A stretch of DNA of 35,355 bases from Cryobacterium sp. (GTDB lineage: Bacteria; Actinomycetota; Actinomycetes; Actinomycetales; Microbacteriaceae), in assembly GCA_019638935.1 (NCBI GenBank), contig JAHBSW010000024.1:1-35355 (forward strand), given 5' to 3'. A program made the translations under genes and the position numbers. This document shows, one piece after another, positions 1 through 35,355 of this stretch (position 1 is its first letter; each line of letters opens with the position of its first letter). The notes beneath the pieces are model-generated. The model was given only the letters and a program-made list of their open reading frames with translations, was not told where the DNA came from and ran no database searches.

Positions 1-872
1 GCGCCCTCGAAGCCGGGGGCACCGAGGTTCTCCTCGAGCGACAGGTAGAGGTATTGCGGGCATGTCTCGCCGAAGACGTTCTGCCCCAGGTCGCGCGCGT
101 GAGCGATCTGCTCCACCGCCTGCTTCGCGGACACGTGCACGATGTAGAGCGGCGCGCCGGTCAGGTTGGCGAGCATGATCGCGCGGTGGGTGGCCTCCTC
201 CTCGGCCTGCCACGGGCGTGTGAGGCCGTGGTAGTAGGGGGAGGTGTTGCCCGCTGCGACCGCCTGCTGCACGAGCAGGTCGATGACGCTGCCATTCTCG
301 GCGTGCATCATGATCATGCTGCCGTTATCGGCCGCCTTCTGCATGGCCTTGACGATCTGCCCGTCGTCCGAGAGAAAGACGCCCTTGTAGGCCATGAACA
401 GCTTGAAGCTCGACACGCCCTCGGCGACGAGCTCGTCCATCGCCTGAAGGCTCGAGTCCTGCACGTCGCTGAGAATCTGGTGAAAGCCGTAGTCGATCGC
501 GCAGTTGCCCGCCGCCTTCTCGTGCCACGCGTGGTACTGGTCGAGCACGTTCTCGCCCGCGTACTGCACGACGAAGTCGACGATGCTCGTCGTGCCGCCG
601 TGCGCCGCCGCGCGCGTGCCGGTCTCGAAGGTGTCGCTCGCGAAGGTGCCGCCGAAGGGCATCTCCATGTGCGTGTGCGCGTCGATGCCGCCGGGAATGA
701 CGTACTTTCCGGATGCGTCGATCACCGTGTCGACGTTCGACTCGATGTCGAAGCCGAGCAGCGTCGAGCCGGGTTCGAGCACCGCGGCGATGGTCTCGCC
801 GTCGATGAGCACGTCGGCGGTCGCCGTTCCGGTCGCGTTGACGACCGTGCCGTTCTTGATCAACGTCTTCAT
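1..872 (-). CDS. hydA: Dihydropyrimidinase / D-hydantoinase (3' end cut by window edge)
   Basis: Cytosolic metal-dependent cyclic amidohydrolase that opens the ring of dihydropyrimidines or 5-substituted hydantoins to N-carbamoyl amino acids. The 290 codons present show the N-terminal half: start MKTLIKNGTVV, PGGIDAHTHMEMPFGG with the metal-binding HxH, then SFKLFMAYKGV, whose lysine is the carboxylated metal bridge of the family, and MMHAENG and YIVHVSAKQA, which carry further metal-binding histidines. The family is about 460-480 residues, so roughly 180 residues lie off the left edge. The ATG at 872 is the only good start. It follows the amidohydrolase gene (987-1835) in the same direction across a 114-bp gap holding two palindromic repeats. 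That neighbour would hydrolyse its product, so a two-step pyrimidine or hydantoin pathway is inferred. Exact substrate (dihydrouracil or hydantoin) is not decidable from sequence. Confidence 0.92.
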   Translation of the reverse strand, partial: MKTLIKNGTVVNATGTATADVLIDGETIAAVLEPGSTLLGFDIESNVDTVIDASGKYVIPGGIDAHTHMEMPFGGTFASDTFETGTRAAAHGGTTSIVDFVVQYAGENVLDQYHAWHEKAAGNCAIDYGFHQILSDVQDSSLQAMDELVAEGVSSFKLFMAYKGVFLSDDGQIVKAMQKAADNGSMIMMHAENGSVIDLLVQQAVAAGNTSPYYHGLTRPWQAEEEATHRAIMLANLTGAPLYIVHVSAKQAVEQIAHARDLGQNVFGETCPQYLYLSLEENLGAPGFEG

Positions 873-900
873 TGGTCTTCCAATCGGTTTCTGGGGCCTT

Positions 901-933
901 GGTTTCGATACGCGGCTTCGCCGCTACTCAACC
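901..933 (+). repeat. Dispersed palindromic repeat, copy A
   Basis: Near-consensus copy of the family found throughout the window: left end GGTTTCGATACGC, a GCGGC-ttc-GCCGC core and right end GCTACTCAACC. It lies between the amidohydrolase and dihydropyrimidinase genes, so it would be transcribed as an RNA hairpin within that operon. Confidence 0.85.
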
Positions 934-941
934 GGCGGCGG

Positions 942-976
942 GGTTTCGATACGCCGCCCTCGTCGGCTGCTCAACC
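942..976 (+). repeat. Dispersed palindromic repeat, copy B
   Basis: Second copy, same orientation, starting 8 bp after copy A: GGTTTCGATACGC left end and GCTGCTCAACC right end around a CGCCGccctcgtCGGC-type core. The head-to-tail pair occupies most of the 114-bp operon gap. Confidence 0.85.
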
Positions 977-986
977 GGCGGGGTCA

Positions 987-1835
987 TCATGGCGCGGAGA
1001 TCTTGGTGTAGGAGTCGGGGCGACGGTCGCGGTAGAACTGCCAGTCGTCGCGCATCTGCCGCACCATGTCCATGTCGAGGTCGCGGATGAGGATCTCCTC
1101 GTCGGTACCCGAACCGCGCTCGCCCACGAAGTTGCCCCGCGGGTCGATGACCTGGCTCGTGCCGTAGAAGTCGACGGCGAGCTCGCCGTACTCGTTGTCC
1201 TCGCGCCCGACGCGGTTGGGCTGCAGCACGAAGTAACCGTTGGCGACGGCAGCGGCCGGCCCCTCGACCTCCCACAGGCGATTCGAGAGCCCCGGCTTGG
1301 TGGCGTTGGGGTTGAAGACGATCTCGGCACCGTTCAGTCCCAGCTCCCGCCACCCTTCCGGAAAGTGCCGGTCGTAGCAGATGTAGGTGCCGACCTTGCC
1401 GACGGCCGTGTCGAAGACGGGGTAGCCCAGGTTGCCGGGGCGGAAGTAGAACTTCTCCCAGAAGCGGTCGAGGTGGGGGAGATGGTGCTTGCGGTACTTG
1501 CCGAGAACGGTGCCGTCGGCATCCACCACCACCGTGGTGTTGTAGTACAGCCCCGGCATCTCCTCTTCGTAGATCGGCAGCACCATCACGAGGTTCAGCT
1601 CTTTGGCGAGCGCGGCGAACCGCTGCACGATGGGTCCGTCGGCGGGCTCGGCGTAGGCGTAGTACTTCTTGTCCTCGGTGATGCCGAAGTAGGGGCCGTA
1701 GAAGAGCTCCTGGAAGCAGATGACCTGCGCGCCGTCCGCCGCGGCATCTCGGGCGAACTGCTCGTGCTTGTCGAGCATGGACTCCTTGTCGCCGGTCCAG
1801 GTGGTCTGGGTGATGGCGGCTCGTACGACGGTCAT
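987..1835 (-). CDS. Beta-ureidopropionase-like N-carbamoyl amidohydrolase (nitrilase superfamily)
   Basis: A 282-residue CN-hydrolase protein that removes the carbamoyl group from N-carbamoyl-beta-alanine or N-carbamoyl amino acids, giving amino acid, CO2 and ammonia. The Glu-Lys-Cys triad is visible: Glu in CFQELFYGPYFG, Lys in GKYRKHHLPH and Cys in TYICYDRHFPEGWREL. The CYDRHFPEG form, with WEKFYFRPGN before it, is typical of the beta-ureidopropionase branch. The ATG at 1835 has a strong ribosome site (GAAGGAG, 4 nt upstream). It is the first gene of the unit and is followed by the dihydropyrimidinase that would make its substrate. A TAGCGT hexamer about 35 nt upstream could be its -10. Family assignment is firm; the exact substrate is inferred from the neighbour. 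Confidence 0.9.
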   Translation of the reverse strand: MTVVRAAITQTTWTGDKESMLDKHEQFARDAAADGAQVICFQELFYGPYFGITEDKKYYAYAEPADGPIVQRFAALAKELNLVMVLPIYEEEMPGLYYNTTVVVDADGTVLGKYRKHHLPHLDRFWEKFYFRPGNLGYPVFDTAVGKVGTYICYDRHFPEGWRELGLNGAEIVFNPNATKPGLSNRLWEVEGPAAAVANGYFVLQPNRVGREDNEYGELAVDFYGTSQVIDPRGNFVGERGSGTDEEILIRDLDMDMVRQMRDDWQFYRDRRPDSYTKISAP

Positions 1836-2039
1836 GGTTCTCCTTCACGCTCCATTGCGGTGTTCCGTCACGCTACCCTGTCGACGGGACAAATGGGAGT
1901 ATCTGACCCGGTAGATTGTCTGTAGACCCGCGCACCGTTTTCGTGCGTCGCGTTCCTCCGGTATATAGGGGTGGCTGGTCGAGAGCTGGAACTGTTGGGC
2001 TGGCTAATCGTTCGCTTGATAACGCCATCCGGAGGCTCC

Positions 2040-3080
2040 ATGACATCCCCCACCCCCGCCCGACGACTCACCCGTTACGCGCTGCTCGCCCTGGTGCTCG
2101 CCAGCTCGAGCGCCCTCGCCGCGTGCACGACTTTTCCCGGGCCGCTTCCCGTGGAGCTGCCGCCCCCCGCAGCGAACCCGCAGAGCGGCGATCCCCGAGC
2201 ATACGACCCGCTCGTGCTCGACAACTGCGGCTTCACCACCACCATCAGCAAGACGCCCCAGCGCATCGTCACCATCAAGTCGACGTCGACGGAGCTGCTG
2301 CTCGCCCTGGGCCTCGCCGACCGCATCCTCGCCACCGCCTTCCACGATGGGCCGGTGCCCTCGGAGTGGGCGGCAGAGGCCGCGAGCATCCCCTCGCTCG
2401 GTGACGCGGTGCCGGGCCGCGAGGCGCTGCTCGAGCTCGAACCCGACTTCGTCTTCGCAGGTTGGGAGTCGAACCTCACGGTCGACACGGCGGGATCGCG
2501 CGAGGATCTCACCCGCTTCGGCATCGGCAGCTACGTCTCCCCGTCGGCCTGCAAGGGCGAGGGCTACCGTCCGACACCAATGACGTTCGAGAAGCTCTTC
2601 GCCGACTTTCTCGAGGCGGGCGACGTGTTCGGCGCTCCGGATGCCGCAACCGCGCTCGTGCGCCAGCAGCGCGCCGCGCTCGACGCCGTGGCTCCCTCCA
2701 CCGAGGGGCTGACGGCGCTCTGGTACTCCTCCGGTCGTGCGACGCCGTACGTCGGAGCGGGCGCGGGAGCGCCGCAGATGATGATGCAGGCCGCCGGGCT
2801 CAGCAACATCGTCGCCGACGTCGACGACACCTGGGTGCCGATCAACTGGGAGCGCGTGCTCGACGCCGACCCCGACGTCATCGTGCTCGTCGACGCCGCG
2901 TGGAACACCGCCGAGTCGAAGATCGCGTACTTCAAGGCCGATGCTGCCCTCTCGAAGCTCAGCGCGGTCATCAACGAGCGCTACGTCATCGTTCCGTTCC
3001 CCGCAGCGGAGGCGGGCGTGCGGAACGTCGACGCCGTCGCCTCGATCGTCGCCCAGCTCGACGAGTTGGCGAGCCGGTAG
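2040..3080 (+). CDS. ABC transporter substrate-binding lipoprotein, putative F420-0 importer type
   Basis: A 346-residue periplasmic-binding-type lipoprotein of the FepB/BtuF class. The start is ATG 2040, with GGAGG 4 nt upstream, rather than any upstream in-frame codon, because it places a twin-Arg-rich n-region (PARRLTRYA), a hydrophobic stretch and a lipobox LAAC with Cys29 correctly. The mature part has the two-lobe pattern: NCGFTTTISKTPQRIVTIKS at the start, GLADRILATAF, LLELEPDFVFAGWESN, and a second lobe with DDTWVPINWERVLDADPDVIVLVDA. The permease begins 2 nt after its stop. Related corrinoid, siderophore or haem binding proteins are alternatives. The F420-0 assignment is inferred from resemblance to the actinobacterial cassette usually found with cofE and F420 enzymes, both of which are in this window. 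Confidence 0.82.
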   Translation: MTSPTPARRLTRYALLALVLASSSALAACTTFPGPLPVELPPPAANPQSGDPRAYDPLVLDNCGFTTTISKTPQRIVTIKSTSTELLLALGLADRILATAFHDGPVPSEWAAEAASIPSLGDAVPGREALLELEPDFVFAGWESNLTVDTAGSREDLTRFGIGSYVSPSACKGEGYRPTPMTFEKLFADFLEAGDVFGAPDAATALVRQQRAALDAVAPSTEGLTALWYSSGRATPYVGAGAGAPQMMMQAAGLSNIVADVDDTWVPINWERVLDADPDVIVLVDAAWNTAESKIAYFKADAALSKLSAVINERYVIVPFPAAEAGVRNVDAVASIVAQLDELASR

Positions 3081-3082
3081 GG

Positions 3083-4153
3083 ATGCCGGCTGCGGGGGCG
3101 CGACCGACCAGTGCGGGGCCGAAGCCGCACGTGCGCCGCGCCCCGTGGCACCGCTCCGTCTGGTTCTGGAGCGCGGTCGCGGGCGTCGCTCTCGTGGTCT
3201 CGATCGTGGTGTCGGTGGGGATGGGTGCGGCAGACATCCGGCCCGCCGAGGTGCTGGCGAGCATCACCGCTCACCTGGGACTCGCCGAGCCCCAGCTCAC
3301 GCCTATTCGGGACGGGATCATCTGGGATCTGCGCCTCACGCGCGTGCTCACCGCCGCCGCCGTGGGTGCCGGCCTCGCGCTGTGCGGTGCGGTCATGCAG
3401 GCGCTCACGCGCAACCCGCTCGCCGACCCGTACCTGCTGGGGCTGTCGTCGGGCGCCTCGCTCGGCGCGGTCGCGGTGATCGTTCTGGGCGCGTCGCTCG
3501 TGCTGCCGGTCACGGCATTCATCGGGGCGCTCGTCGCCCTTGCCGCGACCCTCGCGCTCGCGAGCGCCGCGGGCGGCGTGACGCCGACGCGCACCGTGCT
3601 CGCGGGAGTGGCCGTATCGGCCCTCGCCGCGGCACTGACGAGCTTCGTCATCTTCTGGTCGGCCAAGGGCGACTCCTACCGCGAGATCCTGAGCTGGCTG
3701 CTCGGATCCCTGGGCGGAGCGAACTGGTCCACCGTCGCGATCTCCGGTGTCGCCCTCGTCGTCATCGGCGTGCCGCTGGTGGCGGGTGGACGGGTGCTCG
3801 ACGCGTTCGCCTTCGGGGACAGCGCGGCATCCGCTCTCGGCGTCAATGTCGCGGGGGTGCGCTGGGGGTTGCTCGGCGCGACGGCACTGCTCACGGGAGC
3901 GATGGTGTCGGTGAGCGGTTCGATCGGCTTCATCGGCCTCGTGCTCCCCCACGCCGTGCGGCTGCTCGTGGGCTCACGACACCGCGCGCTCCTGCCCCTG
4001 GCTGCCCTGGTCGGGGCCATCGTGCTCGTCTGGGCCGACACCATCGCGCGCACGGCGTTCGAGCCGCGCGAACTCCCGGTCGGCATCGTCACCGCGATCA
4101 TCGGCGCGCCGGTGTTCGCCCTCATCCTCGCCCGCAAGCGGGGGGTGTCGTGA
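3083..4153 (+). CDS. FecCD-type ABC permease, putative F420-0 importer
   Basis: A 356-residue inner-membrane permease of the BtuC/FecCD family, expected to form a dimeric channel with about ten transmembrane helices per subunit. After a short basic N-terminus (GPKPHVRRAPWHRS) comes the first membrane helix (VWFWSAVAGVALVVSIVVSV). Family signatures follow: LRLTRVLTAAAVGAGLALCGAVMQ and RNPLADPYLLGLSSGASLGA in the N-terminal third, and GSIGFIGLVLPHAVRLLVGSRHR near the C-terminus, which couples to the ATPase. The ATG at 3083 is chosen because it follows the lipoprotein stop by 2 nt and gives the usual family length. Its stop overlaps the ATPase start (TGATG), so the two are probably translationally coupled. 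Confidence 0.88.
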   Translation: MPAAGARPTSAGPKPHVRRAPWHRSVWFWSAVAGVALVVSIVVSVGMGAADIRPAEVLASITAHLGLAEPQLTPIRDGIIWDLRLTRVLTAAAVGAGLALCGAVMQALTRNPLADPYLLGLSSGASLGAVAVIVLGASLVLPVTAFIGALVALAATLALASAAGGVTPTRTVLAGVAVSALAAALTSFVIFWSAKGDSYREILSWLLGSLGGANWSTVAISGVALVVIGVPLVAGGRVLDAFAFGDSAASALGVNVAGVRWGLLGATALLTGAMVSVSGSIGFIGLVLPHAVRLLVGSRHRALLPLAALVGAIVLVWADTIARTAFEPRELPVGIVTAIIGAPVFALILARKRGVS

Positions 4154-4950
4154 TGTCGGATGCCGCGCTCACCGCTCGCGACCTCAGGGTCGAGCTGGGG
4201 GGCCGTGTCATCCTCAGCGGGGTCGACCTCGACGTGCCCGCGGGTGCGATCACGGCCCTGATCGGGCCGAATGGAGCGGGCAAGACGACCCTTATTCGCG
4301 GGATCTCCGGCCTCGTGCCGGCGAGCGGGTCGGTCGCCTTCGAGGGGTCGGACCTGCTCGCCCTCGGCCGCCGCGAACGAGCCCGCACCGTCGCCGTCGT
4401 CGAGCAGGAGCTCACGAGCGAGCTGCCGCTCTCGGTGCGCGACGCCGTCGAGCTCGGCCGCACGCCCCACCGGGGAATGTTCGGCAGCACGACCGACGAC
4501 TCCGCCGTGATCGAGGCTGCTCTCGCCGCGACCGACACCGCCGAGTTCGTCGACCGCCGGTTCGAGACGCTGAGCGGCGGCGAGCGTCAGCGGGTTCACC
4601 TCGCCCGCGCCCTCGCCCAGCAGCCCCGCCTGCTGCTGCTCGACGAGCCGACGAACCACCTCGACGTGCGCGCGCAGCTCTCAGCCTTTGCCGTGCTGCG
4701 GCGGCTGGCGGATGACGGGGTCACCGTGCTCGCCGCCCTGCACGACCTCACGCTCGCGGCGAGTCTCGCCGACCACGTCGTCGTGCTGGCGGCGGGACGG
4801 ATCGTCGACGCGGGAGACCCCGAGCGCGTGCTCACCGCCGGGCTCATCCGCGAGGTCTACGGCGTCGAGGCGGTCGTGCTCACGCATCCGCAGACCGGCA
4901 AGCCGGTCATCGCGTTCGCACCGCCGGGCTTGGCGCCGTCAGCGAGCTGA
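4153..4950 (+). CDS. ABC transporter ATP-binding protein, putative F420-0 importer
   Basis: A 265-residue cytoplasmic ATPase that powers the preceding permease. All core motifs are intact: Walker A GPNGAGKTT, Q-loop region VAVVEQELTS, signature LSGGERQR, Walker B LLLLDEPTNHLD and an H-loop ALHDLTLA. The ending VLTHPQTGKPVIAF resembles the FepC/BtuD/HmuV group of cofactor and siderophore importers. The start ATG overlaps the permease TGA by one base. Its 3' end runs 12 bp into the convergent transglutaminase gene, so there is no room for a terminator between them. Role as an ABC import ATPase is certain; the F420-0 substrate is a context inference. Confidence 0.9.
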   Translation: MSDAALTARDLRVELGGRVILSGVDLDVPAGAITALIGPNGAGKTTLIRGISGLVPASGSVAFEGSDLLALGRRERARTVAVVEQELTSELPLSVRDAVELGRTPHRGMFGSTTDDSAVIEAALAATDTAEFVDRRFETLSGGERQRVHLARALAQQPRLLLLDEPTNHLDVRAQLSAFAVLRRLADDGVTVLAALHDLTLAASLADHVVVLAAGRIVDAGDPERVLTAGLIREVYGVEAVVLTHPQTGKPVIAFAPPGLAPSAS

Positions 4951-7128
4951 GCGCCAGTTGCGCACCCGCGCGAACAGGGAGCGAGGCACGAGCGACGCGC
5001 GCACGCGCGCCCGCCAGCCCGCCCGACCCCGCAGCTGCCGCAGCACGGCGTTCACGTCGGAGAACCGGATCGCACCGGAGACCACGGCCGGTGGCGCGAA
5101 CGCCTCGCGCTCGAGGGCGGCGACCGTGCGGGCGAGCTCGATGGAGTCACCGAGTTCCGCTGCGGCTTCACGCGGGGTCGTGGTGTCGCCCGGCTCGAGC
5201 CCCAGGTCGTGTGCGGTGTCGAGCAGTTCACGCCAGCCCGTCGCCGCCAGCGGTGCGCCGAAGGAGAGCCGGCTGAGGCGACGCTTCCGCACGAGCGCGC
5301 GAATGAGTGCGGGCAGGAGCAGCAGTCCGAACGCCAGCGCCACGACCCCTATGCGCGCGGTCAGCAGCGGGGCATCCGAGGAGTCCGTCGCGACCTCCTC
5401 GTCGGGGCCGGCCGTCGGAACGGGTGCCGCGGTCGGGGTGGGTGCCGTGGTGGGCTCGGGCGTCTCGATCGGCGGCAGCGAGGGCACCCCGGGAGACTCG
5501 CGGTCGGCGTACTCGGGAACGAAACCGCGGCTCGTCGTCGGCTCGAAGCGCACCCAGCCGACACCGTCGAAGTAGAGCTCGGGCCACGCGTGCAGGTCGC
5601 TCGTCGACACCTGCATGACACGACGGCCCTCGTCGAGCTGATCGGTGATCGCGCCCGGGAGCGTTCCGACCGCGACGCGCGACGGGATGCCGAGCGTGCG
5701 CGCCATGACCGCCATGGCCGATGCGAAATGCACGCAGTAGCCCGCCTTCGCCTCGAGGAACGCGGCGATCATCTCCATGCCCGTGCCGTCGTAGCCGTTG
5801 TCGACGGGCGCCGTCTCCGAGTAGCTGAACGACCCGTTGCGAAAGAACTCCTGCAGCGCGAACGCCCGCGCGTAGTCGCTCGTCGCCGACGCCGTGACGC
5901 TCGCGGCCGTCTCGGCGATGATCTCGGGCATCCCCTCGGGAAGCTCGAGAAAGCGGTCGAACTCCGCGGGGGCCGGCCCCGCGCCCACGAGCTGGGCCGG
6001 GGTGGGCTGCACCACGAGGCTCGAGACGCGGTAGTCCTGGCCGCGCGAGGTCGAGTTGGGGCTCGTGAAGGTGAGTGTCTCGGCATCCCAGAACCAGTTT
6101 CCGATGAGTCCGGCGATGCTTGTCGCGGGGTACGGCACCGGAAGCCAGGGGCTGCCGAGGTTCTGCACGCGCACCCACACGGTGTCGGTCTCGGTCGCCA
6201 CGTCGCCGGCCATGCCCGGGGGGTCGCCGACGAGCTGTGGCCGGTTGTCGCGGTCGATCTCGACCTCGTCGGGCTCCCACAGCTCGCCCGTGAAGTTCTG
6301 CAGGCTCACGAGTCGCAGGTACTGTCCGTCGCCGGAGCGCGACGTGTAGTTGATGATGATCCGCTGGGCCTCCCGACGCAGGCTCTGGCCGAGATCGAGC
6401 ACGGGGTTGACGCCCGAGAGCAGGCCGCCGACGCGGTCGGAGGCGGCGGGCTCGTCGCTCACCGGTGGCAGCACGAGGGGAACGATGAGGGTCGCGACGA
6501 CCGTGGTCGCACCCACGACGACCGCGAGACCCGACTCCCGCGCAGGCCTGCCCGCACGCAGGAGCGCGAGAAAGGCGATGCACGCGAGCACGAAGAGGAA
6601 CGCGTCGGTTCGGTCGGGTCCGACCGTCGATGGCACCGCGAGCAGCGCGACGAGCGGCAGGCCCGCAACCGCCGGTGCCCGCAGGGTCACCGCGAGAAGG
6701 TCGGCGACGACCGCGAGCCCGCCGATGCCGAGACACAGGAGAAAGAGGATGCCCGCGTCGACGGTGGCGGGCACCGCCTGCACCTCGATCGACCGCGTGC
6801 CCTCTGCCGCCAGCTCGCCCAGTCGCTGCCACGTCTCGCGCACGGGCACGAGGCGCAACCACAGCGTCTCGCCGACGAAGAACTGACTCAGAATGGCCCA
6901 CAGGGTGAACACCGCGGCGACGGTCGGCACCCACCGCCGCGCGCTCAGCGCCCGCCCGAGCGCGGCCGCGCCGAGCACGGCGATGACAACACCGACCAGG
7001 GGCGCGAACCAGCCGAACTCGTCGAGCAGCGTGTGCAGCGCCGCCACGAGCACGATGAAGCACCAGAGCAGCGCGAGCGACACGCGCCACGCCCGGGAAC
7101 GGAAGTCGTCGCTCGGTCGCGCGCTCAC
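4939..7128 (-). CDS. Transglutaminase-like membrane protein, TgpA/DUF3488 type (paralogue 1)
   Basis: A protein of about 729 residues with an N-terminal block of roughly six or seven membrane helices (residues ~15-230), an extracytoplasmic transglutaminase-core domain, a Pro/Thr-rich linker (PPIETPEPTTAPTPT), one more helix (GVVALAFGLLLLPALIRALV) and a basic cytoplasmic tail of DUF4129 type. The catalytic Cys is in KAGYCVHFASAMAVMARTLG (C465) and the His in LHAWPELYFDG (H513); the usual third-residue site reads FEPT, so Glu replaces Asp. Start: GTG 7128 with GAGG 6 nt upstream; in-frame GTGs at 7158 and 7164, overlapping the DUF58 gene, are alternatives. It is the last gene of the MoxR-DUF58-transglutaminase unit. 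Such units are thought to act at the cell envelope, but the substrate is unknown. Confidence 0.88.
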   Translation of the reverse strand: MSARPSDDFRSRAWRVSLALLWCFIVLVAALHTLLDEFGWFAPLVGVVIAVLGAAALGRALSARRWVPTVAAVFTLWAILSQFFVGETLWLRLVPVRETWQRLGELAAEGTRSIEVQAVPATVDAGILFLLCLGIGGLAVVADLLAVTLRAPAVAGLPLVALLAVPSTVGPDRTDAFLFVLACIAFLALLRAGRPARESGLAVVVGATTVVATLIVPLVLPPVSDEPAASDRVGGLLSGVNPVLDLGQSLRREAQRIIINYTSRSGDGQYLRLVSLQNFTGELWEPDEVEIDRDNRPQLVGDPPGMAGDVATETDTVWVRVQNLGSPWLPVPYPATSIAGLIGNWFWDAETLTFTSPNSTSRGQDYRVSSLVVQPTPAQLVGAGPAPAEFDRFLELPEGMPEIIAETAASVTASATSDYARAFALQEFFRNGSFSYSETAPVDNGYDGTGMEMIAAFLEAKAGYCVHFASAMAVMARTLGIPSRVAVGTLPGAITDQLDEGRRVMQVSTSDLHAWPELYFDGVGWVRFEPTTSRGFVPEYADRESPGVPSLPPIETPEPTTAPTPTAAPVPTAGPDEEVATDSSDAPLLTARIGVVALAFGLLLLPALIRALVRKRRLSRLSFGAPLAATGWRELLDTAHDLGLEPGDTTTPREAAAELGDSIELARTVAALEREAFAPPAVVSGAIRFSDVNAVLRQLRGRAGWRARVRASLVPRSLFARVRNWRSAR

Positions 7129-7150
7129 GGCGCCTCGCACCTTAGTCGCG

Positions 7151-8437
7151 CTAGCCACGGACACCCGCTTCTTCCCGTGCTCGAGCGACGGTGAGCCACA
7201 CATCGACCGGGTCGTCGTCGGGGAGCACCTCGACGCACAACCAACCGGCCTCGGCGAGGGGCTCTGCGACCGCTTCGCGGCGCCCCGCGACGACGAAGGC
7301 GACGGCGAGGTCGAAGTGGACGCGCTGGGCGGCGAGGCGATCGACGACGTGCGGCTCGGCATCCGACAGCAGCGCGAACACCGAGCCGAGCGAGCGACCG
7401 GGATCGGGCCTCAGGTAGAGCTGATCGTCGTGGCGCGGCTCATCGAGCAGTTCCACCGTGGCGAGGCTCTCAAGAAGCTCGTCGTGCAGTTCGGCGGACG
7501 CAAGCTGGCGCGCCGCGGTCTCGACGAGCTCGACCGTGAACCCCGACTGCTGAAGCCGGAACACGAGTGACCCGGCGAACGCCACCAGCCACTCGAAGCT
7601 CTCGCTCTCCGGCTCGTTCGCACTCGCGCGCTGCACGTCGCGGTAGCCGCCGCGGCGAGTGTCGATGAGCACGCGCGCCTGGGCGTGCGAGCGCTGCTCC
7701 TCCTGCCGCACCATGAGTTCGCCGTGACGAGCGGATGCCTTCCAGTGCACCCGCCGCAGGGGGTCGCCCGCGCGATACTCCCGCGTCATGAGCTCGTCTT
7801 CGTTGGCGCTCGAACGGTGCTGCAGCGCCCTGGCAGAGCCCTCGTCCGCTGCGATGGACTGACCGGCGTCGGGCAGGGTCACCACCGCGGGCGTGACGAC
7901 GAGCTTGTGGCGCTCCCCCACCACTATCTCGCCCGAGGCGAGTTCGAAGGGGTCGGCGAAATCGACGATGAAAGGCCCGATGTCGACGATACCGCGCCGC
8001 GGCGGAACGACGCGGTAGTCGACCGTCGTCGAGGTGCCTGTGCTGCGACTGTTTCGGTAGGGTGCGAGCGGGTGCAGCGTTCCGTGCCGGGACGTGAACG
8101 GCGACCAGGGCAGCCCGTCGCGCCACGTCGCCGAGGCCGTGCGCGAGGTGCCGCGATTGCGCACGTCGAGGGACACCTCGAGCTGCCGCCCCGCACTCGC
8201 CAGATGGGGGACGAACCTGCGAGACACCCCCATCTGCACGCGTCGAAAGCGCACGACGGCGAGTGCGAGGAGCGGGGCGGCAACGAGGAAGACGCCGAGG
8301 TAGAGCAGCTCGGTGCGGCCGACCGCGTACGCCGCGATGACGAGCACCGTTCCCGAGGCGAGCATGGCCCACCCGCGGAAGGTCAGTCGGAACCGTCTCG
8401 CCAACAGGGCCGAGAGCGCCCGGGGAGCTCGACGCAT
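7151..8437 (-). CDS. DUF58 family protein (paralogue 1)
   Basis: A 428-residue protein with a basic N-terminus, two membrane helices (GWAMLASGTVLVIAAYAVG and LLYLGVFLVAAPLLALAVV, residues ~22-62), an immunoglobulin-like stretch, and the DUF58 signature RRVHWKASARHGELMVRQEE near residue 245, the start of a von Willebrand A-like fold. It begins 8 nt after the moxR stop and ends just before the transglutaminase gene. Known family behaviour is as a partner of MoxR AAA+ ATPases, probably acted on as an adaptor. It shares the signature, order and length with the second DUF58 protein at 12280-13545, showing duplication followed by divergence. Confidence 0.88.
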   Translation of the reverse strand: MRRAPRALSALLARRFRLTFRGWAMLASGTVLVIAAYAVGRTELLYLGVFLVAAPLLALAVVRFRRVQMGVSRRFVPHLASAGRQLEVSLDVRNRGTSRTASATWRDGLPWSPFTSRHGTLHPLAPYRNSRSTGTSTTVDYRVVPPRRGIVDIGPFIVDFADPFELASGEIVVGERHKLVVTPAVVTLPDAGQSIAADEGSARALQHRSSANEDELMTREYRAGDPLRRVHWKASARHGELMVRQEEQRSHAQARVLIDTRRGGYRDVQRASANEPESESFEWLVAFAGSLVFRLQQSGFTVELVETAARQLASAELHDELLESLATVELLDEPRHDDQLYLRPDPGRSLGSVFALLSDAEPHVVDRLAAQRVHFDLAVAFVVAGRREAVAEPLAEAGWLCVEVLPDDDPVDVWLTVARAREEAGVRG

Positions 8438-8445
8438 CCGGTCGC

Positions 8446-9453
<1,008 letters not shown>

Positions 9454-9485
9454 CGGTGCCTCTTTCGTCGCCCTGTGCACCCTTG

Positions 9486-9497
9486 CGAGTCTGCCAC
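9486..9497 (-). promoter_or_regulatory. 12-bp motif upstream of moxR, shared with second DUF58 unit
   Basis: GTGGCAGACTCG on the minus strand, 32 nt before the moxR start. The identical 12-mer lies 52 nt before the start of the second DUF58 gene (13598-13609). The distance would suit a promoter element or operator for co-regulation. No protein is known to bind it. Confidence 0.4.
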
Positions 9498-9520
9498 GTC
9501 TCGAGCTGGTAAGGGGACTC

Positions 9521-9558
9521 GGTGGTCGAGGAGGTCACGCGGCGATGGTCTCGAAACC
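9521..9558 (-). repeat. Dispersed palindromic repeat, copy C (degenerate)
   Basis: Inverted, weakened copy: GGTCGAGGAG at one end and GTCTCGAAACC at the other around a poorly paired core. It lies 8 bp downstream of the small coiled-coil gene and upstream of moxR. Ends match the family, the core does not, so the copy looks old. Confidence 0.6.
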
Positions 9559-9565
9559 GCGGTTC

Positions 9566-9904
9566 TCAGTCGCCGGGAACGCCGAAGACCTTCTTGCTGA
9601 TGGCGCTCACGTCGCGGTCGAGGTGCTCGAGCTTCACGTACACCGTCTCGAACTTGGCGTCCACTGCGGCGAAACCGGCCTTCATCTCCCCCGCCAACCC
9701 GTCGATGCGCGCGTGGACACCGTCGATGCGGGCGTCGACACCATCGATGCGACCGTGCACCCCTTCGATGCGACCGTTGACACCATCGATCGCAGACGTC
9801 AGCGCGCGCATCAGCAGCGTCGTCATGAGGGTCATGCCGCCGAGCATGACCGCAGCGAACACCCCCAGGAGCGTCCAGATCTGCGGATCGTTCACCGGGC
9901 TCAT
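9566..9904 (-). CDS. Small membrane-anchored coiled-coil protein
   Basis: A 112-residue protein with one N-terminal membrane helix (IWTLLGVFAAVMLGGMTLMTTLL, residues ~9-32) followed by an almost perfect seven-residue repeat of the form RIDGVHA over residues ~40-75, then a Lys/Glu-rich end. Such a heptad predicts a long coiled coil on one side of the membrane. No enzymatic motif is present and I do not recognise a named family. The ATG at 9904 abuts GGAGGG with no spacer; GTG three codons later has a better distance from it (9 nt), so the true start may be there. It sits between the two DUF58-transglutaminase units in the same direction, so a structural role in that system is possible but unproven. 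Confidence 0.75.
   Translation of the reverse strand: MSPVNDPQIWTLLGVFAAVMLGGMTLMTTLLMRALTSAIDGVNGRIEGVHGRIDGVDARIDGVHARIDGLAGEMKAGFAAVDAKFETVYVKLEHLDRDVSAISKKVFGVPGD
9700..9804. repeat. Five tandem 21-bp units encoding the heptads
   Basis: Head-to-tail 21-bp units beginning at 9700, 9721, 9742, 9763 and 9784, each starting with a form of CGTCGATGCG. Twenty-one bp equals one heptad, so changes in copy number keep the reading frame and lengthen or shorten the coiled coil. Confidence 0.85.
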
Positions 9905-9992
9905 CCCTCCATTGTGTCAGCCAATCCCACGAGCGTGCCAGCGCCCGTCGCCGCACCGGCACTCGCACCCGACCGCAGAGGGTAGCCGGCGG

Positions 9993-12287
9993 TCAACCGC
10001 GCCGGTGGAGGACAACACGACTCACGAGCGAGGGCGCCAGGAGGTGCGCTCTCGCGCGGTTGCCGCTCTCGAGCCCCGCGAGCAGTCGGGCGATCACCGA
10101 CTCGAGGTCATCCGCGAGCGAGCCGCTCGGTGAGGCATCACGTGGCGGCCCGAACTCGCTGAGCTCCAGCGCCTCGCGAATGCGGTCCAGCGCCTCTCGA
10201 GCCGTGTCGTTCATGCCGCGCACGCGCGACAACCGCTCGACGACCGCGCGCGGGGTGAGTGCGGGCGAGAGCTCGACCCCGGCATCCTTCGCCGTGTCGA
10301 GCACCTCACGCCACGCGGTTGCCGCTGGTCGCCGCCCCGCGCGCCCCTTCCCCGCGCGCACGGCGGTGATGCGGCGACGGCGAATGAGTGCGCGAACGCC
10401 CGCCGGCACGAGCGCGAGCCCCGCGGCGATGAGGGCGATGCTCGCAAGGGCGAACAGTCCGGTGAGGTTGACGGTCGTGATCCAGTTGGCAGCGTTCGGC
10501 CCGTCGTCGATGCGGGGCCCGAAGGGGTCGGCGACCTCGACGGGACCGCTCGGCGGGTTCGGGCCGCCCTGGTTCACCGCCGGCACCCCCTCGAGCACGG
10601 GGTTCGCGTAGCTGGGCAGCGAGCCGCGGCTCGGTGTCGGCTCGAACGCGACCCAGCCGATGCCGTCGAAGTAGAGCTCGGGCCAGGCGTGCAGATCGTG
10701 CGTCGTGACCTCGTAGAGGGTTCGCCCTGCGTCGCTGCCGTGCTGACGGGTACCCTCCTGGAAGCCCACGATGATGCGGCTCGGGATGCCGAGCACGCGC
10801 GCCATCGTCGCCATCGCCGACGCGAAGTGGATGCAGTAGCCGCTTCTCGCCTCGAGGAACGCCGCGATCGCCTCGACATTCGTCGCGTCGTAGCCCTCGA
10901 CGACGGGGGCATCCTCGGAGTAGCGGAACGGCGCCCTGCGCAGCGCCTCCTGCAGCGCGACCGCGCGCTCGTAGCTGGAGGTGGCCTCGCCCGTGAGCTC
11001 TCGCGCCGTCTCGGAGATCACAGCGGGCAGTGCGGGCAGGGCGAGATACTTCTCGAGCCCTTCGGGCACGCTCGAGCCCGCGGCACGCAGCTGCTGTGGC
11101 GTCGGCTCGACCCGAACGCTCGTCACCGCGAAGTCCTCACCCGCCGCGAGCGATCCGTTGCTCGCGATGGTGAACGACTCCGGCACCCACTTCCAGTCGC
11201 CCGCGAGCCCGACGATGCTTCGTGCGGGGTACGGCACGGGCAGCCACGGGCTCTGCAGGTTGCCGACATGGATGTAGCCGACCTCGGGGCGCGTCGGCAC
11301 GACGCGGTCGAGCCCGGATGCCCGGGGCAGGTCGACGGGGCGGCGCTCGGTCAGCAGCTCGGGCCGCTCGGGCTGCCAGGAGTCCCCCGCGAAATCGCTG
11401 ATCTCGCTCAGCCGCAGGTAGTACCCCTCGCCCGACACGGTGCTGTAGCTGAGCACGGGCACCGGTTCATTGCGCCGGAGGTCGTCGCCCAGCCGCAGAA
11501 TCGGGTTGGCTCCCGTCGCAACCGCGGGGCCGAGCGCGTTGGTCGTCACCGCGACGTCGGTCGGGGGCAAGACGGCGGGAACCACGAGGCCTGCGACGAC
11601 CGCGCTCGCGGCGATGCTCGCGACGGCCGCCGCCGCACGCCCGCTGAACGGCCGTCGGCGCCCTGATCGCGAGGCAGCACGGCCGGGTCTCGACGGCCGA
11701 AGCAGCAGGAGCGCCAGGTAGGAGGCGGCCGTCGCGATGAAGAAGGGTCGGCTCCAGTCACCCTCGGGCGGGATCGTCGGCACGAGGAAGAGTGCGGCGA
11801 GGGGCACCCCGACGAGCGCGGGAGCGTGCAGCGAGAACACGACGATCTCCGCGACGACGAGCACGACCACTACGCCGAGGGAGAGCACGAACGAGATCGA
11901 TTCATCGGCTCGCGCCGGCACCGTCTGCCAGGTGATCGAGTAGGTGCTGTCGCGAACGAGGCGGCGGAACAGGTCGAACGACTCCCCCGTCGGAATGAAG
12001 CCCAGCAGCGCCGTATGGCCCGCGAACCGCGCGACCACGAGCACGGCGAGCGCGAGGAACGACGCGAACGGTGCGAACACCGGCCCCAGCCCGGCCGCGC
12101 GTGCGACGAGGCCGACCCCGATCGACACCCCCGTGAGGGCGAGAGCCCACCACCACCAGCCCCAGCCCTCGAGCACGGTGTGCAGCCCCGCGAAGGCGAG
12201 AGCGAGCGTGACGGCGAGCACCACCGCAACCGGCCAGTCGGCCCGCAACCGCGCACCGAATCGGGCGCGCACGCCCGCCTCATCCAT
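9993..12287 (-). CDS. Transglutaminase-like membrane protein, TgpA/DUF3488 type (paralogue 2)
   Basis: A 764-residue paralogue of the gene at 4939-7128 with the same plan: a block of membrane helices in the first ~230 residues (including GWGWWWWALALTGVSIGVGL), a transglutaminase core, a short Pro/Gly linker, one more helix (LTGLFALASIALIAAGLALV) and a basic tail. The catalytic Cys is in RSGYCIHFASAMATMARVLG (C485) and the His in LHAWPELYFDGIGW (H533). Their spacing, 48 residues, is the same as in paralogue 1, and the third-residue position is again Glu (FEPT). Its ATG lies inside the end of the DUF58 gene (8-bp overlap), implying coupled translation. It has no moxR of its own next to it. Confidence 0.88.
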   Translation of the reverse strand: MDEAGVRARFGARLRADWPVAVVLAVTLALAFAGLHTVLEGWGWWWWALALTGVSIGVGLVARAAGLGPVFAPFASFLALAVLVVARFAGHTALLGFIPTGESFDLFRRLVRDSTYSITWQTVPARADESISFVLSLGVVVVLVVAEIVVFSLHAPALVGVPLAALFLVPTIPPEGDWSRPFFIATAASYLALLLLRPSRPGRAASRSGRRRPFSGRAAAAVASIAASAVVAGLVVPAVLPPTDVAVTTNALGPAVATGANPILRLGDDLRRNEPVPVLSYSTVSGEGYYLRLSEISDFAGDSWQPERPELLTERRPVDLPRASGLDRVVPTRPEVGYIHVGNLQSPWLPVPYPARSIVGLAGDWKWVPESFTIASNGSLAAGEDFAVTSVRVEPTPQQLRAAGSSVPEGLEKYLALPALPAVISETARELTGEATSSYERAVALQEALRRAPFRYSEDAPVVEGYDATNVEAIAAFLEARSGYCIHFASAMATMARVLGIPSRIIVGFQEGTRQHGSDAGRTLYEVTTHDLHAWPELYFDGIGWVAFEPTPSRGSLPSYANPVLEGVPAVNQGGPNPPSGPVEVADPFGPRIDDGPNAANWITTVNLTGLFALASIALIAAGLALVPAGVRALIRRRRITAVRAGKGRAGRRPAATAWREVLDTAKDAGVELSPALTPRAVVERLSRVRGMNDTAREALDRIREALELSEFGPPRDASPSGSLADDLESVIARLLAGLESGNRARAHLLAPSLVSRVVLHRRG

Positions 12288-13545
12288 GAGCGCCTACCCG
12301 CAGCCACGCCTCAGCGACGCTGTCGTCGTCGGCCACCCGCACGACCGACCAGCCCGCCCTGCGCAGGGTGGCGAGCGAGGCATCCGGAGTCTCGTGGGCG
12401 ACGAAGGCGATCGCCGAGTCGAAGAGTGCGCGCGAGTCGGCGAGGTCGCCCACGAGTTCCGCATCGGGCACACCGAGCACCGCGAACGCCGAGCCGAGAC
12501 CGCCCGCGGGCCCCGCATGCGAGGGTTCGGTGCGCCACCGCGGCCGCCGGTAGTCGTCGAAGCTCAGACCCGCCCGGGCCAGCGACTCGGTGAAGTCCGC
12601 GGTCGAACGCGCCTCGGCGAGCTGCGGCTGCGCGGTCTCGACGACATGCACCGCCAGCCCGGATGCCGCGAGGTGGTCACGCAGGCTCGCCACCATCGAG
12701 AGCGACCACTCGAAGCCGCGACTGAACGGATGCCGCGTGCGAGCGCCCTCGACATCCGGGTACCGCTTAGCCCTCGTCTCCACGAGGAGCACCGCCGAGG
12801 CGTGCGAGCGCCGCTCGTCCTCGCGCACCATGAGCTCGCCGTGGCGGGCCGACGACCGCCAGTGCACACGGCGCAGCGCGTCACCCGAGCGGTACTCGCG
12901 CGTCATCACATCGTGCTCGCCGGCGAGGGCGCGGTGCTGAAACAGCCGAGCGCTTCCGCTGTCGGCCGCGATCTCGACGACACCGCTCGCGAGAGGGACG
13001 GTCTCGGGGGCGACGACGACACGCTCGAGCCGTCCGTACTCGCACTCGAGCGTCATGAGCCCGAACGGGTCGGCGAACCGCGCGACGAAGGGACCGACAT
13101 CGACGACACCGCGCTGCGGTGGAACGAGCCCGTAGCGAAGCTCCACCGTGCGATCGGCCACGAGCGAGTTCAACGCCCGGGTCTCGCTCACGCCGGGCTG
13201 CCAGGGCAAGCGATCCCACCACTGGCCGGCGCTCGTCGCGCGAGAGCCGCGATTGCGCACGAGCAGTCGCACCACACCGACGCTGCGGGCGGCAAGCATC
13301 CGCGGGGAGATCACACGCACGAGCTGAAGCTCATTGCGCTCGCGACTCGCGAGCACGGTCGCCACGGCTGGCGGCGCGGCAGCGAAGCACGCGACGACGA
13401 GCAACTCGGGCCAGCCGGCGATGTACGCCGTCACGAGTGCGAGGCCCGCGAAACCCAGGAACGCGCCCCCGCGCGGGGTCAGGCGCACCCGACGCCGGCC
13501 GCGAATCATCCCCGTCGGTGCTGCGGATCCATCGGTGCGAGACAT
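12280..13545 (-). CDS. DUF58 family protein (paralogue 2)
   Basis: A 421-residue DUF58 protein with two N-terminal membrane helices (residues ~27-65), an extracytoplasmic beta-rich stretch and the signature RRVHWRSSARHGELMVREDE, nearly identical to that of the DUF58 protein at 7151-8437. The ATG at 13545 has GGAAGG about 9 nt upstream. It heads the second DUF58-transglutaminase unit and is divergent from the DUF2207 gene across an 85-bp gap. With no moxR beside it, it may rely on the MoxR encoded at 8446-9453. Confidence 0.88.
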   Translation of the reverse strand: MSRTDGSAAPTGMIRGRRRVRLTPRGGAFLGFAGLALVTAYIAGWPELLVVACFAAAPPAVATVLASRERNELQLVRVISPRMLAARSVGVVRLLVRNRGSRATSAGQWWDRLPWQPGVSETRALNSLVADRTVELRYGLVPPQRGVVDVGPFVARFADPFGLMTLECEYGRLERVVVAPETVPLASGVVEIAADSGSARLFQHRALAGEHDVMTREYRSGDALRRVHWRSSARHGELMVREDERRSHASAVLLVETRAKRYPDVEGARTRHPFSRGFEWSLSMVASLRDHLAASGLAVHVVETAQPQLAEARSTADFTESLARAGLSFDDYRRPRWRTEPSHAGPAGGLGSAFAVLGVPDAELVGDLADSRALFDSAIAFVAHETPDASLATLRRAGWSVVRVADDDSVAEAWLRVGAHG

Positions 13546-13597
13546 CGTTGTCGGCCTTCCGCCCGTGCACGCCGCGAACAGCGTGCGTGGGCACTAT

Positions 13598-13609
13598 CGA
13601 GTCTGCCAC
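13598..13609 (-). promoter_or_regulatory. 12-bp motif upstream of second DUF58 unit
   Basis: GTGGCAGACTCG, identical to the element before moxR, followed here by a GATAGT hexamer that could be a -10. It lies in the 85-bp divergent gap, so it could also affect the DUF2207 promoter on the other strand. Confidence 0.4.
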
Positions 13610-13618
13610 CTCACGCCC

Positions 13619-13624
13619 TAGCCT
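13619..13624 (+). promoter_or_regulatory. -10 hexamer TAGCCT, leaderless start of DUF2207 gene
   Basis: TAGCCT ends 6 nt before ATG 13631 and there is no ribosome site. Transcription starting at or next to the A of the ATG would give a leaderless mRNA. Confidence 0.6.
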
Positions 13625-13630
13625 GTCTCT

Positions 13631-15511
13631 ATGAGCACACGGCAGCGTCGTTCTGAGCACCTGCAGCGTCGTCGTCCTCCGAAAAAGCGAGCCGCCTCGC
13701 TCACCGCCCTCCTCGCCGCCGCGACCGTCGCCCTGTCGACGCTGCTTGTCGCCGCGCCCGCCCCTCCACCGGCGTATGCCGGCGTCGACGACTTCTACTT
13801 CGAGTCGTTCCACTCCGACTACTACCTGGGTCGCGACGCCGCCGGCAACGCGACCCTGCGAACAGTCGAGACCATCGTCGCCGTCTTCCCCGAGTTCGAC
13901 CAGAACCGCGGCATCCTGCGCGCGATACCCCTGCAGTACGGCGACGTCGACCTCGAGATCTCGCGGATCAGCGTCACCGACCGGTTCGGCGACGAGCATC
14001 CGTGGCAGCGCGAGACCGACGGCGGCTTCGCCGTCATTCGCGTGGGAAGCGCGAGCCGCTACGTGCACGGCACGCAGACCTACGTCGTCGAGTACAGCCA
14101 GCGCAACGTCGTGCGGTCGTTCAGCGACACCGCATCGGACGAGTTCTACTGGGACGTCAACGGCACCGGCTGGCGTCAGCCGTTCGATCGCGTGAGCATG
14201 ACGCTGCACCTCGAAGACGGCATCGACGCCGACCTCACCGGGGCGTCCGCGTGCTACTTCGGCTACGAGGGGTCGACCGACCGCTGCGACATCGTGCGCA
14301 CCGCGACCGGATTCGAAGCGTCCGTCAGCGAGCTTCTGCCGTGGCAGACCATGACGATCGCCGTGGGCTTCGACCCCGATGCCTTCGTCGACCCGCCGAT
14401 CTTCCGCGAGAGCTGGGTGTTCACGGTGCTGCCGTGGCTGCTGCTGATCGGCTCGGCGGCGACGTGGCTCTTCGCCCTGCTGTGGCGCGTCGTCAAGTGG
14501 CGCGATCACCCGGGCCGCGGCATCATCGTTCCGCAGTACACGCCGCTGCCGGATGCCTACCCCGCCCTCGCCGCGCACCTGCTCGACCGAAAGAAGGCGG
14601 CCCTGCCCGCCCAGCTCATCGACTTCGCGGTCAACGACGTCATCAAGATCCGCGAGAACCTCGAGCGGCTCGGAGACAACCGCTGGGAGATCGAGCTGCT
14701 CGTCGACCCGAGCGAGCTCGAGCCCGAGAGACGCAAACTGCTGCAGTACATCTTCGACAAGCCCTCCCGCGGCAGACGCGTCACCCTCGCCGGCGCCGAC
14801 CGCAAACTCGGCGACCGACTGGCGAAGGCGACGACCGAGCTCGAGAAGCGGCTGTCGAGCCGAGGGTGGATGGCGAAGCCGAGCTCGAAGCTTCCGAGGA
14901 TCACCGGCACGATCACGGGCTGGATCGTCGTGATCTCGATCGCACTGTGGGCGTACTCCTTCTTCGCCGAGACCGACAGTCCACTGCTCTGGATCGCCCC
15001 GTGGGCATGTTTCTTCCTCTGGATCTTCACCTCCGGCGCAGCGAAGCCCCCCTACCTGCTCACCGAATCGGGTGCGGCGGCGCGGGACTACCTCTACGGC
15101 ATCCGGGACTATCTTCAGCTCGCCGAGGCCGACCGCATCCGCATGCTGCAGGGGCCGGAGACAGCCGAGCGCATCGACGTCACCGACCGTCAGGCCGTCG
15201 TCAAGCTCTACGAGAGGCTCCTCGGCTATGCCGTGGTCTTCGGGGTCGAGCGCCAGTGGCTGGGCGAACTGGCGAAGGACTACGAGCAGTACGGGCAGCC
15301 CGAGTGGGCGAAGGGCACGCGCACGCTCTACTCGATCGACACGTTCTCGCACTCGATCGCGAGCACGCGCTTCGCCGTCACCCCGCCCGTATCCACCTCC
15401 TCGGGGGGCTCCTCGTGGAGCTCCTCTGACAGCAGCTCGTTCTCGGGCGGCTCAAGCGGAGGCGGATCCTCCGGTGGCGGCGGAGGCGGCGGAGGCGGGG
15501 GCGGCTGGTAG
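13631..15511 (+). CDS. DUF2207 domain membrane protein with Gly-rich tail
   Basis: A 626-residue exported membrane protein of unknown function. It has a long basic n-region and a signal peptide ending near PPAYA (residues ~23-50), then a beta-rich extracytoplasmic DUF2207 domain opening with [21 protein letters not shown] membrane helix follows at ~258-285 ([22 protein letters not shown]), then a cytoplasmic region, two further helices at ~425-460, and a second cytoplasmic part. It ends in a Ser-rich stretch and an 11-residue Gly run before a final Trp, typical of this family. It diverges from the duplicated DUF58 operon and probably acts at the envelope. Its last 60 bp overlap cofE on the other strand. 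Confidence 0.88.
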
Positions 15512-16264
15512 GCCCGCCGCCGCATCACGGTAGCCCGCGGCGTACGCCTCCTCGGTGCCGAGCGAGAAGAGATCGTCAGCGAGCGGGCGGATGATGCTGC
15601 TCGCCCCCGGCTCGTCGAGCTCACCCACCAGGTGGCCCAGCCCCCGCACGATCGCCACGGGCACACCGGATGCCTTTCCCTTGACCAGCTCGGCCGCGCC
15701 GGCGAGTTCGTCGGCCACCGCGACGATCGTCGCCTCCAGCGTGCGGCCGTGGGCGTCGGTGCCACCGCGCAGGTCATCCAGTGCCCTGACCCCGGCGGCG
15801 CCGATCGCGACGTCGGTCTGACCGAGCCGCCACGGGCGCCCCAGGGTGTCGGAGAGAACCACGCCGACTCTCGGACCGCGCGCCCTGAGCCCCGCGCACA
15901 GGGCTCGCGCCGAGGCATCCGGATCTTCGGGCAGAAGCAGCACGGTGCCGTGCGGCGCGTTGCTCGAGTCGACACCGGCAGCCGCGAGCACGAGTCCCTG
16001 ACGATTCTGCACGATGCGCGTCGTGCCACCCGTGTGCTCCTTGGTTGCGACGACGCGCACGGTCTCCGCGGTGATGGCGTCCTCGCGATCCAGCGCCGTG
16101 ACCAGACGTCCTTCGGCCTTGGACACGATCTTGCTCGTGACGACGAGGATGTCGCCGTCAGCGAGCTCGACTCCGTTCGCGACCGCGGCATCCGCGATGA
16201 GGTCGACGAGGTCGTCGCCCTCGGCGACCTCAGCCATCCCCGTGAGAGGAATCACCGAGAACAT
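15452..16264 (-). CDS. cofE: Coenzyme F420-0:L-glutamate ligase (stand-alone CofE)
   Basis: A 270-residue enzyme that adds gamma-linked glutamates to F420-0 using GTP, the last step in making functional F420. Family landmarks: start [54 protein letters not shown], and [26 protein letters not shown]. It lacks the C-terminal nitroreductase domain of mycobacterial FbiB. The ATG at 16264 follows the Fgd-like gene by 2 nt. The last 20 codons (Ala/Ser/Gly-rich, ending GGSASA) are antisense to the Gly-run of the DUF2207 gene, an unusual convergent coding overlap. The neighbouring F420-dependent enzyme and the ABC cassette at 2040-4950 support a role in F420 salvage. Confidence 0.9.
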
Positions 16265-16266
16265 CG

Positions 16267-17283
16267 TCAGCGCGCGATCTTCGGGAGCACGTCGCGCGCG
16301 AACACGTCGATCCACTCGCGCTGATTGCGGCCGACATTGTGCAGGTAGATGCGGTCGAAGCCGAGGTCGGCGAACCTCTGAATCGAGGCGCGGTGCACGT
16401 CGGGGTCGCTGGAGATGACCATGCGGCCCTCGAAGTCCTCCGGACGAACGAGCTTCGCCATCTGCTCGAGCTCGAAAGGGCTGCGGATATCGCCCTTGGG
16501 AAACTTCATCCCGCCGTTCGGCCACTCGACCATCGCGTTCGTCAGCGCCTCCTCGTCGGTCGGCGCCCATGACAGGTGCAGCTGCAGCACCCTGGGAGCC
16601 TTGCTCGGGTTCTTGCCGGCTTCCCGAGCCCCGTCGTCGAACTTGCCGAAGAGCATCTCGATCTTCTCCAGCGGGGCACCGACCGTGATGAGACCGTCGA
16701 CGGTCTTGCCCGCGCGCTTCGCCGTGACAGGGCCGGCGGTGGCCACGAGAATCTCGGGTGCGACCTCGGGCATCGTCCACAGCCGCGTCGACTCGAGCGT
16801 GAAGAACTCGCCTCTGTGCTTGACGTCTTGGTTCGTCAATCCCGAGTGGAAGAGCTTGCGGATGATGTCGATGGCCTCGAACATACGGTTGATGCGCTCG
16901 GGCGCCTCGGGCCAGTACTGACCGACGATGTGCTCGTTGAGGGCCTCGCCGCTGCCGAGCCCGAGCCAGTGGCGGCCCGGATACATGGCCGCGAGCGTCG
17001 CGCTCGCCTGGGCGACCATGGCGGGGTGCCAGCGGAACGAGGGTGCCGTCACTCCGGGACCCATGTCGCCCTTGGTGCGTTCACCGATCGCCGAGAGAAC
17101 GTTCCACACGAAGGGGCTGTTGCCCTGCTGGGGAACCCACGGCTGAAAGTGGTCGGCCGCCATGACACCCGAGAAGCCTTTGCTTTCGGCGTACGCGGAG
17201 AGCTCCACAGCCTCCGTCGGGTGGAACTGCTCCAGCATCGCCGCGTAACCGATTCGTAGAGAACCGCTGCGCAATGAGGTCAT
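16267..17283 (-). CDS. F420-dependent glucose-6-phosphate dehydrogenase-like oxidoreductase
   Basis: A 338-residue luciferase-like TIM-barrel enzyme of the Fgd group, which reduces F420 with glucose 6-phosphate or a similar substrate. Conserved features match mycobacterial Fgd1: LEQFHP near the N-terminus, ADHFQPW (the His-x3-Trp active-site pair), [28 protein letters not shown] and [10 protein letters not shown] near the C-terminus, where Fgd1 has a phosphate-binding Arg. Some Fgd1 phosphate-contact lysines are not clearly matched, so the sugar substrate is uncertain. Its ATG overlaps the EamA stop (ATGA) and cofE follows after 2 nt, so all three are probably co-expressed. A TAGGCT hexamer 6 nt before the ATG may provide an extra internal leaderless start. 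Confidence 0.85.
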
Positions 17284-18218
17284 CTGTTTAGCCTAGCTAA
17301 GGAACGGGTGCTGCCGATGGTGAGCACGACGATTCCCAGCGCCAGTACCCCGACGCCGAGAAGACCGAGCGGAGCAAGCCGTTCACCGAGCACGACGAAG
17401 CCGAGCGTCGACGCCGTGAGGGGTTCAGCGAGCGTAAGCGTGGTGACGGTCGATGCCCTCAGCGCGGTGAGGCCCAGACCGAAGAGAACGTAGCCGAGCG
17501 TCGTCGTCACGAGACCGAGCCACAGCGCCATGATCATGCCGTCGACGGTCGCCAGCCACCCATAGTCGGTGAGCAGCAGAATCGGGATGCTCGCCACCGC
17601 CGACCAGCCGAACAGCGCGCCCATCGAGCTCGTCGAGTCCCACCCGCGGCCGATGAGCTCCTTGCCCGCGAGAGCGTAGACGGCGTAGCCCAGACCCGCG
17701 CCGACCGAGGCGAGCAGCCCGAGCGGGTCGGCGGACACGAGTGCCCCCTCGCCCGCACTCGCGAGTCCCAGAAGCACCACGCCCGCCGTGGCGATCACCG
17801 TCGCGACGAGCCACCACGTCCCCGGGAACCGCCGATAGAGCATCCAGTCGAGAACACCCGTCAGCACGGGTGCGGAACCGAGCGCCACGACCGTGCCCAC
17901 CGCGACGCCGTTCGCCGCCGTGCCCGCGAAGAAGCTCGGCTGGTACGCCACCACCCCCGCCGCTCCAAGGGCGATGACGAGCCAGGTGGGAACGCGATGC
18001 ATCGACGACTCGGGTGCGAGCATTGGAACCGGCACAGCACGGACTGCAGCACGTCGGCGCCGCGCGAGAAGCCATGCGATCGCCGCCAGGGCGCCGCCGC
18101 CGATGACGATGCGAGCCGCCCCCACAGACAGCGCACCGGCATCCGGACCCAGCGCTGCCGCCGTGCCGGTCGTGCCGAAGCACACTGCGGCGAGCAGTAT
18201 GAAGAGAACGTGGCGCAC
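17280..18218 (-). CDS. EamA/DMT-superfamily transporter
   Basis: A 312-residue integral membrane protein with two five-helix EamA halves. Examples are helix 1 (VLFILLAAVCFGTTGTAAAL), GVVAYQPSFFAGTAANGVAVGTVVALGSAPVL in the first half and GYVLFGLGLTALRASTVTTLTLAEPL in the second. This family exports or exchanges small metabolites such as amino acids; the substrate here cannot be read. The start is GTG 18218, 12 nt after the coaD stop, without a good ribosome site, so translation may depend on coaD. Its stop overlaps the start of the Fgd-like gene, an unusual link between a DMT transporter and F420 enzymes. Confidence 0.85.
   Translation of the reverse strand: MRHVLFILLAAVCFGTTGTAAALGPDAGALSVGAARIVIGGGALAAIAWLLARRRRAAVRAVPVPMLAPESSMHRVPTWLVIALGAAGVVAYQPSFFAGTAANGVAVGTVVALGSAPVLTGVLDWMLYRRFPGTWWLVATVIATAGVVLLGLASAGEGALVSADPLGLLASVGAGLGYAVYALAGKELIGRGWDSTSSMGALFGWSAVASIPILLLTDYGWLATVDGMIMALWLGLVTTTLGYVLFGLGLTALRASTVTTLTLAEPLTASTLGFVVLGERLAPLGLLGVGVLALGIVVLTIGSTRSLARLNR
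17290..17295 (-). promoter_or_regulatory. -10-like TAGGCT within the end of eamA, before the Fgd-like gene
   Basis: TAGGCT ends 6 nt before ATG 17283, the same spacing as at other probable leaderless starts here. It is inside the last codons of the EamA gene, so it could also be chance coding sequence. Confidence 0.4.
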
Positions 18219-18230
18219 GAGGGTGTGGGG

Positions 18231-18716
18231 TCAGTGCGGTTGCTGCAGGTACTCGGCGACGACCTTGGGTACGTAGGGCGAGACGTCGCCGCCGAGCCCC
18301 GAGACCTGGCGCACGAGCGAGCTCGACACGTGCGCGTGCGCCGGGTCGGGCAGCAGGAAGATCGTCTCCACGCCCGCGAGATTGCGGTTCACGATCGCCA
18401 TGGGGGTCTCATAGGCGACGTCGACCTGCGAGCGGACGCCCTTGATGAGCACGCTCGCACCGACGTCGGTGCAGTAGTCGACGAGCAGGCCGACCGACCA
18501 GGAGGTGACGGTGACGTTGCCCTGGATTCCGGCGTCCGCGATCGCGCGCTCGATGAGCGAGACGCGCTGCGCGACGGGCAGGAGCGCGGACTTGTCGGGG
18601 TTGTGGACGACGAGCACGTGCAGCTCGTCGAAGAGCCCCGCGGCGCGGTCGATCACGTCGAGGTGACCGAGGGTGATGGGGTCGAACGAGCCCGGAGCGA
18701 CGGCGATCCTGTGCAT
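18231..18716 (-). CDS. coaD: Pantetheine-phosphate adenylyltransferase
   Basis: A 161-residue cytosolic enzyme joining 4'-phosphopantetheine to ATP to make dephospho-CoA, the fourth step of CoA synthesis. The nucleotidyltransferase motif is [15 protein letters not shown] (His18 in TLGH) and the second signature is [10 protein letters not shown] near residue 130. An in-frame GTG two codons earlier exists, but ATG 18716 is preferred because it lies 6 nt after a TAGGCT hexamer and gives the usual length. It is followed by eamA, the Fgd-like gene and cofE. Confidence 0.95.
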
Positions 18717-18722
18717 GCTCAC

Positions 18723-18728
18723 AGCCTA
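18723..18728 (-). promoter_or_regulatory. -10 hexamer TAGGCT, leaderless start of coaD
   Basis: TAGGCT ends 6 nt before ATG 18716. No ribosome site lies in the gap. This supports the shorter coaD start. Confidence 0.6.
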
Positions 18729-18752
18729 ACCGGCGGCGACTCGGGCTTGGTG

Positions 18753-20948
18753 TCAGTTCTTGGCGAGGAAGTCACGTTCCGTCACATCGAGACGTCGCTC
18801 GAGCGCGTCGGCGAGGGCCGGATGCCTCGCGAGCTCGGGATCGTCGGCGAGCAGCTTCTCGGCGAGACCGCGTGCCTCCAGAATGAGGTCGCCGTCCTTC
18901 GCCACGCGCAGGAGTCGCAGACTCGAGCGGCCACCCGACTGCACGCTGCCGAGCACATCGCCCTCGTGACGCAGCTCGAGATCGACCTGTGCGAGCTCGA
19001 ATCCGTCGAGAGTGGCGGCGACGGCCTCGACGCGGTCGCGGGCGAGACCGCCCTCCTCGGCGTGGGTGACGAGCAGGGCGAGGCCCGGCTCGGTGCCTCG
19101 GCCGACGCGCCCGCGCAGCTGGTGCAGCTGCGACACCCCGAAGCGGTCGGCGTCGAGCACGACCATGACCGAGGCGTTCGGCACGTCGACGCCGACCTCG
19201 ATCACGGTCGTCGCGACGAGCACGTCGAGGTCGCCGGCGGCGAAGGAGCGCATGATGCGGTCTTTCTCGTCGCTGGGCAGGCGTCCGTGCAGCGCCTCGA
19301 TGCGGGAGTTCCGCAGCGACGGATGCGCGCGCACCAGTTCCAGGGTCTCCGCAACGGTCGATACCTGACGATTCTCATCGGTGGTTTCGATACGCGAGGA
19401 CGACGGGTCGTCCTCGCTGCTCAACCCGCGGTCAGACTCGTCCGACCGCGCGATCGCGGGTGCGACGACGAAGCCCTGGCGGCCCTTGGCGAGCTCTTCG
19501 GCGAGGCGCTCCCAGACGCGTGCCTCCCAGCCCGGCCGCTCGGCGAGGGGAACGACGAAGGATTCGATCGGCTGCCTCCCCCCGGGGAGCGTGCGAATCG
19601 TCGAGACATCGAGGTCGCCGAACACCGTCATGGCGACGGTGCGGGGAATCGGCGTCGCCGTGAGCACGAGCACGTGCGGCGGGGTCTGTGCCTTCAACCG
19701 CAGTGCCTCGCGCTGCTCGACGCCGAAGCGGTGCTGCTCGTCGACGACAACCAGCCCGAGGTCGTAGAAGGCGGTCTTGTCGCCGAGCAGGGCGTGGGTG
19801 CCGACCACGATGCGCGCCGACCCGCTCACGGCGGCGAGCGTCGCCTTGCGTCGATCGGCGATCGGCAGCTGACCGGTGATGAGGGTCGGTCGCAGCTGTT
19901 CCGACAGCTCGGGGCCGAGCACGTCGACCATCGACCGCAGGTGCTGGGCGGCGAGAACCTCCGTCGGGGCGAGGAGTGCCGACTGCCCGCCCGAGTCGGC
20001 GACCGCGAGCATCGCGCGCAGGGCGACGAGGGTCTTGCCCGACCCGACCTCGCCCTGCAGCAGGCGGTTCATCGGCACCGGCGCCGCCAGGTCGGCGGCG
20101 ATCTCGGCGCCCACCGTCTGCTGGTCCTCGGTGAGTGCGAACGCGAGTCTCGCGTCGAAGCGCTCCAGCAGACCGCCGGGCTTCGGCACGCGCGGCACCG
20201 CCGCCGACTCGCGAAGCTTCGCCCGCTCCCGCAGCAGCGCCGCCTGCAGCACGAATGCCTCCTGAAACCGCAGCGTGTCGAGGGCGGCGCGCCACTCGGC
20301 ATCCGTCGCGGGCCGGTGCGCCAACCGCAGAGCATCATCGAAGGCGAGCAGGTTGCGGGAGGTGCGCACGGCATCCGGAAGCGGGTCATCGAGTGTCGGC
20401 ATGGTCTCGAGCACCTCTTCGATGGCACGGCGAATCTTCCAGCTCGGCAGGGTCGACGTCGCGGGGTAGATCGGGATGGGTTGCAGCGCCCACGCCTTCG
20501 CCGCCTCGCCGTCGAGCTCGGACGCCCCCTCGGATTCGACTGCGAAGAGCTCGTAGTCGGGATGCGTGAGCTGACGGGCACCACGGTAATCGGTGACCTT
20601 GCCGCTGAACGTGCCGCGTGCGCCGCGGTGCAGCTCCTTCGCGCGCCACTGCTGGTTGAAGAAGGTGAGGGTCAGGGTTCCCTTGGCGTCGCCGATCGTG
20701 ACGACGAGCAGCGAGCCGCGCTTGGCGCGCATGGGCCGCTCCTGCACGTCGAGCACCTCGCCGACGATCGTCACCGTCTCGCCGAGCGGCAGGCGGGAGA
20801 GGTCGCTCAGCTCGCCGCGCCGGGCGTAGCGCCGCGGGTAGTGGGCGAGCAGGTCGCCGACGGTTTCGAGGGCGAACGCCTTGCGCAGCGGCGCGGCAGC
20901 ACGTCCGCCGAGCACGGCGGAGAGCTGTTGATCGAGAGGCGAACCCAC
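18753..20948 (-). CDS. recG: ATP-dependent DNA helicase RecG, carrying a repeat-encoded insert
   Basis: A 731-residue branch-migration helicase that reverses stalled replication forks and processes Holliday junctions. It has an N-terminal wedge/OB domain (VTIVGEVLDVQERPMRAKRG), motif I QGEVGSGKTLVALRA (~297-310), motif II VVVDEQHRFGVEQREAL (~398-415), motif III VLVLTATPIPRT and motif VI QLRGRVGRG. The start is GTG 20948, 6 nt after a TACGCT hexamer. Residues ~507-523 (GLSSEDDPSSSRIETT) are encoded by a complete copy of the dispersed palindromic repeat, in frame, in the loop after APAIARS between helicase blocks. Core motifs are intact, so the protein is probably active. Confidence 0.95.
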   Translation of the reverse strand: MGSPLDQQLSAVLGGRAAAPLRKAFALETVGDLLAHYPRRYARRGELSDLSRLPLGETVTIVGEVLDVQERPMRAKRGSLLVVTIGDAKGTLTLTFFNQQWRAKELHRGARGTFSGKVTDYRGARQLTHPDYELFAVESEGASELDGEAAKAWALQPIPIYPATSTLPSWKIRRAIEEVLETMPTLDDPLPDAVRTSRNLLAFDDALRLAHRPATDAEWRAALDTLRFQEAFVLQAALLRERAKLRESAAVPRVPKPGGLLERFDARLAFALTEDQQTVGAEIAADLAAPVPMNRLLQGEVGSGKTLVALRAMLAVADSGGQSALLAPTEVLAAQHLRSMVDVLGPELSEQLRPTLITGQLPIADRRKATLAAVSGSARIVVGTHALLGDKTAFYDLGLVVVDEQHRFGVEQREALRLKAQTPPHVLVLTATPIPRTVAMTVFGDLDVSTIRTLPGGRQPIESFVVPLAERPGWEARVWERLAEELAKGRQGFVVAPAIARSDESDRGLSSEDDPSSSRIETTDENRQVSTVAETLELVRAHPSLRNSRIEALHGRLPSDEKDRIMRSFAAGDLDVLVATTVIEVGVDVPNASVMVVLDADRFGVSQLHQLRGRVGRGTEPGLALLVTHAEEGGLARDRVEAVAATLDGFELAQVDLELRHEGDVLGSVQSGGRSSLRLLRVAKDGDLILEARGLAEKLLADDPELARHPALADALERRLDVTERDFLAKN
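19383..19426 (+). repeat. Dispersed palindromic repeat, copy D, inside recG
   Basis: GGTTTCGATACGC left end and GCTGCTCAACC right end flank a perfect 11-bp stem (GCGAGGACGAC / GTCGTCCTCGC) with a 2-nt loop at 19394-19417. It is read from the minus strand as LSSEDDPSSSRIETT in RecG. It is the most perfectly paired copy in the window. Confidence 0.9.
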
Positions 20949-20954
20949 GGTGCC

Positions 20955-20960
20955 AGCGTA
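20955..20960 (-). promoter_or_regulatory. -10 hexamer TACGCT, leaderless start of recG
   Basis: TACGCT ends 6 nt before GTG 20948, with no ribosome site between. It faces the rsmD promoter across a 45-bp gap. Confidence 0.5.
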
Positions 20961-20980
20961 GCCGCGCGCCCCGACCCGCT

Positions 20981-20986
20981 TAGGCT
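20981..20986 (+). promoter_or_regulatory. -10 hexamer TAGGCT, leaderless start of rsmD
   Basis: TAGGCT ends 7 nt before GTG 20994, with no ribosome site between. It is divergent from the recG hexamer, 20 bp away. Confidence 0.55.
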
Positions 20987-20993
20987 ATTCGCC

Positions 20994-21575
20994 GTGACTC
21001 GGATTATCGCGGGCTTCGCCGGCTCGCTCAGCCTCGAGGTTCCCGGAACCGGAACGCGCCCGACGAGCGATCGCGTGCGCGAGGCGATCTTCTCCGCGCT
21101 CGAGTCGCGCGATGTTCTCGCGGGAGCCCACGTTGCCGACCTCTTCGCCGGGTCTGGCGCACTGGGCCTCGAGGCGTTGTCGCGGGGCGCAGCATCCGTC
21201 GTGCTCGTCGACAGGGCGAGGGCGGCGGCGGCCGTGTGCCGGCGCAACGTCGCACGCGTGACGGCAGCAATACCCAAGGGCCACACGGTGCCGCGCGCGG
21301 ATGTCGTGGCTCAGGGCGTGCCGACGTTTCTCGAGGGGAGTGCCGCGATCTGGGATCTGGTCTTCCTCGACCCGCCCTACGACTTCGCCGAGGCCGAGCT
21401 CGCAGACGTGCTCAAGGCTCTCGTTCCGCGACTGGCCCCGGATGCCGTGGTGCTCATCGAGCGCGACTCCCGCTCCCCAGAACCCGCCTGGTCCGCGGGG
21501 CTCGCGCTCGAGCGCAGCAAGAGGTACGGCGACACGACGCTGTGGTGGGCCCGGTTGTCGGTCGATGAGGACTAG
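20994..21575 (+). CDS. rsmD: 16S rRNA (guanine966-N2)-methyltransferase
   Basis: A 193-residue SAM-dependent methyltransferase that modifies G966 of 16S rRNA during 30S assembly. It opens with TRIIAGFAGSLSLEVPG and RPTSDRVREAIFSALE, the usual RsmD start, then the SAM-binding loop DLFAGSGALGLEALSRGA and the catalytic DPPY in WDLVFLDPPYDF. The start GTG 20994 is fixed by these landmarks and by the TAGGCT hexamer 7 nt upstream. It diverges from recG and its last 4 bp overlap the convergent lipoprotein gene. In many actinobacteria it lies next to coaD, as it nearly does here. Confidence 0.93.
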   Translation: MTRIIAGFAGSLSLEVPGTGTRPTSDRVREAIFSALESRDVLAGAHVADLFAGSGALGLEALSRGAASVVLVDRARAAAAVCRRNVARVTAAIPKGHTVPRADVVAQGVPTFLEGSAAIWDLVFLDPPYDFAEAELADVLKALVPRLAPDAVVLIERDSRSPEPAWSAGLALERSKRYGDTTLWWARLSVDED

Positions 21576-21997
21576 AGCTTGCGCCACAGCCCCTTGCCGA
21601 GGCGTTCCCACCCGTCGGCTTCGCCGTCGATGTCGGTCGTGACAAACAGGTACTGCTCGCTGTTGAAACTCAATTCGATGTGGCTGCCCGGCGAGCATGC
21701 CATCGCGTGGACGGTTGGCGCGATGCTGCTTGCCACGACGAGACACGTGGTGTCGGGTTCGCCGTCCTGCCGAGCCAGGTAGACCGATCGAGCCTTTCGA
21801 TCGTCGCCTTCGTCCCGCTCAGCCTCCTCCCCGTCCCACAGCAGTCGTGTGCTGCCGGGGTCGAGCTCAAGATCTGCCGCATTGGCGATCACGTCGCTCT
21901 CGACCTGCGGTCGGTCGAACACCGAGAGATCAGGGTTCGTGCATCCCGTAAGCCCCAGCGCCAGCAGCGCTGCGATGGCAATCGCACCAACCCTCAT
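21572..21997 (-). CDS. Small lipoprotein of unknown function
   Basis: A 141-residue predicted lipoprotein. It has a short positive start (MRVG), a hydrophobic stretch and a lipobox LTGC with Cys19, followed by a mature part rich in acidic residues. Two further cysteines (TTCLVVAS and HAMACSPG) could form a disulfide. No known family is recognised. The ATG at 21997 lies 6 nt after a TAGCCT hexamer, suggesting a leaderless transcript. It overlaps the end of rsmD by 4 bp tail to tail, and thiL ends 47 bp upstream of it on the same strand. Confidence 0.8.
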   Translation of the reverse strand: MRVGAIAIAALLALGLTGCTNPDLSVFDRPQVESDVIANAADLELDPGSTRLLWDGEEAERDEGDDRKARSVYLARQDGEPDTTCLVVASSIAPTVHAMACSPGSHIELSFNSEQYLFVTTDIDGEADGWERLGKGLWRKL

Positions 21998-22003
21998 TCT
22001 TTG

Positions 22004-22009
22004 AGGCTA
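22004..22009 (-). promoter_or_regulatory. -10 hexamer TAGCCT, leaderless start of lipoprotein gene
   Basis: TAGCCT ends 6 nt before ATG 21997. The 6-nt gap has no ribosome site. Confidence 0.55.
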
Positions 22010-22043
22010 GCTCGATAATTCGTCGTGGTCAATGTCGCGCGGC

Positions 22044-23039
22044 TCAACCGCGCCCGCGATCCCAGCCGCGGTACGGATCCCAACCTGAGGCGTCGTGTGG
22101 TGTGCCGTCGAGAAGGATCGCCGCGTCATCGAGCACCGAGCGCACCGCACCGACCGCGCGGAAGCCGCCGGGCAGCTCCACACCCGGCGGGAACGTCGCG
22201 AGCAGAGAGTGGTCCTCGCCGCCGCCGAGGGCGAGCTCGACATCCGGGCCCAACGCAGAGGAGTCGAAGTCGATCGTCACGCCGCTCGCTCGCGCAACCC
22301 GTGCCGCGTCGATCGCGAGCCCGTCGCTGAGGTCGATCATCGAGGTCGCTCCGGCGAGGGCGGCGAGGCGCCCGTCGGCGATCGGAGGCGTCGGCGCGAG
22401 CTGCCGCGCGGTGCGGGGGCGAAGCGCGGCGGCGAGCGCGGCATCCGGAGCCCCCTGCCCATCGACGGCCTCCGTGAAGAGCAGGCGCAGCCCCCGCGCG
22501 GCCTCGCCGAGCACGCCGCTCACGGCGACCAGGTCTCCCACGCGCGCGCCAGAGCGCAGCACCGGTTCGCGGCCCTCGAGGTCGCCGAAGGCCGTGACCG
22601 CGATCGTGAACACCTCGGAGACCGAGAGGTCACCACCGACCACACCGCACCCCGGGGCGAGGGAGTCGACCCCGTCGCGAAACCCGTCCGCAACGCCCTC
22701 GAGCACCGAGACCGGCGTCGAAGCGGGCACCGCGATGGCGACGACGAGCGCGGTCGGCACAGCCCCCATCGCCGCGACATCGGAAAGATTCGAGGCGGAC
22801 GCCTTCCACCCCAGGTCGTGCGGGCTCGACCAGGCGAGTCGAAAGTCGGGTCCGTGCACCATGAGATCGGTCGTGACCACGAATCGACCGTCGGGTGCGG
22901 CGACCACCGCCGAGTCATCCCCCGGGCCGAGCGCCTGCCAGCGCGACCGCGGCAGCCGCGTCACGATGCGCGCGAGCACGGCGCCCTCACCCAGCTCGCC
23001 GAGGGTCTCGCCCGCGGGCTCTTCGGCGGTCGTCACCAT
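22044..23039 (-). CDS. thiL: Thiamine-monophosphate kinase
   Basis: A 331-residue ATP-dependent kinase that makes thiamine diphosphate from thiamine monophosphate. Family landmarks: ALGPGDDSAVVAAPDGRFVVTTD (metal and ATP binding), DLGWKASASNLSDVAAMGA, GCGVVGGDLS and MIDLSDGLAIDAARVA, then GGGEDHSLLATFP near the end. The ATG at 23039 is preferred over an in-frame GTG three codons upstream because it lies 7 nt after TAGCGT. It is divergent from the DUF3515 gene with only 24 bp between the two start codons, and the two -10 hexamers overlap. Confidence 0.93.
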   Translation of the reverse strand: MVTTAEEPAGETLGELGEGAVLARIVTRLPRSRWQALGPGDDSAVVAAPDGRFVVTTDLMVHGPDFRLAWSSPHDLGWKASASNLSDVAAMGAVPTALVVAIAVPASTPVSVLEGVADGFRDGVDSLAPGCGVVGGDLSVSEVFTIAVTAFGDLEGREPVLRSGARVGDLVAVSGVLGEAARGLRLLFTEAVDGQGAPDAALAAALRPRTARQLAPTPPIADGRLAALAGATSMIDLSDGLAIDAARVARASGVTIDFDSSALGPDVELALGGGEDHSLLATFPPGVELPGGFRAVGAVRSVLDDAAILLDGTPHDASGWDPYRGWDRGRG

Positions 23040-23046
23040 GGTTCTC

Positions 23047-23056
23047 ACGCTAGCCT
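23047..23056. promoter_or_regulatory. Overlapping divergent -10 hexamers of thiL and the DUF3515 gene
   Basis: Minus-strand TAGCGT (23052-23047) and plus-strand TAGCCT (23051-23056) share two bases. Each ends 7 nt before its start codon (23039 and 23064). Both RNAs would be leaderless, although GAAAGGG before ATG 23064 could also act as a weak ribosome site. Confidence 0.6.
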
Positions 23057-23063
23057 GAAAGGG

Positions 23064-23660
23064 ATGTCTCCCTCGACGATTGCCTCACCGCGACGCTCAG
23101 CGAACTGCGCCAATTTGCTGTCGGCACCCTCCGCGGAACGCACATTTGGCGTAGTTCGGCAGCGAGTGGGTCTCGGGCGGGGCAGGATCGCAGCAGCCGT
23201 CGCCGCACTGACCCTCCTCGCGCTCACGGGCTGCACCCCCACGGTCACACTCGAACCCGCGGCCGACGCGACGAACCCGGAGTGCGCCGAAGTCATCGTG
23301 TGGCTGCCCGACACGGTCGACGACAAGGAGTACCGCTACACCGACGCCCAGGGCACGGGGGCGTGGGGCGAGCCCGCCGCGGTGCTCCTGCGCTGCGGCG
23401 TGCCGGTGCCCGGCCCGTCCACCCTGCCCTGCGTGACCCTCCGCGGGGTCGACTGGCTGCGCGACGACAGCGACGCGCCCGTGTACATCTTCACCACCTA
23501 CGGTCGCGAACCGGCCGTCGAGGTCATCGTCGACAGCACCGTCGCATCCGGAACCAACGCCCTCGTCGACCTCGCCAACTCGGTCGGCAGGCTGCCCAAG
23601 GTGACCGAGTGCGTCGACCCGGAGGATGTCTTCGAGCTGCCCGAGCCCGACGGGGGTTAG
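23064..23660 (+). CDS. DUF3515 lipoprotein with palindrome-derived N-terminal extension
   Basis: A 198-residue lipoprotein of unknown function, commonly found between ddl and thiL in actinobacteria, as here. The membrane segment IAAAVAALTLLALTGC gives a lipobox with Cys57. The mature part has the family pattern PECAEVIVWLPDTV, PCVTLRGVDWLRDDSDAPVYIF and YGREPAVEVIVD. The n-region before the hydrophobic stretch is about 43 residues, much longer than usual; most of it (~SANCANLLSAPSAERTFGVV) is encoded by an inverted repeat. ATG 23064 is supported by the TAGCCT hexamer 7 nt upstream; GTG 23166 would give a normal-length signal peptide and is the alternative. Confidence 0.85.
   Translation: MSPSTIASPRRSANCANLLSAPSAERTFGVVRQRVGLGRGRIAAAVAALTLLALTGCTPTVTLEPAADATNPECAEVIVWLPDTVDDKEYRYTDAQGTGAWGEPAAVLLRCGVPVPGPSTLPCVTLRGVDWLRDDSDAPVYIFTTYGREPAVEVIVDSTVASGTNALVDLANSVGRLPKVTECVDPEDVFELPEPDGG
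23101..23158. repeat. Inverted repeat inside the DUF3515 gene start (second palindrome type)
   Basis: Left arm CGAACTGCGCCAA (23101-23113) and right arm TTGGCGTAGTTCG (23146-23158) pair at 12 of 13 positions, with a 32-nt centre that has weaker pairing. The arms are A/T-richer than the surroundings and unlike the GGTTTCGATACGC family. Only one copy is seen in the window. Confidence 0.75.
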
Positions 23661-23671
23661 ACCTCAGTGCG

Positions 23672-23710
23672 CTGGTTTCGAGACGCGCGCGTCGCGCGCT
23701 CCTCAACCAG
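23672..23710 (+). repeat. Dispersed palindromic repeat, copy E
   Basis: CTGGTTTCGAGACGC left end, CGCGCG-rich core and CTCCTCAACCAG right end. The outer six bases (CTGGTT / AACCAG) extend the palindrome. First of four elements between the convergent DUF3515 and ddl genes; its hairpin could help end transcription from either side. Confidence 0.85.
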
Positions 23711-23726
23711 CAAGAAACCTGGGGCG

Positions 23727-23761
23727 CTGATTTCGAGACGGCCTTCGGCCTCCTCAACCAG
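23727..23761 (+). repeat. Dispersed palindromic repeat, copy F
   Basis: CTGATTTCGAGACGGCC, ttc loop region, GGCCTCCTCAACCAG. Same subtype as copies E and G, with GAGAC in place of GATAC in the left end. Confidence 0.85.
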
Positions 23762-23778
23762 CGGGACGCGACACCCTC

Positions 23779-23812
23779 CTGTTTCGAGACGGCCTTCGGC
23801 ATCCTCAACCAG
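23779..23812 (+). repeat. Dispersed palindromic repeat, copy G
   Basis: GTTTCGAGACGGCC, ttc, GGCATCCTCAACCAG. Copies E and G are both followed by CAAGA, suggesting that one arose from the other by local duplication. Confidence 0.8.
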
Positions 23813-23822
23813 CAAGAGAGTT

Positions 23823-23861
23823 GGTGGTGGAGGAGCCGTGCAGCGGCGTCTCAAAACCACC
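23823..23861 (-). repeat. Dispersed palindromic repeat, copy H (degenerate)
   Basis: Read on the minus strand it begins GGTGGTTTTGAGACGCC and ends GGCTCCTCCACCACC. It starts 7 bp beyond the ddl stop codon and is in the opposite orientation to copies E-G. Confidence 0.6.
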
Positions 23862-23868
23862 CAGCACG

Positions 23869-24954
23869 TCAGCGGGCGGCCTCGAGACCCAGCGCGATGA
23901 GCTCGGAGATGAGCTCGGTGTAGCTCAGACCGCTCGCGATCCAGCACTTGGGGAACATCGAGATCGGCGTGAACCCCGGCATCGTGTTGATCTCGTTGAC
24001 CACGAATCCGTCTGCGGTGAGGAAGAAGTCGATGCGGGCGAGGCCGGATGCTCCGATCGCGTCGAAAGCACGGGCCGCAAGACCCTGCATCTCGGCCAGC
24101 TGCGCGCCGGTGAGGTCGGCAGGGCAGACGATCTGCGCGGCCTCCGGATCGAGGTACTTCGCCTCGAAGTCGTAGAACTCGCGACCCGTCACCACGATCT
24201 CGCCCGCGACGCTCACGCGCGGCGCGGCGTCACCGCGGCCGGAGAGCACCGCGCATTCGACCTCGCGACCCGCGATGGCCGGCTCGATGAGCGCCTTGTC
24301 GTCCTCGGCGAGTGCCACGTCGAGCGCGGCGTCGAGGCGATCCCACGACGCGACCCTCGTGACCCCGACCGAGGAGCCGGCCCGGGCGGGCTTCACGAAC
24401 ACGGGCAGGTCGAACTCGCGCGCAGCCGAGCGCCACGCGTCATCAGCACGCCCCGATCGCGTGACCGTCACCCAGGGCGCGACCGCGATGCCCGCCGCCG
24501 CGAGCACGGTCTTCGTGAAGTGCTTGTCCATGCCGACCGACGACGCGAGCACCCCATTGCCGACATAGGGCAGGTCGACGAGCTCGAACATGCCCTGAAT
24601 GGTGCCGTCCTCGCCGAAACGACCATGCAGTATCGGGAACGCCGCGTCGACGTCCCCCAGCGACCGTGCCGAGCCGTCGGCGTCGACGACACGCAGCTCA
24701 CGCGACGCCGCAGACTCCGGCCAGAGCACGCGCGTGCCGTTGTCGACCACCTCGGGCAGCGACTCCCCCAGTGTCAGCGTGGAGGCGTCGTCCTCCACCA
24801 GCACGAATGCCCCCTCGCGCGTCACCCCAACCGGAATCACGTCGTAGCGCGAGCGGTCGATCGCACCGAGCACCCCGCCCGCGGTGACGCAGCTGATGGA
24901 GTGTTCGCTCGAGCGCCCCCCGAACACGAGCGCGACCCTGAGCTTGTCGGCCAT
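23869..24954 (-). CDS. ddl: D-alanine--D-alanine ligase
   Basis: A 361-residue ATP-grasp ligase that joins two D-alanines for peptidoglycan stem peptides. Landmarks: KLRVALVFGGRSSEHSIS at the N-terminus, FPILHGRFGEDGTIQGMFEL and GMDKHFTKTVLA in the middle, FVKPARAGSSVGVTRV (ATP-grasp lysine), and the C-terminal metal-binding IDFFLTADGFVVNEINTMPG followed by FTPISMFP. The ATG at 24954 starts 2 nt after the gpsA stop. It is the last gene of the murA-plsC-gpsA-ddl run, and four palindromic repeats lie beyond its stop. Confidence 0.95.
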   Translation of the reverse strand: MADKLRVALVFGGRSSEHSISCVTAGGVLGAIDRSRYDVIPVGVTREGAFVLVEDDASTLTLGESLPEVVDNGTRVLWPESAASRELRVVDADGSARSLGDVDAAFPILHGRFGEDGTIQGMFELVDLPYVGNGVLASSVGMDKHFTKTVLAAAGIAVAPWVTVTRSGRADDAWRSAAREFDLPVFVKPARAGSSVGVTRVASWDRLDAALDVALAEDDKALIEPAIAGREVECAVLSGRGDAAPRVSVAGEIVVTGREFYDFEAKYLDPEAAQIVCPADLTGAQLAEMQGLAARAFDAIGASGLARIDFFLTADGFVVNEINTMPGFTPISMFPKCWIASGLSYTELISELIALGLEAAR

Positions 24955-24956
24955 TC

Positions 24957-25988
24957 CTACTTCTCCCGCTGCGGTTCTTCGGTGAAGGCGAGGTGAGGGG
25001 CGATGTCGCGCGGATCCATGGTGCCCGCGAGCACCTCGGCGACCTGGCTCACGATCGGCATCTCGACGCCCTTCGCGAGGGCGAGCTCGAGAATGGGGGC
25101 GACGGATGCGAGCCCCTCCGCGGTCTGGTTCATCTGCGCGATCACCTCGGCGAAGCCATAGCCCTGACCGAGCAGGCGACCCGCTGTGTTGTTGCGCGAG
25201 AGCGGGGACTCGCACGTGGCGATGAGGTCGCCCAGCCCGGCGAGTCCCGAGAGCGTCTCGGCCTTCGCGCCGTAGGCGACAGCGAAGTCGGTCATCTCGA
25301 CGAGGCCGCGCGTGATGATCGAGGCCTTGGTGTTCTCGCCGTAGCCGACACCGTCGACGATGCCGATCGCGACGGCGATGAGGTTCTTGAGCACGCCGCC
25401 GAACTCGGTGCCGATGACATCCGTGTTGACGAAGGAATGCAGGTATCGGGTGCCGGCCATCATGGCGATGAGCGTCGCCGTGTCGATGCTCTCCGACGAC
25501 ACGACCGTCGCGGTCGGCTCCTCGCGCGCGATCTCGAGCGCAAGATTCGGACCGGAGATGACCGCCACCTGCGCGGGGTCCAGCTGCAACCCCTGCCCGA
25601 TGACCTCGCTCATCCGAAACCGCGACCCGCGCTCGACCCCCTTCATGAGGCTCACGACGATGGCGTTGCGCGGGAACACGTCGTGCACGTCGGCCAGGTT
25701 CTGTCGCAGCGACTGGCTCGGTACGGAGATGAAGACGGCGTCGACACCGTCGAGCACCTCCGCGACGTCGTCGCTCGCCCAGAGGTTGCGCGGCAGGTTG
25801 ACACCCGGCAGATAGTCGCTGTTGCGCTTCGACTGGGCGATCTCGAGAGCGAGCTCGGGCCGGCGTGCCCACAGCGCGACATCCGAGCCGGCATCGGCCA
25901 GCACCTTGGCGAACGTCGTGCCCCAGCTGCCCGCACCGAGAACGGCGACGCGGCGCGAACCGGTCTGCGGTGGTCGCGAGGGGTGCAT
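24957..25988 (-). CDS. gpsA: Glycerol-3-phosphate dehydrogenase [NAD(P)+]
   Basis: A 343-residue cytosolic dehydrogenase that reduces dihydroxyacetone phosphate to sn-glycerol 3-phosphate, the backbone of phospholipids. It has the N-terminal Rossmann motif VAVLGAGSWGTTFAKVLA, the central VISGPNLALEIAREEPTA, the catalytic-lysine region FGGVLKNLIAVAIGIVDG and GLAGLGDLIATCESPLSRN. The ATG at 25988 begins 1 nt after the plsC stop; the longer in-frame extension upstream is only shadow of plsC. Lying next to the acyltransferase, it supplies the backbone that the acyltransferase pathway uses. Confidence 0.95.
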   Translation of the reverse strand: MHPSRPPQTGSRRVAVLGAGSWGTTFAKVLADAGSDVALWARRPELALEIAQSKRNSDYLPGVNLPRNLWASDDVAEVLDGVDAVFISVPSQSLRQNLADVHDVFPRNAIVVSLMKGVERGSRFRMSEVIGQGLQLDPAQVAVISGPNLALEIAREEPTATVVSSESIDTATLIAMMAGTRYLHSFVNTDVIGTEFGGVLKNLIAVAIGIVDGVGYGENTKASIITRGLVEMTDFAVAYGAKAETLSGLAGLGDLIATCESPLSRNNTAGRLLGQGYGFAEVIAQMNQTAEGLASVAPILELALAKGVEMPIVSQVAEVLAGTMDPRDIAPHLAFTEEPQREK

Positions 25989-25989
25989 G

Positions 25990-26748
25990 CTATTCAATTC
26001 GCCCCGTCTCTGCCTGGCCGTGAACGGCGGGATCCCAGCGCTCGGCGGGAGCGGGCTCGCCGCGCAGCACCGAGAGCTCCCCCGCGATCCGGGCCATGAG
26101 CTCGTCGGTCGCCCTGGTGAGCAGGGCATTGTCGAGCGGCTTGCCGCGATAGGCCGACAGGTCGACGGGCTCGCCGAAGCGCACGGTCACTCTCTTGCGC
26201 GGAAAGAGGCTGAGCTTGCCGTAGCGCGGCATGATCCGCTGCGTTCCCCAGTGGGCCGCGGGGATGAGCGGCACGTCGGCCTCGAGCGCCATGCGCACGG
26301 CGCCCGCCTTTCCGCGCATGGGCCACAGGTCGGGCTCACGGGTGAGCGAGCCCTCCGGGTAGATGACCACCGCCAGGCCCTCCGTCGCGAGCTGGCGAGC
26401 AGCGGCGAGCGGGTCGCTGCCGCGCCTGTTGCTGCGGTGCACGGGAATCTGGCGCGTCTTGCGCAGCACCCACCCCAGCACCGGAACGTCGAACAGGCTC
26501 GCCTTCGCCATATAGCGCGGAGCACGGCCGGCCTTCCAGACCGAGATGCCGCGCACGAGCGGCTCGATCTCGCTGTCGTGGTTGGGCGAGATGACGACAG
26601 CACCCGACTTCGGCACGTTCTCGAGACCCTGATACGAGTACTTGCCGAGCAGATTCATGAACGGGATGACGATGAACGCCAGCATCCGGAACATCGCGAT
26701 CTTCTCGCTGCGCACTCGACCCGGCTTCGTCGTCATTGGCTCCGCCAT
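25990..26748 (-). CDS. 1-acyl-sn-glycerol-3-phosphate acyltransferase (PlsC family)
   Basis: A 252-residue membrane-associated acyltransferase that makes phosphatidic acid from lysophosphatidic acid. A hydrophobic N-terminal segment (MFRMLAFIVIPFMNLLG) precedes the acyltransferase block. Motif I reads NHDSEIEP: the usual His-x4-Asp is His-x4-Glu here. The phosphate-binding motif is YPEGSLTREPDLWPMRGKAG and a later motif is LIPAAHWGTQ. The ATG at 26748 lies 6 nt after the murA stop; a second ATG four codons on is possible. The tight run with gpsA suits phospholipid synthesis. The Glu substitution means the family call is firm but activity needs proof. Confidence 0.85.
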   Translation of the reverse strand: MAEPMTTKPGRVRSEKIAMFRMLAFIVIPFMNLLGKYSYQGLENVPKSGAVVISPNHDSEIEPLVRGISVWKAGRAPRYMAKASLFDVPVLGWVLRKTRQIPVHRSNRRGSDPLAAARQLATEGLAVVIYPEGSLTREPDLWPMRGKAGAVRMALEADVPLIPAAHWGTQRIMPRYGKLSLFPRKRVTVRFGEPVDLSAYRGKPLDNALLTRATDELMARIAGELSVLRGEPAPAERWDPAVHGQAETGRIE

Positions 26749-26754
26749 CGAGGT

Positions 26755-28122
26755 CTAGCCCTCGAGCACGAAGTCGGCGCCGAGGGCTTCGAGCTTCTGG
26801 ATGATGTGCTCGTATCCACGGGCGATGATGCCGATATTGCTGATCTTCGACTCGCCCGAGGCGGCGAGCGCGGCGATGAGGTGGCTGAAGCCACCGCGCA
26901 GGTCGGGCACGGTGATGTCGGCGCCGTGCAGCGGGGTCGGGCCGGTGATGACCGCCGACTGCTCGAACGCGCGGCGTGCCACGCGACGCGGCACGTTCGG
27001 CATCCCCTCGGGGTGCACCACGATGTCCGCCCCCATCTTGACCAGGGCCTCGGTGAATCCGAAGCGGTTCTCGTAGACGGTCTCGTGCACGATAGAGACG
27101 CCGTGCGCCTGAGTGAGGGCGACGATGAGCGGCTGCTGCCAGTCCGTCATGAAGCCGGGGTGAACATCCGTCTCGACCGTGACCGGCCCGAGCTCGCCAC
27201 CGGGGTGGTAGAACCGGATGCCGTCGTCCTCGATGTCGAACGCCCCACCCACCTTGCGGTACACGTTGAGGTAGGTCATGAGCTCGGCCTGGCTCGCGCC
27301 GCCGACGAAGATGTCGCCGTGCGTTGCGAGCGCGGCGGAGGCCCAGCTCGCGGCCTCGTTGCGGTCGAAGAGCGCGGTGTGCCGGTAGCCGTCGAGACGG
27401 TCGACGCCCTCGATGAGGATCACGCGGTTGGGCTCGACCGAGATGATCGCGCCCATCTTCTGCAGGATGGCGATGAGATCCATGATCTCGGGCTCGATCG
27501 CCGCGCCGTGCAGCTCGGTCGTTCCCTTCGCGCGCACGGCCGTGAGCAGCACCTGCTCGGTCGCGCCGACGCTCGGGTAGGGCAGCGTGATCTCGGCGCC
27601 CTTCAGTCCGTTCGGCGCCGTGAGGTGGATACCCTCGTAGCTCTTGTCGACGACCGCGCCAAAGGCGCGAAGCGCGTCGAGGTGGAAGTCGATGGGCCGG
27701 TCGCCGATGCGACACCCACCGAGGTCGGGGATTCGCGCCTCGCCGAGCCGGTGCAGCAGCGGGCCGCAGAAGAGAATCGGAATGCGACTCGCGCCCGCGT
27801 GGGCGTCGATCTCGGCGAAGTGAGCCTTCTCGACCGCGGCGGTATCGAAGTGCAGCTCGCCGGGGGACGGGTCGGTCACTCGAACGCCGTAGACACCGAG
27901 CAGCCCGCGCACGACCTGCACGTCGCTGATGTCGGGAACTCCGCGAAGGATGCTGGGGGTGTCCCCGAGCAGGGCGGCGACCATCGCTTTCGTCGCGAGG
28001 TTCTTCGCCCCGCGCACCTCGATGCGTCCCCGCAACGGGTTGCCGCCGCGCACGGTGATCGACTCGGCGGTGAGGCCGACCCGCTCGCCCGCCTTGCGGG
28101 CATCCTTGACGACGGAGTTCAT
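26755..28122 (-). CDS. murA: UDP-N-acetylglucosamine 1-carboxyvinyltransferase
   Basis: A 455-residue cytosolic enzyme that transfers enolpyruvate from PEP to UDP-GlcNAc, the first committed step of peptidoglycan synthesis and the target of fosfomycin. Landmarks: RGGNPLRGRIEVRGAKNLAT (the conserved Lys-Asn), LGGCRIGDRPIDFHLDALRA with the fosfomycin-reactive Cys present, and the C-terminal VPDLRGGFSHLIAALAASGES. The ATG at 28122 has AAGG 8 nt upstream and lies 4 nt after the leuD stop; an in-frame ATG further upstream would lie within leuD and is not supported. The presence of Cys rather than Asp predicts fosfomycin sensitivity at this enzyme. Confidence 0.94.
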   Translation of the reverse strand: MNSVVKDARKAGERVGLTAESITVRGGNPLRGRIEVRGAKNLATKAMVAALLGDTPSILRGVPDISDVQVVRGLLGVYGVRVTDPSPGELHFDTAAVEKAHFAEIDAHAGASRIPILFCGPLLHRLGEARIPDLGGCRIGDRPIDFHLDALRAFGAVVDKSYEGIHLTAPNGLKGAEITLPYPSVGATEQVLLTAVRAKGTTELHGAAIEPEIMDLIAILQKMGAIISVEPNRVILIEGVDRLDGYRHTALFDRNEAASWASAALATHGDIFVGGASQAELMTYLNVYRKVGGAFDIEDDGIRFYHPGGELGPVTVETDVHPGFMTDWQQPLIVALTQAHGVSIVHETVYENRFGFTEALVKMGADIVVHPEGMPNVPRRVARRAFEQSAVITGPTPLHGADITVPDLRGGFSHLIAALAASGESKISNIGIIARGYEHIIQKLEALGADFVLEG

Positions 28123-28126
28123 GCGG

Positions 28127-28732
28127 TTACCTTGCCTGACGAATGGGGAGAGTGAGGGGACGCCAGGACTCCCTGGTCTCCTCAAACTGCGTGATCTTCT
28201 CCTCCTCGCGCAGGGTCAGACCGATGTCGTCCAGGCCCTCGAGCAGGCGCCACCTAGTGTAATCGTCGATCTGGAATTCGACTGTGTGCGAGCCGATAGT
28301 CGCGGTGCGCGCCTCGAGGTCCACGGTCGCGCTGACTCCCGGCTCCGCCTCGATGAGGCGCCAGAACTCCTCGGCATCCGCTTCGCTGATCTGACCGGCG
28401 AGCAGACCCTGCTTGCCCGCGTTGCCGCGGAAGATGTCGCCGAAGCGCGGTGCGAGCACGGCGGCGAAACCGTAGTCGCGCAATGCCCACACGGCGTGCT
28501 CGCGACTCGACCCCGTGCCGAAGTCGGGGCCGGCGATGAGCACTCTCGGGTTTGCGAACGCGGGATCGTTGAGCACGAAGTCGGGGTCCTGGCGCCAGGC
28601 GTAGAAGAGCGCGTCGTCGAAGCCCGTCTTGGTCACGCGCTTGAGGAACACCGCGGGGATGATCTGATCGGTGTCGACATTGGCGCGCGCGAGCGGCACG
28701 GCGACACCGGTGATGGTGCTGACTTTCTCCAT
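28127..28732 (-). CDS. leuD: 3-isopropylmalate dehydratase small subunit
   Basis: A 201-residue small subunit of isopropylmalate isomerase, which moves the hydroxyl group of 2-isopropylmalate to give 3-isopropylmalate in leucine synthesis. The swivel-domain motifs are [41 protein letters not shown] and [14 protein letters not shown]. Its start overlaps the leuC stop (TAATG), so the two subunits are translationally coupled, which suits their 1:1 assembly. Followed after 4 nt by murA, linking leucine synthesis and cell-wall genes in one transcript. Confidence 0.95.
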
Positions 28733-30270
28733 TACGATGCCTCCTGAGTCTCGCCGGTCGAGGATCTCGATACGCCGCCGTCAGCGGCCACTCGATCACC
28801 GGAGGATCTGCTGGTCGAGTAGGCCGGAACGGCCGTATCGAGACCCGCATCGCCCCCCTCGAGATCCCACGGGCTCGACAGGGTGCCGCGGATGGCGGTG
28901 GCCGCCGCCACGAGCGGAGACACGAGGTGGGTGCGACCGCCCTTGCCCTGGCGGCCCTCGAAGTTGCGGTTGGACGTCGACGCGCAGCGCTCCCCCGGAG
29001 CCAGCTGGTCGGGGTTCATGCCGAGGCACATCGAGCAGCCGGCGAAGCGCCACTCCGCACCGAACTCCTCGACGATCCTGTCGATTCCCTCGGCCTCGGC
29101 CTCGAGGCGAACGCGCGCCGAGCCGGGCACGACCATGACGCGCACACCGTCGGCCTTCTTCCGGCCCTTGATGATCGAGGCGAACGCACGAAGATCCTCG
29201 ATGCGGCTGTTCGTGCACGAGCCCATGAACACGGCATCCACTCGAATGTCCTTCATCGGCGTGCCGGCCTCGAGGTCCATGTACTCGAGCGCCCGCTCCG
29301 CCGAGGCCCGCTCGTTCGGGTCGATGATCGCCGAGGGGTCGGGCACGCGGTCGGAGAGCAGCACTCCCTGTCCGGGGTTGGTCCCCCAGGTGACGAAGGG
29401 CTCGAGCTCGTTCGCGTCGATGAAGACCTCGGCGTCGAACACCGCGTCGTCGTCGGTGGCGAGAGTGTTCCAGTAGGCGACCGCGGCATCCCAGTCGGCG
29501 CCCTCGGGGGCGTGCGGACGGCCCCTGAGGTAGTCGTAGGTGATCTGGTCGGGGGCGACCATGCCCGCGCGGGCACCGGCCTCGATCGACATGTTGCAGA
29601 TCGTCATCCGGCCCTCCATCGAGAGCGAGCGGATGGCGCTGCCGCGGTACTCCAGCACGTAGCCCTGACCGCCACCGGTGCCGATCTTGGCGATGACCGC
29701 GAGGATGATGTCCTTCGCGCTCACACCGGGGCGAAGCTCGCCCTCGACGGTGATCGCCATCGTCTTCGGCGGCATGAGCGGCAGCGTCTGCGTCGCGAGC
29801 ACGTGCTCGACCTCGCTCGTGCCGATGCCGAACGCCATCGCGCCGAAAGCGCCGTGGGTGCTCGTGTGCGAGTCGCCGCACACCACCGTGACGCCCGGCA
29901 TGGTGAGGCCGAGCTGCGGGCCGACGACATGCACGATCCCCTGCTCCACGTCGCCGAGCGGGTGCAGGCGGATGCCGAACTCCGCACAGTTCGCGCGCAG
30001 GGTCTCGATCTGGGTGCGGCTGACCGGGTCTTCGATGCGGCTGAGGATGTTGAGCGTGGGGGTGTTGTGATCTTCGGTGGCGATCGTCAGATCGGGGCGG
30101 CGCACGGGACGACCCGCCATCCGAAGGCCATCGAATGCTTGGGGGCTCGTGACCTCGTGCACGAGGTGGAGGTCGATGTAGAGGAGGTCGGGCGTGCCGT
30201 CCTCGCCTTTGACCACGATGTGGTCCTGCCACACTTTCTCCGCGAGCGTTCTACCCACCCTGAACCTCAT
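28732..30270 (-). CDS. leuC: 3-isopropylmalate dehydratase large subunit with repeat-encoded tail
   Basis: A 512-residue aconitase-family subunit carrying the [4Fe-4S] cluster of isopropylmalate isomerase. Landmarks: [51 protein letters not shown] (first cluster Cys) and [20 protein letters not shown] (the other two). The usual family end GTLSSPWDL is followed by about 40 extra residues (low-complexity, with STSRSSGD and SRSSTGETQ) encoded largely by two palindromic repeats. ATG 30270 is used; a GTG four codons later has a better ribosome site (GAGG 6 nt upstream) and is a fair alternative. A TAGACT hexamer lies about 40 nt upstream. Confidence 0.94.
28762..28800 (+). repeat. Dispersed palindromic repeat, copy I, inside leuC end
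   Basis: GATCTCGATACGC left end, CCGCCgtcaGCGG-type core and CCACTCGATCACC right end. It is read on the minus strand as part of the extra C-terminal residues of LeuC. Confidence 0.75.
28813..28845 (-). repeat. Dispersed palindromic repeat, copy J, inside leuC end
   Basis: On the plus strand, GGTCGAGTAGGCCG, a gaa loop and CGGCCGTATCGAGACC: the inverted orientation, with a clean CGGCC/GGCCG stem. Copies I and J face each other and together span 28762-28845, almost all of the LeuC tail. Confidence 0.85.
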
Positions 30271-30363
30271 TTCTTGCCGGCACGGGCCACTGCCCGGCGC
30301 GATCACGCCAGTCTACGACGGGCGATGAAGCTCCCGCCGCCCGCACCCCATCGGTTGCGTTCT

Positions 30364-30379
30364 ATGCTGGTGTCAGCAT
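30364..30379. promoter_or_regulatory. Operator-like perfect palindrome between leuC and the dehydrogenase gene
   Basis: ATGCTG-gtgt-CAGCAT, 6-bp arms with a 4-bp centre, in the 176-bp divergent gap. It overlaps a TATGCT hexamer (30363-30368) that could be a -10. Branched-chain genes of actinobacteria are often controlled by IclR-type regulators from such gaps, but no regulator gene is adjacent here. Confidence 0.45.
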
Positions 30380-30446
30380 TCGCGATCACACCCTTGACCG
30401 CGGAACGATAACAGCGCCCACAAGGCCCGCACACTGGAGTTCACCC

Positions 30447-31508
30447 ATGACAACGTCGTCAGACATCAGCCTCGAGTCCATCGCCTTCGATCACGAGAGG
30501 GTGGTGATGGTCACCGGTGAACGAAGCGGGCTTCCCATCATCGTCGCGGTGCACTCCACCGTGCTCGGCCAGGCCCTCGGCGGGGCCCGCGTCTGGTCGT
30601 ACCCGCACTGGACCGACGCCCTCACCGACGCCCTGCGCCTCTCCGAGGGGATGACGCTCAAGAACGCGGCGGCGGGCCTCGCGCGCGGAGGCGGCAAGTC
30701 GGTCGTTTGCCTGCCCCTCGGTGCGACGCTCACCGACGCCGAGAAGCGCAACGCGATGCTCGACCTCGGCGACGCCGTGGAGAGCCTCGGCGGCTCCTAC
30801 ATGACCGCCGAGGATGTCGGCACGAGCGCCGAGCTGATGTCGATCGTCGCCGAGCGCACCGCGCACGTCGTGGGGCTGCCGCCCGAGGAGGGCGGCGTCG
30901 GTGAACCTGCGGATGCCACCGCAGCCGGTGTGCACGCGAGCATCCTCGCCACCCTCGAAGCACTTTTCGGCACGCGCGATCTCGCCGGCCGCCACCTCGT
31001 CATCAGCGGTCTCGGCCAGGTCGGCGGACGCCTCGCCCGCTCGCTCACCGCGGGCGGTGCGAGGCTCTCCGTGGCCGACGTCAACCCCGCGCGCAAAGAA
31101 CTCGCCGACGAGCTCGGCGCCGCCTGGGTCGGCATCGACGAGGCGCTCACCCTCGAGGCCGACCTGCTGGTCCCCTGCGGACTCGGCGGAGTGCTCACGA
31201 GCGACGTCATCAGGAACCTGCGCGTGCGCGGGGTCGTCGGCGCCGCCAACAACCAGCTCGCCCACGTGGAGCAGGCTGCCGAGCTGGCCGAGCGAGGCAT
31301 CCTCTGGGCGCCCGACTTCGTGGTCAACGCGGGCGGAGTCATCTACCTCGCGATGGCGTCAGAGCCGGGGGCGGATGCCGCGGCCATCGACGAGCGCGTC
31401 GCCACCATCGGCGAGACGGTCGCGCAGGTGTTCCGCGATGCTGCTGCGGCGGGCACGACGACGCTCGACGCGGCCCTCGCCCTCGCGCGGGCACGCCTCG
31501 AGGCCTAG
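30447..31508 (+). CDS. Leucine/valine/phenylalanine-type NAD-dependent amino acid dehydrogenase
   Basis: A 353-residue Glu/Leu/Phe/Val dehydrogenase that reversibly deaminates a branched or aromatic amino acid to its 2-oxo acid. The N-terminal catalytic domain has GQALGGARVW, GMTLKNAAAGLARGGGKSVV with both active-site lysines, and YMTAEDVGTS. The NAD domain has LVISGLGQVGGRLARSL, followed by VPCGLGGVLTSDVIRNL and GAANNQLAH. The ATG has GGAG 8 nt upstream. It diverges from leuC, so branched-chain breakdown and leucine synthesis share a 176-bp control region. The preferred substrate cannot be told from sequence alone, though the leucine context favours branched-chain amino acids. Confidence 0.9.
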   Translation: MTTSSDISLESIAFDHERVVMVTGERSGLPIIVAVHSTVLGQALGGARVWSYPHWTDALTDALRLSEGMTLKNAAAGLARGGGKSVVCLPLGATLTDAEKRNAMLDLGDAVESLGGSYMTAEDVGTSAELMSIVAERTAHVVGLPPEEGGVGEPADATAAGVHASILATLEALFGTRDLAGRHLVISGLGQVGGRLARSLTAGGARLSVADVNPARKELADELGAAWVGIDEALTLEADLLVPCGLGGVLTSDVIRNLRVRGVVGAANNQLAHVEQAAELAERGILWAPDFVVNAGGVIYLAMASEPGADAAAIDERVATIGETVAQVFRDAAAAGTTTLDAALALARARLEA

Positions 31509-31511
31509 GCT

Positions 31512-31561
31512 TCCCACACCCCGTTATCGACTCCTCCCTCCCGAAGTTTCTGGGTGTGGGA
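31512..31561. repeat. Perfect 10-bp inverted repeat after the dehydrogenase gene
   Basis: TCCCACACCC (31512-31521) and GGGTGTGGGA (31552-31561) with a 30-nt centre, starting 3 bp after the stop codon. The arms are unlike the dispersed repeat. It has no following T run, so it would not be a classic intrinsic terminator. Confidence 0.6.
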
Positions 31562-31620
31562 GTCGGCAACCGGGTGTTCGAGGCTTATGCGGCGTCAGCG
31601 CGCTGCCGCCGTCACTCGCC

Positions 31621-31655
31621 GGTTGAGTAGCCGCCGCAGGCGGCGTATCGAAACC
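31621..31655 (-). repeat. Dispersed palindromic repeat, copy K
   Basis: Plus strand GGTTGAGTAGCCGCCG...CGGCGTATCGAAACC: an inverted near-consensus copy with a CCGCCG/CGGCGG stem. With copy L it lies between the convergent dehydrogenase and terC genes. Confidence 0.88.
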
Positions 31656-31669
31656 AAGCGTTCGAAACC

Positions 31670-31703
31670 GGCTTTCGATCCGCGGCTGCGCCGCTACTCA
31701 ACC
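31670..31703 (+). repeat. Dispersed palindromic repeat, copy L
   Basis: GGCTTTCGATCCGCGGC left end and GCCGCTACTCAACC right end, in the opposite orientation to copy K. The pair would form a larger cruciform-like structure in the 214-bp convergent gap, which otherwise holds only the inverted repeat at 31512-31561 and half-copy M. Confidence 0.85.
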
Positions 31704-31719
31704 AACGGTGGCAGAACCC

Positions 31720-31733
31720 CCGCTACTCGACCG
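31720..31733 (+). repeat. Half-copy M of the dispersed repeat at the terC stop
   Basis: CCGCTACTCGACC matches only the right end of the family. Read on the minus strand it gives GGTCGAGTAG, encoding Val-Glu-stop, the last codons of terC. Confidence 0.6.
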
Positions 31734-32715
31734 GCTGTCGTGGAACCCGGCGCAGCACGATGAGGCTCGCCACCGTCGACACGACCATCGCGAGCACGAT
31801 GACGATGAGCGACATCCAGGTGTTGATGACCGGGATCCACTCGACGGGCTGGCCGCCGTTGATGAACGGGACCTCGTTCTCGTGCAGGGCGTGGAAGACG
31901 AGCTTGACGCCGATGAAGCCGAGGATGAACGCGATCCCGTAGTGCAGGTAGACGAGCTTCTCGAGCAGGTCGCCGAGCAGGAAGTAGAGCTGCCGCAGCC
32001 CCATGAGGGCGAAGACGTTCGCCGCGAAGACGATGAACGCGCTCTGGGTGATGCCGAAGATCGCCGGGATCGAGTCGAGCGCGAACACGACGTCGGTGGT
32101 GCCCAGAGCGATGAGCACGAGCAGCACGGGGGTGAACGCCCGCGTGCCATCGGGCTGCTCGGAGCGCATCTTGGCGCCCTCGAACTCGTCGGTGATCGCC
32201 ACGCGCTTGCGCAGCCAGCGGATGATGGCGTTCTCCTGACGCTCGGTGTCGTCGTGGCTGCGGAACGCCTGGTTGTAGGCGGTGAAGAGCAGCCACGCGC
32301 CGAAGATGTAGAACACCCAGGAGAAGTTCTCGATGATCTGCGCACCGAGCAGGATGAAGACCCCCCGGAAGAGCAGCGCGAGCAGGATGCCGATCATGAG
32401 CAGCTCCTGCTGGTAGAGCCTCGGCACCTTGAACCTCGCCATGATGATGATGAAGACGAAGAGGTTGTCGATGCTCAGGCTGTACTCGGTGAGCCAGCCC
32501 GCGATGAACTGCCCCGCGTACTCCGCGGTCGAGACGAAGTACATGATGACGCCGAACACGAGTGCGAGGCCCACGTAGAACGACACCCACGCGGTGCTCT
32601 CCTTCACGCTGGGGATGTGCGGTCGGCGGAACGCGAGGATGAGATCGAAGACGATGATGAGGCTCAAGACCGTGAGCGAGGTGATCTCGAACCAGAGCGG
32701 GAGCGCGAGGGTCAT
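31723..32715 (-). CDS. TerC-family membrane protein (probable Mn2+ exporter)
   Basis: A 330-residue integral membrane protein with about eight helices. The family's acidic membrane motifs are present: LTEYSLSIDNLFVFIIIMA in the first half and LGTTDVVFALDSIPAIFGIT in the second, with a basic, charged cytoplasmic loop between (SHDDTERQENAIIRWLRKR). TerC proteins, together with MntP, are the usual genes under yybP-ykoY riboswitches and several export manganese or load it into secreted proteins. The ATG at 32715 has AAGGA 5 nt upstream. A probable Mn2+ riboswitch lies just upstream on the same strand. The stop codon and last two residues fall in a half-copy of the dispersed repeat. Confidence 0.9.
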   Translation of the reverse strand: MTLALPLWFEITSLTVLSLIIVFDLILAFRRPHIPSVKESTAWVSFYVGLALVFGVIMYFVSTAEYAGQFIAGWLTEYSLSIDNLFVFIIIMARFKVPRLYQQELLMIGILLALLFRGVFILLGAQIIENFSWVFYIFGAWLLFTAYNQAFRSHDDTERQENAIIRWLRKRVAITDEFEGAKMRSEQPDGTRAFTPVLLVLIALGTTDVVFALDSIPAIFGITQSAFIVFAANVFALMGLRQLYFLLGDLLEKLVYLHYGIAFILGFIGVKLVFHALHENEVPFINGGQPVEWIPVINTWMSLIVIVLAMVVSTVASLIVLRRVPRQPVE

Positions 32716-32744
32716 TGTTTCCTTAACGACAGTGGGCAGGAGTG

Positions 32745-32868
32745 GGACTCGAAAGTCTCTCCCGCACCACGAACCGGTGCCGCAGCATCCGGAACCGCGT
32801 GACACGGTTCGTCTTGACGAATACTGCGAGGCCCGCCGAGACGGGCCGCCACTGGGATACTCCCCTTC
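32745..32868 (-). ncRNA. yybP-ykoY manganese riboswitch candidate
   Basis: In the leader of terC, read on the minus strand, AAGGGGAGTA (32867-32858) matches the 5' conserved loop of the class. A CCCGTCTCGGCGGG hairpin, CGTCAAGACG, a paired CGAACCGTG/CGCGGTTCCGG region and a GATGCTGCGG stretch follow. The 3' part GAGAGACTTTCGAG (32761-32748) matches the family's GAGAGACC-like closing segment. About 30 nt then lead to the terC start. Position, strand and neighbour (TerC) all agree with this class; a covariance-model search would settle it. Confidence 0.72.
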
Positions 32869-32997
32869 GCTCGGGCCATGTTAGCGGATCGGGAACCCGT
32901 GTCACCCCCGATTCGGTCGAGGAAGTCGCAGCCGCTGTTCCACCGCAGAGGTCTTCATTGCAGTGGACGCCTCAGAGTTGCGGGCGAGAATGGGGGC

Positions 32998-33573
32998 ATG
33001 AAGTTCTTCGCAGACCCCGTGCTCGACTCGATGGCGACGCGTCGCTCGGTCTCGAAAGTGGGGTCGGAGACACCGAGTGACGACGAACTCGTCGAACTGC
33101 TGGCGGCAGTCACACCGGTCGCCGACCACAAGTCACTGCGGCCGTGGCGGCTGATCACACTGCGAGGGGACGACCGGATGCGCCTGGCCGAGGCGCTCGA
33201 CACCGCGGCAGGCGAGGTGCGCGCCCCCGGCGAGTTCAACCCGAAGCCCTTCCGCGCCGAACTGCTCATCGCGGTGGTGGTAAGCCTCCACGAGCACCCA
33301 CTCGTGCCCGAATGGGAGCAGCGCGCGACGGCCGCCGGTGCCGGCCACCTGCTGTCGCTGGCGCTGTGGCGAGCCGGATGGGGTGCGATGTGGCGCACCG
33401 GGCTGCTGGTCGACTCCGCGCCGGTGCGGGCCGTGCACGGGCTCGGCGACAACGAGCACCTCATGGGCTGGCTCTACGTCGGCAGCATCGACGACGACTT
33501 TCGAACACGGCTGGATGCGTCGAAACGGCCTGCGCTCGATGCGAAACAGTTCCTGGGGCCGATGCCGCGGTAG
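32998..33573 (+). CDS. Nitroreductase family protein, YdjA-like
   Basis: A 191-residue FMN-dependent nitroreductase-type protein that probably reduces nitro or quinone compounds with NAD(P)H. It shows the flavin-binding start (LDSMATRRSVSKVG), DHKSLRPWRLITLRG, like the ADPHxRPWRF motif of YdjA and the C-terminal domain of FbiB, and GAGHLLSLALWRAGWGAMWRTG. The ATG at 32998 is preceded by a GAGAAT hexamer 6 nt upstream and by GGGGG. It stands alone, divergent from terC, and is followed by a terminator. Any role in F420 maturation, as for the FbiB domain, is only a possibility. Confidence 0.82.
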   Translation: MKFFADPVLDSMATRRSVSKVGSETPSDDELVELLAAVTPVADHKSLRPWRLITLRGDDRMRLAEALDTAAGEVRAPGEFNPKPFRAELLIAVVVSLHEHPLVPEWEQRATAAGAGHLLSLALWRAGWGAMWRTGLLVDSAPVRAVHGLGDNEHLMGWLYVGSIDDDFRTRLDASKRPALDAKQFLGPMPR

Positions 33574-33632
33574 TTCGGCATCCGGTGTCCTCACGATCAT
33601 CGCGCTCACAGCGACACTGAAACCAGAAACCG

Positions 33633-33660
33633 AAAAGCGCCCGCACAAGCGGGCGCTTTT
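33633..33660 (-). terminator. Intrinsic terminator (bidirectional)
   Basis: AAAAGCGCCCGC, ACAA loop, GCGGGCGCTTTT: a perfect 12-bp stem with T runs on both strands. It lies 4 bp beyond the tRNA-Glu 3' fragment, so it is the original tRNA terminator, and it can also end transcription of the nitroreductase gene from the other side. Confidence 0.9.
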
Positions 33661-33664
33661 CAGT

Positions 33665-33710
33665 TGGTGACCCCAGCGGGATTCGAACCCGCGTTACCGC
33701 CGTGAGAGGG
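33665..33710 (-). other. 3' half of tRNA-Glu(CTC): attachment-site remnant
   Basis: Read on the minus strand the 46 nt run from CCCTCTCACGGCGGTAAC (anticodon loop CTC and stem) through the T arm GGGTTCGAATCCC to GGGGTCACCA. It matches a bacterial tRNA-Glu from the anticodon to the encoded CCA. Beyond 33710, where the D arm and 5' acceptor strand should be, the sequence is unrelated, so this cannot be a working tRNA gene. Tyrosine integrases use exactly this 3' half as their crossover site and leave such a copy at one end of the inserted element. The flanking terminator shows it is the host's original 3' end. Confidence 0.8.
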
Positions 33711-33814
33711 GGTTCGGCTCCCCCGGAACTGCGTGCCGGACCCCGTTCTGCCCTGTGTTTACAGGGGTTCCGCGTGCGTGGAGTGCGTCAGGGAACGTCT
33801 CGTCGTCAGCGTTC

Positions 33815-33832
33815 GTTGCCAGAATGTTGCCA
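33815..33832 (+). repeat. Two GTTGCCA direct repeats, 11 bp apart
   Basis: GTTGCCA at 33815-33821 and 33826-33832, one helical turn apart, about 105 bp from the end of the tRNA fragment. The spacing suits paired protein binding, for example integrase arm sites, but the match is short. Confidence 0.35.
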
Positions 33833-34038
33833 CGTTTCCGCCCCTGCGGAGGCGGGTAATCCTGGTGCCTCGGGTCGCTTGTCGAGTGTGACGAGAAGCC
33901 CGCGCCTGACCCGCTCTCCCAGCTTGCGGGGTCGCGCCGGATGCCGCAACACCGCTCGCTCTGCTCGGATGTTGCACCCTCCGTCCCGACCCCGCCAACA
34001 GCAGGGAGCGGGTCCGGGGCGGGAGCAGACCGGCAAGG

Positions 34039-34068
34039 TAGAATGAGGAACGACGAAGCAGAGGTGAT
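34039..34068 (+). promoter_or_regulatory. Promoter -10 and ribosome site of the toxin-antitoxin pair
   Basis: TAGAAT (34039-34044) is a good -10, and GAGGTGAT (34061-34068) is a strong ribosome site 3 nt before the ATG at 34072. Unlike many host genes here, this transcript would have a leader. Confidence 0.6.
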
Positions 34069-34071
34069 CCC

Positions 34072-34389
34072 ATGAGCGTGACGATTCCGAGCGCGATCCC
34101 GGCCGAGTCTCTGCGCGCCTGGTACGACGACGAGCCCCGCGTGAGCGACGTGGCCCTCTACGACATGACCGCCCAGGGCGCGACCACCCTGGCCTCCGTG
34201 CTGATCGAGCGGCAGCTCGCCACGGCCGACGAGCGCGAGCGCGAGTATTGGGCCGCACGGGTGCGCCTGGTGAATCAGCAGCGCACGGCGCTGGATCCGG
34301 ACGACCGGCTCGGGCTGATCGCCCAGCAGCAGGCGTGGCTCGATGAGATCGACGCCCTGACCGGCCAGGCGAGCCGCCGGATCGCGTGA
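34072..34389 (+). CDS. Putative antitoxin of the zeta-toxin pair
   Basis: A 105-residue, mostly helical, acidic protein with the Glu/Arg-rich stretch ATADEREREYWAARVRLV and no membrane segment. It is directly upstream of a zeta-type toxin gene, its stop overlapping that start (GTGA), which is the usual order and coupling for an antitoxin that must be made first. The sequence itself is not one I recognise; its role is inferred from position, size and charge. It has strong translation signals. It lies beyond the tRNA attachment remnant, so it belongs to the integrated element. Confidence 0.72.
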   Translation: MSVTIPSAIPAESLRAWYDDEPRVSDVALYDMTAQGATTLASVLIERQLATADEREREYWAARVRLVNQQRTALDPDDRLGLIAQQQAWLDEIDALTGQASRRIA

Positions 34390-35355
34390 GCGAACCCGGC
34401 GCGCCCGACGAGGCGCGGCTGCGGCAGGTGTTCGAAGCCGCGGTGCGGCAGGCGATCTTCCCACCGGTTCCGGCTGGCGACCGGCTCCTGGTGCTGCTCG
34501 GCGGCCAGCCCGCCGCGGGCAAGACGAGAGCGCAGGCGGCGATCCTCGCGGAGCACCCCGAGCTGGTGTCGATAACCGGGGACGATCTGCGCGCCTACCA
34601 CCCCGGCTACCGCGAGCTGGCGGTGGACGACCCGCTGGGGATGCCGGCCGCGACCGCGCCGACTTCGAGCGGGCTGATCCGGCTCGCCCTGGATCATGCG
34701 ATCGAGCACGGCTACCCGGTGCTGCTGGAGGGCACCTTCCGCGACCCGGCGATGGTCACCGGCACCGCGGCCCGGTTCGCGGAGGCCGGCTACCGTGTTG
34801 AGGTCGTCGCCGTCGCAACCCCCGCCGCGGTGTCGCGGCTGGCGGCCGAGGAGCGGTTCCTGCGCGCCCGGCGCGGCGAGGTCGGTCGCTGGACCCCGCC
34901 CGAGGCGCACGAGACGGCGCTGGCCGGCTCCCCCGAGGTCGTGGCCGCGCTGGAGGCGCTGCCCGCCGCCGCCCGTATCCAGGTCTACGCCCGCGACCGT
35001 CGCCTCTACGACAACCACCGCACCCAGGCCGGCGCGTGGGAGCAGGAGCCCAGCGCGGCCGACGTGCTGCGCGGAGAGCAGACCCGACAGCTCACCCCGG
35101 CCGAGGCGGTCGGCTGGCTCGCGGACTACGGCGCGGTGTTCGGCGCCGCCCTTGCCCGGCGCGGCTACCTCAGCCCGAGGACCGCGCCGGCCTACCGGCG
35201 GCTGCAAGACGACGCCGCCCGGATGATCGAGCTGGCGAGGGACGAGCCGAGCGCCGACGTGCGGGCGCTGGAGGAACAGCAGACGCACCGCCGACTCGCC
35301 CTGAAGGTCAGTGTGCCCGAGCCGCCGGGAATCGTCGGACGGATCGGGCAGACCC
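34386..35355 (+). CDS. Zeta-toxin family kinase (3' end beyond window)
   Basis: At least 323 residues of a zeta/PezT-type P-loop kinase, which poisons cells by phosphorylating UDP-N-acetylglucosamine or related nucleotide sugars and so blocks cell-wall synthesis. Walker A is LLGGQPAAGKT (Lys46), followed by SITGDDLRAYHPGYREL with the putative catalytic Asp67, HAIEHGYPVLLEGTFRDPA and VVAVATPAAVSRLAAEERFLR, all as in the family. The start GTG 34386 overlaps the antitoxin stop by 4 bp. There is no stop before the window ends, and the open region past the kinase core suggests a longer C-terminal domain. It probably stabilises the integrated element by post-segregational killing. Confidence 0.85.
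   Translation, partial: MSEPGAPDEARLRQVFEAAVRQAIFPPVPAGDRLLVLLGGQPAAGKTRAQAAILAEHPELVSITGDDLRAYHPGYRELAVDDPLGMPAATAPTSSGLIRLALDHAIEHGYPVLLEGTFRDPAMVTGTAARFAEAGYRVEVVAVATPAAVSRLAAEERFLRARRGEVGRWTPPEAHETALAGSPEVVAALEALPAAARIQVYARDRRLYDNHRTQAGAWEQEPSAADVLRGEQTRQLTPAEAVGWLADYGAVFGAALARRGYLSPRTAPAYRRLQDDAARMIELARDEPSADVRALEEQQTHRRLALKVSVPEPPGIVGRIGQT

Follow-up and report, generated by a model that had tools for sequence, protein, structure and literature searches.

The closest described systems are the REPs. In the review of Di Nocera 2013 (PMC3733652), as far as its available text goes, REPs of the GTAG and CGTC types were described, together with their inverted dimers and their siting between convergent and same-direction genes. 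Copies were also reported within genes, many of them genes of replication and repair, and the Rickettsia elements RPE-4 and RPE-6 were counted among the REPs. The enzyme that mobilises the CGTC REPs was given there as unknown. The consulted portion of a TnpA-REP study (PMC8266576) reported that the GTAG tag matters, and that in one system a substrate with GCAG was hardly cut. The in-frame fusions of RPEs are reviewed in PMC10969869, in the sections seen. Three Actinomycetota genomes stand in the table of predicted REPs of RepRanger (PMC12306157), in the excerpt used here, so that predicted REPs of this phylum are already in print.

Among the matches listed, a literature search with the letters of the repeat returned no bacterial-repeat title, a search for GIY-YIG together with REP returned no link between them (titles and abstract starts), and a search for REPs in Microbacteriaceae or Actinobacteria returned nothing on a palindrome family. 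The present palindrome family and its link to a GIY-YIG gene are thus not in the literature among the matches listed; in-frame REPs were already known (Rickettsia; Di Nocera 2013).

The palindromic copy within recG

The window, the whole stretch of 35,355 nucleotides of Cryobacterium sp. DNA that was analysed, contains five strict copies of the family, one of which lies inside recG, as well as more degenerate sequences:

18753-20948, minus strand: recG, 731 aa, in which the in-frame element forms residues from about 508 to 523 (GLSSEDDPSSSRIETT); from the ORF, Pfam, NCBIfam and AlphaFold
19383-19426, plus strand: palindromic copy with T-type arms and an 11-bp stem; from pattern, fold and consensus, the consensus extending to about 19431
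901-933, plus strand: T-type family copy; strict pattern
942-976, plus strand: T-type family copy in tandem with 901-933; strict pattern
23674-23708, plus strand: G-type family copy (GGTTTCGAGACG...CTCCTCAACC); strict pattern
31621-31655, minus strand: T-type family copy; strict pattern
28813-28845, minus strand: degenerate family copy; relaxed pattern
9524-9558, minus strand: possible degenerate family copy; relaxed pattern

The ORF at 18753-20948 was named RecG by its NCBIfam profile, and nothing else in the genome matches the RecG segment over its full length. The DEAD, Helicase_C, wedge and RecG C-terminal domains were all found in it by Pfam, and the closest named RecGs, those of Leifsonia, Rhodoglobus and Salinibacterium (67-71%), place the host in Microbacteriaceae. 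The 44 bp at 19383-19426 read GGTTTCGATACG-CGAGGACGACGGGTCGTCCTCG-CTGCTCAACC, and the stem, GCGAGGACGAC/GTCGTCCTCGC, comprises 11 bp with zero mismatches, a perfect stem longer than any other in the 42 own-genome copies compared. As single-stranded DNA, the minus strand of 19383-19430 was calculated to fold with -13.3 kcal/mol (z -2.6). The right arm is CTGCTCAACC, compared with the common CTACTCAACC, and the copy bears GCAG where T-type copies have GTAG and G-type copies GGAG.

The preliminary description had presented this element as a complete palindrome, read in frame through an intact recG. Position and stem were confirmed exactly, and the end was moved outward, since the family consensus runs for 5 bp (AGCGG) beyond CTCAACC and the copy therefore reaches about 19431. 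The 731-aa ORF has no stop and retains the RecG domains. Across the element its frame reads ...ESDRG-LSSEDDPSSSRIETT-DENRQ..., to which the element appears to add about 15 amino acids; the in-frame stretch, placed earlier at residues ~506-524, stood, with its limits corrected to about 508-523. Membership of the recG copy in the repeat family, and its in-frame insertion, are near certain.

The RecG loop that carries the element is hypervariable in length, also in proteins without elements. A wider span, taken from the 65 RecGs that could be parsed among 88 loci (23 unparsed loci being excluded), ranged from 50 to 83 residues, with 64 in the own protein, and was exceeded in 13 of the 64 others, all at loci without a strict copy. 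Because of these longer spans and the variability of the loop, no exact gap can be drawn in RecG, and the precise gap expected earlier for most relatives was not borne out. The junctions of the element cannot be placed exactly in loops so divergent, so that a target site duplication is not readable. Within the genus, the own loop, at 53 residues, is the longest of eight, those of the seven congeners measuring 39, 39, 41, 41, 43, 47 and 47. A loop of the same length but of non-repeat sequence in all close relatives had been named beforehand as evidence against insertion; 7 of 7 congeners are shorter, and the genus comparison supports insertion. In an AlphaFold2 model built with 30 sequences (mean pLDDT 83.7), values below 50 were obtained for residues 503-523, which cover the element-encoded stretch, and for residues 138-142 and 663-677. 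The copy sits in a low-confidence, probably disordered loop of helicase domain 2; this loop joins a strand to a helix, which is probably why the insertion is tolerated.

Copies, anatomy and distribution of the family

The family is not peculiar to the recG locus or to its genome. In the 2.41-Mb own genome, the T-type pattern (GGTTTCGATACG-N4..30-CTCAACC) gave 36 matches and the G-type pattern (GGTTTCGAGACG...CTCAACC) 59, both of which are upper counts because a variable-gap pattern may count one left arm twice; the reversed controls gave 0 for each. The family arms are TTTCGA[T/G]ACG...CTCAACC, and the element is mostly 31-47 bp long. The AGCGG consensus follows CTCAACC, with its C present in 97% of copies. 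The tag, GTAG in T-type and GGAG in G-type copies, is internal and base-paired, rather than terminal as the GTAG and CGTC tags of REPs are.

The two arms covary. Among 192 distinct copies in the fetched loci, the base that varies in the left arm and the one preceding CTCAACC were T-A in 116, G-C in 70, T-G in 5 and G-G in 1. Over the first five positions of the stem, a mean of 4.44 were paired in 187 copies, 101 of which were paired at all five, compared with a mean of 2.78, and a maximum of 3.01 in 1000 shuffles, for the arm-shuffled control. Pairing so far above that of shuffled arms indicates that the sequence of the stem turns over while its pairing is largely retained. Neighbouring copies with less than 60 bp between them formed 35 pairs, of which 19 were inverted and had the GTAG/GGAG side facing outward, 5 were inverted the other way, and 11 were head-to-tail. 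In one genome (G185), local tandem copies with common stems were found, as were composite units, arranged head-to-tail and about 230 bp long, consisting of opposed copies and a repeated spacer. A replication-strand bias, as expected for single-strand transposition, was not seen in G185, the sole genome counted: by hand count of 77 of its 83 copies (dnaA at about 0.7 kb), the first half holds 25 minus and 19 plus copies, and the second 17 and 16. An all-plus run of copies in another genome (G097) proved to be an artefact of listing order. A separate repeat, consisting of tandem 21-bp units (CCGTCGATGCG...; family D6), was noticed at 9699-9782 of the window.

With one genome taken per species, T-type arms were found in 37 and G-type arms in 21 of 199 Microbacteriaceae genomes, and either type in 47 (a hand count from the two lists), with a distribution that is patchy among genera as well as inside them. 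Across a sample of the whole phylum, the stricter T-type pattern (CTACTCAACC) was found in 2 of 396 genomes, namely the own genome and one from another family of the same class (G497), which has 15 strict-arm matches with stems that are often longer. The context of 144 distinct copies, 10 copies at locus ends being left out, was convergent in 56, same-direction in 68, divergent in 6, and inside genes in 14. The 313 background gene pairs, drawn from 80 recG-relative loci without strict copies, comprised 42 convergent, 214 same-direction and 57 divergent pairs; genes were called with a codon-usage model trained on RecG, not taken from annotation. In the own-genome stretches, 4 of 61 copies lie inside genes, although ORFs make up 88% of the DNA, a scarcity that suggests strong selection against insertion in genes.

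The 14 intragenic copies among the 144 scored lie in frame inside conserved genes, as Rickettsia palindromic elements do, although this fraction is no test of a frame preference since the rule of a spanning ORF is blind to genes broken by an element. In the own genome their hosts are recG, mfd and valS. Elsewhere they are hrpA, lhr, ygfZ, ileS, allantoinase, a dhaM/ptsI-type gene, menB, menD, and hsdM-like, ABC-F-like ATPase and DAO-type oxidoreductase genes, where the "-like" names are approximate because a number of the ORFs are truncated where the locus ends and a number of the scores fall below the curated cut-off. A further in-frame host, beyond these 14, is the own trmD, a 265-aa ORF matched by a 221-position TrmD profile, which carries an inverted doublet. 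Two of the own proteins are longer in this region than those of their congeners. The loop span of ValS is 84 residues, compared with 57-64 in seven congeners, and among 29 aligned relatives one is longer (90) and one has 83; the Mfd linker is the longest of eight in the genus over the aligned stretch. One stem, ATTCGGGC, is common to the mfd copy and to a copy adjoining the own GIY-YIG gene described below. The earlier proposal that the element is a source of new protein segments holds on this reading of the genes, with in-frame copies in at least 14 conserved genes besides recG (13 and trmD). As separate observations, the linker of the own Mfd (L212, L039; contig C1 from ~18.7 kb) carries an array of the arm-derived peptides RLET, GFETIRAMPESLNH, SLNH and SLNQ, and HrpA of genome G060 (L196) contains a tandem element-derived peptide, AGGRASGAPQP, as if the element had been duplicated in frame.

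The GIY-YIG nuclease gene beside the copies

Among 505 ORFs neighbouring copies in 31 genomes, a one-domain GIY-YIG gene was the stand-out cluster; the other clusters shown as recurrent neighbours looked, by eye, like ordinary host genes. With an HMM of the GIY-YIG gene, eight such genes were found, including one in the own genome:

Contig C6 (locus L386), 17407-17703, minus strand: one-domain GIY-YIG nuclease gene; HMM match

PF01541 scored over the cut-off in all five of the eight proteins that were scanned. Residues Y5, Y15, R25, H29 and E62, which we take to be the catalytic residues of a GIY-YIG nuclease, are invariant in all eight, and the closest solved relatives are the UPF0213 proteins 1zg2 and 1ywl.

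Each of the eight genes has a strict copy at a distance of 29-69 bp, as measured from the HMM match, although it counts against this figure that four of them (in G097, G117, G071 and G025) were first found through adjacency to copies and that three (in G113, G053 and G123) lie in stretches of a few kb that had been selected for the copies in them, the own gene being the only one to come from 20-kb stretches. Positions this close to copies make up 3.5% of the stretches of other genomes and 0.7% of those of the own genome, and 650 kb of loci collected for matches to recG, mfd, valS and other genes yielded no GIY-YIG gene, though a few of these loci do contain element copies. The gene was not seen in 27 of 35 element-bearing genomes, each sampled in part, which also counts against the association. 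The arrangement is constant with respect to the gene. Upstream, the nearest copy is inverted in all eight cases, that of G053 being degenerate, and a forward copy lies downstream in 7 of 8 (degenerate in the own genome, G117 and G071; none in G025); the own gene has two inverted G-type copies upstream and the degenerate forward copy downstream. Between element and start codon, a CTGTGGATAAC-like string was noted, exact in three of the eight loci (L386, L362, L326) and with one mismatch in two (L347, L313), where mononucleotide shuffles gave a mean of 0.004; these occurrences are not independent, since the genes are related. The string matches the DnaA-box form TTATNCACA.

Outside the family, nine plasmid records that encode a relative of the nuclease were inspected. 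Palindromes with TTCGA...CTCA ends adjoin the gene in three, all alphaproteobacterial (Sphingomonas L405 and Methylobacterium L406 and L408), and the palindrome of M. bullatum has at least 40 occurrences in its record. The other six had no accepted flanking palindrome, which counts against a general association. A second Sphingomonas record (L407) has one TGAG...TCGAA string that is not palindromic and so was not accepted, nor were an unrelated 9-bp hairpin upstream of the gene in a Legionella record and two unrelated hairpins downstream in an Acetoanaerobium record. No palindrome was found beside the gene in Subdoligranulum, Radiobacillus or B. subtilis (yazA), and in the latter two it lies between a tRNA methyltransferase gene and rsmI. 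Among 15 viral contigs with a relative, only the best match (L414, GC 0.71) has an upstream inverted palindrome of the TTCGAGACGC...GCTCCTCA type, and L415 has a bare string match only; element-type flanks are thus absent in 14 of 15, which likewise counts against. Most of these relatives of the nuclease lack such flanks, and the association is limited to part of the nuclease family.

Competing explanations and comparison with known systems

The recG segment is probably a non-autonomous copy of a REP-like family of mobile palindromes of Microbacteriaceae, spread by means of the GIY-YIG nuclease, with genic copies surviving in frame and in flexible loops. The nuclease would recognise the hairpin and cut at or beside the palindrome, and repair or re-insertion after the cut would leave a new copy. 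Most insertions in genes would be lost by selection, as their scarcity suggests, and those that keep the frame in flexible loops would survive and give rise to new, probably neutral, protein segments. From the position of the gene beside the copies, we infer that the insertion route depends on the GIY-YIG enzyme, and the nuclease is proposed on the same grounds to drive the REP-like system. A wider generalisation is more tentative, and we hold it at slightly below an even chance: that a REP-like class of Actinobacteria and Alphaproteobacteria uses a one-domain GIY-YIG enzyme, not an HUH transposase, to copy palindromes with TTCGA...CTCA cores, which are repeatedly read as segments of essential-type proteins.

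An unlikely but serious alternative is that the palindromes are hairpins kept as RNA signals at 3' ends and spread by host recombination, duplication or gene conversion, the GIY-YIG gene being a passenger in a favoured landing place. The strong bias to convergent and downstream positions is in keeping with such signals, as are the local tandem copies with common stems and the composite units of G185. Yet the in-frame genic copies and the isolated copies require insertion, and the GIY-YIG genes are flanked in 8 of 8 cases, with a constant orientation of the copies relative to the gene.

It is very improbable that these are classical REPs of a RAYT (Y1 HUH) system whose transposase was lost or missed. 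T-type copies do contain GTAG, and doublets and context agree with the REPs of Di Nocera 2013, as described in the available text of PMC3733652. However, the G-type copies have GGAG, the GTAG is internal and base-paired instead of terminal, and at E 0.001 PF01797 (RAYT/IS200 Y1 transposase) was found neither in the own genome nor in any of the 47 element-bearing genomes; its one occurrence among the 199 family genomes is in a genome without either arm type. RAYT was on this basis rejected as the mobiliser.

There is an equally small chance that the recG segment is a selected, useful feature of the protein and not a tolerated one. Helicases do recur as hosts (RecG, Mfd, Lhr, HrpA), and repair genes recur likewise among the REP-bearing genes in the portion of Di Nocera 2013 (PMC3733652) seen here, but the hosts include many unrelated genes, and the RecG loop is neither conserved nor modelled with confidence. 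Least credible of all is a variable RecG loop, in a family where length and sequence of the loop vary widely, that came to resemble the repeat by chance or local mutation, given that both arms and a perfect 11-bp stem fit the family, that reversed controls gave 0, and that the own loop is the longest of eight in the genus.

REPs are common repeats of bacteria, and a small nuclease gene that several genera keep next to inverted copies, or between them, is a concrete and testable candidate mobiliser. On the wider generalisation given above, a GIY-YIG enzyme could supply the partner that REPs without RAYT lack. The in-frame copies indicate that protein segments arise in this way in Microbacteriaceae too (helicases, tRNA synthetases, TrmD).

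The family resembles MITEs in that the element would be non-autonomous and would need a partner enzyme in trans, and differs in that no insertion-sequence terminal inverted repeats were recognised. The nuclease resembles one-domain GIY-YIG proteins of the UPF0213/YazA type (PF01541, about 95 aa), matching BH0048 (1zg2) and EF2693 (1ywl), whereas the two Bacilli genes inspected (Radiobacillus and B. subtilis) lie in operons without palindromes and the genes here are flanked by elements. The preliminary description had named the Rickettsia elements as the known parallel and knew of no such family in Microbacteriaceae; the likeness of in-frame insertion held, and the nearest parallel is rather the REPs generally. 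With the CGTC REPs, including RPE-4 and RPE-6, the family shares palindromes in frame in many genes, but is set apart by its arms and tag, going by the description in the text seen of PMC3733652.

The likeness to REP/BIME/REPIN systems with RAYT (GTAG super-family) is closer. As set out by Di Nocera 2013, a palindrome of 20-40 bp occurs in many copies, in convergent and unidirectional settings and in doublets. The elements are short dispersed palindromes whose inverted doublets have the GTAG side outward, they lie between convergent or same-direction genes, and some are in frame in repair and tRNA-related genes. They differ in the arms TTTCGA[T/G]ACG...CTCAACC, in the internal and paired GTAG/GGAG, in a very variable stem, and in an actinomycetotal host, outside the phyla named in the main text of PMC3733652 as seen. 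No Y1 HUH transposase gene, which marks the RAYT REPtron, was found beside the copies, and a GIY-YIG gene occupies the RAYT position. The family was not filed as a RAYT REP because two defining features are missing, though it works like one: the arrangement is like that of a REPtron in which another enzyme replaces RAYT.
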